DNA of 62,856 nucleotides from Kiritimatiellia bacterium (lineage in GTDB: Bacteria > Verrucomicrobiota > Kiritimatiellia > RFP12 > UBA1067): contig JAFXTB010000034.1 of assembly GCA_017525225.1 (NCBI GenBank), forward strand, positions 1-62,856. Reading direction: 5' to 3'. Each line of letters opens with the position of its first letter. The first letter of the stretch is position 1. Below the pieces are notes generated by a model that worked only from the letters and a program-made list of their open reading frames with translations, made no database searches and was not told where the DNA came from. This document shows, piece by piece, positions 1 through 62,856 of the stretch. A program made the translations under genes and the position numbers.

Positions 1-168
1 CCAAAAACATTCCACTCCTAGTGGGAAGCGGTTCTATGGCGCGAAGCCCAGGCGAAGCGTTAGCGGAGCCCCTTTGACAACCTCGGAGTTTGATTTCATC
101 TTGAACAGAAATGGTGCGTGGTGAATTACGCAGATGCGCCCCTCGCGCCCTGTGTCTTCGGCAAATGG
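1..168. other. Left-edge intergenic sequence, no gene seen
   Basis: No coding region is convincing here. Open frames are interrupted and have no ribosome binding site. The stretch near 40-78 is rich in short GCGAAGC-type words, like those found in dispersed intergenic repeats elsewhere, but no second full copy is seen in the window. Confidence 0.4.
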
Positions 169-197
169 TTGCAACCGTACGCGGCATGTGGTACAAT
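169..197 (+). promoter_or_regulatory. Sigma-70-like promoter of the esterase-GH20-EEP gene
   Basis: A -35 TTGCAA (169-174), a 17 bp spacer and a -10 TACAAT (192-197) lie just upstream of the AAGGAG-type ribosome binding site at about 205. The predicted leader is about 14 nt. Confidence 0.6.
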
Positions 198-217
198 GCG
201 GACCCAAGGAGAAAAGC

Positions 218-3200
218 ATGAAGATGCAAAGGTGTTTCCCGGTCGGCCGCGTGGCCGCGTTGATGGTGGTGTCCCTTGCGGTCGAAGCGGCGTTCTGCGC
301 CCCGTCCACAGATGCCTGGAAGGCGCTCCTGGATCCGCCGGCGGGCTATTCCTTCCAGCGGTCCGTGAAGGCGGCGGAGAAATACACTCTCAAGGATTTC
401 GACCTGGAGTACTACATCCAGGCGAACGGCCCGGGTACTGCGCAGCGCGTCATGATGGCGATCCCGAAGACGGCCACGGCACGCGGCCCGCTGCCAGCCG
501 TCGCGGTGCCTTTCTACTTCCCGGAGGCGATGCTGGGCTTCGAGCCGAAGGACGGCACCCCCCTGCCGGATTACACCGAGATCGCAATGATGGCCGACCT
601 GGCGAAGCGCGGATACATAGCCATCTCGGCCACGGCCTACCACCTCACGTACGTCGTCGGCTCCACGAGGCCGAGGGGCGACTTCAAGCGCTGGGCGGAG
701 GCCGCGCAGGCACTCAACCGCGACTGGCCGGGCTGGACAGGCATGGGCAAGCTCGCATTCGACACGCGGCTCCTCGTGGACATGCTCGTGGCCGATCCCC
801 GGGTTGACAGGAATCGCATCGGCATCGCAGGGCACTCTCTCGGCGGCAAGATGGCGATCTTCGCCGGTGCACTCGACAGCCGCATCAAGGTGATACTCGC
901 CAGCGACCCCGGCGTATGCTGGGATCGCAGCAACTGGGACGCGGAATGGTACTTCGGCGCGAAGCTCGATGGGATGAAGAAGGCCGGGCTCGACAACGCC
1001 GGGCTGCTGGCGGCGTACGGCGGCAAGCCGATGTGCCTCCTCGCCGGCGAATACGATGGCGCCTGGAGCGCCGAGCTGCTCAAGAGCGTGGCGCCATACA
1101 GGGAGAATCCCGGGCGCCTGAAGGTCGTCAACCCCGGGCTCGGCAGGCACCGTCCGCCGCAGTATGCCCTGGAGCAGGGATACGCCTTCCTCGACAGGCA
1201 CCTGAAGAACGTCTCGCCGCTCGACGAGCTCATGCCGGCGCCCGTGCGCGTGGAGGCCGGGGAGGGCGTGGCGCAGGGCGCGGCGCTGGACCGCGTCCAG
1301 GTGGTGACCGGTCCGGTGGAGGGCGCGCCCGCGGAGACGGCGGACGAGTCGTACCGGCTCACGGTGTCGCCGGACGGCGTGAGGATCGTCGCCCCGACGG
1401 CGAGGGGCGAAAGATGGGCGCGCGTCACGCTGGACCAGCTGCGCAGGCTCTCGGGCGGGGCCGTGCCCGCCTGCACCATCACGGACTGGCCGAAGCTGAA
1501 GTGGCGCGGCCTCATGCTGGACCTCTCGCGCAACTTCCTGGAGCTAGAGCATCTGCGCGCGGTCATAGACATGATGGAGCGCTACAAGCTCAACATGTTC
1601 CACATGCACTTGACCGAGAACTACTGCTGGCGGCTCGAATCCCGCCGCCATCCGGAGCTGCAGAGCGAGAAGGGGAGGTACGACCCCGGAAACTCCAGGC
1701 ACACGGAGCGGATCTACACGCAGAAGGAGTTCGTGGATTTCGTCGACTACGCGTACCGGCACGGCGTGACGGTGGTGCCGGAGTTCGACCTTCCCGGACA
1801 CTCCGCCGCGTTCCGCAAGGCGTTCGGACTGGAGGGGATGCGCAATCCGCGCGCCACGTCCATCGCGAGAGACCTCTTCGACGAGCTGTGCTCGCTCGTT
1901 CCGGCGGATAGGATGCCGATCATCCACATCGGCACGGACGAGGTGTGGGACGAGGCGGAGAAGCCGGAGGACGATGCGTACGAGAAGTGGGCCCAGACGC
2001 TCGCCGGCCACGGCCGCATCACCGCCAACTGGGGCGGCGGTGGACAGGGTCAGTGGTGGATCCCGTGCCCCGGGCGGCGGATGCTCTTCAGCTGGGGTGT
2101 AGGAATCGCGGGCACGTACACCGATGCCGGACGCCGCGAGGCCGATCCGGCGATGCTCGCCAAGCTCGGGAACGTCGAGCTGATAGATCCCTGGTGGTAC
2201 ATCGAGGAGTACGATCCGTTCGAGGTGCTGCCGGCGGCGACGTACTCCACGCCGTTCATGAGCAGATACGGCGAGAAGTTCCCGCATTCGATGAAGGCGG
2301 GGGCGGAGTTCTGCGCCTGGCACGACTCGGCGGCAGGCCTTCCGCATACGAACATACTGAGCCAGCAGCAGATATTCCCATGCTGCGTGATGTTCGGCGA
2401 CCTCTTCTGGCGCTGCAGGGAGAATCCGCTGCCGGAGTTCGAGCGCCGCCTGCCGCTTGCCGGCGACCCGCGCCTCGAAATCGCCCGCGACATCGAGCGC
2501 CGTACCATCGCCCAGCGCGACAAGGCCCTGAAGGACCTCGCCTACCCGTTCCACTTCCTGCGCCAGACGGACATGCGCTGGCGCCTCTCGCACGCGGACG
2601 GCAGGCTGATCGCGAAGGACATCGCGCAGGCCACGGTGTTCCCGTTCCGCAAGAAGGACAAGCCGCTCAACTACATCCCGGACGCGCGCGGGCACGTCGT
2701 TCTGGAGACGTGGATCAAGTCGCCCGTGGACCAGACGATCGGGGCGTGGATCGGATTCACCGCGTACGACCGCGACCACGGCAGATCGCGCGCCCAGGGC
2801 ACGCCGGAGCAGGGGTGCTGGAACAACGTGGGGGCGTCCATCACCGTGAACGGCGAGCCCGTGGCGCCGCCGAGGTGGGAGAACGCAGGCCTGAAGCCGG
2901 GGGCGGACGTGCCGCTCATCAAGTACATGCACATGCTGGACGAGGTGCCGTACAGGAACGAGGAATACTACATGCGCGAGCCTTCGCGCGTCACGCTGAA
3001 GGCCGGCTGGAACCATGTGAAGCTCGACCTGCCAATGCCGTACGAGGTGAACTGGATCTGGCGCAGGCAGTGGGTCGGCACGTTCATCCCGATGGTCGGC
3101 ACCACCGACCATCCGCGCGAGGTGGAGGGGCTTGAATACAGCAGCGAGCCGCCCCAGGTGCCCATGCGCATGCTCACGTTCAACGTCTACAGCGACTGGC

Positions 3201-4051
3201 ATGTGGAGGGCGGCGGCGTGAAGCCGCGCGAGGCAGGCATAGAGAACACGCTCAGGAAACTGCGTCCGGACATTGCCGCGCTGCAGGAAGTATGCGTGAA
3301 CTGGTGGGCCAGCCCGATGTTCGCGCATCTGGCGTCGGACTACGGCATCGTGCGAGGGGACGAGGCGGACGCCGTCCGGCGGGCCGGGCCGCTGCCGCAG
3401 CCGAAGTCCGGCAAGAAGATGCCCGTCGGGTGCAACCACAATCCGCTGCTGTACCGCAAGGACCGTCTGAACTTGCTGGATTCGGGCTTCGACATCTTCC
3501 ATATCGCGCTGGGCGGTTGCTCCAAGGCCGTGACATGGGCGGTGTTCGAGGACAAGCGCAACGGACGGCGCTTCATTTCGTTCTCGACGCACTTCTGGTT
3601 CAAGAACAACGGGCCGGAGAGCGATGCGATCAGGGAGTTGAACGTGCGGCATATCCTATGGCGCGTTGCGGAAGTGCGCCGGAAGTGGGGTGCGATCCCG
3701 GTGATCGGTGGCGGCGACCTCAATTCCACGCCCGGATCGCTTGCCCACGAGACGTTCAAGCGCGAGGGCTACAGCAACGCGATGCATGTCGCGAAGGAGA
3801 AGACGGCCCGTTCCGCTACGCGTACCTACCATGGCTATCCCAAGACGGACGAGAACGGCGTCTATCACGGTACGGTGGCGCCGCCCGGAAAGGACAAGCC
3901 GGAGCAGTCGATCGACCACATCTTCTTCACCGAGGGCATCCGTGCCATGCGGTACGATCTCGACCTCGACCAGGAGACGCTCGACTCATCCGACCATTCG
4001 CCGGTAGTCGTCGATTTTCTGATCACGTGCGATCCGGCGCTGAAGCAGTAG
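218..4051 (+). CDS. Exported triple fusion: alpha/beta-hydrolase esterase, GH20 hexosaminidase and EEP phosphodiesterase
   Basis: A protein of 1277 aa. The ATG at 218 is preferred because AAGGAGAAAAG precedes it and a signal peptide (MKMQRCFPVG... to about residue 28) follows; an in-frame start at 134 has neither. Residues about 60-350 are an alpha/beta hydrolase with nucleophile motif GHSLGG near 205. Residues about 395-930 are a GH20 catalytic domain with the paired acids in HIGTDEV near 570 and LKWRGLMLD near 427, followed by a beta-rich accessory part. Residues about 983-1277 are an endonuclease/exonuclease/phosphatase fold with LQEV, GGDLNSTPGS and SDHSP. All three active sites look intact. 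The GH20 part is paralogous to the gene at 18829. The role is probably release of acylated N-acetylhexosamine from exported glycans; the EEP substrate is unknown. Confidence 0.85.
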   Translation: MKMQRCFPVGRVAALMVVSLAVEAAFCAPSTDAWKALLDPPAGYSFQRSVKAAEKYTLKDFDLEYYIQANGPGTAQRVMMAIPKTATARGPLPAVAVPFYFPEAMLGFEPKDGTPLPDYTEIAMMADLAKRGYIAISATAYHLTYVVGSTRPRGDFKRWAEAAQALNRDWPGWTGMGKLAFDTRLLVDMLVADPRVDRNRIGIAGHSLGGKMAIFAGALDSRIKVILASDPGVCWDRSNWDAEWYFGAKLDGMKKAGLDNAGLLAAYGGKPMCLLAGEYDGAWSAELLKSVAPYRENPGRLKVVNPGLGRHRPPQYALEQGYAFLDRHLKNVSPLDELMPAPVRVEAGEGVAQGAALDRVQVVTGPVEGAPAETADESYRLTVSPDGVRIVAPTARGERWARVTLDQLRRLSGGAVPACTITDWPKLKWRGLMLDLSRNFLELEHLRAVIDMMERYKLNMFHMHLTENYCWRLESRRHPELQSEKGRYDPGNSRHTERIYTQKEFVDFVDYAYRHGVTVVPEFDLPGHSAAFRKAFGLEGMRNPRATSIARDLFDELCSLVPADRMPIIHIGTDEVWDEAEKPEDDAYEKWAQTLAGHGRITANWGGGGQGQWWIPCPGRRMLFSWGVGIAGTYTDAGRREADPAMLAKLGNVELIDPWWYIEEYDPFEVLPAATYSTPFMSRYGEKFPHSMKAGAEFCAWHDSAAGLPHTNILSQQQIFPCCVMFGDLFWRCRENPLPEFERRLPLAGDPRLEIARDIERRTIAQRDKALKDLAYPFHFLRQTDMRWRLSHADGRLIAKDIAQATVFPFRKKDKPLNYIPDARGHVVLETWIKSPVDQTIGAWIGFTAYDRDHGRSRAQGTPEQGCWNNVGASITVNGEPVAPPRWENAGLKPGADVPLIKYMHMLDEVPYRNEEYYMREPSRVTLKAGWNHVKLDLPMPYEVNWIWRRQWVGTFIPMVGTTDHPREVEGLEYSSEPPQVPMRMLTFNVYSDWHVEGGGVKPREAGIENTLRKLRPDIAALQEVCVNWWASPMFAHLASDYGIVRGDEADAVRRAGPLPQPKSGKKMPVGCNHNPLLYRKDRLNLLDSGFDIFHIALGGCSKAVTWAVFEDKRNGRRFISFSTHFWFKNNGPESDAIRELNVRHILWRVAEVRRKWGAIPVIGGGDLNSTPGSLAHETFKREGYSNAMHVAKEKTARSATRTYHGYPKTDENGVYHGTVAPPGKDKPEQSIDHIFFTEGIRAMRYDLDLDQETLDSSDHSPVVVDFLITCDPALKQ

Positions 4052-4120
4052 ACACTAAAATGATCAAGAACCAGCCATGCTAAAAAACCGAACTGACTTC
4101 TTATCGCGGAAATTTCGTAA

Positions 4121-4150
4121 TTGACAAAACCGTAGGGGGAGGGGTATAAT
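4121..4150 (+). promoter_or_regulatory. Consensus sigma-70 promoter of the beta-helix pair
   Basis: A perfect -35 TTGACA (4121-4126) and perfect -10 TATAAT (4145-4150) are separated by 18 bp. The leader runs about 75 nt to the ATG at 4234, with AAGGAGG at 4221-4227. Confidence 0.8.
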
Positions 4151-4233
4151 TTGTCCGTTTCTTTTTGCCTTGAACGGGGGAATAAGGCAAATCAGTTAAC
4201 AAGTGCAATCAATGACAAACAAGGAGGATGCTG

Positions 4234-6288
4234 ATGATTAGGAAACATGGCAGTGAAGCGGTTCTTGGAGTCCTCGCTTTGCTGGTGACGGTAGTTGCAG
4301 CAGCGGCGCCTGCCACGCTGCATGTCTCGCCTGCAGGCAATGATGAAGATGCCGGAGGGACAGGCTGGGATGATTCGTTCAAGACCATACAGCGGGCGGT
4401 TGATGCTGCGGCAAATGGTGATACTATCATCGTGTCGAACGGTGTCTATCTGATCGACAGTCCGATCGATGTGCCTTCCGACAAGACGCTATCCATCAGG
4501 TCGTACAGCGGCAATATGGACGACGTGGTCGTGGACGGGCAGCATCTGACCAATTGCTTCGTATTCCGCAAGGTAGGCGAGAACCTGCTCTACGGCATAA
4601 CCGTGCGCAATGGTGTCGGCGGTCCTTTCATCGATGGTTCGGCAGCGCTGTTCGCGGGCGGGGTATACATGGCTGGCGGCACGATTGCAGACTGCCGGGT
4701 GTCCGGATGCCATACGCGGTATCAAGGCTCGTCGGCTGTGACCATACGCGGCGGAGGGATATACCATCAGAATGGATTCATATCCAACTGCTGTGTCGAT
4801 GGCTGCGCCATCACCAACCTGAACTCCGCTTCTTCCGTCTCAACGGTATATGGCGGAGGAATATACACGTCAGGGCAGCTGTCCGGCACGGTCGTCTCCA
4901 ACTGCGAGATATATGTGGAATATTCCGGCTACACGGGATCATCCGTCCTGGGATGCACCGGCGGCGGGGTGATGTTTGAGTCGAGTGCGACCATGACGAA
5001 CTGCGTAGTCGCCGACTGCCGTGCGGTTTCCGGCACGCAATCCATGGTCGGCTGGGGTGGCGGCATAACCATTTTCGGCAATTCCAGGACGATCCTGGCG
5101 GATACGCTGGTGCATGGCTGCCGCTCGTCACGGGCGGGCGGGGGCGTGACATTGCGCGGCGAGGGTGCGATTCGCGGATGCACGGTGTCCGACAATAGCG
5201 TCATCGTGGCCAAGCGCGATTCGGGCGGCGGCAACGTGGGCGGCGGCATACAGCTCGACGACTATGCCACCGGGGCGCGGATCGTCGAGAACTGCCTTGT
5301 CTGCCGCAATACCATCACCAACAGCGTGATGGTGCACGGCGATCCCAGCGGCGGCGGCGGGATAGGGATACAGGCGTCCCTCGCCGCGAAACCGGCAATG
5401 GTGCGCAACTGCCTGCTCCTTGACAATCGCGGGTTCAACGGCGGCGCCTTCATGCTGAACGGCGGCAAGGGCATGGTGGTGAGCAACTGCTGGGCAAGCG
5501 GCAACTTCAGTCCGCGCCGCGGCGGATTCGCATACGCGACGGTGACGCCTGGAGCGCTTTTTGTAGATTGCCGACTGGACGGCCATGCGGCAAAATGGAC
5601 GGATGGCAGCGCGCAGGCAGGGCAGGTATTCGTTCGTCATTGCGAGGGGAACGGCACGGAAAACGAGATAACGTTCCGCAACTGCTATATCACCGGAAAC
5701 AATCCGAATGCGCAGACCGCCTCGCTCGTGTGGATCTACAAAGGCACCAAGGGCGGACATTCGCCCGTGGAGTTCGAGCAATGCACCTTCACCGGCAACC
5801 TCGGCAACAACAGCACATTCGCCCTTGACAGCATGCTGTGCGTGTCGAACTTCAGCGCCAAGGGGTGCGCGCTATATGGTAACGGTTCGAACAAGCTCTT
5901 GTCGCGGGATGTCACGAGTGTTCCCGGTGTGATGACATATACGTATTCAAACGAGCGAACGAACATGCCGTCGGATCCAGACAGCCACAACCTGACGACC
6001 GTGGCGGATCCCGGGTTCGAGGACGCCCCGAACGGCAACTACCGCCTGCAGGCATCGTCGCCGCTGAGAAACGCCGGCGGTGCGGCGGCGGAATGGATGG
6101 GAACGGGCCGGAAGAACGGTCCGAAGGACATGGGGGATGGTACGTTTACCATGTCCGCGATGCCCGGCACGACGCACGGTATAGTCCTTTCGCGGAACAA
6201 TGCGCATCCACGCCTTCGCAATTCCGTTCCCGATGTGGGTTGCTTCGAGTTCTGGGCGCCGCCTGGTTTCTCGGCGAACTTCCGTTGA
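4234..6288 (+). CDS. Exported right-handed beta-helix protein
   Basis: A protein of 684 aa. The ATG at 4234 fits AAGGAGG with 6 nt spacing; the ATG at 4228 abuts the Shine-Dalgarno sequence. A signal peptide covers about the first 26 residues. The next part (HVSPAGNDEDAGGTGW... IQRAVDAA) is the typical DUF1565-like opening of parallel beta-helix proteins. Many GGGI/NC-rich turns (SNCxVxxC patterns) continue to about residue 570. Such proteins usually bind or cut polysaccharide at the cell surface, but no catalytic residue set is recognised. It lies 20 bp upstream of a related beta-helix/GH29-like gene and is probably cotranscribed with it. Confidence 0.75.
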   Translation: MIRKHGSEAVLGVLALLVTVVAAAAPATLHVSPAGNDEDAGGTGWDDSFKTIQRAVDAAANGDTIIVSNGVYLIDSPIDVPSDKTLSIRSYSGNMDDVVVDGQHLTNCFVFRKVGENLLYGITVRNGVGGPFIDGSAALFAGGVYMAGGTIADCRVSGCHTRYQGSSAVTIRGGGIYHQNGFISNCCVDGCAITNLNSASSVSTVYGGGIYTSGQLSGTVVSNCEIYVEYSGYTGSSVLGCTGGGVMFESSATMTNCVVADCRAVSGTQSMVGWGGGITIFGNSRTILADTLVHGCRSSRAGGGVTLRGEGAIRGCTVSDNSVIVAKRDSGGGNVGGGIQLDDYATGARIVENCLVCRNTITNSVMVHGDPSGGGGIGIQASLAAKPAMVRNCLLLDNRGFNGGAFMLNGGKGMVVSNCWASGNFSPRRGGFAYATVTPGALFVDCRLDGHAAKWTDGSAQAGQVFVRHCEGNGTENEITFRNCYITGNNPNAQTASLVWIYKGTKGGHSPVEFEQCTFTGNLGNNSTFALDSMLCVSNFSAKGCALYGNGSNKLLSRDVTSVPGVMTYTYSNERTNMPSDPDSHNLTTVADPGFEDAPNGNYRLQASSPLRNAGGAAAEWMGTGRKNGPKDMGDGTFTMSAMPGTTHGIVLSRNNAHPRLRNSVPDVGCFEFWAPPGFSANFR

Positions 6289-6308
6289 TGTATGATGGGA
6301 ACGGGGAT

Positions 6309-9107
6309 ATGAACATGAGTATCCGTTTCTGCGTCTTGGCGATCGCGGTGCTGTGCTGCGGTCTGTCGATGGCCACCGATGAACGGCTGCACGATGCCGT
6401 GGCAATGGCCGAGAATGGCGCGACGGTCCGCATCGCGCCTGGAACGTACCGTATCGAGCGTCCGATAGTGGTGCCGGAGGGGAAGACGCTTTCGATAGTC
6501 GCCGATGGTCCGGACGGCACTGTGGTGGATGCCGGGGGGCGGACCAACTGCTTCGTGTTCCTTTCCAGAGGCGCCAATCTGCTGAAGGGTATCACCGTCA
6601 GGAACGGACGCGGTGCGCCGTGCATCCTCGGCGATGAGACATGGTACGCAGGTGGGGTTGTGATGCGGGGCGGAACAGTGGAAGGGTGCCGCATCGAGGG
6701 ATGCTCCACGCTTTCCCCGACGAAGGCCATCGGCGGCGGCATCACGACCTGGGGGCGTGTGAAGGACACGGTGGTGTCCAACTGCCATGTGTGCGTACGG
6801 CGCGAACACAACGGCGGGACGCATCCGCTAGTCTGCTCTGGCGGCGGAATCCTGCTGTATGGCGGGCGCGGCGTGAGCGGTTGCACGGTTGAGGAATGTT
6901 CGGCGGAGGCGCTGGAGCCCGGACCTGCGGTCGGCGGGTATGGCGGCGGCATCGAGGTGTTCGGCGATGCGCGCGTTGAGAACTCGCGGGTATCGGGATG
7001 CCGCGCCTCTATGGGCGGCGGCGGAATCCACCTGAACTCCGGGGGGCACGTGTCGGACTGCGTTGTGGAGTCGAATTCGGTGGCGGTCGCCTGGCGCTGG
7101 GACGGGATGAACCTGGGCGGCGGGGTGTCCGTCGGCGGCGCATCTGCAAAGTCCCGCATCGAACGGACGAAATTCATTGGCAACCGCATCGGTGGAATAG
7201 ATGCCGTGGATGCGCCATGCGGCGGGGGCGGCCTGGGGGTGGGCGAGGCGGACGGCGTGGTCGTGGCTGATTGCGAGTTCTCCGGTAACGAGGGTTTCAA
7301 CGGCGGTGCGGCGTATTTCAGGAATTCCCGAGCGAATGTGACGGGCTGCAGGTGCTATGGAAACACGACAGGTCGGCTGGGGCCCAATTTCGCCATGTCG
7401 GCGATGGATGGTGTGACGGTGGACGGCTGCACTGCGTCAAGCGGGGAGCTGCTTGCGCGTCCGCGCCAGTTCAACCATGACACGGACTGGATGTCGGGTC
7501 GCATCGGCGTGTTCCAGCATCGCCTGTACGGCCGCGCCCCGGCGGCGTTGAAGGCGATGGAGAGGATCGATCCCCAGGCCATGGCCTGGCAGCTTGCCGA
7601 CATCGGCGCGGACTACTTCTGCATCACCCTGCACCAGTGCGTGCCGTCGTTCATCGCGCCGAACGACGTCTACGAGGACATCTGCGGGCATCCGCGCGGA
7701 TCCGTCTGCCTGCAGCGCGACGTGCCCGCGGAGCTGGCCGCCGCGCTCAAGGCGAAAGGCATACGGCTCATGCTCTATTCCACGGGAACTCCGCCGCGCG
7801 AGGACGTGGAGGGTGTGAAGCGCATCGGCTACGAGCCGAACGGCCGCGGCGACCCGCGCTACACGCCGGAAGGCGCACGCAACTGGGCGAAGGTGCTGGA
7901 ATTCTGGAGCCGGCGCTACGGCGAATCCGTCAGCGGCTGGTGGATCGACGGATGCTACTCGTCCATCGGGTTCGACCGGCCCGACGTATGCGCTGCCACG
8001 CTCTTCGCCTCGGCGCTGAAGAGCGGCAACCCCCATGCCGTCGTGGCGTTCAACCCCGGTGTTGGATTCAAGCCGTACACGCCATACGAGGACTACATCT
8101 GCGGCGAGGTAAACGAGCCGTTCTTCGAGGCGTGCGTGGGAAGGTGGGTTGATGGCCGCCAGTGGCATCTCCTGACGTACTTCTACACGCCGATGGGGTT
8201 GCCGGCGCCCGTCCGCTACACGGATGGCGAATGGATAGAGTGGCTGACGCCCGTGATCAAGCGCGGCGGATGCGTGACAGTCGATCTGAGGTCGCTCGAC
8301 AGTGGCTGCATCATGCCCGCCCCGGCCGCGCAGTTCAAGCGCGTGGTGGCGGCGGTACGGGGACGTCTGCCGAAGGACGGGGCCGACGCCGCCAAGATCG
8401 CCCGTGAAAACGAAATACGGTTGCGGACCGATGCCATCGATGCCGCGAACACGAGCTACGAGCATGGACAGCGCCGATTCCTGAAATGCCAGTATGCGAT
8501 GAAGTCGGCTGTGCCGGACCGCACCCGCCTGCGCCGCACGGCGACGGGCGAGACCATCTGGACGGATGCCATCCAGGCTACGCTCGATGCGCGCGGGGGA
8601 GTGTTCCTGCCGCAGACGACGACGCCGTATCTGCTTGACGGACCGATCATGCTGAAGGCGGGGCAGTCACTTGTCATGGAGCAGAGTGTCATGTTCAATT
8701 CATCCCTGCGCTCCGGCAAATGCACCAGGTTCGCCGTCGTACCGGGGACGAAGGGTCCGCTGATTGCGACATGTGGCCCGGGACCGTTGCGGGACATCTA
8801 CATCAAAGGTGTGGTATTCGAGGGATGCGACAGCCCGATGAGCCTTTGCGGCGTGGACGGGCTTGTCGTACGGGAGATCGCGTTCCGCCGCTGCACCGGA
8901 ACGGGAATCAGGCTTGCCGACGTCGGCAACTTCCGGATTGACGCCCTGCTGGCGCTGGAATGTGGCGGACTTGACCAGGTCGTCGACATCGCCGGCGCTT
9001 GCGCGAAGGGCATGCTGCGAAACATCGATGGAACGGGCGTGAAGGCCGTCAACGGCAATGCCGATGGTGCCATTCTAGAGGCGGTGTCCGGTGTGCCGTG
9101 TCGGTAG
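6309..9107 (+). CDS. Exported beta-helix / GH29-like (alpha-L-fucosidase superfamily) fusion
   Basis: A protein of 932 aa. The start at 6309 (or 6315) is chosen for the signal peptide MSIRFCVLAIAVLCCG. Residues about 25-385 are a parallel beta-helix closely similar in layout to the upstream gene. From about 395 a TIM-barrel segment begins, with HDTDWM, YFCITLHQ and SGWWIDGCY; the last resembles the nucleophile strand of GH29 fucosidases (W-x-D-G). Residues about 740-930 return to short beta-helix-like repeats. The GH29 assignment rests on these motifs only; a more distant GH29-like hydrolase is possible. No gap or frameshift is seen. Confidence 0.7.
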   Translation: MNMSIRFCVLAIAVLCCGLSMATDERLHDAVAMAENGATVRIAPGTYRIERPIVVPEGKTLSIVADGPDGTVVDAGGRTNCFVFLSRGANLLKGITVRNGRGAPCILGDETWYAGGVVMRGGTVEGCRIEGCSTLSPTKAIGGGITTWGRVKDTVVSNCHVCVRREHNGGTHPLVCSGGGILLYGGRGVSGCTVEECSAEALEPGPAVGGYGGGIEVFGDARVENSRVSGCRASMGGGGIHLNSGGHVSDCVVESNSVAVAWRWDGMNLGGGVSVGGASAKSRIERTKFIGNRIGGIDAVDAPCGGGGLGVGEADGVVVADCEFSGNEGFNGGAAYFRNSRANVTGCRCYGNTTGRLGPNFAMSAMDGVTVDGCTASSGELLARPRQFNHDTDWMSGRIGVFQHRLYGRAPAALKAMERIDPQAMAWQLADIGADYFCITLHQCVPSFIAPNDVYEDICGHPRGSVCLQRDVPAELAAALKAKGIRLMLYSTGTPPREDVEGVKRIGYEPNGRGDPRYTPEGARNWAKVLEFWSRRYGESVSGWWIDGCYSSIGFDRPDVCAATLFASALKSGNPHAVVAFNPGVGFKPYTPYEDYICGEVNEPFFEACVGRWVDGRQWHLLTYFYTPMGLPAPVRYTDGEWIEWLTPVIKRGGCVTVDLRSLDSGCIMPAPAAQFKRVVAAVRGRLPKDGADAAKIARENEIRLRTDAIDAANTSYEHGQRRFLKCQYAMKSAVPDRTRLRRTATGETIWTDAIQATLDARGGVFLPQTTTPYLLDGPIMLKAGQSLVMEQSVMFNSSLRSGKCTRFAVVPGTKGPLIATCGPGPLRDIYIKGVVFEGCDSPMSLCGVDGLVVREIAFRRCTGTGIRLADVGNFRIDALLALECGGLDQVVDIAGACAKGMLRNIDGTGVKAVNGNADGAILEAVSGVPCR

Positions 9108-9149
9108 GGCAAGTCGGCAGGCTTCCTGCGGGGCCTGCGCCCGGATACA

Positions 9150-10052
9150 TTACGGGGCCACGGCAAGGGCGGCGTAGTCGCCGATCCGTTCGCCCAGCTC
9201 CGCAGGTACGATCCTGCATGCCTTGAACGAAAGGGTAAGGGCCTCCCTTTCCAGGATTGGCTGTACGACAGGCATGAAAAGATCCGCATTCCTCATGAAC
9301 ACCCCGCCGAGCGCGATCACCTCCGGGTTGAGGATGTCGATGGTGTATGCGAGGATCGTCGCAAGCTTTTCAGCCGATTCGCGGAATACCTCCGTGCAAT
9401 CCCTGTCGCCGGCACGTACGCGCTCGAACACCTCCTTGGCCGTGAGGTCCAGTCCCTTTCTGATCTTCGCAAGCCTCGCAATGCCGGCGCCGGAACAGAA
9501 GCCTTCCGCGCTGCCTTCCTTGTTGTATCCGACGGGTCCTTCCGGCGCCAGGCGGATGTGGCCTATCTCGCCGGCGTTGTCGTTGGTGCCGGAGTAGAGC
9601 CTGCCGTCGATCACGATTCCCGCGCCAAGCCCCGTGCCGAAGGTCATGAACACGAGATTGCGCACGCCGCCACGTCCGGACCCGTAGAGATACTCGGCCA
9701 GCGCGCAGGCGTTGGCGTCGTTCTGGACAGCCACCGGCACGTTGAAGCGCTCCTTGAAGAAGTCGACCACCGGCACGTCGTCCCATCCCGGCAGGTTTGG
9801 CGGGGACATTATGACGCCGCGCCTGGAATCCAGCGGTCCCCCGCAGCTGATGCCGATGGAGGACAGGGAGGAGGCGGCAGGCGAGGCGGAACGGATCTCT
9901 TCGATACGCCTGGCGAATTCATCAAGCACCTGCCTCCACGAAAGCCCTGCGGTGGGGAATTCCTCGCGAGAGAGGATGTCGATACCGCCGTCCCTGCGTT
10001 CACCCGTGGAGATGGCGCATTTGGTTCCGCCTATGTCGAGTCCGATGTTCAA
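9150..10052 (-). CDS. ROK-family sugar kinase
   Basis: A protein of 300 aa. The N-terminus MNIGLDIGGTK is the ROK ATP-binding signature. VQNDANA places the general-base Asp at residue 112, and the GTGLGAGIV phosphate loop follows. The usual zinc motif (CxCGxxGCxE) after GEIGH is absent; the segment reads GPVGYNKEGSAEGFCSGAG, so it may belong to a ROK branch lacking structural zinc. The start overlaps the end of the MFS transporter gene by 4 bp (ATGA), so transport and phosphorylation are cotranscribed. The substrate is probably a hexose or N-acetylhexosamine. Confidence 0.88.
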   Translation of the reverse strand: MNIGLDIGGTKCAISTGERRDGGIDILSREEFPTAGLSWRQVLDEFARRIEEIRSASPAASSLSSIGISCGGPLDSRRGVIMSPPNLPGWDDVPVVDFFKERFNVPVAVQNDANACALAEYLYGSGRGGVRNLVFMTFGTGLGAGIVIDGRLYSGTNDNAGEIGHIRLAPEGPVGYNKEGSAEGFCSGAGIARLAKIRKGLDLTAKEVFERVRAGDRDCTEVFRESAEKLATILAYTIDILNPEVIALGGVFMRNADLFMPVVQPILEREALTLSFKACRIVPAELGERIGDYAALAVAP

Positions 10053-11233
10053 TGTTCAACCTCCTTGACGCGGCGGGCTGCCGCGAATACGCCCAGGGCG
10101 AAAAGATACGCGATGCACGCGCCGAGCGTCGCAACCACGCCGACCGCGCCGAAGGCCGTCTGCGCAAACCCCAGCACCGCCGAGACGATTCCACCCCCTA
10201 CGATCGCCATCACCATCAGCGCCGATATCTCGTTGGCCTTGTCGGGGAAGCGTTCGATTGCGAGGGCCATGCACATCCCGAAGCTGTTTGCGGTCAGAAG
10301 CGCCACGAAGGCGACTATCGCCAGAAACGCCAGCGGCGAGGGAACGAACGGGATGGCGGCTGTCGCCGCGAGCCCGGCCCCCATGCACCAGGGGAAGCAT
10401 CTGGCGGCTGAGATCTTCGCGAACACGATCGCGCCGACGAACGCAGCCACGGTCTTTGCCACGAAATACACGGTCGGACCCATCCCGGCGAGGTTGAGGT
10501 CCACCTTGAACACGTTCTTCAGGTATTCCGGGATCGCCACGGCGAAACCCACGTCGGCGCCGACGGAGAAAAGGATGCCAGCTGTCATCGCCGCGACGTA
10601 TGGGTCCTTCAGCATCGCGAAGCAGCCGGCGAAGGTGGTGGTGGTGCCGCCACCTGCGCCGCCACGGCGCTCGTCCGGGATCTTGGCGAGCCAGAGCCAT
10701 GCCGCGGCGCCGACGGTCAGCGCGCCGTAGAGAGGGAAGAGCAGCTTCCAGTTCCCGAGGGCTGTGGCCGTGAGATACACGAACACGGGCGTCAGCGCGG
10801 CGCAGAGCGCCTTGACGAACTGCCCGAGCGAGATGCGGCTGGCCAGCTTGGACGGTTCCACCACGTTGGACATCAGCGCGGGCAGGGCGGCCTGGATTAT
10901 TGTGTTGCCGATCCCGACGAGCGCGAACGCCACTACATACAGGTACCATCTCTGCGCGTCCGCGAAAAGGGGCACAGCCATCGCCGCCACGGTGATGGCG
11001 AGGGAGACCAGGACGGTGTTCTTGCGTCCGATCCTGCCGGACATGACGCCCGTCGGTATCGATATGACGAGGAACCACACGTACGCGAAGATCGGCATCA
11101 GGTACGAAATTGCGTCGGCATGCGCCGTGCATTCGGCCTTGACCTGGTTCATCACCGTGCCGATGATGTCGCCGAAACCCATCACGAAGAATCCCGCCAG
11201 CAGCGGCGGCAGAGCCTTGAATTCCTTTTCCAT
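10049..11233 (-). CDS. Major facilitator superfamily sugar transporter
   Basis: A protein of 394 aa with about 12 hydrophobic segments. SGRIGRKNTV after the second helix fits the MFS loop 2-3 motif. It is similar in plan to fucose/glucose-type MFS permeases. The ATG at 11233 (MEKEFKAL) sits 6 nt downstream of a -10 TACAAT at 11240-11245, so the message is probably leaderless; ATG 11239 (MGMEKE) is the alternative. It is the first gene of a two-gene operon with the ROK kinase and is divergent from the HAD phosphatase. It likely imports a sugar released by the surrounding hydrolases. Confidence 0.82.
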   Translation of the reverse strand: MEKEFKALPPLLAGFFVMGFGDIIGTVMNQVKAECTAHADAISYLMPIFAYVWFLVISIPTGVMSGRIGRKNTVLVSLAITVAAMAVPLFADAQRWYLYVVAFALVGIGNTIIQAALPALMSNVVEPSKLASRISLGQFVKALCAALTPVFVYLTATALGNWKLLFPLYGALTVGAAAWLWLAKIPDERRGGAGGGTTTTFAGCFAMLKDPYVAAMTAGILFSVGADVGFAVAIPEYLKNVFKVDLNLAGMGPTVYFVAKTVAAFVGAIVFAKISAARCFPWCMGAGLAATAAIPFVPSPLAFLAIVAFVALLTANSFGMCMALAIERFPDKANEISALMVMAIVGGGIVSAVLGFAQTAFGAVGVVATLGACIAYLFALGVFAAARRVKEVEH

Positions 11234-11239
11234 GCCCAT

Positions 11240-11245
11240 ATTGTA
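11240..11245 (-). promoter_or_regulatory. -10 element of the MFS/ROK operon
   Basis: TACAAT on the minus strand ends one base before ATG 11239 and six bases before ATG 11233. No good -35 is seen 17 bp upstream. It supports leaderless initiation. Confidence 0.5.
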
Positions 11246-11304
11246 CCATATCCCGGCCTGTTGCGCCACAGGCGTTGACCTGTGCCCTATGCCAATCCGC
11301 GCAG

Positions 11305-11333
11305 TTGTTATACGGGGCGGGTTTTGCTATAAT
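11305..11333 (+). promoter_or_regulatory. Promoter of the HAD phosphatase-led operon
   Basis: A -35 TTGTTA (11305-11310), a 17 bp spacer and an extended -10 TGCTATAAT (TATAAT at 11328-11333). The start codon at 11344 is only 10 nt past the -10, so the leader is about 3-4 nt. Confidence 0.65.
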
Positions 11334-11343
11334 GGCGGTCGGC

Positions 11344-11985
11344 ATGAAACGCAACTGGTTCTTCGATTTCGACGGTACTCTCTGCGCTACGGAGGAGGAC
11401 ATCGTCAGTGCATGGCGGGCGACGATCCGCGAGCTGGGGCTTGACCTCGCCCCATTCGAGGAACTGTACTCCACCGGGCCTTCCCTCGATGACATCGTGC
11501 GCCTCGTCTGGCCGGAGATCGCCGACGATGCGCTCATATCGTCCGTACGCGCCGCGTTCGTGCACCACTATGATACGGGTGGATTCCCCTCGACGTGCCC
11601 GTATCCGGGCATCGTGCCCCGCCTGGAGTCCCTCAAGGCCGCCGGTTCGCGTCTCTACATCGTGACGAACAAGCGCCATTCGGCTACGCGCGCGCTCGTC
11701 GACAAGCTTTGCTGGGCCACGCTGTTCGACGGCGTGTATGCCTCCGACATGTACAAGGACGGTCCGATAGGGAAGCTGAAGAAGCCCGCGCTGCTGGCAC
11801 AGGCGATGCGCGAGCAGGATGCCCCCGCCGCAGATTCCGTGATGGTGGGCGACACCCGGTTCGACATCGAAGCCGGCCAGGAGAACGGTCTCTATACGGT
11901 CGGAGTGACCTGGGGATACGGTTCGCGCGAGGAGCTGGAACGCGCCGGCGCCGATGAGATCAGGGACCAGCCGGAGGATATCTGA
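11344..11985 (+). CDS. HAD-superfamily phosphatase, phosphoglycolate phosphatase-like
   Basis: A protein of 213 aa. FDFDGTL near the N-terminus is HAD motif I (both Asp present). IVTNKRH supplies motif II, KKPALL the conserved Lys, and VMVGDTRFDIEAG motif III-IV. The length and cap region match subclass I phosphoglycolate phosphatase/pyrophosphatase relatives. ATG 11344 is chosen because longer in-frame versions begin upstream of the promoter. There is almost no leader. The stop is followed 2 bp later by the DUF721-like gene. Confidence 0.85.
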   Translation: MKRNWFFDFDGTLCATEEDIVSAWRATIRELGLDLAPFEELYSTGPSLDDIVRLVWPEIADDALISSVRAAFVHHYDTGGFPSTCPYPGIVPRLESLKAAGSRLYIVTNKRHSATRALVDKLCWATLFDGVYASDMYKDGPIGKLKKPALLAQAMREQDAPAADSVMVGDTRFDIEAGQENGLYTVGVTWGYGSREELERAGADEIRDQPEDI

Positions 11986-11987
11986 CC

Positions 11988-12404
11988 ATGTTCAATGATC
12001 CCTACGCAAGGAAGCGGCTGGCCGCGCAGGCCGCCCGGCAGCGCAAGCTGATGAAGGTGGTGTCGCAGGATCTGCCGGTGGACGGTGACCCGGCGGAGAC
12101 GCGTCGTCCCACGCAGCCGCTTGGCGGACTGCTGGATTCGGTGATGGAATCGCTCGACCATGACCTCCATCGCGACGAGTCGCTCTTCCTCGACCGTCTG
12201 CGCGAGAGATGGGACGAGATGTTCCCGAACTGCCCTGCGCGGCCCGGACGCTTGCGGGAAGGGAGGCTGGTCCTCAATGTGGCCACTTCCGGCCAGATGT
12301 TCGCGATGCGCCCAAGGCTACCCGCCATGAAGCGCAAGATAAAGGAGGTGGAGGGTGCGCCAAAGGGGCGTCTCACGCTGCTGCTTCAGATTGGACAAGG
12401 GTGA
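11988..12404 (+). CDS. DUF721-like (possibly DciA-related) small basic protein
   Basis: A protein of 138 aa. The C-terminal half (LREGRLVLNVATSGQMFAM...) resembles the DUF721 core, in which a basic surface follows two beta strands; DciA proteins of this family load the replicative helicase. The match is by pattern only. The N-terminus is rich in Lys/Arg. It lies between a HAD phosphatase and thymidine phosphorylase with tight spacing, so it is part of the same transcript. Confidence 0.5.
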   Translation: MFNDPYARKRLAAQAARQRKLMKVVSQDLPVDGDPAETRRPTQPLGGLLDSVMESLDHDLHRDESLFLDRLRERWDEMFPNCPARPGRLREGRLVLNVATSGQMFAMRPRLPAMKRKIKEVEGAPKGRLTLLLQIGQG

Positions 12405-12422
12405 ACAAGGGGGAACGATAAG

Positions 12423-13724
12423 ATGATAGTCAAGCAGCTTTTGGATGCGAAGAGGGAGGGCCGGGAACTTGCGGCGGACGACATACGTGCGCTTGTTGCG
12501 GCCTATGCCAAGGGCGATGTGCCGGACTACCAGATGGCGGCATTCGCGATGGCGGTGTGCTGCCGTGGCATGTCGGATGCCGAGACTTTCGCCCTTACCG
12601 ACGCGATGAGACTGTCGGGCGCGTGCCTTGACTGGAAGGACATCGGCATTCCTTCCGCCGACAAGCATTCCACCGGCGGCGTGGGCGACAAGCTCTCGCT
12701 GGTGATACAGCCGCTCGCGGCCGCATGTGGCCTCGCCGTGCCGTCGCTGACGGGCAGGGGGCTCGGCCATACAGGTGGCACGGCCGACAAGCTTGAATCC
12801 ATCCCCGGATACAACGCCTCGCTGTCGCTCGAGGATTTCCGTAGGGTGGTGGCGAGGTGCGGGGTATCGATGACGGTGCAGACGCCAGAGATATGCCCGG
12901 CCGACAAGAAGCTCTATGCGCTCAGGGATGTCACGGGGACAGTCCCCTCGATCCCCCTCATCGTCGCCTCCATCCTCTCAAAGAAGCTCGCGGAAGGGGC
13001 CGAGACGCTCGTCTTCGACGTCAAGTGCGGTCGCGGGGCGTTCATGTCCACGCCCGTCGACGCCAAGACGCTCGCGACCGCGCTCGTGGCAGGTGCGCGC
13101 GCGGCGGGTCGCCGGTCTGCCGCGCTTGTCACTGCGATGGACGAACCGCTCGGCTGGAAGATCGGCAACGCGCTGGAGGTGGCGGAGGCCCTGGACGCGC
13201 TCAGGGGCGTGCCTGTGCCGGACGTGACGGATCTCTCCATTGAGCTAGCGGCGCTCATGGTGTCGCTGGCCAGGGACATCTCGTTAGATGCCGCCCGTGC
13301 CGAATGCCGCGATAGGCTGGCGGATGGTTCCGCCTGCCGCAAGTTCACCGAGATGGTGGCGCTGCACGGCGGCGACCTGGATGCCTTTGCCAAGATGCTC
13401 CGCGATCCAGCGCTCAAGGTGGCAACGGTCACGGCGGCGCAGGATGGCTTTGTCGCCGGCGTGGATGCGCGCATCGCCGCCGATGCCGCCCTGAGGCTCG
13501 GCGCAGGACGCGAACAGCTGACGGACGAGATCGATCCTCTGGCGGGCGTGGAGCTGCTTGCGCGCCATGGCGACGAGGTCCGCGCGGGCCAGCCCATCGC
13601 GAGGCTCTACGCGAAGACGCGGCATGAGCGGCTGCCCGAGGCGGCCGAGATAATGCGTGGCGCGTTCAGCCTCTCATCCACGCCGCCGTCCGCGGCCCGG
13701 TCGATAATCGAGGCAGTGAATTGA
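12423..13724 (+). CDS. deoA: Thymidine / pyrimidine-nucleoside phosphorylase
   Basis: A protein of 433 aa, the usual length. It splits deoxythymidine or uridine with phosphate into base and (deoxy)ribose-1-phosphate. The family signature KHSTGGVGDK (about residue 80) binds phosphate. GRGLGHTGGTADKLESIPG and LYALRDVTGTVPSIPLI carry the substrate Arg, Ser and Lys (R, S and K of RDVTGTVPSIPLIVASILSKK). The C-terminal domain is complete. It lies 18 bp after the DUF721-like gene with GGGGGAACG-type spacing. Whether it is deoA or the broader pdp type cannot be decided here. Confidence 0.92.
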   Translation: MIVKQLLDAKREGRELAADDIRALVAAYAKGDVPDYQMAAFAMAVCCRGMSDAETFALTDAMRLSGACLDWKDIGIPSADKHSTGGVGDKLSLVIQPLAAACGLAVPSLTGRGLGHTGGTADKLESIPGYNASLSLEDFRRVVARCGVSMTVQTPEICPADKKLYALRDVTGTVPSIPLIVASILSKKLAEGAETLVFDVKCGRGAFMSTPVDAKTLATALVAGARAAGRRSAALVTAMDEPLGWKIGNALEVAEALDALRGVPVPDVTDLSIELAALMVSLARDISLDAARAECRDRLADGSACRKFTEMVALHGGDLDAFAKMLRDPALKVATVTAAQDGFVAGVDARIAADAALRLGAGREQLTDEIDPLAGVELLARHGDEVRAGQPIARLYAKTRHERLPEAAEIMRGAFSLSSTPPSAARSIIEAVN

Positions 13725-13733
13725 GACAAGGAT

Positions 13734-15173
13734 ATGAACATGAAGGTGAATTGGCATAGAGGTTTCGTGGCGGCGAGTGCAGCGGGCATGCTGCTGGCGG
13801 CGGGTGCGACGGTCCAGAATCTGCCCATGGCGTCGCCAGAGTCGCAGGGCGTTCCTTCGGAGGCGATCCTCGGATGGATCAGGGCCTGCGAAGAGGATGC
13901 GCTGACAAACCGCCTGGTAAGCGGGCATCTGCACGGGTTCGTGCTCGTGCGCCACGGGCGGACGATCGCCGAGGGAACATGGGCTCCGCAGAACACGCTG
14001 GAGAGTCCGCACATGCTCTATTCGCATTCCAAGAGCTTTGTGTCGACGGCCATCGGCTTCCTTGTGGACGACGGCAAGATAGACCTCGACAGGCGCGTCA
14101 TCTCGTTCTTCCCCGACCAGGCGCCGGCCAAGCCGTCGGAGAACCTCAGACAGGCGCGAGTGCGCGATCTGCTGACGATGAACCTCGGCGCGGACCATAC
14201 GGACGCCGAGCGCGACGACATCACGGGCGACTGGGTGAAGGCGATCCTCCGCAACAGGATCGACAGGGAGCCTGGCACCGGCTTCAGGTACGATTCCGCC
14301 GCAACGCATCTGCTGGCGGCGATCGTCGAGAAGGTCAGCGGCAGGCCGTTGATGGACTTTCTCAAGGAACGCCTGTTCGATCCGCTCGGCATGAAGAGCC
14401 CGTGGTCGACCGTCTCGCCTACGGGCGTCGCATGCGGGGGATGGGGGATGAACATGACGACGCGCGACCTCGCCCGTTTCGGACAGTTTTTCCTGCAGGA
14501 AGGGCGCTGGGGTGACCGGCAGCTGCTGTCGCGGGAATGGGTACGTCTGGCAACGGCGCGGCAGACATGGTCGGGCGGCATAGTGGTGCAGGCGCAGACG
14601 ATCGGTTCCGGAAGCGACTGGAAGCAGGGGTACGGTTTCCAGTTCTGGCGCTGCAGGCACGGGGCGTATCGTGCAGATGGGGCGTCGGGACAGTATACTG
14701 TGGTCTTTCCCGAACAGGATGTGGTCCTGTCGATCCATGCGGGGATCGGCAACATGCAGCGCGAGATCGATCTCGTGTGGGAGCATCTCCTGCCGGCATT
14801 CGGCAGCGTCCCGCTCGCCGCGCGGCCGGAGGCGGAGCGCGCGCTGCGGGAGAAGTGCGCGAAACTCGCCCTGCCTACGGTGGACAAGACGAAATGCGTT
14901 TTCGAGGGGCTTGACGGAGCGTCCGTCGAATCCGCGCCCGACGGCTGGACGCTCGTGAAGGAAGGCCGGAGGCTTTCCGTAGGGAAGTCCGGCTGGGCGG
15001 TCACGCGCTGGAAGTTCAGCGATACGAACGTCGAGCCTCTCTTCGTCGATTGCGGCACGCGAGAGATTGCCGCGATCGGCCGCATCACGCCGGAAGGAAA
15101 ACTCTCCGTCACCTGGCAGTTCCTTGGCGGTATTCGCCATGGCCGGTTCGAGGTTTCAAGTTCTTCAAAATAG
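13734..15173 (+). CDS. Exported serine hydrolase of the class-C beta-lactamase fold
   Basis: A protein of 479 aa. The start is ATG 13734 (or 13740, MKVNWHR). A signal peptide precedes about residue 26. SHSKSF at about residue 100 is the SxxK catalytic motif; YDSAATHLL supplies the Y-x-[NS]-like second motif, and HGAYRADGASGQ the third. This family (PF00144) contains esterases, D-aminopeptidases and penicillin-binding-like enzymes; a role as glycan or cell-wall esterase fits the neighbours. It starts 10 bp after deoA and is likely in the same operon. Confidence 0.8.
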   Translation: MNMKVNWHRGFVAASAAGMLLAAGATVQNLPMASPESQGVPSEAILGWIRACEEDALTNRLVSGHLHGFVLVRHGRTIAEGTWAPQNTLESPHMLYSHSKSFVSTAIGFLVDDGKIDLDRRVISFFPDQAPAKPSENLRQARVRDLLTMNLGADHTDAERDDITGDWVKAILRNRIDREPGTGFRYDSAATHLLAAIVEKVSGRPLMDFLKERLFDPLGMKSPWSTVSPTGVACGGWGMNMTTRDLARFGQFFLQEGRWGDRQLLSREWVRLATARQTWSGGIVVQAQTIGSGSDWKQGYGFQFWRCRHGAYRADGASGQYTVVFPEQDVVLSIHAGIGNMQREIDLVWEHLLPAFGSVPLAARPEAERALREKCAKLALPTVDKTKCVFEGLDGASVESAPDGWTLVKEGRRLSVGKSGWAVTRWKFSDTNVEPLFVDCGTREIAAIGRITPEGKLSVTWQFLGGIRHGRFEVSSSSK

Positions 15174-15195
15174 CAAAGGAAATCAAGGACAGGAA

Positions 15196-16173
15196 ATGGA
15201 AAGACAGAAAGGCAACGTAATCTGGGCCGATCTGGTGCATCTAGGGCACAACATGTGGTCTGCGGCCCGGCCGTACGACACCGTGCTGCGGTGCGAGGAT
15301 GCTGAGTGGCGGCTCATAACCGACCGCATGGCGGCCGTGGGGATGAACATGATCGTGATCGACCTGGCCGAAGGGATCGTGTATCCAAGCCATCCCGAAC
15401 TCGCCATCAAGGGCAGCTGGAGCGTGGAGAAGATCCGCGCCGAGATCGCGAGGCTCAAGGCGGCCGGCATAGAGGCGATCCCCAAGATCAACTTCTCCGC
15501 CGGGCACGATGGCTGGCTGGGCGAGTATTCGCGCATGGTCGCCACGCCGAAGTACTATTCGCTGTGCTCGGAGCTGATCCGCGACGTGGCCGAGATATTC
15601 GACCACCCACGCTTCTTCCACATCGGCTTCGACGAGGAGGAGCCGTTCTGCCAGAAGCACGACGATCTGATCATCAGCCGCCAGGGCGACCTGTGGTGGC
15701 ACGATCTCAAGTTCATCGCGGGCGAGGTGGAGAAGAACGGAATGCGTCCGTGGATGTGGAGCGACTTCGCCTGGCATTCGGGCGACGAGTTCTACAGGCG
15801 CTGTCCGAAAAGCATAGTGCAGTCGAACTGGTACTACAGCGCATCCTTCGACATGGCGAAGCTCGCGAAGGACAAGGAGGAGGAGATCCGCCAGAGGAAG
15901 ACGGTGCAGATGCATGAGTACGACCAGGTGGACTGCTATCTGAAGCTGGACAAGGCCGGGTTCGACCAGATCCCCTGCGGCGGCAACTGGCGCGAGGAGG
16001 TGAACTTCGGCGAGACCGTGAAGTTCTGCCGCGCAAACCTCGCGCCCGCCCGGCTGCTGGGCTTCCTGGTGGCGCCGTGGCGCGCGACGGTGGCCAAGTA
16101 TCGCGACAAGAACCTGAAGGGCGTCGATCTCGCAGGCGAGGAGATAAGAAAATGGAACGCATCCCGACACTGA
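15196..16173 (+). CDS. GH20-like TIM-barrel glycoside hydrolase
   Basis: A protein of 325 aa without an evident signal peptide, so probably cytoplasmic. The start at MERQKGNV is chosen for the AGGACAGGAA upstream; a longer frame overlaps the previous gene. FFHIGFDEEEPF at about residue 142 looks like the GH20 Asp-Glu pair, and PWMWSDFAW and the downstream Trp-rich strands fit a (beta/alpha)8 barrel. It overlaps the next gene by 22 bp. Intracellular processing of an oligosaccharide released by the GH20 enzymes is plausible; the family is not proven. Confidence 0.6.
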   Translation: MERQKGNVIWADLVHLGHNMWSAARPYDTVLRCEDAEWRLITDRMAAVGMNMIVIDLAEGIVYPSHPELAIKGSWSVEKIRAEIARLKAAGIEAIPKINFSAGHDGWLGEYSRMVATPKYYSLCSELIRDVAEIFDHPRFFHIGFDEEEPFCQKHDDLIISRQGDLWWHDLKFIAGEVEKNGMRPWMWSDFAWHSGDEFYRRCPKSIVQSNWYYSASFDMAKLAKDKEEEIRQRKTVQMHEYDQVDCYLKLDKAGFDQIPCGGNWREEVNFGETVKFCRANLAPARLLGFLVAPWRATVAKYRDKNLKGVDLAGEEIRKWNASRH

Positions 16174-17666
16174 TCGGCGCGGCAGGCGTGTGCCTGTCGT
16201 GCGTGGCCTTCACTGGTGAACGGACCGTTGTGGAGGGCTTCAACCCCGCGTTCTCGCCGGACGGCCGCCGGCTGGCGTTTCAGCGGCTCGACGGGAACGT
16301 GTTCAAGATCGGCGTCGTGGACGTGGCGGGCGGCGCCGTCGAGTGGGTGGAGGATGGGCCGGGCAACGCCGCCTATCCGTCATGGACCCCTTCGGGCGGG
16401 CTTGTGTACATGGCCGGGCACGACGTCGAGACGGCGCACGAGGCATGGCACGGCGGCTCGAAGAACGGCTACGGACTGCGCCTCTGGGAGAACGGCCGCA
16501 AGCGCGTTCTGACCAGCGGCCGCTGTCGCGACTACACGCCATGCGTCTCGCCCGACGGCCGAAAGGTGTATTTCACCACGACGCGCGGCGTGACGAGCGA
16601 GAGCAGGAACTTCAGCAAGGCCGCTGCATCGCGCATAGCCGAGCTGGATATCGCCGGCGGCGGCGAGCCGCGCATCCTCATGGACTCGCCCAACGGCAAC
16701 AATTCCGGGTTCGTGCAGCCTGCCATCTCGCCGGACGGCGCGACGCTCGTCTGGGGGCATCTTGAAAGCTTCTTCGGCATGTGGCGGATCTACGGGACCC
16801 GCGTTGGACGGTTCAGCCGCCAGGACTGGTGCTCGGTGTCGCCGCCGGGGCTTTCCGCAACCGCGCCGCGCTGGCATCCCGGCGGCAGGATACTCTGCTA
16901 TACCGGCTTCCGCAAGGGCGATCCCGGCTGGGGCGTGTGGGTGCAGGATGTGTATTCCGGCAAGGTGAAGCGCCTCGCGACCGGTTCCAACCCGTGCTTC
17001 TCGCCGGATGGATCGTCCATAGCCTACGATCGCGGCGGTAAGGTGTTCGTGTGCCGGTTCGCCGCCGAGGATCTGCCGGATGAATCCATGCCCGAGCCGT
17101 TCGACGGTGACGACAAGCCGGAGACTGTGCTGTGGACGAAGGAGGGCGTGGAGAAGGAGATGCGCATCGGCGCGCCACGGGACCAGTTCGCGTTCGGCAC
17201 GGACAAGACGGTGTTCGTACGTATCAGGGTGAAGCTTGATGGCACCGACAGGCTCCGGCAGCTGCTGATCGGCGACTACGCCGAAAGCGACCAAGGCTTC
17301 CAGTTGTTCGTAAAGCAGCGGGACGTGTGGTTCTCCACGCGTAACTCGGGCAACAGGTTCATCGGCGTGAAGAGTGCGGACTACTCGGCGCCCGGCGAAT
17401 ATGTGCTCACGGGCATACGCACGCCGAAGAGGCTGCTTGTGTCGGTGAATGGCCTTGCGACCACGATGTCCACGTCGTCGTCCCCGATATGGCACAACAC
17501 GCCAGTCGTCAATTGTCCGGGAGACCTTCTGCCGCTTGACAACTTCAGGCGGTTCATCGTGGGGCGCGGGCTTCGCCCGGGCGAGAGGATCGCGAAGGTA
17601 GAGGTTGGCACGGGCTGGCCTGTGAACGTGCCGAAGACCAGAAGAAGGGAGGATCTGTTCAAATGA
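16152..17666 (+). CDS. Exported TolB-like beta-propeller (PD40) protein with C-terminal lectin-like domain
   Basis: A protein of 504 aa. The start ATG lies inside the end of the previous gene. A signal peptide (MERIPTLIGAAGVCLSCVA) is present. Repeated FSPDGRRLAF, VSPDGRKVYF, ISPDGATLVW and FSPDGSSIAY units are PD40/WD40-like TolB blades. Residues about 345-504 form a beta-rich region like a concanavalin-type lectin. It probably binds glycan or protein in the periplasm. The stop overlaps the next start (ATGA). Confidence 0.72.
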   Translation: MERIPTLIGAAGVCLSCVAFTGERTVVEGFNPAFSPDGRRLAFQRLDGNVFKIGVVDVAGGAVEWVEDGPGNAAYPSWTPSGGLVYMAGHDVETAHEAWHGGSKNGYGLRLWENGRKRVLTSGRCRDYTPCVSPDGRKVYFTTTRGVTSESRNFSKAAASRIAELDIAGGGEPRILMDSPNGNNSGFVQPAISPDGATLVWGHLESFFGMWRIYGTRVGRFSRQDWCSVSPPGLSATAPRWHPGGRILCYTGFRKGDPGWGVWVQDVYSGKVKRLATGSNPCFSPDGSSIAYDRGGKVFVCRFAAEDLPDESMPEPFDGDDKPETVLWTKEGVEKEMRIGAPRDQFAFGTDKTVFVRIRVKLDGTDRLRQLLIGDYAESDQGFQLFVKQRDVWFSTRNSGNRFIGVKSADYSAPGEYVLTGIRTPKRLLVSVNGLATTMSTSSSPIWHNTPVVNCPGDLLPLDNFRRFIVGRGLRPGERIAKVEVGTGWPVNVPKTRRREDLFK

Positions 17667-18832
17667 GAAGACTTGCATTTCTTGCGGTTTCGCTGTCGGC
17701 CGCCACCTGCGCCTGCGCATTCGACGTGGTGGCGCTCGTGGACTCGCTGGACTTCGCGAAGAGGTTCGACATCGAAACGTCCACCGGCACGGTGCAGACG
17801 CTGGAGCATGTGCTGCTGTCGCACGCGAACGACATCTGGTGGCGCGACAAGGGCGGCGGTAGGATGCGCTATCCCAGCCGTTGCGAGATGTGGCAGTTCT
17901 CGGAGGCGCCGTTCGACAAGTTACGCCTGTCGAGCGAGGACATCTACGGCTACCTGCGCCTTGAATCGCCGCGCGGCAACGAGTTCCCGCTGGTGCGCGC
18001 CGAGTGCGCCAGGCGCGGGCTTGGGTTCGGCATCCACACCACGATCGAGGAGAACCACTGGTACGGTCCCCTCGCCTCCAACTGGACGCTCGCGCATCCC
18101 GAGTACTGGGGCTGCACGCGCGATGGCGACCCGTGGATGGGCTGCTGCTCGATCATGCATCCCGAAGTGATCTCGCACAAGCTGGAGATGGTCGACGAGC
18201 GCCTTGCCATGAAGCCGCAGAAGATCATGCTCGACTTCTGGCGCAACGGCGCATGGTCCTTCGCCCGCGAATACACCGCGCCCGCCATCGCGGAGTGGAA
18301 GAGGCTTTATGGCGGCGAGCCGGTGCCGCCTGCCTCCGATCCGCGCTGGCAGAAGATGGTCGGCGCGCATTTCGACGCCTATCTGCGCGCGTTCTCGGCG
18401 AAGTGCCGAGCGGCAGGCGTGCAGTTCATCTGCGGCATCCCGGGCGTGGACGAGGCCTGCGGCCCGATTGACGGCAGGATAGGGGGATTCGACTGGCGGC
18501 ATCTCGCGCAGGAGGGCGTGCTCGACGCCGTGTACGTCATGAGCGTAGTCTACGACGCGAAGGATCCGTTCGGATCCACGGAGCGCATCTATCGCAGCGT
18601 GATGTCAAACCGCGGCAAGGCGGAGGTGTACTTCCCCGTATCCGCCTACAACATGCAGAAGTGCGGGTTCGGCGAGTATGCCAAGCTCACCGGCACCACG
18701 CCCGCCAAGGCGGCGGGCAGGCTCCTTCGTCTCGCGCGCGAAGTCGGTGCGCGCGGGGTGGTTCTTGAATGCGTGGACTACGGCAACTATTCGCCGGAAG
18801 TCTGCGCGGCAATTAAGGAGGCGCTACAATGA
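17663..18832 (+). CDS. Exported TIM-barrel hydrolase-like protein (GHL10-like)
   Basis: A protein of 389 aa with signal peptide MRRLAFLAVSLSAATCACA. The order of segments (GFGIHTTIEENHWYG, HPEYWGC, PQKIMLDFWR, FDAYLRAFSAKCRAAGVQF, VYVMSVVYDAKDPFG) fits a glycosyl-hydrolase-like 10 barrel. Asp in MLDF and Glu in VDEACG are candidate catalytic residues, but the family is not assigned with certainty. It overlaps both neighbours by 4 bp, so it is translated with the propeller protein and the GH20. Confidence 0.6.
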   Translation: MRRLAFLAVSLSAATCACAFDVVALVDSLDFAKRFDIETSTGTVQTLEHVLLSHANDIWWRDKGGGRMRYPSRCEMWQFSEAPFDKLRLSSEDIYGYLRLESPRGNEFPLVRAECARRGLGFGIHTTIEENHWYGPLASNWTLAHPEYWGCTRDGDPWMGCCSIMHPEVISHKLEMVDERLAMKPQKIMLDFWRNGAWSFAREYTAPAIAEWKRLYGGEPVPPASDPRWQKMVGAHFDAYLRAFSAKCRAAGVQFICGIPGVDEACGPIDGRIGGFDWRHLAQEGVLDAVYVMSVVYDAKDPFGSTERIYRSVMSNRGKAEVYFPVSAYNMQKCGFGEYAKLTGTTPAKAAGRLLRLAREVGARGVVLECVDYGNYSPEVCAAIKEALQ

Positions 18833-20805
18833 AGGTTTGGTCTGGATATGCATTGGCCGTGGCGGTGTGCGCCGCGGCCGCGACGGCCGAGGGTGGTTCG
18901 TCGACTGGGTGTTCCGTGCTCAACGAGCTCATGCCGGTTCCGAAGTCCATCGAGGCGCGGGGCGGCATGCTGGCCGTGGAACGGCTTCGTGACGTGTCGG
19001 TGGCGCACGGCGCTGTGCCGGGGGCGCCTGCGGCCGTGGCGGACGAGGCGTATCTGCTGGAGATATGCGAGGACGGCGCGAAGATCACAGCCGCCGGCGC
19101 ATTCGGCGAGACATGGGCGCGCGTCACGCTCGACCAGCTCGCGCGGCTCGCCTGCGGCCGCGCCGTGCCGTGCTGCCGCATCGCGGACTGGCCGCGCCTA
19201 AAGTGGCGCGGATTCATGCTCGACACCGTGCGCAACTATCTGCCGCCGCAGGGCGTCAAGGATGTGATCGACGTGATGTCGCGCTACAAGCTCAACCTCT
19301 TCCACTGGCACCTCACCGAGAACTATGCCTGGCGGCTGGAGTCGAAGCGCTTCCCGCAGCTGCAGTCCGAGCGTGCGTTCCTGCACCGCCACAAGGGCAT
19401 GTTCTACACACAGGAGGAGTTCCGCGACATCGCCGACTATGCCTATTCGCGCGGCGTGCGCATGATGCCCGAGTTCGACTTCCCCGGCCATGCGCTCGCC
19501 TTCAGGCGCGCGTTCGGGTTCAAGACGATGTCGGACCCGGATGTCGCCGATGTCGCGGCGGCGTTGTTCACGGAGCTATGCTCGCTCGCGCCGAAGGAGA
19601 AGATGCCGTTCATCCACATGGGCACCGACGAGGTGTACCGGCGCGATCTCGAGGGTACACCGAAGGAGACGCTGGAGCGGATGGCCAAGGCCATCGCGGA
19701 CGGTGGCCGCACGATGGTGAGCTGGGTGCCAGGCGAGAGCTACGCCGACCAGGGCCCGCGCGTCAACATGCTATGGACGGGCAAGGTGTCGCCGGACACG
19801 AACCCTGGCGCATATTTCGACGCCATCGGCATGTACATCGAGGATATGGATCCGTTCGAGCTCCTGTCCGTGGCCGTCTACCACAAGGCGGCGCGCTGGC
19901 ACGACGCAGGCGACATGAACCAGGGCGCGATATTCTGCGCCTGGCACGATGGTGCCGTGGGCCAGCCGTACGAGAACCTTCTTCGCAACCAGCCGGTGTT
20001 TCCGTCGTGTGTACTGTTTGGAAACGCCTACTGGAACGGCCGCTCTGCGGACCTGCCGCAGTTCCGCAAGAGCCTGCCGCTAGGCTCCGACCCGTTGCTC
20101 GCCGAGGCGGCCGAGGTGGAGCGGCGCGTAGTGGCCCAGCGCGACAGGGCCCTCCGCGACCTGAGGCACCCGTTCCACTTCCTGCGGCAGACGGACATGC
20201 GCTGGCGGCTTTCGCAGGCGGACGGCACGCTGATCGTCAAGGACATCGCCCAGGCGACGATCAGCCCCGGACTCCTCAATGGTGCCGACGGCAGCCCCAT
20301 CCTCTCCCCGTCCAACGGAACGGTCGTCGCCGAAACGTGGATCAGATCGCCGAGGCGCCAGAAGGTAGGTGCATGGATAGGCTTCACGAACATCTCTCGC
20401 GACCACGGCATGGTGAACACCGCCCCGCTGCCCGGCGTCGGCGAATGGAACCGCTTCGGGGCGACGGCGGAGCTGAACGGCGAGAAGATTGCGCCGCCGG
20501 AATGGAAGCGTCCCGGCTTGCAGAAGGGCAGTGCGATAGCGGACTGGACGCCGTCCTGGACGCTCTACGAGGCCGATGAGGAGCCATTCACGGACCAGGA
20601 ATACGTCATGCGCGATCCCACGCCGATCGTCCTTCGCGAAGGCTGGAACCATGTGAGGCTCACGATGCCCAATCCGCTGTCGGGCGGCAAGACGCGCCAT
20701 CGCTGGGTAGGTACGTTCATCCCGGTGTCTGGCACGACGGCCCATCCTCGCGAAGTGCCGGATCTGGAGTACTCGTCCGATCCGCCTGCGGCAGGCCGCC
20801 CATGA
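18829..20805 (+). CDS. Exported GH20 beta-N-acetylhexosaminidase
   Basis: A protein of 658 aa with a signal peptide to about residue 20. LKWRGFMLDTVRNY, YKLNLFHWHLTENYAW and MPEFDFPGHA are conserved GH20 barrel segments, and FIHMGTDEV near residue 265 carries the Asp-Glu catalytic pair. A C-terminal beta-rich module ending LEYSSDPP is also present in the triple-fusion protein at 218, so the two are paralogues. It removes terminal GlcNAc or GalNAc from glycans. It is the last gene of the plus-strand run and is followed by a hairpin. Confidence 0.88.
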   Translation: MKVWSGYALAVAVCAAAATAEGGSSTGCSVLNELMPVPKSIEARGGMLAVERLRDVSVAHGAVPGAPAAVADEAYLLEICEDGAKITAAGAFGETWARVTLDQLARLACGRAVPCCRIADWPRLKWRGFMLDTVRNYLPPQGVKDVIDVMSRYKLNLFHWHLTENYAWRLESKRFPQLQSERAFLHRHKGMFYTQEEFRDIADYAYSRGVRMMPEFDFPGHALAFRRAFGFKTMSDPDVADVAAALFTELCSLAPKEKMPFIHMGTDEVYRRDLEGTPKETLERMAKAIADGGRTMVSWVPGESYADQGPRVNMLWTGKVSPDTNPGAYFDAIGMYIEDMDPFELLSVAVYHKAARWHDAGDMNQGAIFCAWHDGAVGQPYENLLRNQPVFPSCVLFGNAYWNGRSADLPQFRKSLPLGSDPLLAEAAEVERRVVAQRDRALRDLRHPFHFLRQTDMRWRLSQADGTLIVKDIAQATISPGLLNGADGSPILSPSNGTVVAETWIRSPRRQKVGAWIGFTNISRDHGMVNTAPLPGVGEWNRFGATAELNGEKIAPPEWKRPGLQKGSAIADWTPSWTLYEADEEPFTDQEYVMRDPTPIVLREGWNHVRLTMPNPLSGGKTRHRWVGTFIPVSGTTAHPREVPDLEYSSDPPAAGRP

Positions 20806-20818
20806 GTCGGTTCGATTC

Positions 20819-20840
20819 GCGCGGCATGCCAGTGCCGCGC
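20819..20840 (+). terminator. Putative terminator after the GH20 gene
   Basis: Perfect 8 bp arms GCGCGGCA / TGCCGCGC with a 6 nt loop are followed, about 10 nt later, by a T-rich tract (TTGTTTGTTTT). The distance to the T tract is longer than usual. Confidence 0.4.
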
Positions 20841-20897
20841 ACATGAAAAGTTGTTTGTTTTCTGCAAAAGTTGTTTCCTTGAAGGGCAAAGGTGTGG

Positions 20898-20903
20898 TAT
20901 AAT
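20898..20903 (+). promoter_or_regulatory. Extended -10 promoter of the DUF481 gene
   Basis: TGTGGTATAAT gives a TG extended -10 with a perfect hexamer at 20898-20903. No strong -35 is seen at 17 bp. Two direct copies of AAAAGTTGTTT lie at about 20846-20877 upstream. Confidence 0.6.
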
Positions 20904-20934
20904 ACACGCATTGCCAAAAGAAAGGTAGTCTCAG

Positions 20935-21951
20935 ATGATGTTCAGACAGCTCCTCGTTGTGGCCGCCGTGACCGCCGCAGCAACCGCTTCCGCAGATCTG
21001 CTCGTATTCAAGAGCGGCGCCCGCCTTGTGGGCAAGGTGGACCGCATTGAAGGCGGCGAGATCAAGTTCACTTCCGACGATGTCGGCGCCGTGTCCGTGA
21101 AGCAGGACAAGGTCGCATCCATCACCACGGAAAAGAACAACACGATCCTCTATGCCGACAAGACGAAGGAGGAGGCCGTCGTGTGCATGACGAACGGCCA
21201 GTACACCGCGTCTGGCAAGGCGCTCGACATGGCCAAGGTCAAGGCCGTCAATCCCGAGCCCGAGGCATGGCACGGCAGCGTGAACCTCAGCGCCTCCGCC
21301 GCGCGCGGAAACACGGTCAGCGAGAACGTGTCGCTGCTCGCCGACCTCAAGCGCAGATGGGAGAGCGACCGTCTGACGGCCGATGGCGGATACTACTTCG
21401 CGCAGAATGGTACGGACCACGACAACAAGACCAAGACGGAGGACCGCATCGACCTCGGTGCGCAGTGGGACCACTTCTGGGTCGGCAAGCTCTACTCCTA
21501 CTTGAACGGCCGCTATGAGCGCGACGGCATCAACGACCTGCAGTACCGCTACCGCCTCGGTACCGGTCTCGGCTACCAGTGGCTCGAGAATGATGCGTTC
21601 GAGTCCACGGGCAAGTGGTCGTTCAACCAGGAAGTCGGTGGTACGTACATCAAGGAGAAGTACGAGCATCAGAAGGACGACGACCGCCTCGCCTTCCGCT
21701 ACGCGCACCACCTCTCGTGGGCGCCGCGCTGGGTCGACAAGCTCGCCTTCACCCACAATTTCGAGTACCTGCCCGACGTCGACGACTGGACCGACAACTA
21801 CCTGATCGATACCGATGCCGGCTTCACCTACGCGCTCATCGGCGCGTGGCAGCTCATGGGCAGGGTCGAGTGGGACTACAACTCCAACCCCGGTCCCTCC
21901 ACGAAGTCGAGCGACTTCCGCTATATGCTTGGCCTCGGCTATAAGTGGTAG
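20935..21951 (+). CDS. DUF481-type outer-membrane beta-barrel protein
   Basis: A protein of 338 aa with signal peptide MMFRQLLVVAAVTAAATASA. Residues about 20-110 form a small beta domain (FKSGARLVGKVDRIEGGEIKF). From about 115 alternating aromatic strands follow (WHGSVNLSASAARGNT, YYFAQNG, GAQWDHFW, MLGLGYKW at the C-terminus), typical of DUF481 barrels and ending in an aromatic residue as outer-membrane proteins do. The function of the family is unknown. A radical SAM gene follows 24 bp later on the same strand. Confidence 0.8.
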   Translation: MMFRQLLVVAAVTAAATASADLLVFKSGARLVGKVDRIEGGEIKFTSDDVGAVSVKQDKVASITTEKNNTILYADKTKEEAVVCMTNGQYTASGKALDMAKVKAVNPEPEAWHGSVNLSASAARGNTVSENVSLLADLKRRWESDRLTADGGYYFAQNGTDHDNKTKTEDRIDLGAQWDHFWVGKLYSYLNGRYERDGINDLQYRYRLGTGLGYQWLENDAFESTGKWSFNQEVGGTYIKEKYEHQKDDDRLAFRYAHHLSWAPRWVDKLAFTHNFEYLPDVDDWTDNYLIDTDAGFTYALIGAWQLMGRVEWDYNSNPGPSTKSSDFRYMLGLGYKW

Positions 21952-21975
21952 GCACGTAGGTGGCGTCCGTAGGCG

Positions 21976-23460
21976 ATGAAGATCGCCATCTGCTATCCGC
22001 CGCTGCCTAGCGAGAAGGGGGTTCCGCTCCTTTCGCAGAACCGCCAGTTCCAGTGGTTCTCGCGTCCAACGTACATCTTCCCCGTCGTGCCGGCAACCGC
22101 CGCCACGATGCTGAAGAAAGACGGGCACGAGGTGGCGTGGCTGGACGGCATCGCCGAGGAATGGACCCCTGAGCGCTTTGACGCCGAGCTCGCCGCCTTC
22201 TCGCCCGACGTTGTGGTGATGGAGACGAAGACGCCCGTCGTCAAGCGCCATTGGCAGTGGCTCAAGGACCATCGTTCCCTCGCATCGCGCCCCAGGTTCG
22301 TCCTTGTAGGCGACCATGTTACCGCCCTGCCCGAAGAGACGATGGAGAACTGCCCGGTGGACTACATCCTCACCGGCGGCGACTGGGACTTCCTCTTGAG
22401 GAATCTCGTCTCTTCCGGCTTCGATCCAAAGGGCTTCGAGCCTGGCATCTGGTATCGTACCGATGGCGAAGGGGTGGCGCCTTCCACGTACGGCGCGTAT
22501 TCATCCACCGGACGGTTCCGGCTGGACCACGACCTCAACTCGGCGCCCTGGATCGATCGCGAACTCTGCCGCTGGAAGCTATACGCCGTGAAGAACGGCA
22601 ACTTCCGCCGTACGCCGGGCACGTACATCATGTCCGGCCGCGACTGCTGGCATGCGAAATGTACATTCTGCAGCTGGACCACCCTCTACCCAACCTACCG
22701 CACCCGCGATCCAAAGGATGTAGTGGACGAGATCGGCCATCTGATCGAGCACTATGGCGTAAAGGAGATAATGGACGACTCCGGGTCGTTCCCCGTAGGC
22801 CAGTGGCTCAGGACGTTCTGCGAGGAGATGATTCGGCGCGGCTACAACAGGAAGCTGCGCATCGACTGCAACATGCGCTTCGGCCGGCTGACGTTCGAAG
22901 ACTACCGGCTCATGCGCAAGGCGGGTTTCCGCCTGGTGCTCTTCGGCGTGGAATCCGCAAACCAGTCCACGCTCGACAGGTTCGTGAAGGCGCTCAAGGT
23001 GGAGGATGTGGAGCATGGCGCGGAATGGGCGCACAAGGCTGGGCTGGACGTGCATCTCACCTTCATGTTCGGCCATGCGTGGGAAGGACCCGGCGAGATC
23101 GCCAACACGGTGAAGCTCGCGCGCAAGATGCTTGCGAAGGGGTGGGCGTCCACCTTGCAGTGTACGATCACGATCCCCTATCCCGGCACGCCGCTCTTCC
23201 GCGAACTGAAGGAGAAGGACGGCCTGACCACGCTGGATTGGGACGAATACGACATGCGGCGGCAGATAACGAAGACGCCGCTTGTATCCGAGGACGAGAT
23301 CAAGTGCGCGGTCCAGCAGGTATACCGGGGCTTTCTGCAGCCCGAGGCGCTGCTGCGCCGGCTTCTTTCCACGCGCACGCTCTTCGACTTCGGCTTCTAC
23401 TACCGAGGCATCCGGTCGCTGATCGGCCATCTGGTGGATTTCCGCAGCCGACGCGGATGA
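21976..23460 (+). CDS. B12-binding radical SAM protein with a CX4CX2C cluster motif
   Basis: A protein of 494 aa. Residues about 1-150 resemble a cobalamin-binding domain (MKIAICYPPLPSEKGVPLLS, FSPDVVVMET, FVLVGDHVTALPEE). The iron-sulfur motif is CWHAKCTFC at about residue 221, that is CX4CX2C instead of the standard CX3CX2C; the nucleotide sequence is unambiguous. The radical SAM barrel follows (DDSGSFPVG, IDCNMRFG, RLVLFGVESANQSTLDRF, PYPGTPLF). The substrate is unknown. Similar proteins modify lipids, glycans or peptides. It is probably cotranscribed with the DUF481 barrel gene. Confidence 0.78.
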   Translation: MKIAICYPPLPSEKGVPLLSQNRQFQWFSRPTYIFPVVPATAATMLKKDGHEVAWLDGIAEEWTPERFDAELAAFSPDVVVMETKTPVVKRHWQWLKDHRSLASRPRFVLVGDHVTALPEETMENCPVDYILTGGDWDFLLRNLVSSGFDPKGFEPGIWYRTDGEGVAPSTYGAYSSTGRFRLDHDLNSAPWIDRELCRWKLYAVKNGNFRRTPGTYIMSGRDCWHAKCTFCSWTTLYPTYRTRDPKDVVDEIGHLIEHYGVKEIMDDSGSFPVGQWLRTFCEEMIRRGYNRKLRIDCNMRFGRLTFEDYRLMRKAGFRLVLFGVESANQSTLDRFVKALKVEDVEHGAEWAHKAGLDVHLTFMFGHAWEGPGEIANTVKLARKMLAKGWASTLQCTITIPYPGTPLFRELKEKDGLTTLDWDEYDMRRQITKTPLVSEDEIKCAVQQVYRGFLQPEALLRRLLSTRTLFDFGFYYRGIRSLIGHLVDFRSRRG

Positions 23461-23474
23461 CCGACTGCGGAGGC

Positions 23475-24119
23475 TCAGTCCACGTCGCGCAGGGCGGAGA
23501 GGATCGCCTCCGGCGTTATCGGCCTGCCCTTGACGCGCAGCACTATTATCCGCGTCACGAGCGCGCTTTCGATGTCCGAGAGGCACACGCCGTCCTTGCG
23601 ATCCTGCAGTATGCGCAGCAGATCCGCCGAGGTGAGCCGGTACTTTGTGTCCTTGCGCGGAATGAAGATGTCGGTCAGCTTCATGCCGAGCGATGTGAGC
23701 GGGCTCAGGATCGCGGACATCACCCGGTATGCCGGCGCCAGCGCGAGGCTCCGCCTAAGAGGCCGCGCGGCGCAGAGCATCTTAGGCATGAACTCCGACA
23801 CGTACAGGATGGTGACGGCCGCGCAGAGGCTCCAGATGGCGGTGGCCGTGGCACGCTGGGCGAAGAACGTCCCTGCGAGCGCGGCTGTGGACGATGAATA
23901 TGCCACGCTTGCGAGGTTGTTCCCGATGAGCAGAGTTGTCATGGTGCGAGGCATCTTGGAAAGTGTACGTTGCACCAGCCGGGCCTTGCGTCCGCCTTCG
24001 CGGGCGAGATGCAGGATGCGCTCACGGCTGACCGAGAGGAACGCGGTCTCTGCGCCGGCGCAGAATGCCGCCAGCGCAAGCGAGGCGATTGCGGCAAGCA
24101 CGAGAAGAAATGCGCTCAT
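23475..24119 (-). CDS. DUF21 (CNNM) membrane protein with short C-terminal domain
   Basis: A protein of 214 aa. The DUF21 region (AGAETAFLSVSRERILHLA, LIGNNLASVAYSS, VSEFMPKMLCAARPL) has about four membrane segments. In place of a full CBS pair only about 60 residues follow, ending in a DVD tail. It overlaps the preceding, longer CorC-type gene by 4 bp. The pair likely forms a heteromeric Mg2+/Co2+ efflux-like transporter, a known arrangement for HlyC/CorC proteins. The short C-terminus is unusual. Confidence 0.8.
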   Translation of the reverse strand: MSAFLLVLAAIASLALAAFCAGAETAFLSVSRERILHLAREGGRKARLVQRTLSKMPRTMTTLLIGNNLASVAYSSSTAALAGTFFAQRATATAIWSLCAAVTILYVSEFMPKMLCAARPLRRSLALAPAYRVMSAILSPLTSLGMKLTDIFIPRKDTKYRLTSADLLRILQDRKDGVCLSDIESALVTRIIVLRVKGRPITPEAILSALRDVD

Positions 24120-25375
24120 GCGTTGTCCTCCTCTGTCCGCTCCACGGCTTCGTCGGTCTCGGCGATGATCTCCTCGTCGGTGTCGGCGGCGGGATGCTCC
24201 AGCACCTCAAGGCGCACAAGCGTCACGCGGCGCTTGCGGCGCTTCAGCACCGTGGCGCGGCAGCCGTCTGCCTCGATCTCCTGCCCGACGTGCGGAAGGC
24301 GTTCGGCATGGAACTGCACCCATCCCGAGAGACGGTCCGCATCCTCGGCCTCCAGTTCCACGTCCAGCGTGCGGTTGATCTCGTCGAGGCTTGCGCGGGC
24401 GTCTATCTCCCAAACGTTGGCACCCTTGCGGACGATGGCGGGCTCCTGATCCGGGCTGGAGAATACGCCGGGACCGACGATCAGCTCGAGTATGTCGTTC
24501 GGCGTGATGATGCCGGCGGTGCCGCCGTATTCATCCAGGACGACGGCCAGAGGCTTGCGGCTTTTCGCGAAGGTTACCAGCAGGTCGTCGAGCGTGACGG
24601 TCTCCGGAACGAAAAGGGCGTCCTCGATGCGTCCTGTGGCGGTGTCGAACACGCCTTCGATGGCATCGGGCGTACGGCGGAACGCAGGCAGGTAGCGATG
24701 CTTCGCGTCGGCCAGGGCCTGCCTGCGGAACGCCTCGTCGCGGTCGATGTCGTAGCCTTCGATGTCCACGCGCGGCGTCATCTCGTCGTTGGCGCACAGT
24801 TCGGAAAGCCGCAGCACGCCTTCGACCATCTCGGCGTCTGCCGTGGACATGGTGCCGTGCTCGGCGGCGGATTCCATCACGGATATCAGCTCATCGTCTG
24901 AAAGCGCGCGCCGTTCGCGTTCGAGCGCGGGCGCGAACGCCCTTGCGGTGAAGCGAAGCACATGGTTGAAGGGCGAAAGCGTCACGCGCCAGAAGAGCAG
25001 CATGCGTGCGCACGCCGGGGCCACCTCCTCGGCGTACTTCAGGGCGAGACGCTTCGGGGTGATCTCCCCGAATATGAGCAGGGCGAGCGTCATCACGGGC
25101 ACGGCTAGCCATCCGCCGCCGGGAAACCAATCGGCGAACAGACAGTATCCGATCATGGATATGAGGAAGTTCACGAACGTGTTGCCCACGAGCAGCGTAG
25201 AGAAGAGCACGGCCTTGTCGGAGAGGCAGCGGCCGATGGCGGCATCGGCCCGGGCGCTTCTCTCCCGGATGCGGGCGCGCTGCGCGCCGGTGAGCGCGAG
25301 CAGCACCGTCTCCGAGCCGGAGAAGAACGCCGAAAGCAGGAACAGCGCGGGCAGGACGAATGGCGCAAACGTCAT
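24116..25375 (-). CDS. HlyC/CorC-family transporter: DUF21, CBS pair and CorC_HlyC domain
   Basis: A protein of 419 aa. MTFAPFVLPALFLLSAFFSG at the ATG at 25375 starts the DUF21 membrane domain (SGSETVLLALTGAQRARIR, LLVGNTFVNFLISM, FGEITPKRLALKYAE). Two CBS motifs follow (NDEMTPRVDIEGYDID; TLDDLLVTFAKSRKPLAVVLDEYGGTAGIITPNDILELIVG), then the CorC_HlyC acid-rich domain. AGGCGGCAGG precedes the start, with a leader of about 63 nt. This family is associated with Mg2+/Co2+ export. Confidence 0.9.
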   Translation of the reverse strand: MTFAPFVLPALFLLSAFFSGSETVLLALTGAQRARIRERSARADAAIGRCLSDKAVLFSTLLVGNTFVNFLISMIGYCLFADWFPGGGWLAVPVMTLALLIFGEITPKRLALKYAEEVAPACARMLLFWRVTLSPFNHVLRFTARAFAPALERERRALSDDELISVMESAAEHGTMSTADAEMVEGVLRLSELCANDEMTPRVDIEGYDIDRDEAFRRQALADAKHRYLPAFRRTPDAIEGVFDTATGRIEDALFVPETVTLDDLLVTFAKSRKPLAVVLDEYGGTAGIITPNDILELIVGPGVFSSPDQEPAIVRKGANVWEIDARASLDEINRTLDVELEAEDADRLSGWVQFHAERLPHVGQEIEADGCRATVLKRRKRRVTLVRLEVLEHPAADTDEEIIAETDEAVERTEEDNA

Positions 25376-25444
25376 CCTGCCGCCTCTCCGGTGGACGCAT
25401 CCGTAGATTCTGGCAATGGGTATTGCATGGATTGGAACCTGCAT

Positions 25445-25450
25445 ATTATA
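25445..25450 (-). promoter_or_regulatory. -10 of the DUF21/CorC gene pair
   Basis: TTGGTATAAT on the minus strand contains a perfect -10. It faces the tRNA-Leu promoter, so the two genes diverge from a region of about 70 bp. Confidence 0.6.
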
Positions 25451-25496
25451 CCAAAACGGATGGGGAATGGGGATTCCTCGCCACGGAGAAATATGG

Positions 25497-25502
25497 TATA
25501 AT
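25497..25502 (+). promoter_or_regulatory. Extended -10 of the tRNA-Leu gene
   Basis: TATGGTATAAT gives a TG extended -10, about 20 bp before the tRNA 5' end. Confidence 0.65.
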
Positions 25503-25522
25503 CATTGCCTTGGCGCGGACAA

Positions 25523-25606
25523 GGGCATGTGGTGAAATGGCAGACACGCTGGATTTAGGTTCCAGTGCCGAAAGGTGTGAGGGTTCGAGTCCCTCCATGC
25601 CCACCA
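25523..25606 (+). tRNA. tRNA-Leu(UAG)
   Basis: 84 nt. Acceptor arms GGGCATG (25523-25529) and CATGCCC (25596-25602) pair perfectly, followed by A and an encoded CCA (25604-25606). The anticodon stem CTGGA/TCCAG encloses loop TTTAGGT with anticodon TAG at 25556-25558. A long variable arm and a GGTTCGAGTCC T-arm confirm the leucine class II type. The following gene converges on it. Confidence 0.95.
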
Positions 25607-25638
25607 GAGGGAACTCCTGGCCTGTCGATGCAGTACGC

Positions 25639-26652
25639 TCAGCTACCCGCCGCCCCAACGTTTGGTTCAACAAGTCGAAGCGTTTCGCCGGTGTCTTCGA
25701 GTTCAAAAAGCGCCATGCGCTCGTCGGGCGAAATGTTGGGCTGGTGCAAGGTCAGCATCAGGCGGCCGTCGAACGTCTTGAAGATCATGCCATGCCCGCC
25801 GTTCTTGCTGAAGAGAAGCGTGTCTTTCGTCCACGGACCGGCAAGTTTGCCGCCGATCGATTTGCGCAGAAAAATGCAGTAGTCGGGATCCTTGCCGTCG
25901 TTGCGCCTTACCGTGTTCGACCAGATCATGTAGAGCGCGCCACTCTTGGTCGAACGATAGAGGAACGGCCCGTCCGTAATAACCCCCGCTCCCGTCGTTG
26001 CTTCCGATGCGCTGAACATCGTCTTAGGCGCGGCGGTGAACGAGGCGAAGTCCGGCGAAAGCGGCGCATGGCACATCCGCCCGTCCTTCATCTGGCACCA
26101 CTCGTGGCAGAACACCATGTACGGCGTACCATCTTCGACCCACAGCGTGCCGTCGAGCGTCATCCAGTCCTTCGGCGGCACAGGATCGTTCTTGACCGGC
26201 TCGAAGGGTCCCATCGGGCTTTCCGCCTTGTAAATCCATGTTCCGCGCGGCGAAACCATTTTCTCCCGTCCCGGAACGAGCGGCGCAATGGCGTATGCCC
26301 CCTGCTCCATCGTCAGGGTCACGAAGAGATAGTAGGCGCCCTTGTATTTGTGAACCTCCGGCGCCCATACCTTCCTTACCGGCACATCGTCCGCGACGCG
26401 CATCACCGGCTGCTTCTCGGTCCAGTGTTCCAGATCCGTACTCCGGCGCACAAACACGCCGCGTCCGGCATCCCACGGCTTAGACTCGTAGAGGTAGTAG
26501 ATACCGTCCTCAGCCAGCACGAACGGGTCGCGTATGCGGAAATCGGCCCGAGGAATCGTGGCGCCGGAAATCGTCTTCGCCGATGAAATACACCCCGTCT
26601 GCAACAGAATCGCAGACAGCGCAACAGACAAAAGCCAAATGTTTTTTTTCAT
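25639..26652 (-). CDS. GH43-like exported five-bladed propeller glycosidase (lipoprotein)
   Basis: A protein of 337 aa. MKKNIWLLSVALSAILLQTGC is a lipoprotein signal with Cys about residue 21. RIRDPFVLAEDGIYYLY contains the GH43 catalytic-base Asp, KVWAPEVHKYKGAYYLF the typical second blade, and DGTLWVEDGTPYMVFCHEW supplies a candidate acid Glu. The length is near the minimum for the family. Probable arabinofuranosidase/xylosidase/galactosidase. The start ATG is 7 nt after the -10 TATATT, so it is predicted to be leaderless. Confidence 0.82.
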   Translation of the reverse strand: MKKNIWLLSVALSAILLQTGCISSAKTISGATIPRADFRIRDPFVLAEDGIYYLYESKPWDAGRGVFVRRSTDLEHWTEKQPVMRVADDVPVRKVWAPEVHKYKGAYYLFVTLTMEQGAYAIAPLVPGREKMVSPRGTWIYKAESPMGPFEPVKNDPVPPKDWMTLDGTLWVEDGTPYMVFCHEWCQMKDGRMCHAPLSPDFASFTAAPKTMFSASEATTGAGVITDGPFLYRSTKSGALYMIWSNTVRRNDGKDPDYCIFLRKSIGGKLAGPWTKDTLLFSKNGGHGMIFKTFDGRLMLTLHQPNISPDERMALFELEDTGETLRLVEPNVGAAGS

Positions 26653-26659
26653 GCCCCCA

Positions 26660-26688
26660 AATATACCAAACCCGTTTCCGTCACACAA
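26660..26688 (-). promoter_or_regulatory. Promoter of the GH43-like gene
   Basis: On the minus strand a -35 TTGTGT (26683-26688), a 17 bp spacer and a -10 TATATT (26660-26665) are seen; the ATG follows 7 nt later. Confidence 0.55.
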
Positions 26689-26782
26689 GCCGAAACCTCA
26701 TAAAAGTACATTAACGGTACATTTTGCGGTGAAGCGCAAGCCCCGCAAAACGCCGTCTCGCCACCTGTTGAATCCATCGGGT

Positions 26783-27994
26783 TCAGTACAGAAAGCCGAA
26801 CAGCCAGAGCGGTATCTTGTTGCCGAAGCCGACTTCGACGTCATCGTTCACGACATAGCTGTTCGGGATATCGGCTATCTGCGCGAACCCTTTGCCCTTG
26901 CCGCCGATCTCGAAAGTCCATTTGCCATCCACAAGAAAGTCACCACGTTCCGTGAAAACGGCGGCATGATCTTTCCTGACCTGGCTGCAAAAAAACGTCT
27001 CGCGCAACGTTCCGATGTTTGCGTTCTGCACAAGTGCATGCATGAGGTTCGTGTTGTCGCAGTATATTTTCTCGGGCTTGGACATGTTCTTCAGCGTTTC
27101 GCCCTTCGGCGGAAGAAGCGCGAGAAGGCCGGCGCGTTCAAGCGCAGAAAGCATCTTGAGCCCCTGCGCCCGCTCCGTTCCAAGTTCCCGGTAGAGTGCG
27201 GACATGTTCGGCGTCTGCGGACAGGACGCCGCGAGAATCATCAGCATCTTCTTCGCCTTCCGTATGGTATCCTGCGAAACCTCCTCTATCCCCGGATAAT
27301 CGACATCCAGCACCTTGTGGACAGTTTCAAGCAGCTGATCGAGATATTGCGTCGGCGAACGCTTGTAGAATGGATAGAACCCGCATCTGCGGTATCTGTC
27401 AAAATACGGCAGTATCTTGACGTCCGAACAGATGCGAGACGCCAGCGACACGTGTTCCTTCACCAACCGGCCTAACTCGAACGGTTCATACCGGCCCACA
27501 CCTTCGAATTCAAGATATTCGCGGAATGAAAGTCCACGCAACCTGTAAATGGACTGACGACGGGACAAATCACCCCTGCCCTTGTCCAACTTCAGCAGCG
27601 AAGAACCGCTATAGGCAAAGAACATGGACGGAAACTGGTCTGCGAAATTCTTGAGAAGAAGCGACCAATCCTTTCCGACATGGTGGACTTCATCGAGAAA
27701 TACATGCGTAAAACCATGACTGTAAAAGTATTCAACAGCCTCTATAGGATTGTTGTTGGAAAACCATAGATTGTCAAGGCTCATGTAAATGGCCTTGTCG
27801 CTTCCCTCGCCGAATGTCTCCTTTATATGCTGGAGAATCAAAGTTGTCTTCCCTGCACCTCGTGCCCCCATGATACAGACAAGCGGCTCATTCCAATCTA
27901 TTTCCTTCGACAAATATCGATGAAAACTGCAATCCGTCTCGCGGATCAGTCGATTACTTGCTCGAAAAATCGGCTCTATTTCTTCTGCTGTCAT
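26783..27994 (-). CDS. AAA ATPase, AAA_14/DUF4143-like
   Basis: A protein of 403 aa. Walker A is MGARGAGKTTL near residue 42; FLDEVHHVGKDW is the Walker B of AAA_14 proteins, and YSGSSLLKL matches the sensor region. The C-terminal part is the DUF4143-type winged/nuclease-like domain (RQSIYRLRGLSFREYLEFEG, KIYCDNTNLMHAL). These proteins are common and mostly uncharacterised; some behave as selfish or defence-linked ATPases. The start at 27994 has GAGGTGTG upstream. The codons are less GC-rich than region 1. Confidence 0.78.
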   Translation of the reverse strand: MTAEEIEPIFRASNRLIRETDCSFHRYLSKEIDWNEPLVCIMGARGAGKTTLILQHIKETFGEGSDKAIYMSLDNLWFSNNNPIEAVEYFYSHGFTHVFLDEVHHVGKDWSLLLKNFADQFPSMFFAYSGSSLLKLDKGRGDLSRRQSIYRLRGLSFREYLEFEGVGRYEPFELGRLVKEHVSLASRICSDVKILPYFDRYRRCGFYPFYKRSPTQYLDQLLETVHKVLDVDYPGIEEVSQDTIRKAKKMLMILAASCPQTPNMSALYRELGTERAQGLKMLSALERAGLLALLPPKGETLKNMSKPEKIYCDNTNLMHALVQNANIGTLRETFFCSQVRKDHAAVFTERGDFLVDGKWTFEIGGKGKGFAQIADIPNSYVVNDDVEVGFGNKIPLWLFGFLY

Positions 27995-28012
27995 CGCACA
28001 CCTCGATTCTAC

Positions 28013-28043
28013 ATGTTCTGAAATGAGCGTTAATTTAGAACAT
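28013..28043. promoter_or_regulatory. Imperfect inverted repeat upstream of the AAA ATPase
   Basis: Half-sites ATGTTCT and AGAACAT (28013-28043) flank a 17 nt centre just upstream of the ATPase start. They look like an operator, possibly autoregulatory. No regulator can be named. Confidence 0.35.
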
Positions 28044-28130
28044 GAATATTCTAAAATTGCACTGTTTTCAGAAAGTTGAGTTTCTGACAGACAGTATATC
28101 ACATAGTTACTAGGCCGTCAACCCGCTACA

Positions 28131-28608
28131 TTACTGAGGCCAGCCAGGCAAACCAAGCAGTTCCACGGCCGAAATCGTGCGGCCAAAATAGCCGTCGGCG
28201 GGAACTCGTTTTGACAGATTGCCGTCGTACCAGCCGTCGACAATCGCGTAGGTGCCATGCGCGACCTCATCGGGACCTATGCCCATGGGCGTGCGCTCCG
28301 TGCGCACGTCGACGCCGACTATGCGCAGCCGCTCCGTGACGTCGAACGCGCCCTTGTCGCACTGCATCTGCACGACGGAACGGACATTGCGCCGTACGCA
28401 TTCCCGCACGCACGACCTTTTCGCTCACTTGGGCCGCTTCGGCGATCTCGCGTATGCCGGGAAGCACCTCGCCCGAGCGACAGCGGTTGCGGACAATCGC
28501 CGCCTTGAGCCGTTCGACCAGCTGGTCCGCCAACGTCATTGGACATGACCGATCCAGCGTTATGCCAGAAAGTTCCGTGCCACGCTTTCCTGTCGAAGAC
28601 TTTTTCAT
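28131..28608 (-). pseudogene. GntR-family regulator, frameshifted and shortened
   Basis: The N-terminal frame (start 28608, MKKSSTGKRGTELSG) carries a GntR winged helix: LADQLVERLKAAI, SGEVLPGIREIAEAAQVSEKVVRA. It then runs out of frame near 28405-28440, and the remainder (VRRNVRSVV... to GLPGWPQ, stop at 28131) continues in another frame. About 20 residues of the usual linker appear missing. The ATG lies 7 nt after the -10 TACAAT at 28616-28621. Confidence 0.7.
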
Positions 28609-28615
28609 GCCGCAT

Positions 28616-28621
28616 ATTGTA
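28616..28621 (-). promoter_or_regulatory. -10 of the broken GntR gene
   Basis: TACAAT on the minus strand in an extended TGCTACAAT context, 7 nt from the ATG. Confidence 0.45.
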
Positions 28622-28712
28622 GCATAATTCATGCATCACCGGGCAAGCTTATCGCCAGCCTGCTGACCTTCGTCGCCGCGTTGCTCGCCTTTTTCGTTGC
28701 CCAATTGCGCGG

Positions 28713-29459
28713 TCAGAGATGCAGCGCGTGCACGAGCAGGGAACCGACAAAGCCGACGCCGAAGCCGATCAGCCCGCCCCACAGCGTCACGCCGCGCAAC
28801 TCGCGGTTGGCGATGCTTCGCGTAATCTGCTCCATCTTCTCTTCGTCGTAGCCAACAATCGAATCGTAGATCACATCCCAGATGTGCGTTTCCTGCATCA
28901 ATTCGTCGGTGTGGCGCTGCACGAACGTGCTGCATTCCGCAACCAGGCGCTCCGCCAGCAGGCTGCGCACCTCCGGCTTGGCGAAGCGGTCCAAACGCCC
29001 CAAGGGAATCTGACGGGCGACGGCGGCGATCAACTTGGCCGTCGCCTTTCCGAACGGATCGGTGAAGGCGCGTACCGCCGCAGGTAGAGACAGCCGACGG
29101 GCCAGCTCCTCCACAGCGGACTCGATCACCGTGTCCAGCGTCGCCGCCACCAGCGTGCGCTGTCCAGAAGCGGCCGCCAAGGCGTCCATCGACGGCAGGT
29201 CGCGCGCACAGACGTCCGCCAGATACCCCTCCACCGCCTTTTGCAGGGCGGCGGAGGATTGAGGCGAAACGAGACGGCAAGCGACCTTGTCCGGCGTCAT
29301 CAGTTCGCTGCTGACCACACGCTGAACCGCCTGCGCAATCTCCCGTTTCTTCTTCGCAAAGACGGTGTGGAATATCCACCGTATCGCCAGGTCGTTCGTG
29401 CCGGCGCCGATGGCAAAGCCCACACCGCCCTGGATCAGCGCCAGGCAGATGGGGCTCAT
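28713..29459 (-). CDS. DUF445 family membrane protein
   Basis: A protein of 248 aa. GGVGFAIGAGTNDLAIRWIFHTVF at the N-terminus is the DUF445 signature membrane segment, and GGLIGFGVGFVGSLLVHAL the C-terminal one. Long alternating helices lie between. The function is unknown. The start overlaps the end of vapC by 4 bp (ATGA), so it is the third gene of the VapBC transcript, an odd partnership. Confidence 0.82.
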   Translation of the reverse strand: MSPICLALIQGGVGFAIGAGTNDLAIRWIFHTVFAKKKREIAQAVQRVVSSELMTPDKVACRLVSPQSSAALQKAVEGYLADVCARDLPSMDALAAASGQRTLVAATLDTVIESAVEELARRLSLPAAVRAFTDPFGKATAKLIAAVARQIPLGRLDRFAKPEVRSLLAERLVAECSTFVQRHTDELMQETHIWDVIYDSIVGYDEEKMEQITRSIANRELRGVTLWGGLIGFGVGFVGSLLVHALHL

Positions 29460-29926
29460 GCCTTGTTCTCCTCGGAGGGGCCTTCTTCTGCACCAGACGC
29501 CGGAGCGGACGCCGCAAGCGCGTTCTCAAAGCCAAGGCTTTCAGCTGCACACATCAACGCTTCGTCGCCCGTGGCTAGGACGCACGTCACGCCATGCGCC
29601 GCCTGAAGCTCAAGCATCGTTGCCAAGTGAAGACTCCGCAGCAGCCCCGGCGCAGTCGGCAATGGTTCGGCGGCCCGCCGAAGGACACCCTCCGTCACCG
29701 GTATCAGCGTCACGCTGGAGCAGACCGTCTCGATCCATGTGCCCAGCCGCGCGCGCTGCGCGTCATTGATGGCGCCGGACGCCCTCATGCGATTCGCCGC
29801 CTGGCTGCATTCCGTGCGCAGCAACATGCTCGCGTAGGCTTTGTCCCATTTGCCCCACCATTCCCAGCTGTCACCCGTGCCGAGCAACTGCCGAAGAACA
29901 ATCGTAGCGTCAAGATAGACGTTCAT
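29456..29926 (-). CDS. vapC: PIN-domain toxin of a VapBC module
   Basis: A protein of 156 aa. MNVYLDATIVLRQLL gives the first PIN Asp (D6); LRTECSQAA supplies the Glu, and LHLATMLELQ plus VLATGDEALMCAAE the later acids. PIN toxins cleave RNA, usually tRNA or rRNA. The start ATG overlaps the antitoxin stop in TGATG, replacing a GTG three bases upstream as the likely start. The C-terminal 20 residues are acidic and low in complexity. Confidence 0.85.
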   Translation of the reverse strand: MNVYLDATIVLRQLLGTGDSWEWWGKWDKAYASMLLRTECSQAANRMRASGAINDAQRARLGTWIETVCSSVTLIPVTEGVLRRAAEPLPTAPGLLRSLHLATMLELQAAHGVTCVLATGDEALMCAAESLGFENALAASAPASGAEEGPSEENKA

Positions 29927-30177
29927 CACGCTCCCCTTTCTCTAATGAGGTCCGCCACCGGATCCACGGCACAGCCAAAGCCGCCAACATCCTGTAGAAC
30001 CGAGGCATCCTTCGTCGGCTGCCGTAGCGGCAAACGACCATCTTTTCCCTCTTCCGAAAGCACACGCGCAATGATGCGCCTGTGATTTGTGACCAGCACA
30101 TCCTTCCCCTCACGGGCCAAAGCGAGGTAATGGCTGAGCTGTTGCTTTAACGTGGCCGTATTTACCTTAATTGTCAT
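29926..30177 (-). CDS. vapB: Phd/VapB-type antitoxin
   Basis: A protein of 83 aa. TIKVNTATLKQQLSHYLALAREGKDVLVTNHRR is the Phd/YefM-type DNA-binding fold with the usual K-L-x-x-x-L pattern. The acidic C-terminus would wrap the toxin. The start at 30177 is chosen because the -10 TATAAT ends 6 nt before it; the 26-residue upstream extension in the longer frame lies in the promoter. The operon is vapB-vapC-DUF445, likely autorepressed. Confidence 0.82.
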   Translation of the reverse strand: MTIKVNTATLKQQLSHYLALAREGKDVLVTNHRRIIARVLSEEGKDGRLPLRQPTKDASVLQDVGGFGCAVDPVADLIRERGA

Positions 30178-30183
30178 GTCTAC

Positions 30184-30212
30184 ATTATAGACATATTGTG
30201 TCCATAACGCAA
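30184..30212 (-). promoter_or_regulatory. Promoter of vapBC-DUF445
   Basis: Minus-strand -35 TTGCGT (30207-30212), 17 bp spacer, -10 TATAAT (30184-30189). Palindromic words GTCTATAATGTAGAC straddle the -10 and could be the antitoxin operator. Confidence 0.6.
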
Positions 30213-30267
30213 GCGCAAAAAATAAAAAAGAAAAATCGCACTTCAAAGCCATCATGTCTATTACATG

Positions 30268-30834
30268 TCACGGTATATCGGACCAGACCCCGACACGGCG
30301 CGTGCGCGCGGCGGCCTGGGCGGCGGCGTAGCGCTTGTCTTTGCTGTAGCGGCTCTGCCGCGCCAGGCCCTCGCGCACCATCTGCAGGTTGATGTCCGCA
30401 CCATCCAGCCAGACCGTACCGAGGATGCATCCGTACGGATCGCGCGCGACATACGTGACGCGTACCGGCTTGCCGCCGACGAGGGTCTGCAGCCGAGCGA
30501 CAGATTCGCCGCCGAACGCCGCGTTCGCCTTCGGCGCTTCAATGCCGTACAGCCGAATCTTGCGGCGAACCTTCTGCACGTCTGCAACCCAGATCGTGTC
30601 GCCGGCTGTCACGCGGCTGACGACGCCGACAATCTCGCGCCGGACTTCCGGTTCGATCGGACCGCCCAGCCGCACGCTGCGCTGGCTCAACGGAAGGGCC
30701 GGTTCGGCTTCGTCCTTCGAGACGTTCCATTCGGCGGGATAGCCGTTGCGGAAGCTGCGGTGGAAGGTACGCCCCAGCGCGACGGCGCAAACCGCCATCG
30801 CCACCAGAAACACTACATGTGCAACGCGCTTCAT
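30268..30834 (-). CDS. Thermonuclease-like (SNase domain) exported protein
   Basis: A protein of 188 aa. A hydrophobic N-terminal segment (HVVFLVAMAVCAVAL) acts as signal or anchor. From about residue 66 the SNase OB fold is visible: GVVSRVTAGDTIWV, KIRLYGIEAPK, and VARDPYGCILGTVWL followed by INLQMVREGLA. The Arg of RLYGIEAP and the Asp of AGDTI fit the active site of staphylococcal nuclease relatives. It is the last gene of an operon with a YfcE-like phosphoesterase, 14 bp apart. Confidence 0.82.
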   Translation of the reverse strand: MKRVAHVVFLVAMAVCAVALGRTFHRSFRNGYPAEWNVSKDEAEPALPLSQRSVRLGGPIEPEVRREIVGVVSRVTAGDTIWVADVQKVRRKIRLYGIEAPKANAAFGGESVARLQTLVGGKPVRVTYVARDPYGCILGTVWLDGADINLQMVREGLARQSRYSKDKRYAAAQAAARTRRVGVWSDIP

Positions 30835-30848
30835 ACCGGTCGTCCAAG

Positions 30849-31364
30849 CTACACGCAGTAGCGGGCAAGCGCAGAACCGTCGAAGTAGCCGAAGCCGCAC
30901 GAACTGCCGCCCTTCGGCAGCGAGACGGAACCGGGATTGAAGATGGTCAATCCGCACGTGAGCTTCTTCTGCTCCGGAACATGCGTGTGCCCGTGCACGA
31001 GAACGGTGCCCATGCCGATCGGCGGCAGACGGAATTCGTTCCACAGATGGCCGTGCGTCAGGAAGAACGTCTCCGTGCCGGCATCCAGCACGGCATAGTC
31101 GGACATCATCGGAAACTCGAACATCATCTGGTCAACCTCCGCGTCGCAGTTGCCGCGCACGGCGATGATGCGCTCCTTGCGGGCGTTCAGCATCGCAGCG
31201 ACCTTCTCGGGATCGTAGAAGTTCGGCACGCCATTGCGCGGCCCGTGGTAGAGCAGGTCGCCAAGGAGCACCAGGCGGTCAAATCCCAGCGCATAGGCTG
31301 CGGCGAGTGCCGCCGCAAGTTTCGACGGCACGCCGTGTATGTCGCTCATGAAAGCAATCTTCAT
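30849..31364 (-). CDS. yfcE: YfcE-like metallophosphoesterase
   Basis: A protein of 171 aa. The metal-binding set is complete: SDIHG (D8, H10), LLGDLLYHG (Asp and His), GNCD (Asn), THGH and GHTH. The size is normal for YfcE/MJ0936-type phosphodiesterases that split simple phosphodiesters. It follows a 69 aa membrane peptide gene by 3 bp and precedes the SNase gene. Confidence 0.88.
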   Translation of the reverse strand: MKIAFMSDIHGVPSKLAAALAAAYALGFDRLVLLGDLLYHGPRNGVPNFYDPEKVAAMLNARKERIIAVRGNCDAEVDQMMFEFPMMSDYAVLDAGTETFFLTHGHLWNEFRLPPIGMGTVLVHGHTHVPEQKKLTCGLTIFNPGSVSLPKGGSSCGFGYFDGSALARYCV

Positions 31365-31367
31365 GGC

Positions 31368-31577
31368 TCATAGGCCGATCTTGGCCTTGGCTGCCGCCGT
31401 AACGCCGCCCGCGGCATCCGCACCGCTGTGCGAGATGGCGTTGAGTCCCGGCACCTCGGTCGGGCCGATCCATCCCGCCTTGACGCCGATGAAGCCATAG
31501 AGCCACAGGCATCCAAGGATGACCAGCGCCAATGCAACGATGGACGGTATGACGCGCTTCACAAGAACCTTGATCAT
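31368..31577 (-). CDS. Small single-pass membrane protein
   Basis: A protein of 69 aa. One hydrophobic helix (VIPSIVALALVILGCLWLYGFIG) is followed by a soluble tail with Ala/Gly-rich end. AGGAGG precedes the start by about 6 nt. First gene of the yfcE-SNase operon. The family is not recognised. Confidence 0.7.
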   Translation of the reverse strand: MIKVLVKRVIPSIVALALVILGCLWLYGFIGVKAGWIGPTEVPGLNAISHSGADAAGGVTAAAKAKIGL

Positions 31578-31602
31578 TTGCTTCCTCCTGTCTGTGGTTC
31601 AT

Positions 31603-31608
31603 ATTATA
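31603..31608 (-). promoter_or_regulatory. Extended -10 of the yfcE operon
   Basis: TTGTGGTATAAT on the minus strand (hexamer at 31603-31608). A weak -35 TTTACG lies 17 bp upstream. Confidence 0.6.
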
Positions 31609-31691
31609 CCACAAACCAGGGATGGCGTAAATGAACGCGCACATATTGCGTCCTTGCGAATCACGATGGGTCCCGGTACGGCGATTAAGCA

Positions 31692-31720
31692 TTGAAATCG
31701 GTCTGATGGTAGTGTATAAT
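31692..31720 (+). promoter_or_regulatory. Promoter of the Gfo/Idh/MocA gene
   Basis: A -35 TTGAAA (31692-31697), a 17 bp spacer and a TATAAT (31715-31720). The leader is about 30 nt with AAAGGA. Confidence 0.75.
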
Positions 31721-31756
31721 AAGGTCGTTTTCGCTAACCCGCAAAGGAATTGAACC

Positions 31757-33190
31757 ATGGATAGGATCACTCGCTGCAGAAGAAGGAATTTCATAGGGCT
31801 TGCCGCCGCAGGCGCGGCGCTGCCGATGTTCAACATCTGCCACGCGGCCGGCCCGCGCACGATCGCCGCCGGACGCAAGATACGAGTGGCGCTCATCGGG
31901 TGCGGCCGGCGGATGCAGGGCCTCCTCAGGAAGTGCGATAAAGAGGAGATCGTGGCGCTCGTCGATCCTGACAAGTCCGCGCTCGCCGTCACGCGCGCGA
32001 ACATCTGCAAACACTTTCCAGGATGCGGTTACGAGAAGATACCGGAATTTCCATCCTACCATGAGTTCTTCGAGAAGATGGGCGACAGCATCGACGCGGC
32101 GATCATCGCCACGAACCAGCAGCAGCACGCCCTGCCCGCACTCCTAGCCATGCAGCGCGGCATACACGTGTACGTGGAAAAGCCCATCGCCTACTCGATC
32201 GAGGAGGCCGACCTCATGCTTGCGTTCGCGAAGAAGTATGGCGTCGTGTCGCAGTGCGGCCACCACGGCCACTCCTCGCCGATCATGGCGACTGCCGTGG
32301 AGTACATCCAGAGCGGTGCGTTCGGCCAGATACGCGAAGCATGGTGCTTCGACGACCGTATCAACTCCCAGGCCGTAGTGCCGCCGGATGCGCCCGTGCC
32401 GCAGGGCCTCGACTGGGACCTCTGGGTCGGCCCGGCCAAGATGCGCCCGTACAAGACGTGCTACGGACCGCACCAGTGGTACGACTGGAAGGGCTTCGGC
32501 AACGGCAACATCGGCAACATGGGCAACCATATCATGGACGCCTCGTTCTTCGCGCTGCGCCTGAACGAGGTCGATCCCGTGAGCGCGGAGCTCTTCGACC
32601 AGCGCGAGGGTGCGCCGGGGTCATGGCCGCTACGCCAGACGATCGACTTCAAGTTCCCCGCGCGAAAGGGCCTCGACCCGGTGACGATCCACTGGTGGGA
32701 CGGCATCAAGGACGGCATACCTGTAGATTCCGAGCATCAGAACATCATTGGTATAGCCACCAAGCGCGAATACCAGAACCTTCCGCCCATCGTCGAGGAG
32801 CTGGAGAAGAAGTACGGCCTCCCGCTTGGACAGACGGGTACGATATGGATTGGCGAGAAGGGGATACTGTGGCTGAACGAATTCGGGTCGGCCATGCAGT
32901 TCCTGCCGCATTCGCTCAAGAAGCAGATCAAGAAGCCCGAGCCGTGGCTTCCTCGCATCAAGGGGAGCCATGTGCACGAGTTCTTTGCGGCGATCCGCGA
33001 AGGACGGCGCGCGAATGCCGACTTCCGCTACGGCGTACCGCTCGTGAAGACCGTGTTGCTCGGCAATGTGCTGGCGCAGACCGGTCTCGGCAAGCTCGAA
33101 TGGAACGGCAAGCGAGTCACGAACAACGAGGCGGCGAACGCCTTTGTGAAGACGACCTACCGCAAAGGCTGGGAACTGCCCTCCATCTGA
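31757..33190 (+). CDS. Exported Gfo/Idh/MocA oxidoreductase with twin-arginine signal
   Basis: A protein of 477 aa. RRRNFIGLAAAGAALPMF is a Tat signal. VALIGCGRRMQG is the NAD-binding glycine pattern, and VEKPIAYSIEEA carries the EKP motif with the catalytic Lys. GNIGNMGNHIMDAS is typical of the exported members abundant in Planctomycetota and Verrucomicrobiota. They oxidise or hydrolyse sugar derivatives with bound NAD. It stands alone between two minus-strand operons. Confidence 0.88.
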   Translation: MDRITRCRRRNFIGLAAAGAALPMFNICHAAGPRTIAAGRKIRVALIGCGRRMQGLLRKCDKEEIVALVDPDKSALAVTRANICKHFPGCGYEKIPEFPSYHEFFEKMGDSIDAAIIATNQQQHALPALLAMQRGIHVYVEKPIAYSIEEADLMLAFAKKYGVVSQCGHHGHSSPIMATAVEYIQSGAFGQIREAWCFDDRINSQAVVPPDAPVPQGLDWDLWVGPAKMRPYKTCYGPHQWYDWKGFGNGNIGNMGNHIMDASFFALRLNEVDPVSAELFDQREGAPGSWPLRQTIDFKFPARKGLDPVTIHWWDGIKDGIPVDSEHQNIIGIATKREYQNLPPIVEELEKKYGLPLGQTGTIWIGEKGILWLNEFGSAMQFLPHSLKKQIKKPEPWLPRIKGSHVHEFFAAIREGRRANADFRYGVPLVKTVLLGNVLAQTGLGKLEWNGKRVTNNEAANAFVKTTYRKGWELPSI

Positions 33191-33199
33191 GCGAGCCCG

Positions 33200-34441
33200 T
33201 CAGCCCTTGAGGCTGGCGAGCGGGACGAGCCGGACAAGCGGTTCGACAAGGTCGCGCTCGGACGCGATCACGTCCTCGATGTCCTTGTACGCCTGAGGAG
33301 CTTCCGAGAGATCGAGCCGCCCCTTTGCCTTGCCGAAACCACGGTACTGGTGCCACCGTTCGCACACGATGCCGTCCATCGCCCGATCGCACTCTTCAAC
33401 CGTCAAGGTGGTCGAAGCGGCGATACGGCTCATGCGCCGGCCTGCGCCATGCGAGCAGGACATGAACGACTCTGGATTGCCCAGCCCGCGCACAATGTAG
33501 CTCGCCGTGCCCATCGAGCCGGGAATCACCCCGATCTCGTCAAGCTTCGCCGAGGTCGCACCCTTGCGGTGCACGAACACCTTCTTCCCGAAGTGTTCCT
33601 CGCACGCCGCGTAGTTGTGGTGGATGTCGATCGTGCGGATGAAGTTCACCTCCGGCACGAACTCCGCAACGGTCTCCTTCATCGCCTCCATCATGCGGCG
33701 GCGGTTCTCCTTCGCATAGCGGAGCGCGAAGAGCATGTCGGTGTAGTAGCAGTGTCCATCCGGCTCCTCGATCGGCAGGAACGCAAGGTCGGGATCCGCA
33801 AGCGGCACATGGAAACGCGTGCAGAGGCGGTTTGCGATGCGGTGGTAGTGCTCCTCAATCCGCTTGCCGAGATTGCGTGAACCGGAATGGATCATCAACC
33901 ACACCTTCGCGCCGCCGTCGGGTTCGCCCGCGCCGTCAAGCGAAGTGGACTTCTGCAGCTCGATGAAATGGTTGCCGCCACCGAGCGTGCCGAGGTTCAT
34001 GCGGTCCAGTTTGGACGGCCAGAGGTTCGAACGCATGCCGTTGTTCGCGGTGTATTCCTCGAAACCCTCCCAGTTCTGTGTCGTCTTGTGCGAAACACCC
34101 TCGCCAACGGGAATGCGCGTCTTGAGCTTCTCCTGGAACGCCCGGCGGAACGGCATTTCCGCGAACCGCGCCGCGGGGATGTCCGTCTCCGTCGCAATCA
34201 TGCCGCAGCCGATATCCACGCCAACCGCCGCCGGGATGACGGCGTTGTCCACCGCCACCACGCCACCGATCGGCATGCCGTAACCCTGATGGGCGTCCGG
34301 CATCAGCGCCACATGGTGAAAAAGCGCCGGATGATGCGCCAGGTTCACGGCCTGCTTCACCGCGCCCTCTTCGCAGTTCGCACACCAGCTCTTGACGGGA
34401 ATCGCATACCCATCCTCAAACTTTTCCCACTTCATTTTCAT
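33200..34441 (-). CDS. rtcB: RNA-splicing ligase RtcB
   Basis: A protein of 413 aa, the usual length for short bacterial RtcB. It joins 2',3'-cyclic phosphate or 3'-phosphate RNA to 5'-OH RNA with GTP and Mn2+. PDAHQGYGMPIGGV and GVDIGCGM carry metal ligands, LGGGNHFIE the Asn/His pair, HSGSRNLGK another His, and SHGAGRRMSR the His that is guanylylated. GAAAGGAAAATG precedes the start. The upstream gene on the same strand is rtcA; an rtcR activator is not present in the window. Confidence 0.95.
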   Translation of the reverse strand: MKMKWEKFEDGYAIPVKSWCANCEEGAVKQAVNLAHHPALFHHVALMPDAHQGYGMPIGGVVAVDNAVIPAAVGVDIGCGMIATETDIPAARFAEMPFRRAFQEKLKTRIPVGEGVSHKTTQNWEGFEEYTANNGMRSNLWPSKLDRMNLGTLGGGNHFIELQKSTSLDGAGEPDGGAKVWLMIHSGSRNLGKRIEEHYHRIANRLCTRFHVPLADPDLAFLPIEEPDGHCYYTDMLFALRYAKENRRRMMEAMKETVAEFVPEVNFIRTIDIHHNYAACEEHFGKKVFVHRKGATSAKLDEIGVIPGSMGTASYIVRGLGNPESFMSCSHGAGRRMSRIAASTTLTVEECDRAMDGIVCERWHQYRGFGKAKGRLDLSEAPQAYKDIEDVIASERDLVEPLVRLVPLASLKG

Positions 34442-34606
34442 TTTCCTTTCTTGCCTATAAGTTGATCAAATGTTGCCAATTTCCAATGTAACCATTCCCC
34501 AAACCCAATTCCAATTTATCCGCCGTAGCCTTGGCGAAGGCAGATTGGAACTGGCAACATTTCCACATTGGCAACATTCTCCAAACTATCCTCATTTACA
34601 TTCCCG
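34442..34606. repeat. Intergenic inverted repeat between rtcB and rtcA
   Basis: Imperfect arms beginning AATGTTGCCAATTTCC (about 34468) and ending in the reverse complement near 34580, separated by a centre that contains GCCTTGGCGAAGGC. Together they could fold into a long hairpin on either strand. Confidence 0.5.
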
Positions 34607-35623
34607 TCAACTCATGAATTGGTTGATGACCGCTTGGTTCGTCGTGAAATGTAATGTTTCCTTCTGAACATCGAGTGTCCAGTTGTCATAATGGCACTCA
34701 TCCGCCGGATCCCATCCACCTCCTATGAATATCTCCAGCGGTACGAGCAACTGGTCGGCGAGATGCTTTTCACACGCCTTGCCGGACTTCACGAATTCGC
34801 GTACTGCCGTGACCACTTCATGCGCCACGGCCTTGCGCGACTTCGCGTAGGTGCCGACGGCCGAGAAGACAACCGATCCGCGCTCATAGTTGAGCTGAAC
34901 GTAGCAGTAGTTGCCGGGACCGAACGACCCGACGCTCCGTACTTCCGGAACGAGGTTCAGCGTCCGAAGCTGCACTCCGACGATACCGACCTCCGCCTCT
35001 GCGATGGAATCGGAAATTGCCGAGACGACGCCAACGACCTTTCCGCCGCGATACGCGCCGAGATCCGAGAGCTTGTAAGCGTCCGGCGTTGCATCCTTCG
35101 CAAGCGGCCACACCCTGAGCTTCACGACGCCGCCCGCCGCAGGGTAGAATCCGCATGTGTCCAGCTCCGCCTCGACGCGGGCACCCATCCTCCGAAGCTC
35201 GGGGAGGTACGTCTCGACGAAGAACTCCCAGATCGGCGCAAACGGGACATGCGTGCCGCCGGTGATCGTCACTGTCGAAGGGACATCCGTCTTCAACAGC
35301 ACGGGCAGAACTGTTTGTGCAACAAGCGTGACGCTCCCCGCCGTACCGACATCGAAGCGGTAGTCGCCGCCCTTGATTGCGCTGGGGACGAACTCCAATT
35401 CGCCAGAGCCCACCTCGATGTCGGATACTTTCGCGCCACAGATTTCCGCGACGGCCTTGACGCACGTCAAATGCTGCCGCTTGAGACCTGGCTTCTCGCG
35501 TCCGGCACGAATCTTCTCGATCCGCACCGGCTGTCCCGTAATCGCGCTCAGCGTCAACGACGTGCGGAGAACCTGTCCGCCGCCCTCGCCTTGCGATCCA
35601 TCTATCTCAATAAAGTCTTTCAT
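34607..35623 (-). CDS. rtcA: RNA 3'-terminal phosphate cyclase RtcA
   Basis: A protein of 338 aa, normal length. It converts RNA 3'-phosphate to 2',3'-cyclic phosphate with ATP. DGSQGEGGGQVLRTSLTLSAITG opens the family; EKHLADQLL near the C-terminus contains the His that is adenylylated, and GFYPAAGGVVKLRVWP is the central signature. The ATG at 35623 is preferred to a longer frame. An extended -10-like TGCTAAAAA lies 8 nt before it, so the leader is very short. It probably works with RtcB 165 bp downstream. Confidence 0.94.
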   Translation of the reverse strand: MKDFIEIDGSQGEGGGQVLRTSLTLSAITGQPVRIEKIRAGREKPGLKRQHLTCVKAVAEICGAKVSDIEVGSGELEFVPSAIKGGDYRFDVGTAGSVTLVAQTVLPVLLKTDVPSTVTITGGTHVPFAPIWEFFVETYLPELRRMGARVEAELDTCGFYPAAGGVVKLRVWPLAKDATPDAYKLSDLGAYRGGKVVGVVSAISDSIAEAEVGIVGVQLRTLNLVPEVRSVGSFGPGNYCYVQLNYERGSVVFSAVGTYAKSRKAVAHEVVTAVREFVKSGKACEKHLADQLLVPLEIFIGGGWDPADECHYDNWTLDVQKETLHFTTNQAVINQFMS

Positions 35624-35671
35624 CGCATTATTTTTTAGCACAAACCATGCCAACACCAGATTCGGGGACAA

Positions 35672-35805
35672 TCCGGGGCTTTCGGGCGTATTATATGATA
35701 TTAATTTATAAGTCTTATCTTATAGTATAGTCTCAAGACCAAAGGGGCTCAAATCATCAGGGTTAGCCCCCCAAAAAAACCACGAGGACTCGCAGAAACC
35801 CAACT
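35672..35805. other. AT-rich intergenic stretch
   Basis: Positions about 35688-35735 are strikingly AT-rich (TATTATATGATATTAATTTATAAG) within GC-rich DNA. No gene or clear terminator is seen. Confidence 0.35.
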
Positions 35806-37218
35806 TTATAACGACAGGTCGACTTTGCCTTTCTTCGTCACCCGTCCGTAGCCCGTCACATTCTTGAAGGATACGTCTTCGATGGGATGTGCGTCGTCAT
35901 GGGAAGACAAGTTCACGCACATGCCGCCTTTCGAGTCGGGAATATGGATGTTTTGCAGGGTCAACCCCTTGATCATGCCGGCCTGGTCCGTACGGTAGGA
36001 AGGCGACCCTTGCGGAATCGGCATCGTTTTCACATTGAGGAAGATGTCCCGCGCGCCTACTTCATGGAACCGGATGTCATCGAAGACAATGTCACTCATC
36101 GGCTGTCCATGCGCCGCCTGTATGAAGATTGCGCAGTTGGCCCAGTAGGCTTCGGGCGGCGTCTTGTTGATCGAAAGATGCAACACGTCTATGTCCTTGA
36201 AGAGCAGGTTGCGATAGACAAGGCCCGAAGAACCATCCACACACTCGTAGCCCGTACGGAACGCGTTCGCTGCGTCCGTCCACAGCGTCAGGTTGGTGCA
36301 CACGAGATTCTCGCACCAGTATTTGGGCGCGATGGCATCGTCCTGGCAGCGGACGAACGAGTTGCGCACGACAACGTTCTGGGCGCTACAGATGTCAATG
36401 CCGTCATCATTGATGACGCGCCCGCAAACGACCTTTACGTTGTCCACAAGCGCGTTCGTCACGCCGTTCATCACCAGCGTCCAGCCCCACGACGAGAACA
36501 GCGTCGCGTCCTTGACATTGATATTCTCGCCCGAGAGCGTGACAAGCGCACCGATCGCGTTGATGGTCCGTGAACGTGGCGGCCCATTGCGCCAGTCCCA
36601 GCATGCACCTGACAGGACACCTGAGCCGCGAATGGAGACGTCCCGTCCACGACCGAGGACGAAACCTTCGACCCATGCGCCAGGCGCAAGGTAGAGAGTC
36701 TCCCCGTCTCCCAGTGCGATCTCACCGGCACGATGGAAACCTGGACCAAAATACTTGACCTTAGGGTCGTCTTGACGGGGCGTATCCGGTTCAGGCAGGT
36801 TCGCGCTCACCACAAGCGCCCGGTGGCGTCCGCACGGCTCAATGACAAGGGTCATCGGCGGTGTCATCCGGAATACGACTGTGTTGGCGGACCGGGAACA
36901 TGCTGCGACGCCCTTCGACGCCGGCAGTATTTCGGACCTGGAGAGGTTGATAAAACCGCTTCTCACGCAGACCTCGACAGTCCCTGTCGCCGAAAACGAC
37001 GCGTATGAATACGGCTGCCAATCCAGCATGTTCCAGATGCCCCCACCGCTCTTCTCCGGCATCGGCACGCGAATGACATCTACATTCTTTCCGCCGACCG
37101 ACATGAGATAGTCGCCAGAAATTTGCCGTCCTGGTGAGGCGGCAAACGCCACAGCGCCAACAGCAAACAGAGTGGCTGCTACACAATAGATTTTCATCTT
37201 AAACCCTTTCGTTTTCAT
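35806..37218 (-). CDS. Exported GH28-like (polygalacturonase-like) beta-helix enzyme
   Basis: A protein of 470 aa (463 aa if it starts at ATG 37197, MKIYCVAA). The signal peptide ends near ...AVAFAA. The right-handed helix carries INDDGIDICS, matching the GH28 NTDGID segment, and RCQDDAIAPK, matching the second acid pair; the usual GHG and RIK motifs are not clear. A homogalacturonan or rhamnogalacturonan substrate is plausible. Promoter at 37281-37310. Confidence 0.75.
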   Translation of the reverse strand: MKTKGFKMKIYCVAATLFAVGAVAFAASPGRQISGDYLMSVGGKNVDVIRVPMPEKSGGGIWNMLDWQPYSYASFSATGTVEVCVRSGFINLSRSEILPASKGVAACSRSANTVVFRMTPPMTLVIEPCGRHRALVVSANLPEPDTPRQDDPKVKYFGPGFHRAGEIALGDGETLYLAPGAWVEGFVLGRGRDVSIRGSGVLSGACWDWRNGPPRSRTINAIGALVTLSGENINVKDATLFSSWGWTLVMNGVTNALVDNVKVVCGRVINDDGIDICSAQNVVVRNSFVRCQDDAIAPKYWCENLVCTNLTLWTDAANAFRTGYECVDGSSGLVYRNLLFKDIDVLHLSINKTPPEAYWANCAIFIQAAHGQPMSDIVFDDIRFHEVGARDIFLNVKTMPIPQGSPSYRTDQAGMIKGLTLQNIHIPDSKGGMCVNLSSHDDAHPIEDVSFKNVTGYGRVTKKGKVDLSL

Positions 37219-37280
37219 TTCCTATGGCTAGGGCGCGTTATCCTGCCATGACTACTGATCCCAGGTTTTTCGTGATGGAA

Positions 37281-37310
37281 ATTATACCACACTTGTGGGA
37301 CTCGTCACAA
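37281..37310 (-). promoter_or_regulatory. Promoter of the GH28-like gene
   Basis: Minus-strand -35 TTGTGA (37305-37310), 18 bp spacer, extended -10 GTGGTATAAT (hexamer 37281-37286). Confidence 0.6.
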
Positions 37311-37339
37311 GTACCCTACCAGACTGACAAATCCAACGT

Positions 37340-38227
37340 TTACAAGCTGCGGAATTGACCTGATGTGTTGATTGTGCCAATGAGCTTCTTCTCGCCAAGT
37401 GAATCGCCTACAGGCGTTCCCGGCACTGTGACATGCCATCCTTGGTTGTTGAGATTGCCGCCCGGATACATGTCGAAACCGAAGTGGTTCAAATCATCAG
37501 GGCTACCGCCCCAGCCACGAACGTATCCCTCTTCAGGAATCTTGAACCATCCTATTCCATACTTCAGCTCGACCGTTTCATTCTTGATGTTCACGCGCAA
37601 CCAACGTGATAGATCGCCAAAAGACTTCGGAGACTTTCGATCGAAGCCGTCCACGAGGCAATAGTCCCCCGACTTTAGCCGATAAACCTGGAACGGGCCA
37701 AATCCGCAGGTGTCCAACGGTAGGCCAATGCACTTGCCAGACTTGAACAAAAGCCGTTTGTCATACTCGGCGCACATAGTCTTGGCGCGCTTGTATTGCA
37801 CGGTGAACGGTAGCGTGTCCGTGACATGCCCAATCGTGCACGGACGCGTCCACGTGTGCGTAGCCACGAAGAAACCGACAGCGCCCGTCAACACGGCACA
37901 GAAAAAAGAAATCAGTGCGAAATAGACGATGATGTGCGTCAACCACCAGACACCGCGCAATACACGGTTTCTTGGACGTGACAGCCGCCATCCGCCCCAG
38001 TAGGCGGACAATGCATAAACGCCAAACAACGCCAAAACAAAACACGAAAAGTACCGAAGGGGAAAATCACAATCGGCACACACGGCAAGGCAGAGAAGAA
38101 CGATTCCCGGCGGAATGATGCGAAAAGCCCATGTCTTTCCGCCAACGTTACGCCGCCGGAACCATGCGACAGCACTGATTGCCAGCAGCGCCAGGAACGC
38201 AACAATGCCACTCAACGACAAGACCAT
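37340..38227 (-). CDS. Four-helix membrane protein of unknown family
   Basis: A protein of 295 aa. Four hydrophobic helices lie in the first about 140 residues (MVLSLSGIVAFLALLAISAVAW; IIPPGIVLLCLAVCA; FSCFVLALFGVYALSAY; IIVYFALISFFCAVLTGAVGFFV). A soluble domain with paired cysteines (KCIGLPLDTCGFG) and a WFKIPEEGYVRGWGG segment follows. No family is recognised. The start at 38227 is uncertain because the best Shine-Dalgarno sequence is about 17 nt away. It is transcribed in the same direction as the VWA gene. Confidence 0.6.
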   Translation of the reverse strand: MVLSLSGIVAFLALLAISAVAWFRRRNVGGKTWAFRIIPPGIVLLCLAVCADCDFPLRYFSCFVLALFGVYALSAYWGGWRLSRPRNRVLRGVWWLTHIIVYFALISFFCAVLTGAVGFFVATHTWTRPCTIGHVTDTLPFTVQYKRAKTMCAEYDKRLLFKSGKCIGLPLDTCGFGPFQVYRLKSGDYCLVDGFDRKSPKSFGDLSRWLRVNIKNETVELKYGIGWFKIPEEGYVRGWGGSPDDLNHFGFDMYPGGNLNNQGWHVTVPGTPVGDSLGEKKLIGTINTSGQFRSL

Positions 38228-38343
38228 GACTTGTTTCCAAGATACTTCTCCATTTGAAGGTGTCAATATAATAGCACATATTGGTTTATGGCACAACTAT
38301 AATGGCACAACTTCAAATGGAGGTATCGCGCACCAGTGTCAAA

Positions 38344-38982
38344 TCACTTTTGCGTACGGGCCGCGCGGCGCATGCGGGAGTGTCGGCGTACGGCTGCTGT
38401 GCCACAGGCAAATGCCGATGTTTCGCAGCACATCGCTTTAATGCCCGCATCGGATGCATCAAAGGTGACACAGGACTCTGCGGCAAGGCCAAAGTCGTGA
38501 CCCGTGGTGATTGCATCCTGGTTCGCCGCCAGAAAACGGAACTCCCAGCTGTACTTTGTGGACTGGTGCTCGATCCTGTCCTTGACGTCCTTGCGGGTGA
38601 AGGTACGCGAGGCGTTCTCGAATCCGTCCGTGAGAATGGCGAAGATCACGCCGTCCGGACGATCGGCCTCGGGCATGGCGGCGAACTTGCGGCCAAGATC
38701 GTCAATACCGGTGCAGATTGCGTCGTAAAGCGCAGTGCAGCCGCCGATGGTGTAGTTCTCGAGCGTCTGGGGCGCACCGGCGTTCAGGTCGGCGGAATCG
38801 GTAAGGTGCTTCACCTCGTCGTCAAACTGCCACACGTCGAGGAGGGTCTTGTCCTCTTCGCTCTTCAATCCGTCGAAGAACTTCTTCAGCGATTCGATCG
38901 TGGTCGAACGCAGCGATCCCATCGAGCCGGAGGCGTCGAGGACGAGCGCAACGTGCATGTAGCTTTTTATTTCCTTGTTCAT
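38344..38982 (-). CDS. VWA-domain protein (TerY-like)
   Basis: A protein of 212 aa. The MIDAS motif is complete: DASGSMGS (DxSxS), GGCTALYDAI (Thr) and LTDGFENAS (Asp). The domain is followed by a short Arg-rich tail. AAGGAAC precedes the ATG at 38982. VWA proteins of this short type accompany phosphatase/kinase or tellurite-type stress modules. It is divergent from an HTH gene at 39148, suggesting joint control. Confidence 0.82.
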   Translation of the reverse strand: MNKEIKSYMHVALVLDASGSMGSLRSTTIESLKKFFDGLKSEEDKTLLDVWQFDDEVKHLTDSADLNAGAPQTLENYTIGGCTALYDAICTGIDDLGRKFAAMPEADRPDGVIFAILTDGFENASRTFTRKDVKDRIEHQSTKYSWEFRFLAANQDAITTGHDFGLAAESCVTFDASDAGIKAMCCETSAFACGTAAVRRHSRMRRAARTQK

Positions 38983-39135
38983 TTTCGTGTTCCTTTTTTG
39001 TCTGTTGTTTTTCATGTCCCGTCCGAGACAGCCTCGGACGCGTGCGACGCGGATACTTTAGCACAAAATGACGAGCAAAAACCATTCGGACGAAAAATGT
39101 CCATTCTGGATGGACACAACGCGCCAACAATTTGC

Positions 39136-39141
39136 TATACT
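39136..39141 (+). promoter_or_regulatory. Extended -10 of the HTH gene
   Basis: TTTGCTATACT with TATACT at 39136-39141; the ATG follows 6 nt later, giving a predicted leaderless message. Confidence 0.55.
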
Positions 39142-39147
39142 AAAAGC

Positions 39148-39786
39148 ATGCACGAGATAGACGAGACAGACTTTCCTCCAATTCCGCCGCCGCCGCCCAT
39201 GACGGTTGAACAACGCGATATGGCCGAGGCGTCGATCCGCGCCGCCATTGCGCGCGAAGCGGAACGCAATGCGGCGAGACGCCATGTGCAGATCATGGCC
39301 GCAGGAGAATGCTGCGCGTTCGAACTGGCGTCATGCGCCAAACGGCAACCAACTTCTTTCTCACGGCGCAGGAAAGTTGTTCTCCCTGCAATTGATCTGC
39401 CGGAGAACAAGCCTCGCAAGCCGAACCTGAATGCCGCCAACCTCTCGTTCGCCGCCCGTGTGATTATCTGGGTACGCGACCGCTATGACAACAACGCTCC
39501 GGCCATCTACAAGGCAGCCTACCTGAGCCGAAAGACATATTCCGCGATCATCTCGGACGAAAACCACGTGGTCTCAAAGCGCACCGCGATCCAACTCGCG
39601 TTCGGCTTGCGACTCTCTCGCGAAGAGGCCGACCTTCTGTTGCACGCCGCCGGCTACCACCTGTCCCGAAGCGTGGTGGAGGACATGATCTTCGATGCCT
39701 GCCTGGAGGCGAAGATACACAACCTAGAAGACGTCAATCACTTTCTGATCGCCTACGAATGTCGCCCGTTCGTTCCGCAGGAATAA
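39148..39786 (+). CDS. XRE-like helix-turn-helix protein, divergent from VWA gene
   Basis: A protein of 212 aa. The N-terminal about 115 residues are Ala/Arg/Pro-rich and unassigned. From about residue 120 an HTH domain is clear: YKAAYLSRKTYSAIISDENHVVSKRTAIQLAFGLRLSREEADLLLHAAGY. This type is seen as an appended domain in macro-domain and kinase/phosphatase proteins. It probably controls its own gene and the divergent VWA gene. Its end overlaps the convergent gene at 39734 by 53 bp. Confidence 0.7.
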   Translation: MHEIDETDFPPIPPPPPMTVEQRDMAEASIRAAIAREAERNAARRHVQIMAAGECCAFELASCAKRQPTSFSRRRKVVLPAIDLPENKPRKPNLNAANLSFAARVIIWVRDRYDNNAPAIYKAAYLSRKTYSAIISDENHVVSKRTAIQLAFGLRLSREEADLLLHAAGYHLSRSVVEDMIFDACLEAKIHNLEDVNHFLIAYECRPFVPQE

Positions 39787-41542
39787 TTTTTCCGCCGCTT
39801 GGCTCGGCAACGCCGTTCGGTGTCAGATAGAAGAGCGGCGCCTCCAGCTTCGTCAGGTCGAACGGCCGACCTCTGTAAAGCGCATTGTACGTCAGATCCT
39901 TCTGCTTGATCACCTGAGACGCGCCACCTTTGTAGACAACGACGATGGCCTTGTCTTCAAACATCGATTTTGCCGCCCCGGACTTTGGGCCGATCGGGAG
40001 CGTCCCTGCGGACGCCGAATGATCCCACTTGCGAAGCAGATACTTTGGATTGAAGTTCGCAGAGATGAGCACTGGGATGTTGTCTGGCATCTCGGCCGTT
40101 ACGTTCGCGGCGACACACCACCCGATTTCCTCGGCCTGCAGCGTCTTGCCTTCCAGTGCGTTTTCCCCAAGTACGCTGATGTCGCATGACACATAAGGCT
40201 CCCACTTGTCCGTACCGTAATTCTTCATGTCGAACAGATGGTTGAAATACTCGGTGGCCGATTTGAAGGTCATACCCGCGATATCCTCCTTGTCCGTGCT
40301 GGCGGCGATCATGGTGCGCGGCCACACTGAAGCGAGCCCAGCGGCCTCCCGCTCCGTATTCGTCTGGACGATGCTCACGAAAAGATTACGTCCATGCATC
40401 GCCGTCGCGGCGGTGTTCGCACTGCGCGAAGCGGCCGTGGCCGCAGGAAGAACTGCGCCGGTCGCCAGCAGGAGGAGTCCACCGCCGTGAACGTCGATCC
40501 TGCCGTCAGTACCGCCGATCCGTATGCTTTCGACGATCTTCTTCATCTCTGGCGGCGTATCCGGGTCACTGGCGGTCTGGGCGTTCAAGAGCATCAGACC
40601 GGTCTTCGCAAGAGTGCGCAGCTTGTCGGCGTCCTCCTCCGATGCCAGATCCAGACGTATCGAATCCGAGAACGTTGCGTCGGGCAGCAGTTTGATAGTG
40701 ATGTCCAGCCTTTTCAGGCCGAGTATGACCTTGTCGCCATCCGGAATGATCTGTGTGACGGCCTTCAGGTCGTTGGTGGACACGTTCTGGCGTATGATCT
40801 CGCCGATGCCTGAGAATTGCAGATAGGCAAGCTCTCCTTCCGCTGCGGAGAACCGGCCAGTCATGTCAACGCCTCCTTCTCCTTTGCGGTAGAGTCGGAT
40901 AAGGGTCTCAAGCGTGGCACGCGTCTGAGCCAGCAGCACCAACTGCCCGTCCAGCGACGTTACGCAGGGTTCGATGTTCATCGCTTTCATCGTCTCGGCC
41001 TGCTCGCGGTCTGCCACCTCGATGCTCCATGCCTTCTCGCCGCCGATGGTGATCTCCTTGAAATGCACCCCCTCGCCAGGTTTCTCGCACGACTTCTTCT
41101 GGATGGCAGGAAGCAGCTTTTCAAGGTTTATCGTCCCGGCAACCGCCAGGGATATTCCCTCGGGCTTGAAATCGTCATCTACATTCTTCACACCGTCCAC
41201 AGACAGCATGGCCCAGCGGAGAGTGGCATCGCCAAGACCGCTCTCGTTCACAAACTTCTTCACTTCAGGCGAGTCGTCGTGGAAGGGGTCTTTCTTGTAT
41301 GCGGCTATCTTCTTCCTCGCCTCGGCGATCTCCTCCTCGTCGAGCTTGAGGGTCTTGAACGCCAGATCGGTGTAGGCGTCGACGATCTTGAAAAACTGCC
41401 GCCGGTCGAGATTGACTCCGAACGAAAAGCTGGCGTCCTTGCCGACCCTCGGACAGAATCCTGCCGCAGGCGTTGGCTTGACATCCGCAAACAGCGTTCC
41501 TGCGATCATGCAGGCGATTGCGATTGACATTGACTTTCTCAT
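39734..41542 (-). CDS. Large exported protein of unknown family
   Basis: A protein of 602 aa with signal peptide MRKSMSIAIACMIAGTLFA. The first about 350 residues alternate beta-rich and helical segments without a known motif. Residues about 360-590 contain SATEYFNHLFDMKNYGTDKWEPYVS and IPVLISANFNP, which recall the C-terminal region of prepilin-like proteins of PVC bacteria. A similar TKYFNETYGFEPLAKLV segment occurs in the broken peptidase at 41682. GGGAGGG precedes the start. Function unknown. Confidence 0.6.
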   Translation of the reverse strand: MRKSMSIAIACMIAGTLFADVKPTPAAGFCPRVGKDASFSFGVNLDRRQFFKIVDAYTDLAFKTLKLDEEEIAEARKKIAAYKKDPFHDDSPEVKKFVNESGLGDATLRWAMLSVDGVKNVDDDFKPEGISLAVAGTINLEKLLPAIQKKSCEKPGEGVHFKEITIGGEKAWSIEVADREQAETMKAMNIEPCVTSLDGQLVLLAQTRATLETLIRLYRKGEGGVDMTGRFSAAEGELAYLQFSGIGEIIRQNVSTNDLKAVTQIIPDGDKVILGLKRLDITIKLLPDATFSDSIRLDLASEEDADKLRTLAKTGLMLLNAQTASDPDTPPEMKKIVESIRIGGTDGRIDVHGGGLLLLATGAVLPAATAASRSANTAATAMHGRNLFVSIVQTNTEREAAGLASVWPRTMIAASTDKEDIAGMTFKSATEYFNHLFDMKNYGTDKWEPYVSCDISVLGENALEGKTLQAEEIGWCVAANVTAEMPDNIPVLISANFNPKYLLRKWDHSASAGTLPIGPKSGAAKSMFEDKAIVVVYKGGASQVIKQKDLTYNALYRGRPFDLTKLEAPLFYLTPNGVAEPSGGKIIPAERTGDIRRRSESD

Positions 41543-41577
41543 GCATTCCCTCCCTCTTGTTTCCTGGGTGCCGTCTG

Positions 41578-41583
41578 ATTATA
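41578..41583 (-). promoter_or_regulatory. Extended -10 of the large exported protein
   Basis: TTGTGCTATAAT on the minus strand, hexamer 41578-41583. Confidence 0.55.
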
Positions 41584-41616
41584 GCACAACCCTTCATGCA
41601 TAATCAAGGGATCTTG

Positions 41617-41680
41617 GGAATGGGGAACGGGGAACGGGGAATGGGGAACGGGGAACGGGGAATGGGGAACGGGGAATGGG
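41617..41680. repeat. Heptanucleotide tandem repeat (GGGGAAC/GGGGAAT)
   Basis: About nine units of 7 bp, alternating GGGGAAT and GGGGAAC, directly after the stop of the broken C1 peptidase and before the promoter of the large exported protein. Confidence 0.85.
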
Positions 41681-41681
41681 G

Positions 41682-42837
41682 CTACTGGCTGATGGAGAGG
41701 CGGAAGAAGTGGGCGGAGGTGGTGTCGAGCTCGTTTGTCGGGACGACACGCCACGATGCGGCGGACGAAAGATCGTCGCAGCCGTAGAGCGTATAGGTGC
41801 GGTCCGGGAGATCGGGAACCCACGAAATGCGCGGCGAGCCGCCGGACATGTCGATCGACAGCGCAATGTCGCGCACGGCGGCATCCGACGGATCAAGACC
41901 GAGAATCCAGCTCGCCCATAGCGAGCGCCCGTTCGCTCCGACGAGCTTCGCCAGCGGCTCGAAACCGTATGTCTCATTGAAGTACTTCGTCGCGGAATGG
42001 AACGTGTTGGTGTCGGAAAGCTCGGCGAGCATCTTCGCGCCGTTGGCGGTCGCGGATGGAAGATCGGAAGCGCGGACCTCACCGGACAGGCGGGTGTAAG
42101 CGTTGATGCAAAGCGCCCAGCCATGGGTATCAGCGGCGCACAGCCCGCAGTCGTAGGCATCGTACCACCTGTTGGTGGCATCGTTCTTGGACCAGCCAAC
42201 GTATCCGTCGCCCGGACGGAAAGCGCATTTGCCGTAGATCGGGTCTTCAGGTACAGGTGTGTTCGTGGCGACGATGAGCGAAACGGCGCTGCCGGTCTGC
42301 CTGAACACGATCGCGTATGACGTCCCGGGGGCGAGTGGTATCTCGCTTTCAAGCGGAACGGTGGTGTAGCCGCCGCGCGTGAGCACGCCGGACTGGGTCA
42401 GCGCGCACGTGCCGCCCTCGAGCGGATTCGCCGACGGATAGACGGTTCCGTAGGTCTTTGTGGAATATTCGCAGGGCACAACCTCGTTCCATCGCGCAGA
42501 GCTTGGCCATGTTCTTCTCGGAAAAATCGTATTCGCCACGTCCGGACTTGAGGAGCTGCGTCTCGATCGTCGCGAGCGCGGCGAACGTCCAGCAGTTCCC
42601 GAGGTCGCCCTGGTCCTTGACGGGCGTCATCCAGCCATTGCTAGCGGAGTTCCAGTACGCGGGCAGCGTCTCCGGCGTGGAACGCAAAAGCGGTGCGCGG
42701 CGCGCGGACGCGAGTGCGCGAACGCGGATACCCTTTCCCGGGGCATTGGGCAGAATTCCCGGCACGAACGGCGGCGGCTCACCCGCGAAGACGGCCAGCG
42801 CGGCGAAGACAACGATGAATGGAAGTATCTGTCTCAC
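41682..42837 (-). pseudogene. Exported C1-family cysteine peptidase with lectin-like domain, internally deleted
   Basis: The first frame has a signal peptide (VRQILPFIVVFAALAVFA from GTG 42837) and the papain-type active-site segment WMTPVKDQGDLGNCWTFAALAT. It breaks near 42480-42500. The second frame resumes with a lectin-like domain (YSTKTYGTVYPSANPLEGG, TSYAIVFRQTGS, ALCINAYTR) and ends at 41682 after SWILGLDPSD. The part with the catalytic His and Asn is missing, so this is a deletion with frameshift. A remnant of the small repeated ORF precedes it. Confidence 0.75.
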
Positions 42838-42972
42838 GCTATTATGGCAATGTCTCAGTACAACCCTGTTCTTCAATCTGGCACTTTCTTTTTCCCCGAG
42901 AGACATATTATAGCAAAACATAGGCTTTTCAGCCAACGGGCCTGCCCGCATTTATAAATGCAGCGTCCCGTG

Positions 42973-42990
42973 CACATATTGCGATATGTG
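42973..42990 (-). repeat. Palindrome copy 1 (one mismatch centre)
   Basis: CACATATTGCGATATGTG at 42973-42990, upstream of the C1 peptidase remnant. The MGLVKTRRLAA remnant lies on its upstream side. Confidence 0.7.
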
Positions 42991-43051
42991 TCAGACTCGT
43001 ACCATTCGCCGCCAACCTTCTCGTCTTCACTAATCCTATATGGTATAATCT
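42991..43051 (-). pseudogene. Remnant of the MGLVKTRRLAA small ORF (copy a)
   Basis: The minus strand reads GLVKTRRLAAN without an ATG (ATA at its place) and continues into the palindrome. It overlaps the promoter of the UmuD fragment on the other strand. Confidence 0.5.
43044..43049 (+). promoter_or_regulatory. Extended -10 of the UmuD fragment
   Basis: TATGGTATAAT, hexamer 43044-43049, 7 nt before the ATG at 43057. Confidence 0.55.
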
Positions 43052-43056
43052 ACGCC

Positions 43057-43212
43057 ATGAGTTCAAAAGCAAAAATATCTGGGTCGGTTGTCGCGGGGTT
43101 TCCGTCGCCAGCCGAGCAGTATCAGGAACCGCCGCTTGACCTGAACGAACTTCTGGTGAAGCGACCGGCCGCCACGTACTTCGTGCGCGTCGAGGGCGAC
43201 TCGACGAGCTGA
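43057..43212 (+). pseudogene. umuD: UmuD-like (peptidase S24) fragment, cut at the catalytic serine
   Basis: 51 aa. AGFPSPAEQYQEPPLDLNELLVKRPAATYFVRVEGDS matches the start of UmuD including the self-cleavage site (A-G before FPSPA) and the GDS containing the catalytic Ser. After GDS the frame ends within three codons (T S stop), so the whole S24 core with the catalytic Lys is lost. The promoter and ATG are intact. Confidence 0.8.
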
Positions 43213-43282
43213 TGACCGTACGGTGAATGAAAAGGACGGAAAAGAGAACCATTATTACTAGCCAATGCGCGAAGGAGTATCT

Positions 43283-43669
43283 ATGAACCTGTCTAAAGTC
43301 CATCACATCGCGATCATCTGCTCCAACTACCGGCGCAGCCTCGATTTCTATACGAAGACGCTCGGCCTCCGCGTGATAGCTGAACACTACAGGTCAACGA
43401 GGGATTCATACAAGACCGACCTCGCCCTCGGCGATGACTACGTCGTGGAGCTTTTCTCGTTTCCGAATCCGCCGGCACGAACGACAAATCCAGAGGCGAC
43501 AGGTCTTCGGCATCTTGCATTCGCAACGGATGACATTGACTCTGCCGTCTCGGAACTCGACCGAGCTGGAATTCCGCATGAACCGTTGCGCATCGACGAG
43601 TTCACTGGCAAGCAGTTCTTCTTCCTGCGCGACCCAGACGACCTGCCCGTCGAAATATACGAGACATGA
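43283..43669 (+). CDS. VOC-family (glyoxalase-like) protein, YaeR/GloA2-type
   Basis: A protein of 128 aa. KVHHIAIICSNYRRSLDFYTKTLGLRVI, LRHLAFATDDIDSAVSELD and KQFFFLRDPDDLPVEIYE give the paired beta-alpha-beta-beta-beta units with His, His and Glu metal ligands. The length fits the single-domain YaeR group; the substrate is unknown. GAAGGAG precedes the ATG at 43283. It may be read from the UmuD-fragment promoter. Confidence 0.85.
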   Translation: MNLSKVHHIAIICSNYRRSLDFYTKTLGLRVIAEHYRSTRDSYKTDLALGDDYVVELFSFPNPPARTTNPEATGLRHLAFATDDIDSAVSELDRAGIPHEPLRIDEFTGKQFFFLRDPDDLPVEIYET

Positions 43670-43688
43670 GGCATTCACGGCGGCGGCG

Positions 43689-43838
43689 AATTGTTCGAGA
43701 CCGATTGTCCGCGGCTGCCAGATCGGTCTGGTCAACTATGCGAACAGGTTGGATCGCGGCTGCCAGATCGGACTCATCAACATCATCTCGCACAACGGCT
43801 GGCTGCCGGTGCTGCCTATCATCAACGGCAGTCTCTGA
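43689..43838 (+). pseudogene. C-terminal remnant of a surface-repeat barrel protein (LA_2272-like)
   Basis: About 50 codons read RGCQIGLVNYANRLDRGCQIGLINIISHNGWLPVLPIIN before the stop at 43836. This two-fold GxQIGLxN pattern and PVLPIIN ending are typical of the C-terminus of LA_2272-type surface-repeat proteins. No start or signal sequence is attached; the upstream part is missing. Confidence 0.6.
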
Positions 43839-44007
43839 TTCCTGTAAACAGGTTCAGCTCCCACTGGTACACATAGAAGACGGCAGAGACTTCCTTGATA
43901 TACTGACAGATACATCTGCCGTCCGTGCACATATCGCGATATGTGCACGCCTCCGAAATTTCGCAAGGCGGAGATGAAGCTGCCGATGTACAAGTTCGTA
44001 CTACTCG
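43839..44007. other. Intergenic stretch with palindrome copy 2
   Basis: Between the surface-repeat remnant and the stop of the minus-strand beta-helix gene. It holds palindrome copy 2 but no gene. Confidence 0.5.
43928..43945. repeat. Palindrome copy 2 (variant)
   Basis: CACATATCGCGATATGTG at 43928-43945; with flanks it is a perfect 26 bp palindrome (43924-43949). Confidence 0.7.
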
Positions 44008-45513
44008 CTAGTGCAACAACACCGCCGTCGGCCAGACGTACTCAAAGCAGCCCATGTCAACCTGGCTGCGTAAGAGACGGCTGGTGCCGGCGAGGTCCTT
44101 CTGCGCCATGACCTCGTCCATGGTCGCGCCTAGGAAGGTCCAGTCGCCACTGTTGATGCATGGCGAGCCGTGTCGGAGGCGGAATTCGCCGTTCTCGGCG
44201 TCGCCGAAAAGCAGGCTGACCGCGAAGTTGCCGGTCGTGTTGCCCGCGACGGCCTCTGGATAGCAGGTGTTCCTGATGTTTGCGGCTGTGGCGACATAGG
44301 CGTTGCGCGAGTCGGCGGATGGACCGTTTCCGTAGAAGATGCAGTTCTTCACGGTGGCGGACTGGTGCGACAGGTAGAGCGCGTGGGTTCCGCCGGTCGT
44401 GCTGCGGTTGCCGTAGAAGGTGCAGTTTAGGAAGTGGTTCGCTCTGCCGCTCGTGATGACGCCGGGGGCGCCTCCCTTGGAACGGTTGCCGGCGAAGAGG
44501 CAGTTGCGGACGGTGATTGTCGACTCGGAGAAGTAGAAAACGCCATGGTCGCTGCCGATGTTGTCAATGAATACGCAGCGGTCGATGGTGCCGGAACCAT
44601 ACCAGCCGCGGAAGCAGGAGCCGTGGTAGAAGGCCTCGTTGCCCTGGAAGAAGCAGTCGCTGACCGTGCCGCCGCGGTTGAGGAAGCAGGCTCCGCTCTC
44701 GTTGCCCGCGTTGCCGATGAAGCGACAACAGCGGATGTAGGTGGAGCCGGGGTTGGGGTCGGCGAAGATGGCACCACCGTTTTGATTGGCGCAGGAACTG
44801 ACATAGAGGTTCGTCAGGAAATTGCAGTCCTCCACGTAGCAGTTCGCGGACTTGATGCGGACTGGGGCACCGCCGGCCTTGTTGCAAATGAACGTAGAGG
44901 CGATGAGACTGCTCTCGGAGGCGTTGAGGACGACACCGCCGTTTGTTGTCCTTGCGTCGTTCACGTTGTTGGTGAAGAGCAGTCCGCCGAGCGTGCCGCC
45001 GGAGATGCACACGGCGGCGTAGACCATGCCGGTGAGGTTACAGACGGTGATGTTGGTGGCCGCCCCACCGTTTATCCAGAGGGCATGGCCGTTCGCCTCG
45101 CCGCCGTAGGAGTTGGCGATGCTGACGCCTTCGATGCGGGCGAGGGCGTGGGCCGTACCGAGGCCGTAGCCACCGCAGCAGTCGATGACGACGTCGTCGG
45201 GGTTGCCGGTCTGCGAGGCGAGAACCACGGCGTTCGTGATCGTTGTCCATTCCTGCGTGCCGGGGAATGAGTAGGTGCCGGGAAGGACGGTGATACGGCT
45301 GCCGTAGGTGCGATTGGCGCGTTCGACGGCCTCGCCGATGGTGAGAATGGCCGTTTCGGGCGTGAGGCCGTCGTTGGCGTCGCTGCCTTGCGTGGAGACG
45401 TAGTAGTCGTCGCCGCCTGGGGACGTTGCGGCGGATCCGTCATCTGCGGCCAGCGCAGATGCGGCGCACGAGACGATAACTCCGACAAGGCAGAAAGCAC
45501 AAGCCATTCTCAT
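44008..45513 (-). CDS. Exported right-handed beta-helix protein
   Basis: A protein of 501 aa with signal peptide MRMACAFCLVGVIVSCAASALA. DDYYVSTQGSDANDGLTPETAILTIGEAVERAN is the same opening as the protein at 4234. Repeating GxxxNCxF/GxxxDCxF turns follow to about residue 400; the C-terminal tail ends MGCFEYVWPTAVLLH. No active site is recognised. The ATG is 7 nt after a -10 TACAAT (45521-45526). Confidence 0.75.
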   Translation of the reverse strand: MRMACAFCLVGVIVSCAASALAADDGSAATSPGGDDYYVSTQGSDANDGLTPETAILTIGEAVERANRTYGSRITVLPGTYSFPGTQEWTTITNAVVLASQTGNPDDVVIDCCGGYGLGTAHALARIEGVSIANSYGGEANGHALWINGGAATNITVCNLTGMVYAAVCISGGTLGGLLFTNNVNDARTTNGGVVLNASESSLIASTFICNKAGGAPVRIKSANCYVEDCNFLTNLYVSSCANQNGGAIFADPNPGSTYIRCCRFIGNAGNESGACFLNRGGTVSDCFFQGNEAFYHGSCFRGWYGSGTIDRCVFIDNIGSDHGVFYFSESTITVRNCLFAGNRSKGGAPGVITSGRANHFLNCTFYGNRSTTGGTHALYLSHQSATVKNCIFYGNGPSADSRNAYVATAANIRNTCYPEAVAGNTTGNFAVSLLFGDAENGEFRLRHGSPCINSGDWTFLGATMDEVMAQKDLAGTSRLLRSQVDMGCFEYVWPTAVLLH

Positions 45514-45520
45514 GGCGGGT

Positions 45521-45549
45521 ATTGTAGCATTTCCATGGTCTGCTGGCAA
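45521..45549 (-). promoter_or_regulatory. Promoter of the beta-helix gene at 44008
   Basis: Minus-strand -35 TTGCCA (45544-45549), 17 bp spacer, extended -10 TGCTACAAT (TACAAT at 45521-45526). Confidence 0.65.
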
Positions 45550-45565
45550 CCGCCATACACCCATG

Positions 45566-45583
45566 CACATATTGCAATATGTG
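45566..45583 (-). repeat. Palindrome copy 3
   Basis: Perfect 18 bp core CACATATTGCAATATGTG with the constant flank CGGGCGGCGGATGG on its plus-strand right side. Confidence 0.85.
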
Positions 45584-45694
45584 TACGGGCGGCGGATGGA
45601 ACAGGGGCCGGCCCCCCCGCCCCAAAGTCAAATTGTAAAAGATATCCTTTACTTTTGCCATCTAAAGGGGTTAATTTACAGAGCGGATATTTGC

Positions 45695-45700
45695 TATAAT
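45695..45700 (+). promoter_or_regulatory. Extended -10 of the AbiEi remnant
   Basis: TTTGCTATAAT, hexamer at 45695-45700, with a leader of about 37 nt. Confidence 0.5.
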
Positions 45701-45743
45701 GTTCGCTGTTGGTAAAAGGTAAAAGGAAGGCTTTACTTTTGAC

Positions 45744-45830
45744 ATGACGGCATACGAAAAGATATGGCCGGTGGCGGAAGACCACTATGGCATAATAACC
45801 TCCGCACAGGCGAAGGCGTTTCCATCCTGA
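45744..45830 (+). pseudogene. N-terminal fragment of an AbiEi-type antitoxin
   Basis: 28 codons. MTAYEKIWPVAEDHYGIIT followed by SAQA is the typical opening of AbiEi-like type IV antitoxins; the frame then stops (AKAFPS stop). The promoter is intact. A minus-strand 75 aa ORF runs antisense over its second half, suggesting a junction near 45830. Confidence 0.65.
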
Positions 45831-46012
45831 TTGACTACCATCGGCTTCTCGAATCGTTCCATCGCCTCCGCAATCCGTGTCACGCTAAAGGACAGGTCAC
45901 GGACTGCGCAAACAAGAAGAGCCAATAGAATACTTTCTAACACCCATCCAACAGGGATAACACATCCCGGACGCCAGTTGTTGGTTCGGATTATCGGCTT
46001 CTTGTTCAACAT
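45785..46012 (-). CDS. Small protein with one membrane segment
   Basis: A protein of 75 aa. VLESILLALLVCAV is a weak membrane helix. The start overlaps the ORF6N stop by 7 bp, indicating coupling. The last 15 residues are antisense to the AbiEi fragment, so the present C-terminus may be a product of rearrangement. Family unknown. Confidence 0.45.
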   Translation of the reverse strand: MLNKKPIIRTNNWRPGCVIPVGWVLESILLALLVCAVRDLSFSVTRIAEAMERFEKPMVVNQDGNAFACAEVIMP

Positions 46013-46584
46013 GTCATATCCTTTCCCTGCGTGACTTCGTGCGTAATCTTGAGCAGTGCGAGATTCAACTCTATAGTCGTCTTCCGCGACACGGTGGAGA
46101 GATTGTCGCCAATAAGCTCCGCAAGCTTGTGCCCGGCCCGGGTAAGCAGATTCGCCTGTTCAGGCGATCCCACCTTTTCTGTCTGAATCGCCTCCATGTC
46201 GCGAACCATTGAGCGCACCTGGGCGTATGTCTCAATGATGGCCAAGGTAGCCTGTGTCGCCCGTGTACTTTTCAATACGGTCGCGAGCATGTAGAGGCCT
46301 CGCTCTGTAAAGGCATACGGGAGGTATTTTAGATTTGACCCTCTCCCTCCGTTCAAGGTAACATTTTGTGACCTTGAACATTCTTCATCCGTCATTTTCA
46401 GAATGTAACCTGTTGGGAACTTTTCCGCATTGCGCTTCACGGCTTGGTTAAGTGCTTTCGTTTTCACACCATATAGTGCGGCGACATCGCGGTCGAGCAG
46501 TACCTGCTGATTGCGAATCGTGAGCATGCGGGATTGAACGGTGGCGATATCGATCGTGCCTAATGCGATTGATTTCTTCTTCAT
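46006..46584 (-). CDS. ORF6N-domain protein
   Basis: A protein of 192 aa. SRMLTIRNQQVLLDRDVAALYGVKTKALNQAVKRNAEKFP... is the ORF6N DNA-binding domain found in phage antirepressor and KilA-N proteins; LPYAFTERGLYMLATVLKS follows and a helical C-terminus ends the protein. It is probably phage- or defence-derived. AAAGGAATAGGAAC precedes the start. A hairpin-rich 330 nt leader lies upstream. Confidence 0.88.
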   Translation of the reverse strand: MKKKSIALGTIDIATVQSRMLTIRNQQVLLDRDVAALYGVKTKALNQAVKRNAEKFPTGYILKMTDEECSRSQNVTLNGGRGSNLKYLPYAFTERGLYMLATVLKSTRATQATLAIIETYAQVRSMVRDMEAIQTEKVGSPEQANLLTRAGHKLAELIGDNLSTVSRKTTIELNLALLKITHEVTQGKDMTC

Positions 46585-46606
46585 GTTCCTATTCCTTTCG
46601 CTATCA

Positions 46607-46931
46607 TGTCAACGCACTGCGCGGCCGAACTCCGGCCACAGGATACAGTGCGCCAACTGTCGCATTTTCGGAATAGGCGATGCCTCGCCAGATGCCGACG
46701 ACGCTTGGGCCGCGCTTTCGCGCTCAAGCCCGCGGAGGAAGCCACCTCCATCACGTTCCAAATCGGCGGCCGCGGTTCCCGACATCAACGCCCCCTCCCG
46801 GACCGTCCGCCCACCCTTCAGGCTTTTCGATCCGTTCTCAGCAGGACTCCATCGGTTTCAACCCAACGGCTCATCAACGGCTCCCGTTCGTACCCCCGTG
46901 GCCACGGAGTTCAACCCCGGAGAGCGTGAAT
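46607..46931 (-). ncRNA. Candidate structured RNA / long structured leader of the ORF6N gene
   Basis: Eight perfect-stem hairpins follow one another without a gene: 46896-46907, 46876-46888, 46799-46809, 46734-46749, 46712-46723 (GCGCGAAAGCGC, a GAAA tetraloop as read on the minus strand), 46676-46689, 46645-46660 and 46623-46637. An extended -10 TGCTATCAT lies upstream at 46932-46937. It matches no RNA family that I recognise (not tmRNA, RNase P, 6S or SRP RNA). It could be a riboswitch-like leader or a repeated genomic element. Confidence 0.4.
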
Positions 46932-46951
46932 ATGATAGCATAAACTTATGC
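46932..46951 (-). promoter_or_regulatory. -10 and adjoining inverted repeat before the structured leader
   Basis: TATCAT (46932-46937, minus) in an extended TGC context adjoins a 14 bp palindrome GCATAAGTTTATGC (46938-46951), a possible operator overlapping the spacer. Confidence 0.4.
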
Positions 46952-46998
46952 CCACCGTCTATCTGAAATTTCGGGGGAGCGATTTTTCGTGCCTCATG

Positions 46999-47016
46999 CA
47001 CATATTGCAATATGTG
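46999..47016 (-). repeat. Palindrome copy 4
   Basis: Perfect core CACATATTGCAATATGTG, upstream of the ORF6N unit; separated by 30 bp from copy 5. Confidence 0.8.
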
Positions 47017-47046
47017 CACGGGCGGGGCATCGCCGCCAAGTGCCTA

Positions 47047-47064
47047 CACATATTGCAATATGTG
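47047..47064 (-). repeat. Palindrome copy 5
   Basis: Perfect core. The sequence next to it on the minus strand (AGGCACTTGGCGGCGATGC) repeats the LAAM part of the small MGLVKTRRLAAM ORF. Confidence 0.8.
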
Positions 47065-47117
47065 TACGGGCGGAGGATGGAACAGGGGCGGGGATTGACG
47101 GGGCATATTACAATTCT

Positions 47118-47237
47118 ATGCCTCAAGAAAAAAGTTCGTTACTCAAAGATGCTCCGCCGTTTGCGTATTATGGACGTCTTGGAGTCATACCATTTCCAAA
47201 ACGACTTGCAGAAATGATCGTCACCCCTTGGGAATAA
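47118..47237 (+). CDS. Possible 39 aa small protein or gene fragment
   Basis: MPQEKSSLLKDAPPFAYYG continues to IPFPKRLAEMIVTPWE and looks protein-like, but has no clear ribosome binding site. The first bases match the repeat tail ATGCCTCA also found at 49747 and 52004, where the frame ends after 9 codons. It may be a fragment joined to the repeat. Confidence 0.3.
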   Translation: MPQEKSSLLKDAPPFAYYGRLGVIPFPKRLAEMIVTPWE

Positions 47238-47314
47238 GGTCTCCTTCGCGTCACCCTTGCAATCGCGCCATCCTTCATCATATCCCCACCTATGGCCAAA
47301 CTCAAGCCCTGCGC

Positions 47315-47947
47315 CTATCTGGTGACAGGCTTTGTTCCGTCTGCAATTTTCTTCAGGTCTCCCTTGGTAAGTTCAATCTGCTTGAACTTTGGATTGTTGT
47401 AGAAGATCGTCACCGCCGGGAACTTCTTCACGAAATCGGCGTTGCTGCATCGCATGGCACCGTTCTTGTCAAACGAGAACACTTGGTACACCCAGTGATT
47501 GTGCTGGCTCTTTTCAAATTGCTCAAAGAAATCTGAATGTCGGAAATATGTCTTCCCCGCGACTTTAACAAAGTCAGTCTTTTCGACCCCGTATCCTTGC
47601 ATGACGGTCTTCTTGCGACCTTTTGCGCCGTTGGAGACTATGAAATGCACATCATATCCCGCCGCACTCAAGCCATTCCCCATCCAGGGGATGATGAACA
47701 CTTGGTCTTTGGTCCCGTCATCATTCAGGTCAATGGCGTATCCATCGCTATACTTCCACCTGAACTCATCATCCTCTAGGGCGGTGCAAACGTAATTGCT
47801 CACGCATGCTTTCGACAACTTCTGAACATTCGCCGTGGCAGCCTTAAATTCGGGAGCCCACTGATCCATCCATGCGCTTGCATCAAAGGCGAGCAAGATG
47901 GCGAATAGGGCACTGAAAAATATCAGACTGGATGTTTTCCTGTTCAT
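47315..47947 (-). CDS. Exported protein of unknown family
   Basis: A protein of 210 aa with signal peptide MNRKTSSLIFFSALFAILLAFDASA. The segment YAIDLNDDGTKDQVFIIPW is an FG-GAP/dockerin-like calcium loop pattern (D-N-D-G-x-x-D). GAAGGAGAT precedes the start. No family assigned. The next gene upstream (48008) is also exported. Confidence 0.65.
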   Translation of the reverse strand: MNRKTSSLIFFSALFAILLAFDASAWMDQWAPEFKAATANVQKLSKACVSNYVCTALEDDEFRWKYSDGYAIDLNDDGTKDQVFIIPWMGNGLSAAGYDVHFIVSNGAKGRKKTVMQGYGVEKTDFVKVAGKTYFRHSDFFEQFEKSQHNHWVYQVFSFDKNGAMRCSNADFVKKFPAVTIFYNNPKFKQIELTKGDLKKIADGTKPVTR

Positions 47948-48007
47948 GTTGATCTCCTTCTCCGGAAACGGCAAATCGGCAAGATTACGCCTTGAAGGTC
48001 CAGAACA

Positions 48008-48792
48008 TCACTTGACTTTTAGCTGTGCGTTCCTGAGCTCGAAGAACATGAAGAAGTCCGCGTCGTAGTGGACCCGTCCCTTGAGCTGCCTGACCTTCGT
48101 ACCCTCGTCAAGCTTCTCCACGAACCTGGCCATTGCCGGATCGGTGAACTTGGCGTGGACGGTGAAGGAGGGATGGAACAGACCCGTATCGGGGGCGTCA
48201 AACGAAATCAGCGCCGTCACGCTCCCGTCGTCCTCGTCCTTGCTCACGGTACCGATCTTCCCGTTCTCGAACGTCAGCTCACGCCCCTTGAGCGCCTTGG
48301 AGATCGCCTGCAGCTGCGCTTCCGAATAGCCAGACTTCTTCTTGGCGTTCCCGGCAACGAGATCGGCGCCCGTAGTCGCCTCGGGATCGATCGCCGCGCC
48401 GTCGGACGTCGGTTTGTCGGCGACGATTGTCGCGTTCCTGAGCTCGAAGAACATGAAGAAGTCCGCGTCGTAGTGGACACGTCCCTTGAGCTGCCTGACC
48501 TTAGTACCCTCGTCAAGCTTCTCCACGAACCTCGCCATCGCCGGATCGGTGAACTTGGCGTGGACGGTGAAGTCGGGATGGAACAGGCCCGAATCAGGGG
48601 CGTCAAACGAAATCATCGCCGTCACGCTCCCATCGTCCTCGTCCTTGCTCACGGAACCGATCTTCCCGTTCTCGAACGTCAGCTCACGCCCTTTCAGCGC
48701 CTTGGAGATCGCCTGCAGCTGCGCCTGCGAATAGCCGGATTCCTTCTTGGCGTTCCCGGCAACGAGATCGGCGCCCGTCATCATCGACAAAT
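48008..48792 (-). repeat. 405 bp tandem duplication inside the exported protein gene
   Basis: Unit 1 about 48008-48412 and unit 2 about 48413-48792 (partial) align with few differences, mostly at third positions. Confidence 0.85.
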
Positions 48793-48853
48793 CGTCTGCC
48801 CAACAGGCGCTTGTGCCACAAAACAAGGCCATCACAACAATCATCTTTTTCAT
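48008..48853 (-). CDS. Exported protein made of two near-identical 135 aa repeats
   Basis: A protein of 281 aa with signal peptide MKKMIVVMALFCGTSACWA. Two direct copies with a 405 bp period (for example GCGTTCCTGAGCTC at 48027 and 48432) encode TGADLVAGNAKK... to FELRNA; they differ at only a few codons, so the duplication is recent. GAGGAG precedes ATG 48853. A longer in-frame start at 48928 fuses a copy of the MGLMKTRRLA ORF to it. Function unknown; an OB-like beta fold is only a guess. Confidence 0.75.
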   Translation of the reverse strand: MKKMIVVMALFCGTSACWADDLSMMTGADLVAGNAKKESGYSQAQLQAISKALKGRELTFENGKIGSVSKDEDDGSVTAMISFDAPDSGLFHPDFTVHAKFTDPAMARFVEKLDEGTKVRQLKGRVHYDADFFMFFELRNATIVADKPTSDGAAIDPEATTGADLVAGNAKKKSGYSEAQLQAISKALKGRELTFENGKIGTVSKDEDDGSVTALISFDAPDTGLFHPSFTVHAKFTDPAMARFVEKLDEGTKVRQLKGRVHYDADFFMFFELRNAQLKVK

Positions 48854-48928
48854 TTGTGTTCTCCTCTTTCTTATACCTCCAAACAAGATATGCCTATTAG
48901 CCAACCTTCTCGTCTTCATTAATCCCAT
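48854..48928 (-). other. Copy b of the small MGLMKTRRLA ORF, in frame with the exported protein
   Basis: GAGGTGAT precedes ATG 48928 by the same spacing as in the other copies. The frame (MGLMKTRRLANRHILFGG) continues into the gene at 48853. Two direct TTGATACAG words lie upstream at about 48950-48972. Confidence 0.6.
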
Positions 48929-49008
48929 GGCATCACCTCTCGCACGACTGTATCAACGAACTGTATCAAAAGGGTTTGCCTCTCACATATTCCTTGACCT
49001 TATCATCA

Positions 49009-49464
49009 TTATCTCCTTGGATAATTCTTCAACAGCTCATCATATAAGTCTTTCATCTTCCATTCCGTTCCTCGCCATTTTGTAAAAAAGTCAAACGAGC
49101 AAGAGCCGCCTATGTGATGATACCTACCTTTGGCCAATACTGAATCACCCCTGCTGACGCGAATGGTCGCATCAGATAAGTATGTGGTACAATCCCAAGA
49201 TTGAAGTGCGTTGTATTGTATGATATACTCGGCCGGTTTGGCGGCATAGTTCGACGGTGCGACCGACACTTTAATTCCGCGTTCTCCGAATTCATCAATC
49301 ATTACATCAACAAAGTCATTGACAATGACCTTAGAGTTCTCAACAACTACAACCCTCTTCAAGTCTGCATCGTATGGCAATGCTTTAACCTTGTACGAAT
49401 TACAACCACCATGCAGCAACATGCCGAATACCAACATGATGTACCATCCTGTATTAGCTCTCAT
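49009..49464 (-). CDS. Small lipoprotein, Sbal_3080-like
   Basis: A protein of 151 aa. A hydrophobic N-terminus ends in GGC (possible lipid-attached Cys at about residue 21). LKRVVVVENSKVIVNDFVDVMIDEFGERGIKVSV and YIIQYNALQSWDCTTYLSDATIRV fit the pattern of Sbal_3080-type lipoproteins by recollection. Lower GC than region 1. Function unknown. Confidence 0.6.
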   Translation of the reverse strand: MRANTGWYIMLVFGMLLHGGCNSYKVKALPYDADLKRVVVVENSKVIVNDFVDVMIDEFGERGIKVSVAPSNYAAKPAEYIIQYNALQSWDCTTYLSDATIRVSRGDSVLAKGRYHHIGGSCSFDFFTKWRGTEWKMKDLYDELLKNYPRR

Positions 49465-49675
49465 TTGATACCTTCTTTCCTAGTTTAGTTGTTTAATACT
49501 TCCGTTGACACACTGGCAGTGACACAGTGACACGAAGGGGACAGTTGCATCCGAAAGGCCTCCTCAGCAATCTCGTCTATCAGATTCACCGATCCCTCTT
49601 CCTTGCTCCAAGCTTTTATATTGTAACAAATTTTCTTCGGTGGTGGGAAGGGTTTCCCTTTGTTTCACATCCGTA

Positions 49676-49693
49676 CACATATTGCAATATGTG
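49676..49693 (-). repeat. Palindrome copy 6
   Basis: Perfect core; with flanks CCGTA/TACGG a perfect 28 bp palindrome (49671-49698). About 200 bp upstream of the lipoprotein gene. Confidence 0.85.
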
Positions 49694-49797
49694 TACGGGC
49701 GGCGGATGGAGAAGGGGCGGGGTTTGACGAGTCACATTGCAACGCTATGCCTCAATTCGTTCCGCCGCCTCATTGACGGTTACTCCACCACTCTTAC
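49694..49797 (-). repeat. Repeat tail shared with 51952-52060
   Basis: CGGCGGATGGAGAAGGGGCG followed by TTTGACGAGTCACATTG and CTCCACCACTCTTACTCC is shared by both loci in the same orientation with about 90 percent identity by eye. Confidence 0.75.
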
Positions 49798-49887
49798 TCC
49801 AATGGGGACCTTCCCCTTTCCAGGCCTGGGGCCTGTCCCCAGGAATTTCTTGTCGGCATCCATGAGGCCCCCATAGCACTTTCGGCG

Positions 49888-50985
49888 CTAGGCTACGCCG
49901 AATCTGTCCGCCATTTCGCGACCGACGGCTTCCCAGCGCCATCCTTGCGCAAGGGGATTCGACTTGTCGTCGACATTGTCCACGAAAGCCGTCACGGTAG
50001 CGCGGTTGGCGATTGCGCCAGCATCGACATGCAGCTCCTCGGCACGTTCAGAAAGCCACGCGAACGCATCGGCCGCTGCGTGCTGGACTTCCTGTATGTA
50101 GTATATGCGCGGGTCATCAGGCCATTCGTCCTCGGGGGTGTCGAGGGCCTTGGCGATCGCCTCGTTGTAGCGTGCGCGAAGCTGTTCGACGCGTCCGCCG
50201 CTGAGCCTGTGCACCAGCCGACCCACCTCGCCGCGTTCGGACATGTCCACGAGCGACTCGTCCGTGCCAAGCCAGAAGCGGGGCAGGTTCCATTCCCGGG
50301 CGAGTTCCTCCCGGAGCGCCGCCACCGCGCGCAGCACCGCGAAGCCGCGCCTGTCCAGCCGCGTACGCTGCAGCTTCACCCTGCGCCACATCTCTTCCGG
50401 CACATATTCGTCGTAGAGGGACAATTCGTTGTAGCGCGTCATCTCCTCCTCCAGCCATGCACGCGTGCCGAGCGAATCCGCCCGGCGGAGAAGTTCATCC
50501 CGGAGCTGGGCGAGATACCTGACGTCGTCAAGCGCATACCGCACCTGTGCATCGGAAAGCGGACGGAAGGTCCAATCGGTGCAGGTTTCCGTCTTGGAGA
50601 GTCCGATGTCTATCGCCTCGAAAAGCAGTTTCTGGAGTCCGATCCCAGACCTGAAACCGGCAAACGCGGCGGCAAGCTGCGTATCGAAGACGGAGCGCGG
50701 ATCAACGCCGGTGAGACGCTTGAGAAGCACAAGGTCCTGCCTGGCGTCGTGGAGTATCTTCACGATGCCTCCGTCCGCCAGGACCACACCCAGGCACGAC
50801 TGGTCGAACCCCTTCGTGCAGTCCACCGCCCAGCAGCCGCCAGACGTCCCAAGCTGCACGATTCCAAGCCTCGCGAAATAGGTCTGCCTGGACACGAATT
50901 CCGTGTCCAGCGAAAGGTAGCCGCTCGCGCGTGCGGTCTCGCACGCGGAGTCAAGCTCCGCCGTCGTAGTTATCAGATCGCCCAT
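49888..50985 (-). CDS. rnd: Ribonuclease D
   Basis: A protein of 365 aa, a normal length. It trims the 3' ends of tRNA and other RNA. LSLDTEFVSR, LHDARQDLVLL and YALDDVRYLAQLRDEL give the DEDDy exonuclease residues; the HRDC domain is represented by DRRGFAVLRAVAALREELAREWNLPRFWLGTDESLVDMSERG. The ATG at 50985 lies 10 nt after the -10 TATACT (50996-51001), so it has almost no leader. A housekeeping gene inside the accessory island. Confidence 0.93.
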   Translation of the reverse strand: MGDLITTTAELDSACETARASGYLSLDTEFVSRQTYFARLGIVQLGTSGGCWAVDCTKGFDQSCLGVVLADGGIVKILHDARQDLVLLKRLTGVDPRSVFDTQLAAAFAGFRSGIGLQKLLFEAIDIGLSKTETCTDWTFRPLSDAQVRYALDDVRYLAQLRDELLRRADSLGTRAWLEEEMTRYNELSLYDEYVPEEMWRRVKLQRTRLDRRGFAVLRAVAALREELAREWNLPRFWLGTDESLVDMSERGEVGRLVHRLSGGRVEQLRARYNEAIAKALDTPEDEWPDDPRIYYIQEVQHAAADAFAWLSERAEELHVDAGAIANRATVTAFVDNVDDKSNPLAQGWRWEAVGREMADRFGVA

Positions 50986-50995
50986 AGATCGCGAT

Positions 50996-51001
50996 AGTAT
51001 A
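50996..51001 (-). promoter_or_regulatory. Extended -10 of rnd
   Basis: ATGCTATACT on the minus strand. Confidence 0.5.
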
Positions 51002-51126
51002 GCATAATTTGGCCTAAATGTCTCAGCTCAATGCCTGTATGATGCCAAAACACAGCGGCATTGCATTTTGTGATGTTCCACGTACCCCTCACGCGCTACT
51101 GCTTCTGCATTGCCGCTAGGTGCCTA

Positions 51127-51144
51127 CACATATTGCAATATGTG
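51127..51144 (-). repeat. Palindrome copy 7
   Basis: Perfect core with flank CGGGCGGCGGATGG. Confidence 0.85.
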
Positions 51145-51168
51145 TACGGGCGGCGGATGGGGTGAGGT

Positions 51169-51232
51169 GGGCGGAGAAGGGGAGTCGGGGGGTCAGGCGG
51201 TTTGAAACGCTCAAGGTATTTGGCCCTGTCGG
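51169..51232. repeat. 62 bp dispersed repeat, first copy
   Basis: GGCGGAGAAGGGGAGTCGGG to AAGGTATTTGGCCCTG; second copy at 52782-52844 in the same orientation. Confidence 0.8.
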
Positions 51233-51265
51233 TGATGGTGTTTCCGCATCGCTGTCAGGTGCCTG

Positions 51266-51283
51266 CACAAATTGCAATATGTG
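51266..51283 (-). repeat. Palindrome copy 8 (one mismatch)
   Basis: CACAAATTGCAATATGTG, one substitution. Confidence 0.7.
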
Positions 51284-51295
51284 TACGGGGCGTGG

Positions 51296-51889
51296 TTAGG
51301 CGAGGGACAGCTTGATGAACAGGCGCGACAGGGAATCCAAGGGTTCGCGCCAGATGACTTCGTCGCCGTCCAGGGCCACAAGGCCACACCTTTCCATGCA
51401 GGCGAGATGGCGATGCACATTGATACGCGTCACGCCGGTCTCCTCAACGATCTTGGCGACGGCGGCGCGTTTCCTTTCCCGGACCAATCCGAGCAGTCGT
51501 ACACGCGTGGCGTTGGCGAGCGCCGGAAGGACGTACAAGAAAGGCGGCGCGATCGGCCTTGCTCCGTTGACGGGTGCCCATCCTGCGGCTTCCGCAATGA
51601 AGAACTTCCTCAACGCCGAAAAGAGTTCGGCGGCCTTGGCGTCGGAACGGTCCGGCTCCGCGCGGTAGAGGCAGTAGCGGCCGTCTCTTTCGCAGGTGAC
51701 GAGTCCGCAGTCAGCCTGCAGTTGCGCGAGGTACGTACTCGTCGCTGGCTGTCCGAGCCGGACCGCCTCCGATATCTGCCCGACCGGCAGACCGTTCTTG
51801 TCTGGCGACGCCATCACCTTCCGTAGAACGTCAATACGCTCTTCGTTGGCGAGCTTCTTGCAGACTTTCCAGAATTCACGTGTCTTCAT
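51296..51889 (-). CDS. Double winged-helix regulator, ArsR-like
   Basis: A protein of 197 aa. Two ArsR-like HTH units are visible: LANEERIDVLRKVMA... VGQISEAVRLGQPATSTYLAQLQADCGLV and, after a linker, LANATRVRLLGLVRERKRAAVAKIVEETGVTRINVHRHLACMERCGLV. GGAGAG precedes ATG 51889; a 5-residue longer start is possible. A target gene is not evident, because it stands alone between repeats. Confidence 0.8.
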   Translation of the reverse strand: MKTREFWKVCKKLANEERIDVLRKVMASPDKNGLPVGQISEAVRLGQPATSTYLAQLQADCGLVTCERDGRYCLYRAEPDRSDAKAAELFSALRKFFIAEAAGWAPVNGARPIAPPFLYVLPALANATRVRLLGLVRERKRAAVAKIVEETGVTRINVHRHLACMERCGLVALDGDEVIWREPLDSLSRLFIKLSLA

Positions 51890-51916
51890 GCCACATCTCT
51901 CCATGACACGGCGCAG

Positions 51917-51945
51917 ATTATACCTTTTCCGTGCACATATTGCAA
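51917..51945 (-). promoter_or_regulatory. Promoter of the ArsR-like gene with -35 inside palindrome copy 9
   Basis: Minus-strand -35 TTGCAA (51940-51945) is the exact centre of the palindrome; 17 bp spacer; -10 TATAAT (51917-51922). Confidence 0.6.
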
Positions 51946-51951
51946 TATGTG
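51934..51951 (-). repeat. Palindrome copy 9
   Basis: Perfect core, immediately upstream of the -10 of the ArsR-like gene; followed by the long repeat tail to 52060. Confidence 0.85.
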
Positions 51952-52060
51952 TACGGACGGCGGATGGAGAAGGGGCGGGGTTTGACGAGTCACATTGTAA
52001 CTCTATGCCTCAATTCGTCCCGTCGCCTCGTTGACGGTTACTCCACCACTCTTACTCCAC
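51952..52060 (-). repeat. Repeat tail, second copy
   Basis: Matches 49694-49797; ends before the low-GC lipoprotein gene at 52118. Confidence 0.75.
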
Positions 52061-52117
52061 CAATGGGGTCAGCTCTTCCCCCTATTGTTATCTTCACAAG
52101 ACTCATAACAAAACTAA

Positions 52118-52600
52118 TCAACGCTTCCTATCCCACCCATCGTATTCAACACCATGCAACGCATCAATGAAGATTTTCACTATTTGCTTTCCTTGTTTGC
52201 GATGTCCGGAAAGAATTACAACTTCCTGACCAGTCTTATTATCTATGAGTGAAATATCGTAATTCGCATAATCCTCTCCGTTAAGGGTCTGCCACCTCTC
52301 AAATAAATGATAACGCGCGTTCTTGGCCAGTTCGCTTTCACGGTAAACAGCAACTCGCTTATCTGTCGCATTTGGGTCATCAACACCTCTAATGATCTCT
52401 TTGGATTTATCTATGGCATAGACCGTCCAACCATCCTTCATTAGTGCAACTTTTAAGTCACCAGTCAACAGGCGACCGCCCGCAGACATACTAACTGTTT
52501 TTTCGTTAGGGTCAATCTCACCAAGACGATACAACTTCACACATGCACATCCTGAAATAAGATAGGCGACTAATATACTTAAAATTAATCTTGTATTCAT
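52118..52600 (-). CDS. Low-GC lipoprotein of unknown family
   Basis: A protein of 160 aa. MNTRLILSILVAYLISGC is a clear lipoprotein signal (Cys 18). The body (VALMKDGWTVYAID, ARYHLFERWQTL, QEVVILSGHRKQGKQIVKIFIDAL) has no known motif. Base composition is far more AT-rich than neighbouring genes, indicating transfer. AGAGGAATT precedes the start. Confidence 0.65.
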   Translation of the reverse strand: MNTRLILSILVAYLISGCACVKLYRLGEIDPNEKTVSMSAGGRLLTGDLKVALMKDGWTVYAIDKSKEIIRGVDDPNATDKRVAVYRESELAKNARYHLFERWQTLNGEDYANYDISLIDNKTGQEVVILSGHRKQGKQIVKIFIDALHGVEYDGWDRKR

Positions 52601-52781
52601 CCTAAATTCCTCTGTTGAAGAATCTGCCAACACCATTTTAAAGAGATTCTGCGGCTCAAGCCGATTAGCCTGAATACCCACCGCAAAACGCAACTGCATC
52701 TCCTATCGTGTATGCGCATTGATTATGCCAAAAACAGACTGCTTTTACAAGGGCAAAATTCGATTTTCTTTTGAGAAGGCT

Positions 52782-52844
52782 AGGCGGAGAAGGGAAGTCG
52801 GGGGTTCAGGCGGTTGGAATCGCTTAAGGTATTTGGCCCTGCCG
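52782..52844. repeat. 62 bp dispersed repeat, second copy
   Basis: See 51169-51232; here it directly follows the stop of the NERD-domain gene. Confidence 0.8.
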
Positions 52845-52857
52845 GCGGACGGGTCTG

Positions 52858-53511
52858 TCACGCCGGTCTCCGCCCTGCATGGCGGCGGCGGAGATTCGCC
52901 ACGTGCGCCTTGCGGACCGCTGCAGGAATGGCGCCGTCCAGACGAACGATGGTTGCGACAATCCCTTCCACATCGTCCGGCGGGATCATTTTGGACTTGA
53001 ACGACAGGATATAGTCGGCCACGTCGGCAAAGTGCATCACCTCCGGCGGCAACTTCGTCTTGAAGGTCGCCTCGCCGGAAAACGCCACGACAGAGTGCAC
53101 CACATCCGCCAACAAGCCCGTCAGCGCCACAAGCCGCTGCACATGCAGATAGTTCTGCCGAAGCGGATTCTGGAACCGACTCTTCCGCTTCGGAAGCGCT
53201 TGCGTCCATTGGGCGTCTCGGGGATTGCCGAATATCCATCCCTTGTAGGTCTTCGTCTCGATGACGAACACGCCAAACGGCGAGACGACGACATGGTCGA
53301 TCTGCGTGGTCGAACCATCGTCAAGAGGCAGATAGATGTCGTTCAAGACATGGTAGAGCGCAGCATCCAACTTGCGGCGCAAGACGCCGGCAAGCAACGT
53401 CTCGCCAAACGCCCCGCGTACCCGTGAACGGAATACCATCCACACGATCCGCAGCAAGACAACTGCCCCAATGATCGCAACGGCTTTCCAAATGACAGGA
53501 TTAAGGTCCAT
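52858..53511 (-). CDS. NERD-domain nuclease-related membrane protein
   Basis: A protein of 217 aa. One N-terminal membrane helix (IWKAVAIIGAVVLLRIVWMVF) is followed by the NERD fold: LNDIYLPLDDGSTTQIDHVVVSPFGVFVIETKTYKGWIFG contains the D...ExK residues of PD-(D/E)XK nucleases. The zinc finger found in the related gene at 55083 is missing. GGAGTTACGCGT precedes the ATG at 53511. Probably cotranscribed with the ATPase 25 bp upstream. Confidence 0.83.
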   Translation of the reverse strand: MDLNPVIWKAVAIIGAVVLLRIVWMVFRSRVRGAFGETLLAGVLRRKLDAALYHVLNDIYLPLDDGSTTQIDHVVVSPFGVFVIETKTYKGWIFGNPRDAQWTQALPKRKSRFQNPLRQNYLHVQRLVALTGLLADVVHSVVAFSGEATFKTKLPPEVMHFADVADYILSFKSKMIPPDDVEGIVATIVRLDGAIPAAVRKAHVANLRRRHAGRRPA

Positions 53512-53536
53512 ACGCGTAACTCCTTCATCCCCGCCT

Positions 53537-54751
53537 TTAATCCTCCGCAAGCCACTTCCACGCCGGAACAACGCGGATCATACGGCCGACCTGGTTAATC
53601 AGATCAGACTGGTCTCGCGTCACCATGACGGCCTCCTTGAGGCCAAATCTTTCCATCGCGCGAACGGCTCCGTTGATTTCCCGCTCCTCGTTGTCGCGAC
53701 TGAGTTCCCAGCAAACCTGAACGGCCACGAATGTCCCGTCCCTCCGCTCGACCACGAAGTCGCATTCCGTCCCATCGGCATCGTTGGCAAAGTAGAATAT
53801 CGAATCATCGGGATTGCGAAGCTTCAGATAGACCAGGTTCTCGAGCTTGTGCCCGAAGTTCGCCTCGTCAACGGATTCGATTGCCGTCACCAGGCCAGTA
53901 TCGCAGGCATAGACCTTCTTTGGAGCCGACATGCTGGCCTTGGACGATGCCGCAAATCGCGGGATCCGCTGAACGAGGTAGGTTTCCTCCAGATAGTTGA
54001 AATACTCCAGGATAGTCGTCGCCGAAGCGACATGCACCGCATCCTTGATGCGACTCGGCGAAATCCGGCAACCGACGTGTCCCAGCAGAAAAGTGGCAAG
54101 GCTCTTGATGGGGACCGCGTCCTTCAGCGAATAGCGTACGACAATATCCCGATAGAGGATGTCATTGAAAAGCTCCGACAGCACCATGCGTTGCCGACTC
54201 TCCACATACGCCGGGAAACCGCCAACCGACAGGTACTCGTCTATCGACGACTTAGATGCGCGTTGCCTGGTAAAGCGGAGAAACTCCGGATAGGAAAACG
54301 GAAACAGCTCGACGTTCAGGTGTCGCCCGGTCAGCTTGGTGCCAAATTCGCGGCTAAGCAACTTTGCATTGGATCCCGTCACCATCACCCGTAGCCGCCT
54401 GTCCAGACAACCGACGACAAACTTCTCCCATCCCGCGATATCCTGCACTTCGTCCAGGACCAGAGTGTCCGCCTTCCGCTCCTTGACAACCTCGTAGAGC
54501 AGCAGAAAATCATCAGGCGAAAACGACGCCAGGCGCAAGTCGTCGAAATGGACGGAAACAGCCTTCCCTCCTTTCTTTGACGTCCACTGGTCAAGCAGGG
54601 TGGACTTTCCCGACCGCCTTACGCCCGTCACGACTGTCGCATAGTTGCGAACATACGGCAACTGCGGCAAAACATCGCGCGGCATCCCCAGCCGTCGTTT
54701 CCGTTCGGATGCCTGCTCGTCAATCGCCTGGCAAATGCTGCTGACTTTCAT
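53537..54751 (-). CDS. AAA ATPase with DUF4143 domain
   Basis: A protein of 404 aa. TGVRRSGKSTLLDQW (Walker A, about residue 43), VLDEVQDIAGWEKFV (Walker B) and TGSNAKLLSREFGTKLTGRH are the AAA_14 core; the DUF4143 domain follows with LYRDIVVRY, KVYACDTGLV, LENLVYLKLR and DGTECDFVVERRDGTFVAVQVCWEL, which includes D...E-x-Q residues resembling a restriction-type nuclease core. The start has AAAGGAGAG. The upstream promoter -10 is at 54774-54779. Confidence 0.86.
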   Translation of the reverse strand: MKVSSICQAIDEQASERKRRLGMPRDVLPQLPYVRNYATVVTGVRRSGKSTLLDQWTSKKGGKAVSVHFDDLRLASFSPDDFLLLYEVVKERKADTLVLDEVQDIAGWEKFVVGCLDRRLRVMVTGSNAKLLSREFGTKLTGRHLNVELFPFSYPEFLRFTRQRASKSSIDEYLSVGGFPAYVESRQRMVLSELFNDILYRDIVVRYSLKDAVPIKSLATFLLGHVGCRISPSRIKDAVHVASATTILEYFNYLEETYLVQRIPRFAASSKASMSAPKKVYACDTGLVTAIESVDEANFGHKLENLVYLKLRNPDDSIFYFANDADGTECDFVVERRDGTFVAVQVCWELSRDNEEREINGAVRAMERFGLKEAVMVTRDQSDLINQVGRMIRVVPAWKWLAED

Positions 54752-54773
54752 CTGGTCTCTCCTTTGCCGACAT

Positions 54774-54779
54774 ATTATA
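54774..54779 (-). promoter_or_regulatory. Extended -10 of the ATPase/NERD operon
   Basis: GATGGTATAAT on the minus strand; leader about 16 nt with AAAGGAGAG. Confidence 0.6.
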
Positions 54780-54850
54780 CCATCATTTCGCCGAAAATGG
54801 AATGGCCATTTCGCCGTTAACGTAATGCTATGCACTTGATTGCATCCGTA

Positions 54851-54868
54851 CACATATTGCAATATGTG
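54851..54868 (-). repeat. Palindrome copy 10
   Basis: Perfect 28 bp palindrome with flanks, lying between small ORF copy c and the ATPase promoter. Confidence 0.85.
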
Positions 54869-54892
54869 TACGGGCGGCGGATGGAGAGAGAA

Positions 54893-55039
54893 TCAGGCCT
54901 GTTTCCCAGGTTGACGCCAATCCAAACCTTGCTGACGGACTCGTTTCCCGGGAATGGAAATCTTCGGCGGCTTCATGCCCGCCTTCGCGCGCTGCTGCTT
55001 CCGCATCGCCGCCAGCCTTCTCGTCTTCACTAATCCCAT
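54893..55039 (-). CDS. Small basic repeated ORF, copy c
   Basis: A protein of 48 aa. MGLVKTRRLAAMRKQQRAKA opens it; the whole product is Lys/Arg/Gln-rich with no hydrophobic stretch. AAAGGTGAT precedes the ATG, and a TGATACAGT (-10-like) lies further upstream. The 5' part is shared with copies b, d, e, f; the 3' part diverges (PPKISIPGKR...). The palindrome follows its stop. Function unknown; leader peptide or small nucleic-acid-binding protein are options. Confidence 0.55.
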   Translation of the reverse strand: MGLVKTRRLAAMRKQQRAKAGMKPPKISIPGKRVRQQGLDWRQPGKQA

Positions 55040-55082
55040 GGCATCACCTTTCGAGTTACTGTATCAATGAGGTCTTTGTGTT

Positions 55083-55883
55083 TCAACATGCATCAACTGT
55101 TCCGTGGCATTGGGGATAGTTGGAACATCCGTAGAATGGGGCATTGTCAGAACGTCTATGCCTGAGCCGCATGGCAGCTCCGCATCGCGGGCAACGAAGT
55201 GCCTTGCCGTCGTTCACGGCGGGCGCGGCGGCATGAAGGACATGCAACATGTATACATGGTCTTCGCACTGTTCTTTTGTGACCTGCGAGAACAACTTGT
55301 GAACAGAATCAAAAATCTGAACCGAACGGTCTCGATCAAACAGCGGCTCGTCAAAAGAGAGGATGTACGGCACGACGTCACTTGCGTCTATCACGTTGTC
55401 TGGCACGGCGGTCTTGAACGAGGCGTCGCCACAGAAGACCACGACATTGACAAAATATCTACGGGGGAGTCTCAACCGTTCAGACAACACGTAAATGTGC
55501 CGCCAGTTCTGCTTGATGGGATTCTGGAACCTGTATTTCTCCGAACAGGCAAACCATCCCCAACCGCCCGCATAGAGCGACTGTGTCCATAAGCGGTTTT
55601 TGGGGTTGGCAAATATCCAACCCTTGTAGCATTTGGTTTCAATGACAAACAGCCCGAAACGCGAGATGACAACATGGTCGATCTGCGTGGTCATGCCTCT
55701 CGTGTCCGTTATCATCAAATCGTTCAACACGAAGTATTCGTCCGCGGGGAGCCGTTTCAGTCTCCTGGCGACTTCATATTCACCTTCCTTACCGATACTT
55801 TCCGCCGACGTTGAACGGACACATAAGAACGCCAGCAAGATCACCACGACGATGCCTGCGAACGCTATTATCGGTTCAAGCAT
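55083..55883 (-). CDS. NERD-domain protein with topoisomerase-type zinc finger
   Basis: A protein of 266 aa. N-terminal membrane helix (IIAFAGIVVVILLAFL), then the NERD core TDTRGMTTQIDHVVISRFGLFVIETKCYKGWIF, then a C-terminal CPRCG...FYGCSNYPQC four-cysteine finger as in topoisomerase I. This combination is typical of nuclease-related proteins with possible DNA-processing or defence role. The start ATG overlaps the end of small ORF copy d by 8 nt; CAGGAG is its Shine-Dalgarno. Confidence 0.85.
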   Translation of the reverse strand: MLEPIIAFAGIVVVILLAFLCVRSTSAESIGKEGEYEVARRLKRLPADEYFVLNDLMITDTRGMTTQIDHVVISRFGLFVIETKCYKGWIFANPKNRLWTQSLYAGGWGWFACSEKYRFQNPIKQNWRHIYVLSERLRLPRRYFVNVVVFCGDASFKTAVPDNVIDASDVVPYILSFDEPLFDRDRSVQIFDSVHKLFSQVTKEQCEDHVYMLHVLHAAAPAVNDGKALRCPRCGAAMRLRHRRSDNAPFYGCSNYPQCHGTVDAC

Positions 55884-56094
55884 CGATTTCTCCTGCCACC
55901 GGAATGTCGGCATGGCATCCCAAGTCCACAGTAATGCCCTCGGCCTTCGCGCGCTGCTGCTTCCGCGCCGCCTGGTAGGGCGAGCGCACACGCTTGCGCG
56001 CCCTTCGGGTTGCCTTCGGCAATGTTCCCTCCGAGGCTTCGCCTCTTCGGTGCATGTCCTCGGCGAGCCGCCGCCCGGTCTTGACAAGTCCCAT
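55876..56094 (-). CDS. Small basic repeated ORF, copy d (extended form)
   Basis: A protein of 72 aa. MGLVKTGRRLAEDMHRRGEA begins like the other copies; an insertion of about 25 residues is followed by the shared AARKQQRAKA. GAGGTGAT precedes the ATG at 56094. It ends 8 nt inside the NERD gene, so the two are translationally coupled, which argues that it is really translated. Confidence 0.6.
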   Translation of the reverse strand: MGLVKTGRRLAEDMHRRGEASEGTLPKATRRARKRVRSPYQAARKQQRAKAEGITVDLGCHADIPVAGEIDA

Positions 56095-56142
56095 GACATC
56101 ACCTCTCGCGTTACTGTACCAATAGATTTTCCAATAACGACT

Positions 56143-56952
56143 TCACAATCTCTTGATCAGCCGTTGGATCCCCGCAATTGCTTCTCTAGGGGCAATCTGA
56201 AGCCAATTCGCCTTCGCATTGTTCAACCGACGCAAGAACGGGCGTGTGGTAAAAATAATATCAAGCATCCTCATCATCTCCGCCTTGCTGTTCGCGCGAC
56301 AACGTTTGCTCCCGTAGATCAACTCCTGCGTATAGGACTTCACTTTCGCCACAGACACCTTGTCGGACAGATAATACAAGTCAAACACGTCTTTCGGCCG
56401 GTTTGAAACCACCCCGTGCCTTAAAAGACTCAACAGCTTCTCGACGAATATCTGCTCAATTGAATTTGCCTGCAGACTCGCAACACCTTCTTCCGATGGA
56501 ACATCGAACAGGATGTCAACTTGCTTGATCGCTTCGTGAGTGTGAACCCCTATGTCCATTTTAGTTTTAATCCCGCGTGGAATCGACTTGTCCTTTACGA
56601 CGAGAAATATCCGCTTGCCATGATAGTCCTCATGCTTGAGGTCTATTATCCGACCTCGAATAGACACGGCAAGTTCGGGAATCGATCTAGCCAACCTGTT
56701 GACAAACCTCCGAACGCCGGCCGCGCTGATTGGATGATGGATGAAATCAATGTCCATGTCAAGAGTCGCACGGCGAATGTCCTTCGTAAGCGCACTCATC
56801 ACCACTCCGCCCTTGAGCGTCCCATTCGTCTTGAAGCCGCTTCGTCCGATTGCCAACAGCACCACGTCGTGGACGACTTTCGCAGAAGCGAGTACTGCAC
56901 TGTACCCCTTGGCACGAAGTTCGTCAATCTGCTCTCTCAGCGTCTTCATCAA
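56143..56952 (-). CDS. abiEii: AbiEii-like nucleotidyltransferase toxin
   Basis: A protein of 269 aa. KTNGTLKGGVVMSAL followed by RRATLDMDID is the GG...RxTxDxD core of AbiEii/AbiGii (DUF1814) proteins. These toxins use NTPs to modify tRNA or a similar target and act in abortive infection. Later segments (FVEKLLSLLRHGVVSNRPKDVFDLYYL) match the family. The start overlaps the antitoxin stop by 4 bp. Confidence 0.88.
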   Translation of the reverse strand: MMKTLREQIDELRAKGYSAVLASAKVVHDVVLLAIGRSGFKTNGTLKGGVVMSALTKDIRRATLDMDIDFIHHPISAAGVRRFVNRLARSIPELAVSIRGRIIDLKHEDYHGKRIFLVVKDKSIPRGIKTKMDIGVHTHEAIKQVDILFDVPSEEGVASLQANSIEQIFVEKLLSLLRHGVVSNRPKDVFDLYYLSDKVSVAKVKSYTQELIYGSKRCRANSKAEMMRMLDIIFTTRPFLRRLNNAKANWLQIAPREAIAGIQRLIKRL

Positions 56953-57491
56953 TAAACCTCCGAATCGATTATCGTCAGTATGCGATCCTTGTGGGGAAAC
57001 GCCACGGCGTATTCGCCAAGCTTCGACGAGTCCAGCCGGTCCTGGTTGGCGCGATACCAGAGGACAATCTCCTTGTAGAGGTCGGCGGGCATCAGATTCT
57101 TCATCCGCGCCGTCTCCACCAGAAGCCGCTCAAGATCGTAGATGCGCAACCGCTCTCCCTCATAGTCATACTCCGTCGCGCCGACCATGAGCGCCCCGGC
57201 TGGCACATACAGCTGGCGGACGGTCGGGTCGCTGATACGGGGAGCGTTGTCCGCCGTGACAAGGACATACTGCTCCGGCACCTCGTCCGTCATGTCATAA
57301 TAGTAGTACGCGCTGTCCAAGGACAGCACCGACTTCGGATACCGCGCCTGCAGCACTTCAATCTCGCTCTCCTCGCCGCTCTCCGAATAGACCCCTGGCG
57401 CCATCTTGAACAAACGCCCCTCGCGAACCGCCTTCTCGATTTGGTAAGGCGATCCGAAGCGCTCTTTGCAGTCTGAAAATCTCAACAACAT
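56949..57491 (-). CDS. abiEi: AbiEi-like antitoxin
   Basis: A protein of 180 aa. An N-terminal winged helix (SPYQIEKAVREGRLFKMAPGVY) is followed by the C-terminal antitoxin domain (VLSLDSAYYYYDMTDEVPEQYVLVT... YDLERLLVETARMK). Type IV antitoxins of this family repress their own operon. The promoter at 57542-57570 is strong. Confidence 0.85.
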   Translation of the reverse strand: MLLRFSDCKERFGSPYQIEKAVREGRLFKMAPGVYSESGEESEIEVLQARYPKSVLSLDSAYYYYDMTDEVPEQYVLVTADNAPRISDPTVRQLYVPAGALMVGATEYDYEGERLRIYDLERLLVETARMKNLMPADLYKEIVLWYRANQDRLDSSKLGEYAVAFPHKDRILTIIDSEVY

Positions 57492-57541
57492 CTTTAAACC
57501 ATTCCTATGACCCGATTCAACCTGGTCATTTGTTTGGTCTA

Positions 57542-57570
57542 ATTATACCACAGGCCCCCGTACCCGTCAA
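57542..57570 (-). promoter_or_regulatory. Promoter of the AbiE operon
   Basis: Minus-strand -35 TTGACG (57565-57570), 17 bp spacer, extended -10 GTGGTATAAT (57542-57547). Confidence 0.75.
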
Positions 57571-57604
57571 TCCATGCAATTCCCCTAGCCATTCCGCGCT
57601 ACTT

Positions 57605-57622
57605 CACGCATTGCAATATGTG
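57605..57622 (-). repeat. Palindrome copy 11 (degenerate)
   Basis: CACGCATTGCAATATGTG, between small ORF e and the AbiE promoter. Confidence 0.6.
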
Positions 57623-57647
57623 ACGTAGCGGGCAGACAGGGGAAGTG

Positions 57648-57809
57648 CTACAGGTTTGGGGGAAGGGACTTCGTGTGGGGAGGTTTTGAAGGGTGCTGGG
57701 GGAAGGGCGCGCACTTCCGCGCCGGTTTGGGCGTTGGCAGTTTCATCCCCGCCTTCGCGCGCTGCTGCTTCTGCATCGCCGCCAGCCTTCTTGTTTTCAC
57801 GAGTCCCAT
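57648..57809 (-). CDS. Small basic repeated ORF, copy e
   Basis: A protein of 53 aa. MGLVKTRRLAAMQKQQRAKA followed by a proline-rich tail (PAPKPARK-like, FPQHPSKPPH). GAGGTGAG precedes the ATG. The AbiE operon follows downstream. Function unknown. Confidence 0.55.
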   Translation of the reverse strand: MGLVKTRRLAAMQKQQRAKAGMKLPTPKPARKCAPFPQHPSKPPHTKSLPPNL

Positions 57810-57983
57810 GATCTCACCTCTCGCGTTACTGTGTCAGTGTTACCATATCAACGATGGCTACCTCTGCGTCTCTCGTTGCCTTTCTGTTGCATGGCCATGA
57901 CTAATCCACCACTCCTACTCACCAATGAGATCCCCCCTCGCGGGCTCCTCCACCAATAGGGCTTGCGACTCGTACCTGTTAGC
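57810..57983. other. Short gene-free stretch before the HNH gene end
   Basis: Plus-strand CCACCACTCCTACTCACCAATGAG near 57912 recalls the repeat tail of copies 6 and 9; otherwise nothing is recognised. Confidence 0.4.
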
Positions 57984-59147
57984 TCACCATTTTTGCCAAA
58001 TCCGATCAAGTTCGTCTTGCGAAGTCGCACCCAACTGTTCCAACAAATCAAGTGTCAACTTACCTAGGCGATATTGATTGATACTATTACGATCACAATC
58101 TACTCCCCAAAGCATTCGCTCTAAGACAACCCGCCCAATATTTGGATAGTGTTGTTCAAGTTCTTTTCGACGTGCTTCTGGAATCAATGTATACCTTCTA
58201 ATCGTGTCGACCGCTTCATGACGATGGAGTTGATTATACACTTCTTCCAAATGAAAGAACTGCGCTGTGTTCATTCCTCTTTCTTCTACATTTATAAGAC
58301 GACCATCCTTATCAAGTTGAGAAACAATTAGACCTATGTCGTCTTCGGTTAAATCTTGGAATTCCACGCCTCCTTTCATGAAGTATTTAAACCTGAAGAA
58401 ATCATCGAAAGACTCTTCATATGGGCGAATATTGTTTTGGTACTTCAAGACTTTTGCACCGCGAATATTCGTGTTACACCTCGTGCATGCCGGCACAAGG
58501 TTATACAATGACAATCCCAAAGCCGGATACTTTGAGTGACCGATATAATGGTCAAGAGCAGACCTTTTGTAATCTTCTTTCTTCGCCTTTCTATTTGAAC
58601 CTTTTTCTTCAACTCCCGGGCATGGCTGGTTTAGCAATAATGAGAAAATAGTTTCGGCGTTACAATAACAACACATTCTGGCGTTCAGTTGTTTTATAAA
58701 ATGCCAAGCGCTCCAAGTCTCAGCACAACTTATCCATGTATAGCACTGAACTTTATTTATCGTTTCCTTCTTCAGCTTCATTCCCTCCCCAAATTTCTCA
58801 TAGTTAAATATCTCCTTCAAATTATTTTTAATTATTGTAAGCTTTTTATCCGGAAAAGATGTGTAGAGTTTATCAAATTCTTTGCATAATTCAACTAGGC
58901 CACCCAACTCCATCGTAAGGAAATTCCCTTTTCGGTACAGCTTAAGAACTCTACCATAAAACTTTTGTTCTCCTTTGGTTAGGGCTCTTAACCAAACCTT
59001 GTTTGTTTTCTTTCTGCTACCTTTCGTTCCGCCAATCTTATACACAGATTCTCCCTTGCTAAGTAACCCAAGTATCTCCTCAATAAAGGCCGAATAGGTT
59101 TCCTCATGCAGCGTTAGATAGTCTTTATTTATCACGAGTTTGCGCAT
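57984..59147 (-). CDS. HNH endonuclease, PtuB-like
   Basis: A protein of 387 aa. The HNH core is CCYCNAETIF..., ALDHYIGHSKYPALGLSLYNLVPACTRCN, with two CxxC pairs, DH and N. The start overlaps the ATPase stop by 23 bp, with AAGGAACGGG as Shine-Dalgarno. It would be the effector of a two-gene ATPase-HNH system; at 387 aa it is longer than typical PtuB. Strongly AT-rich, indicating transfer. Confidence 0.82.
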   Translation of the reverse strand: MRKLVINKDYLTLHEETYSAFIEEILGLLSKGESVYKIGGTKGSRKKTNKVWLRALTKGEQKFYGRVLKLYRKGNFLTMELGGLVELCKEFDKLYTSFPDKKLTIIKNNLKEIFNYEKFGEGMKLKKETINKVQCYTWISCAETWSAWHFIKQLNARMCCYCNAETIFSLLLNQPCPGVEEKGSNRKAKKEDYKRSALDHYIGHSKYPALGLSLYNLVPACTRCNTNIRGAKVLKYQNNIRPYEESFDDFFRFKYFMKGGVEFQDLTEDDIGLIVSQLDKDGRLINVEERGMNTAQFFHLEEVYNQLHRHEAVDTIRRYTLIPEARRKELEQHYPNIGRVVLERMLWGVDCDRNSINQYRLGKLTLDLLEQLGATSQDELDRIWQKW

Positions 59148-61062
59148 TTGCCCGTTCCTTTGCTAATGGCATTACAGACTTGAGATATTTCCTGACAACA
59201 GGATCTGCAATCAAATTGGAAATCTTGTCCGCTTCATCACAATCAAACTTATCTCTCGTTATTTCTTCGCGCTCCTCTGATGGTTCAAGTAGCTCATATA
59301 TCTCGTTCACTACATCATCAATTTTCTTTCGTGCGAATAGCCCTACGGCACCATTCTTTAGAAAGAACGAATGGCGATACAAGTCATAAATGTTCGCGCC
59401 GAAACCGAAGGGCTTGAATTCTCCTTCGTTTTTCACCTTGCCTTTATCAAGCAGTACCACATTGCCAGCCGGCACATCCGACAACAATATCGGCGAATGC
59501 GTTGCAAAGATTAGGTGCGGATGCACCCAGGGTGCGAATGCCTCAAAAAACCAAATCGTTCTTTGCACGATCCGGCGTTGCCATTCTGGATGCATTGTCG
59601 TTTCTGCTTCATCGAAGAATATGATTGCGTCCTTCATTCCGGGCCAGTTTTGGGAGTCTGAAGGGTCAAGATTTGCACCATCTTGAGGGCTTGTTCTTAC
59701 CTCAATAGACTCCAAGAAATGATGATACAATCGCCCCCATGTGTCAAAGAATGCGCGTTCACCAGCTGACATTCTGGGCACAGTGTCAAAATCGAGAATT
59801 GGCACAATAGTTTCTGCCTTGAAATGCAAATCGACCAATTCAAGCAAACGTTTAAATTGCTCCTGAGATTTCATGTCTAACACTATACTACCCGTAAGTG
59901 AAGCATTGGCCAACTCTTGTTGATGACTGAGGTCCAGAATCTCACCTAACTTTCTGAAAAACGCTCTAACTGCATTCACATAGTCTTTTTGCTGATACTT
60001 CTTCTGATTGCGAAGAAAGCGCAGAATGGCCTCCTTCCTAGGGGGAAGTTCTCCTGAGAACAAATCAGTTAGATCGTCTTTATATTTCAAGCATCTCTTG
60101 CATACGTTGCCACAATAATTCTTATCATTTTTGCCTGCCGATTGAACACATATTTCCGAGTTGCGCTCATTGACATATAAGCCCGCATATGCATAAAACA
60201 CTTTTTCGAAGAAATCATATTCACTTGATTGTGTGTTTTTAAGGATCCTTTTTACATCTTCTGCAGTTTTCTTGCTCCTCAATTTCTGGGCCACAACCTT
60301 ACTGAGTGACACGCGAATTCCTATCGGTTTAAAAACCGGTTCTTGATCGCCAGCACCTTCATCTTGCAGCTTTTCATTGAGTGGCAATTTCTTTTCAGGA
60401 GGAAGTTCTTGCTCAGCACGAACAAATGAAAGTGTCCACTTGGTTTGTTCTGTCTGATATGGCCCTATAGGATCGAGGCGTTGTATGTTCCACATATCCC
60501 TAGCTTGCGGATTGACTGCTTTCATCAGTCCAATGGTTGAAAGATCAGAAAATGAATTGGGACAATCAGGCGTGTCAACTAACACATACGGGGTAAAATG
60601 AGGTGTCACATATACTAAGGGGACATCTTGAAATCCATTATTCACCTCCGCTTCAGCAGGCCGCTTCACTCCGTCAGGCGTTTTCAAGTTCGGGATATTA
60701 CTTTCATAATAGCACTCGTTTCCCATCCCACAACAGTAAACAACAATGAATTCCTTAAACTTATGCGATGAATGTGACGAGTCTAGAGCTTCCCTAATAT
60801 CAAGCAAAACTTCAACAAGAGAAGTCTTGCCGGAACCATTCCCGCCTGCTATGACAGAAACACTATCTACAGCTGCTGGAGTTTGTTTTTCAGGTAAGAC
60901 AGAAAAGAATCCCTTGGGCAATTTGCCGACACTATCGATTCTCTTAAGCTCTCCTCCGTCCAACTTGAATCGGATTTCTGAATCAAAATTGAATTCGATA
61001 CCATCTGCGAATATACGCCTGAATTGAGAACGGTACGTGAAGTACAGGTACAACAATTTCAT
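59125..61062 (-). CDS. AAA ATPase (SMC/RecF-type), PtuA-like, with internal cysteine cluster
   Basis: A protein of 645 aa. Walker A GGNGSGKTS at residues 73-81, signature-like SAGERAFF about residue 435, Walker B AIIFFDEAETTMHP and H-loop ATHSPILLSD. A cluster CVQSAGKNDKNYCGNVCKRC at about residue 310 suggests zinc binding inside the coiled-coil region. It resembles PtuA-type or related overcoming-lysogenization-defect (OLD)-like ATPases. GGAGGCTTAAC precedes the ATG at 61062. Cotranscribed with the HNH gene; AT-rich. Confidence 0.8.
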   Translation of the reverse strand: MKLLYLYFTYRSQFRRIFADGIEFNFDSEIRFKLDGGELKRIDSVGKLPKGFFSVLPEKQTPAAVDSVSVIAGGNGSGKTSLVEVLLDIREALDSSHSSHKFKEFIVVYCCGMGNECYYESNIPNLKTPDGVKRPAEAEVNNGFQDVPLVYVTPHFTPYVLVDTPDCPNSFSDLSTIGLMKAVNPQARDMWNIQRLDPIGPYQTEQTKWTLSFVRAEQELPPEKKLPLNEKLQDEGAGDQEPVFKPIGIRVSLSKVVAQKLRSKKTAEDVKRILKNTQSSEYDFFEKVFYAYAGLYVNERNSEICVQSAGKNDKNYCGNVCKRCLKYKDDLTDLFSGELPPRKEAILRFLRNQKKYQQKDYVNAVRAFFRKLGEILDLSHQQELANASLTGSIVLDMKSQEQFKRLLELVDLHFKAETIVPILDFDTVPRMSAGERAFFDTWGRLYHHFLESIEVRTSPQDGANLDPSDSQNWPGMKDAIIFFDEAETTMHPEWQRRIVQRTIWFFEAFAPWVHPHLIFATHSPILLSDVPAGNVVLLDKGKVKNEGEFKPFGFGANIYDLYRHSFFLKNGAVGLFARKKIDDVVNEIYELLEPSEEREEITRDKFDCDEADKISNLIADPVVRKYLKSVMPLAKERANAQTRDK

Positions 61063-61073
61063 GTTAAGCCTCC

Positions 61074-61096
61074 ATGAGGGTTAAAAAGACCCTCAT
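61074..61096 (-). promoter_or_regulatory. Hairpin between small ORF f and the ATPase Shine-Dalgarno
   Basis: Perfect 8 bp arms ATGAGGGT/ACCCTCAT with a 7 nt loop; the stop of ORF f lies in one arm and GGAGG follows the other arm within 3 nt. It could couple translation of the two, or act as an attenuator. Confidence 0.55.
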
Positions 61097-61266
61097 ATCA
61101 CAGAAACCATGAGGATTGCTCTTTGGTTCTTACGCGCCGCTTCCGTCGCAGATACGATAGAGCCATGCAAACACGAAGGCCAAGCCTTCTTCACCGGTGG
61201 TTTCATCACCGCCTTCGCGCGCTGCCGCTGCATCGCTACCTGTCTTCTTGCCTTGACGAGTCCCAT
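61093..61266 (-). CDS. Small basic repeated ORF, copy f
   Basis: A protein of 57 aa. MGLVKARRQVAMQRQRAKAV begins it, with a Lys-rich middle (KPPVKKAW). No GAGGTGAT; the upstream context differs from the other copies. It precedes the ATPase/HNH pair. Function unknown. Confidence 0.55.
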   Translation of the reverse strand: MGLVKARRQVAMQRQRAKAVMKPPVKKAWPSCLHGSIVSATEAARKNQRAILMVSVI

Positions 61267-61286
61267 GGCACTTCAATCCCCCGTTA

Positions 61287-62856
61287 TTACCTTAGCCCTA
61301 ATTCTTCGCTCAACTTAAACAACCAGTATGCGTCGTAGCGGCATTGCCTAGGATATCCCATTTCCCGCAAGTCATTCGGCGTCACTTTACATACACCGGG
61401 CAGGAGCCTGAAAACACGGTGACTACCGGTTCCACGAAAAGCAACAAGATAAAGAATCTTCTTCTGTTCTGCCGTCCCCATATCCACGATGCCAAACTTT
61501 TCAGCCTCATCCACCGGCAGATTGTACATATGCTTCTCAAGAATCCAATCAAGCTGCCCTGCCGCGTATGTCCCGTACACGACTTCATTTTCAAGAAATT
61601 CGCCTTCGTCCTTCCCGACTACCACCGTGGTGCCGCGAGTCGGGATATCGGCGGAAAGGTGCGATTCCGGTGTCTTCTTACTGAGAATTTCGCCAATGAA
61701 TGACTTTAGTGCGCTCCCGCCATCCTCGCCTGGCAGAAGAGGGATAGCACCGATGTTCTCGTTTTTGATCAGTTCCGCGTAGTTATAGCTCTGTGGCAAA
61801 GGTCGGCCGGGATAAAGCACATACGCACCAACAATCTGCCGAGACAACTTACGGTCGTCCTCTTGCGAACGATACAGAATCGCGTCCCTGTAGCGGTGCA
61901 TGTCATTGATCGGCTCCGCTGGGGAAGCATCCTTCCCACCACGCTCATCAATGCGGTATTTGGCGTCGAACAGATAAGTGAACACATCCTTCCCGCGTTC
62001 AATCACTAGCACAATGTCAGGCCGTTGCGGATTATAGTAAGCCAAATCTCCATCGACAGTCTCCTTGCCGTAGTTCTGCTGATACAGTAGTTTAATGGAA
62101 ACCCCATCTTTTTCGGGAAACTTGTACGTCAGTGCAGAGAGCGTCGTGGTGTCAATCTTGTCAGGGTCCGGTTCTTCGAAGAGATCGTCATAGACCTTAG
62201 CCCCGTCTATCATACCTTCCGGGCGTCCAAATCCGAAGTCCTTCTCCAGCAAATCTGCCATGCGCAGAAAACACCAGAACTCGTAGAGCGCGCTGATCGG
62301 CCTGTGTCCAACTGCCAGACCCGTTTGCGTTGTATCGAGAGTATGCTTGAGCATCAACCATGTCGCATAGATATCCGCATATCCCTGCCGCCGTTGCAGA
62401 ACCATGCTCTCTTGACGCAAACCCGTGAAACGTCCCACACCGGCGAAAAAAGGATTGCGCATCGTCTTGGCAAGTTTCGCCGCCCGCGCCCGCAGGTCCG
62501 TTACGAACACCTCGCTGACCGTCTTGTGCCCCTCACAGACAGACGCGAATTTCTCCAACCTTGCAACGACACTCCGCAAGGTGAACTTGACGAACCTATT
62601 CTCTACCGTATCAACCTGCGGCGATATGTGTTCCGTCCTGAAAAGAGCAGCCGCTCGCCGCCCCTTGTCCATGGTCGCATAACTGTTGACCAAGCCCGGC
62701 GTCCATCGCTTGACCAGTCCTGCTCGCCGATACTCGACTTCCGAGATGTACTTGAGGTGCGGCCTGTTCACGATCCACTCGCACGCTCTCTGATAACGGT
62801 CGCCGATCTCGTTGAAAATATCCGCCCAAATTGCGTCATTGGTGTCGTCGCGACGG
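61287..62856 (-). CDS. DUF2357 restriction-like nuclease (5' end beyond window)
   Basis: At least 522 aa visible; the frame is open to the window edge, so the start is outside. RPDIVLVIERGKDVFTYLFDAKYR is a PD-(D/E)XK nuclease core (D, then D-x-K). The N-terminal helical region (RYQRACEWIVNRPHLKYISEVEYRRAGLVKRW) matches DUF2357 proteins that pair with McrB-like GTPases in type IV restriction. The partner would lie upstream, out of view. The small ORF copy f follows its stop by 20 bp. Confidence 0.8.
   Translation of the reverse strand, partial: RRDDTNDAIWADIFNEIGDRYQRACEWIVNRPHLKYISEVEYRRAGLVKRWTPGLVNSYATMDKGRRAAALFRTEHISPQVDTVENRFVKFTLRSVVARLEKFASVCEGHKTVSEVFVTDLRARAAKLAKTMRNPFFAGVGRFTGLRQESMVLQRRQGYADIYATWLMLKHTLDTTQTGLAVGHRPISALYEFWCFLRMADLLEKDFGFGRPEGMIDGAKVYDDLFEEPDPDKIDTTTLSALTYKFPEKDGVSIKLLYQQNYGKETVDGDLAYYNPQRPDIVLVIERGKDVFTYLFDAKYRIDERGGKDASPAEPINDMHRYRDAILYRSQEDDRKLSRQIVGAYVLYPGRPLPQSYNYAELIKNENIGAIPLLPGEDGGSALKSFIGEILSKKTPESHLSADIPTRGTTVVVGKDEGEFLENEVVYGTYAAGQLDWILEKHMYNLPVDEAEKFGIVDMGTAEQKKILYLVAFRGTGSHRVFRLLPGVCKVTPNDLREMGYPRQCRYDAYWLFKLSEELGLR

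Follow-up and report, generated by a model that had tools for sequence, protein, structure and literature searches.

The window, by which we mean the whole 62,856-nucleotide stretch of Kiritimatiellia bacterium DNA analysed here, carries a single gene joining an esterase, a GH20 and an endonuclease/exonuclease/phosphatase (EEP) module. An uninterrupted frame on the forward strand (218-4051) encodes 1277 amino acids in the order CE15/AXE1-like alpha/beta-hydrolase, GH20b plus GH20, C-terminal domain and EEP. An initial annotation of this DNA had described one polypeptide with three intact catalytic sites, and both points were confirmed by the continuous frame, the signal peptide, the clean junctions and the expected residues found in alignments of each module. 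The reading towards which we lean, with some reserve, is that of one secreted trifunctional glycan-trimming enzyme, recently formed by the joining of three genes that are separate in relatives, the EEP module being more probably a sugar phosphomonoesterase. The modules were called from Pfam matches, PDB sequence searches, alignments, and AlphaFold models searched with Foldseek.

A sigma-70-like promoter found by consensus scan (TTGCAA-17-TACAAT, 169-197, forward strand, 9 of 12 matches) and an AAGGAG ribosome-binding site (about 207-212, forward strand) just 5' of the codon favour ATG 218 as the start of the gene. An ATG at 134 was dropped as a candidate start, both the promoter-like pair and the AAGGAG being downstream of it. 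On inspection, residues 1-28 (218-301, forward strand) resemble a signal peptide, with Lys/Arg, a hydrophobic stretch and small residues ahead of the probable cleavage site, and the protein is therefore predicted to be exported. Its host is a gut bacterium, probably of the rumen. A perfect sigma-70 consensus (TTGACA-18-TATAAT, 4121-4150) was observed 5' of the next gene, which encodes a beta-helix-like/DUF5123 protein (4228-6288). A beta-helix protein of about 1000 amino acids (6093-9107) was also seen, whose C-terminal part resembles further, unassigned modules and which is possibly a composite.

The esterase module (residues 27-333; 296-1216, forward strand) was identified by Pfam, PDB sequence search and alignment. 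The Pfam matches were weak and overlapping (GCE_fung, AXE1 and S9, at residues about 121-254), and the PDB search returned CE15-type esterases, OtCE15A, in a weak match. A Ser-Asp-His set is kept in the alignment: S207 (GHSLGG), D280 (AGEYD) and H311 (HRPP). The module is like the CE15 glucuronoyl esterases and AXE1 acetyl xylan esterases (OtCE15A) by sequence in the nucleophile-elbow region and the surrounding residues, although the match spans part of the domain only. As the likely acid here is the AGEYD aspartate, the module may be of either the CE15 or the AXE1 (CE7) class. The esterase would remove an acyl or uronoyl ester.

The second module consists of GH20 domain 2 and the GH20 catalytic barrel (residues 334-800; 1217-2617, forward strand). 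Pfam matched GH20b at residues 371-424 (1.3e-8, 36.1 bits against a curated cut-off of 26.1) and GH20 from residue 428 (6e-37, 128.2 bits against 22.3). The PDB sequence search returned many GH20 hexosaminidases, and an EEP fusion is named for none of those listed. Structure models of GH20 and EEP were made separately, one module each; the GH20 model (pLDDT 89) supports the expected fold, its top Foldseek matches being GH20 structures. Residues R438, H528, D574-E575, W605, W626, Y661 and W701 are conserved across 20 aligned GH20 sequences, and we take them to be the -1 subsite (Arg, His, Trp and Tyr) and the catalytic Asp-Glu pair. Met is found at position 463 of the window protein (M463), against Trp in the remaining 19 of the 20 sequences, and Thr at position 573 (T573; HIGTDE, common to a large part of the subfamily) in place of the Gly of many GH20; both positions are presumably non-catalytic. 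Gut-bacterial GH20 beta-N-acetylhexosaminidases (Akkermansia Am2136, 8pxu; B. fragilis 4pys; the Bt4394 6-sulfo-GlcNAc enzyme) also have GH20b plus the barrel, and they have the Asp-Glu pair and the aromatic -1 subsite residues in common with the fused module. The latter differs in having HIGTDE for HIGGDE, HLTEN for HLTDN, and a C-terminal domain outside Pfam. The module is a predicted hexosaminidase, which would free terminal beta-HexNAc by substrate-assisted catalysis at D574/E575. The C-terminal domain (residues 801-980; 2618-3157, forward strand) was recognised from close GH20 homologues and the model; it is mostly strands and belongs to no Pfam family. The unfused state is present in the same window as a single-module paralogue (18829-20805, forward strand), which has GH20 with the same C-terminal domain and is 50% identical. 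A 368-amino-acid frame without a Pfam match (15067-16173) was also seen to carry the GH20-like motif HIGFDEEEP.

The EEP module (residues 981-1277; 3158-4048, forward strand) matches Pfam PF03372 at residues 986-1260 (9e-13, 48.8 bits against a curated cut-off of 24.5), and the alignment showed that N989, E1024, H1125, D1167, N1169, D1233 and D1259-H1260 are kept. An AlphaFold model made from 20 sequences (pLDDT 89, pTM 0.90) supports the EEP fold. In the Foldseek search the model matched 3g6s best (E 4e-20, TM 0.71/0.81), followed by two Bacteroides thetaiotaomicron structures, 3mpr and 4c1r, and then by nocturnin, CNOT6L and TDP2. The entry 4c1r was deposited as the mannosyl-6-phosphatase Bt3783, which we take to be an EEP enzyme that a gut glycan degrader uses on sugars. 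With a broad EEP profile, 4c1r scored 1.2e-26, second after 3g6s alone; with a narrow profile Bt3783 scored 0.0018 only, behind CCR4/nocturnin. DNase I-type nucleases were rejected as the nearest EEP group, as the broad profile and the fold both place the module nearer to 3g6s and Bt3783, and also to nocturnin, CNOT6L and TDP2, than to DNase I. The top sequence and fold match, BVU_0621 from Bacteroides vulgatus (3g6s), is a stand-alone protein with 23% identity. Bt3783 (4c1r, 3mpr) is alike in fold and core residues but also stands alone, with 15-17% identity in the fold alignment. Because 3g6s and the mannosyl-6-phosphatase Bt3783 are nearest in fold, the likelihood of a glycan phosphomonoesterase is no lower than that of a phosphodiesterase. 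A sugar phosphatase is a reasonable guess from sequence and model, not a demonstration, and two points count against it: 3g6s, the closest structural relative, is uncharacterised, and the narrow-profile score of Bt3783 is low. Such a module would remove phosphate by metal-dependent hydrolysis, a sugar phosphomonoester being a likelier target than a backbone phosphodiester. Within the literature collection searched, nothing was returned on Bt3783, mannosyl-6-phosphatase or EEP in polysaccharide utilization loci, and EEP was mentioned in none of the papers listed for GH20/EEP/esterase multi-domain proteins. A tblastn search of plasmids gave weak EEP matches only. A further frame of 1219 amino acids in the same genome (L092:240-3896, reverse strand, contig C91) has an N-terminal EEP, clearly closer to the Bt3783 group (2e-38), and about 880 amino acids without a Pfam match.

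The same three-part or GH20-EEP architecture was found in none of 115 family genomes (E 1e-60, best five candidates per genome). The nearest relatives of the modules are separate genes or end before the next module. For the esterase (L134, 64% identical) and the EEP (L123 and L124, 74% identical) they stand alone, each with a signal peptide of its own. In genome G027 (RUG12478, L031) the last 100 residues of a GH20 are about 90% identical to the window protein, with 87% DNA identity along this stretch, and the G027 protein stops where the EEP begins in the window protein; the gene after it is unrelated. The GH20/EEP junction reads EYSSEPPQVPMR (3134-3169, forward strand), and the G027 protein ends EYSSEPPKEIRK-stop. 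Separate genes in all relatives, the outcome named in the initial annotation as speaking against it, were thus found for the exact fusion, but the GH20/EEP pairing itself recurs. A second EEP-GH20 fusion, with both catalytic sites intact, is present in the same genome (L091:1623-3911, reverse strand, contig C3), with EEP at residues 55-277 followed by GH20b plus GH20 at 305-732. Like the window protein it holds both catalytic families in one exported protein; it differs in its inverted domain order, in drawing on other subfamilies of EEP and GH20 and in lacking an esterase, so that the pairing arose at least two times. The description of an EEP on a hexosaminidase as unusual holds in that GH20 plus EEP is rare, though with this second independent case it is not singular. 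Its recurrence in reverse order within one genome hints at functional coupling.

Two or three genes misjoined in metagenome assembly could also give such a frame. The exact fusion is present in one genome only among the candidates searched, and the gene begins 217 bases from the contig end, as might be expected of an artefact. However, both joins are in frame, without internal signal peptides, and are located at natural domain ends, where free-standing relatives start or stop. At neither join does the sequence occur elsewhere in the genome, apart from one partial match of 54 nucleotides at 80% in a GH20 paralogue, and no repeated 17-mer was found at the junctions in the window; hence there is no repeat to cause a misjoin. 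Third-position G+C is also alike across the modules (0.88, 0.91, 0.94 and 0.85). An assembly error at the domain junctions, raised as a concern in the initial annotation, was not borne out by this search for a long second match, and an artefact is very improbable.

The fusion is part of a wider habit of joining secreted enzymes, as seen when EEP partners were tallied in the bacterial family plus its relatives. EEP was found C-terminal to a glutaminase-like GtaA (GtaA/DUF5127/DUF4964) in nine frames from several genera (L043, L082, L083, L098, L100, L101, L105, L106 and L107), which was the most frequent EEP pairing seen. Other EEP partners were GDPD (L040, L041 and L125), tyrosine-phosphatase-like (L038 and L039), GDSL (L050 and L097), GH76 with BSP (L096), DUF4838 (L099), DUF3863 (L110), GH39 (L111), GH129 (L112), metallophosphatase (L116), FAD oxidoreductase (L104) and LamG (L095). 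GH20 was joined to esterases in L122 (GCE_fung+GH20), L022 (GH20+AXE1) and L127 (GDSL+SASA+GH20), to DUF5696 in L032 and to an aldose epimerase in L126. An apolipoprotein N-acyltransferase (Lnt) was observed to share one frame with GH20 (L128:3370-6777, reverse strand). In L034:2390-5410 (forward strand) and L129:1130-5908 (reverse strand), an HAD domain was seen at the C-terminal end of a GH20 protein of the same subfamily; the HAD domain of L034 is related to the phosphorylcholine phosphatase 4as2, another phosphoesterase-GH20 pairing. Counted by hand among the matches listed, EEP frames of at least 500 amino acids numbered at least 37 in 60 relatives against at least 17 in 38 genomes of other families of the phylum, a comparison that is indicative only. 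In the family, GH20 and EEP both occur often in long composite frames, which are less evident among sulfatases; of the latter, most full-length frames were about 450-830 amino acids (12 family genomes).

Such shuffling could be neutral: neighbouring or mobile genes for secreted enzymes would often become fused, the modules acting separately on different substrates and the EEP serving broadly as an extracellular nuclease or to scavenge phosphate. The frequent long GH20 and EEP composites, including unlikely ones such as Lnt-GH20 and EEP-FAD oxidoreductase, would agree with this, as would the failure of any relative, among the best five candidates in each of the 115 family genomes, to keep the exact fusion. 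The pairings nevertheless recur and look non-random (EEP-GtaA in nine frames, GH20-esterase three times, EEP-GH20 twice), and in the window protein the junctions are clean and every catalytic residue is kept, which makes neutral mosaicism possible but doubtful. The enzyme with three joint activities is supported by the recurrence of parts of its architecture (the reversed EEP-GH20 of L091; the esterase-GH20 frames), by phosphoesterase-type pairings (GH20-HAD; EEP with tyrosine-phosphatase-like, GDPD or metallophosphatase) together with GH76, and by the fold likeness to Bt3783. Against it, partners of EEP and GH20 are so many (FAD oxidoreductase, Lnt, aldose epimerase, LamG) that the fusion may not imply a common substrate.

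The initial annotation had proposed a single substrate in which acyl groups, HexNAc and phosphodiester links occur together, for example a phosphorylated or phosphodiester-linked glycan or a teichoic-like polymer, on which the EEP would act as a phosphodiesterase. GDPD enzymes cleave glycerophosphodiesters, and the three EEP-GDPD fusions, one of them in the same genome, lean a little towards a phosphodiesterase. Phosphodiesterases are numerous among EEP enzymes and include the fold matches CNOT6L and TDP2, and the two EEP-GH20 fusions of the genome would also suit a polymer of this kind. In this family, however, EEP has a wide range of unrelated enzymes as fusion partners, and therefore the identity of a partner says little on the substrate. 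Among the structural relatives found, the only one that acts on sugars is a phosphomonoesterase, and no teichoic-specific gene was present among the window neighbours examined. Since the family shuffles modules widely, the proposed substrate gains little from the architecture, and since it habitually joins secreted enzymes the fusion alone is no proof of a special phosphate-linked target. A phosphodiester polymer is therefore an improbable substrate.

In the trifunctional enzyme that we prefer, the fusion would keep all three activities in one place in the extracellular space, where they might act jointly on one molecule. Multi-catalytic CAZyme fusions are a known class, and the exact three-part form is unusual within it. 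Going further, it is conceivable, though we would not rely on it, that the EEPs of the family are dedicated extracellular glycan phosphatases or phosphodiesterases that have spread by becoming fused to glycoside hydrolases, and that the window protein processes, in a single chain, an acylated and phosphorylated HexNAc glycan on which GH20 can act only once the phosphate is gone. To our knowledge few enzymes for phosphorylated-glycan use in the rumen have been characterised, and phosphoesterase-glycosidase fusions would point to such glycans as a rumen nutrient. Secreted catalytic domains are recombined with unusual freedom in the family, EEP turning up repeatedly among the partners, and the fusions provide a list of natural multi-activity enzymes.
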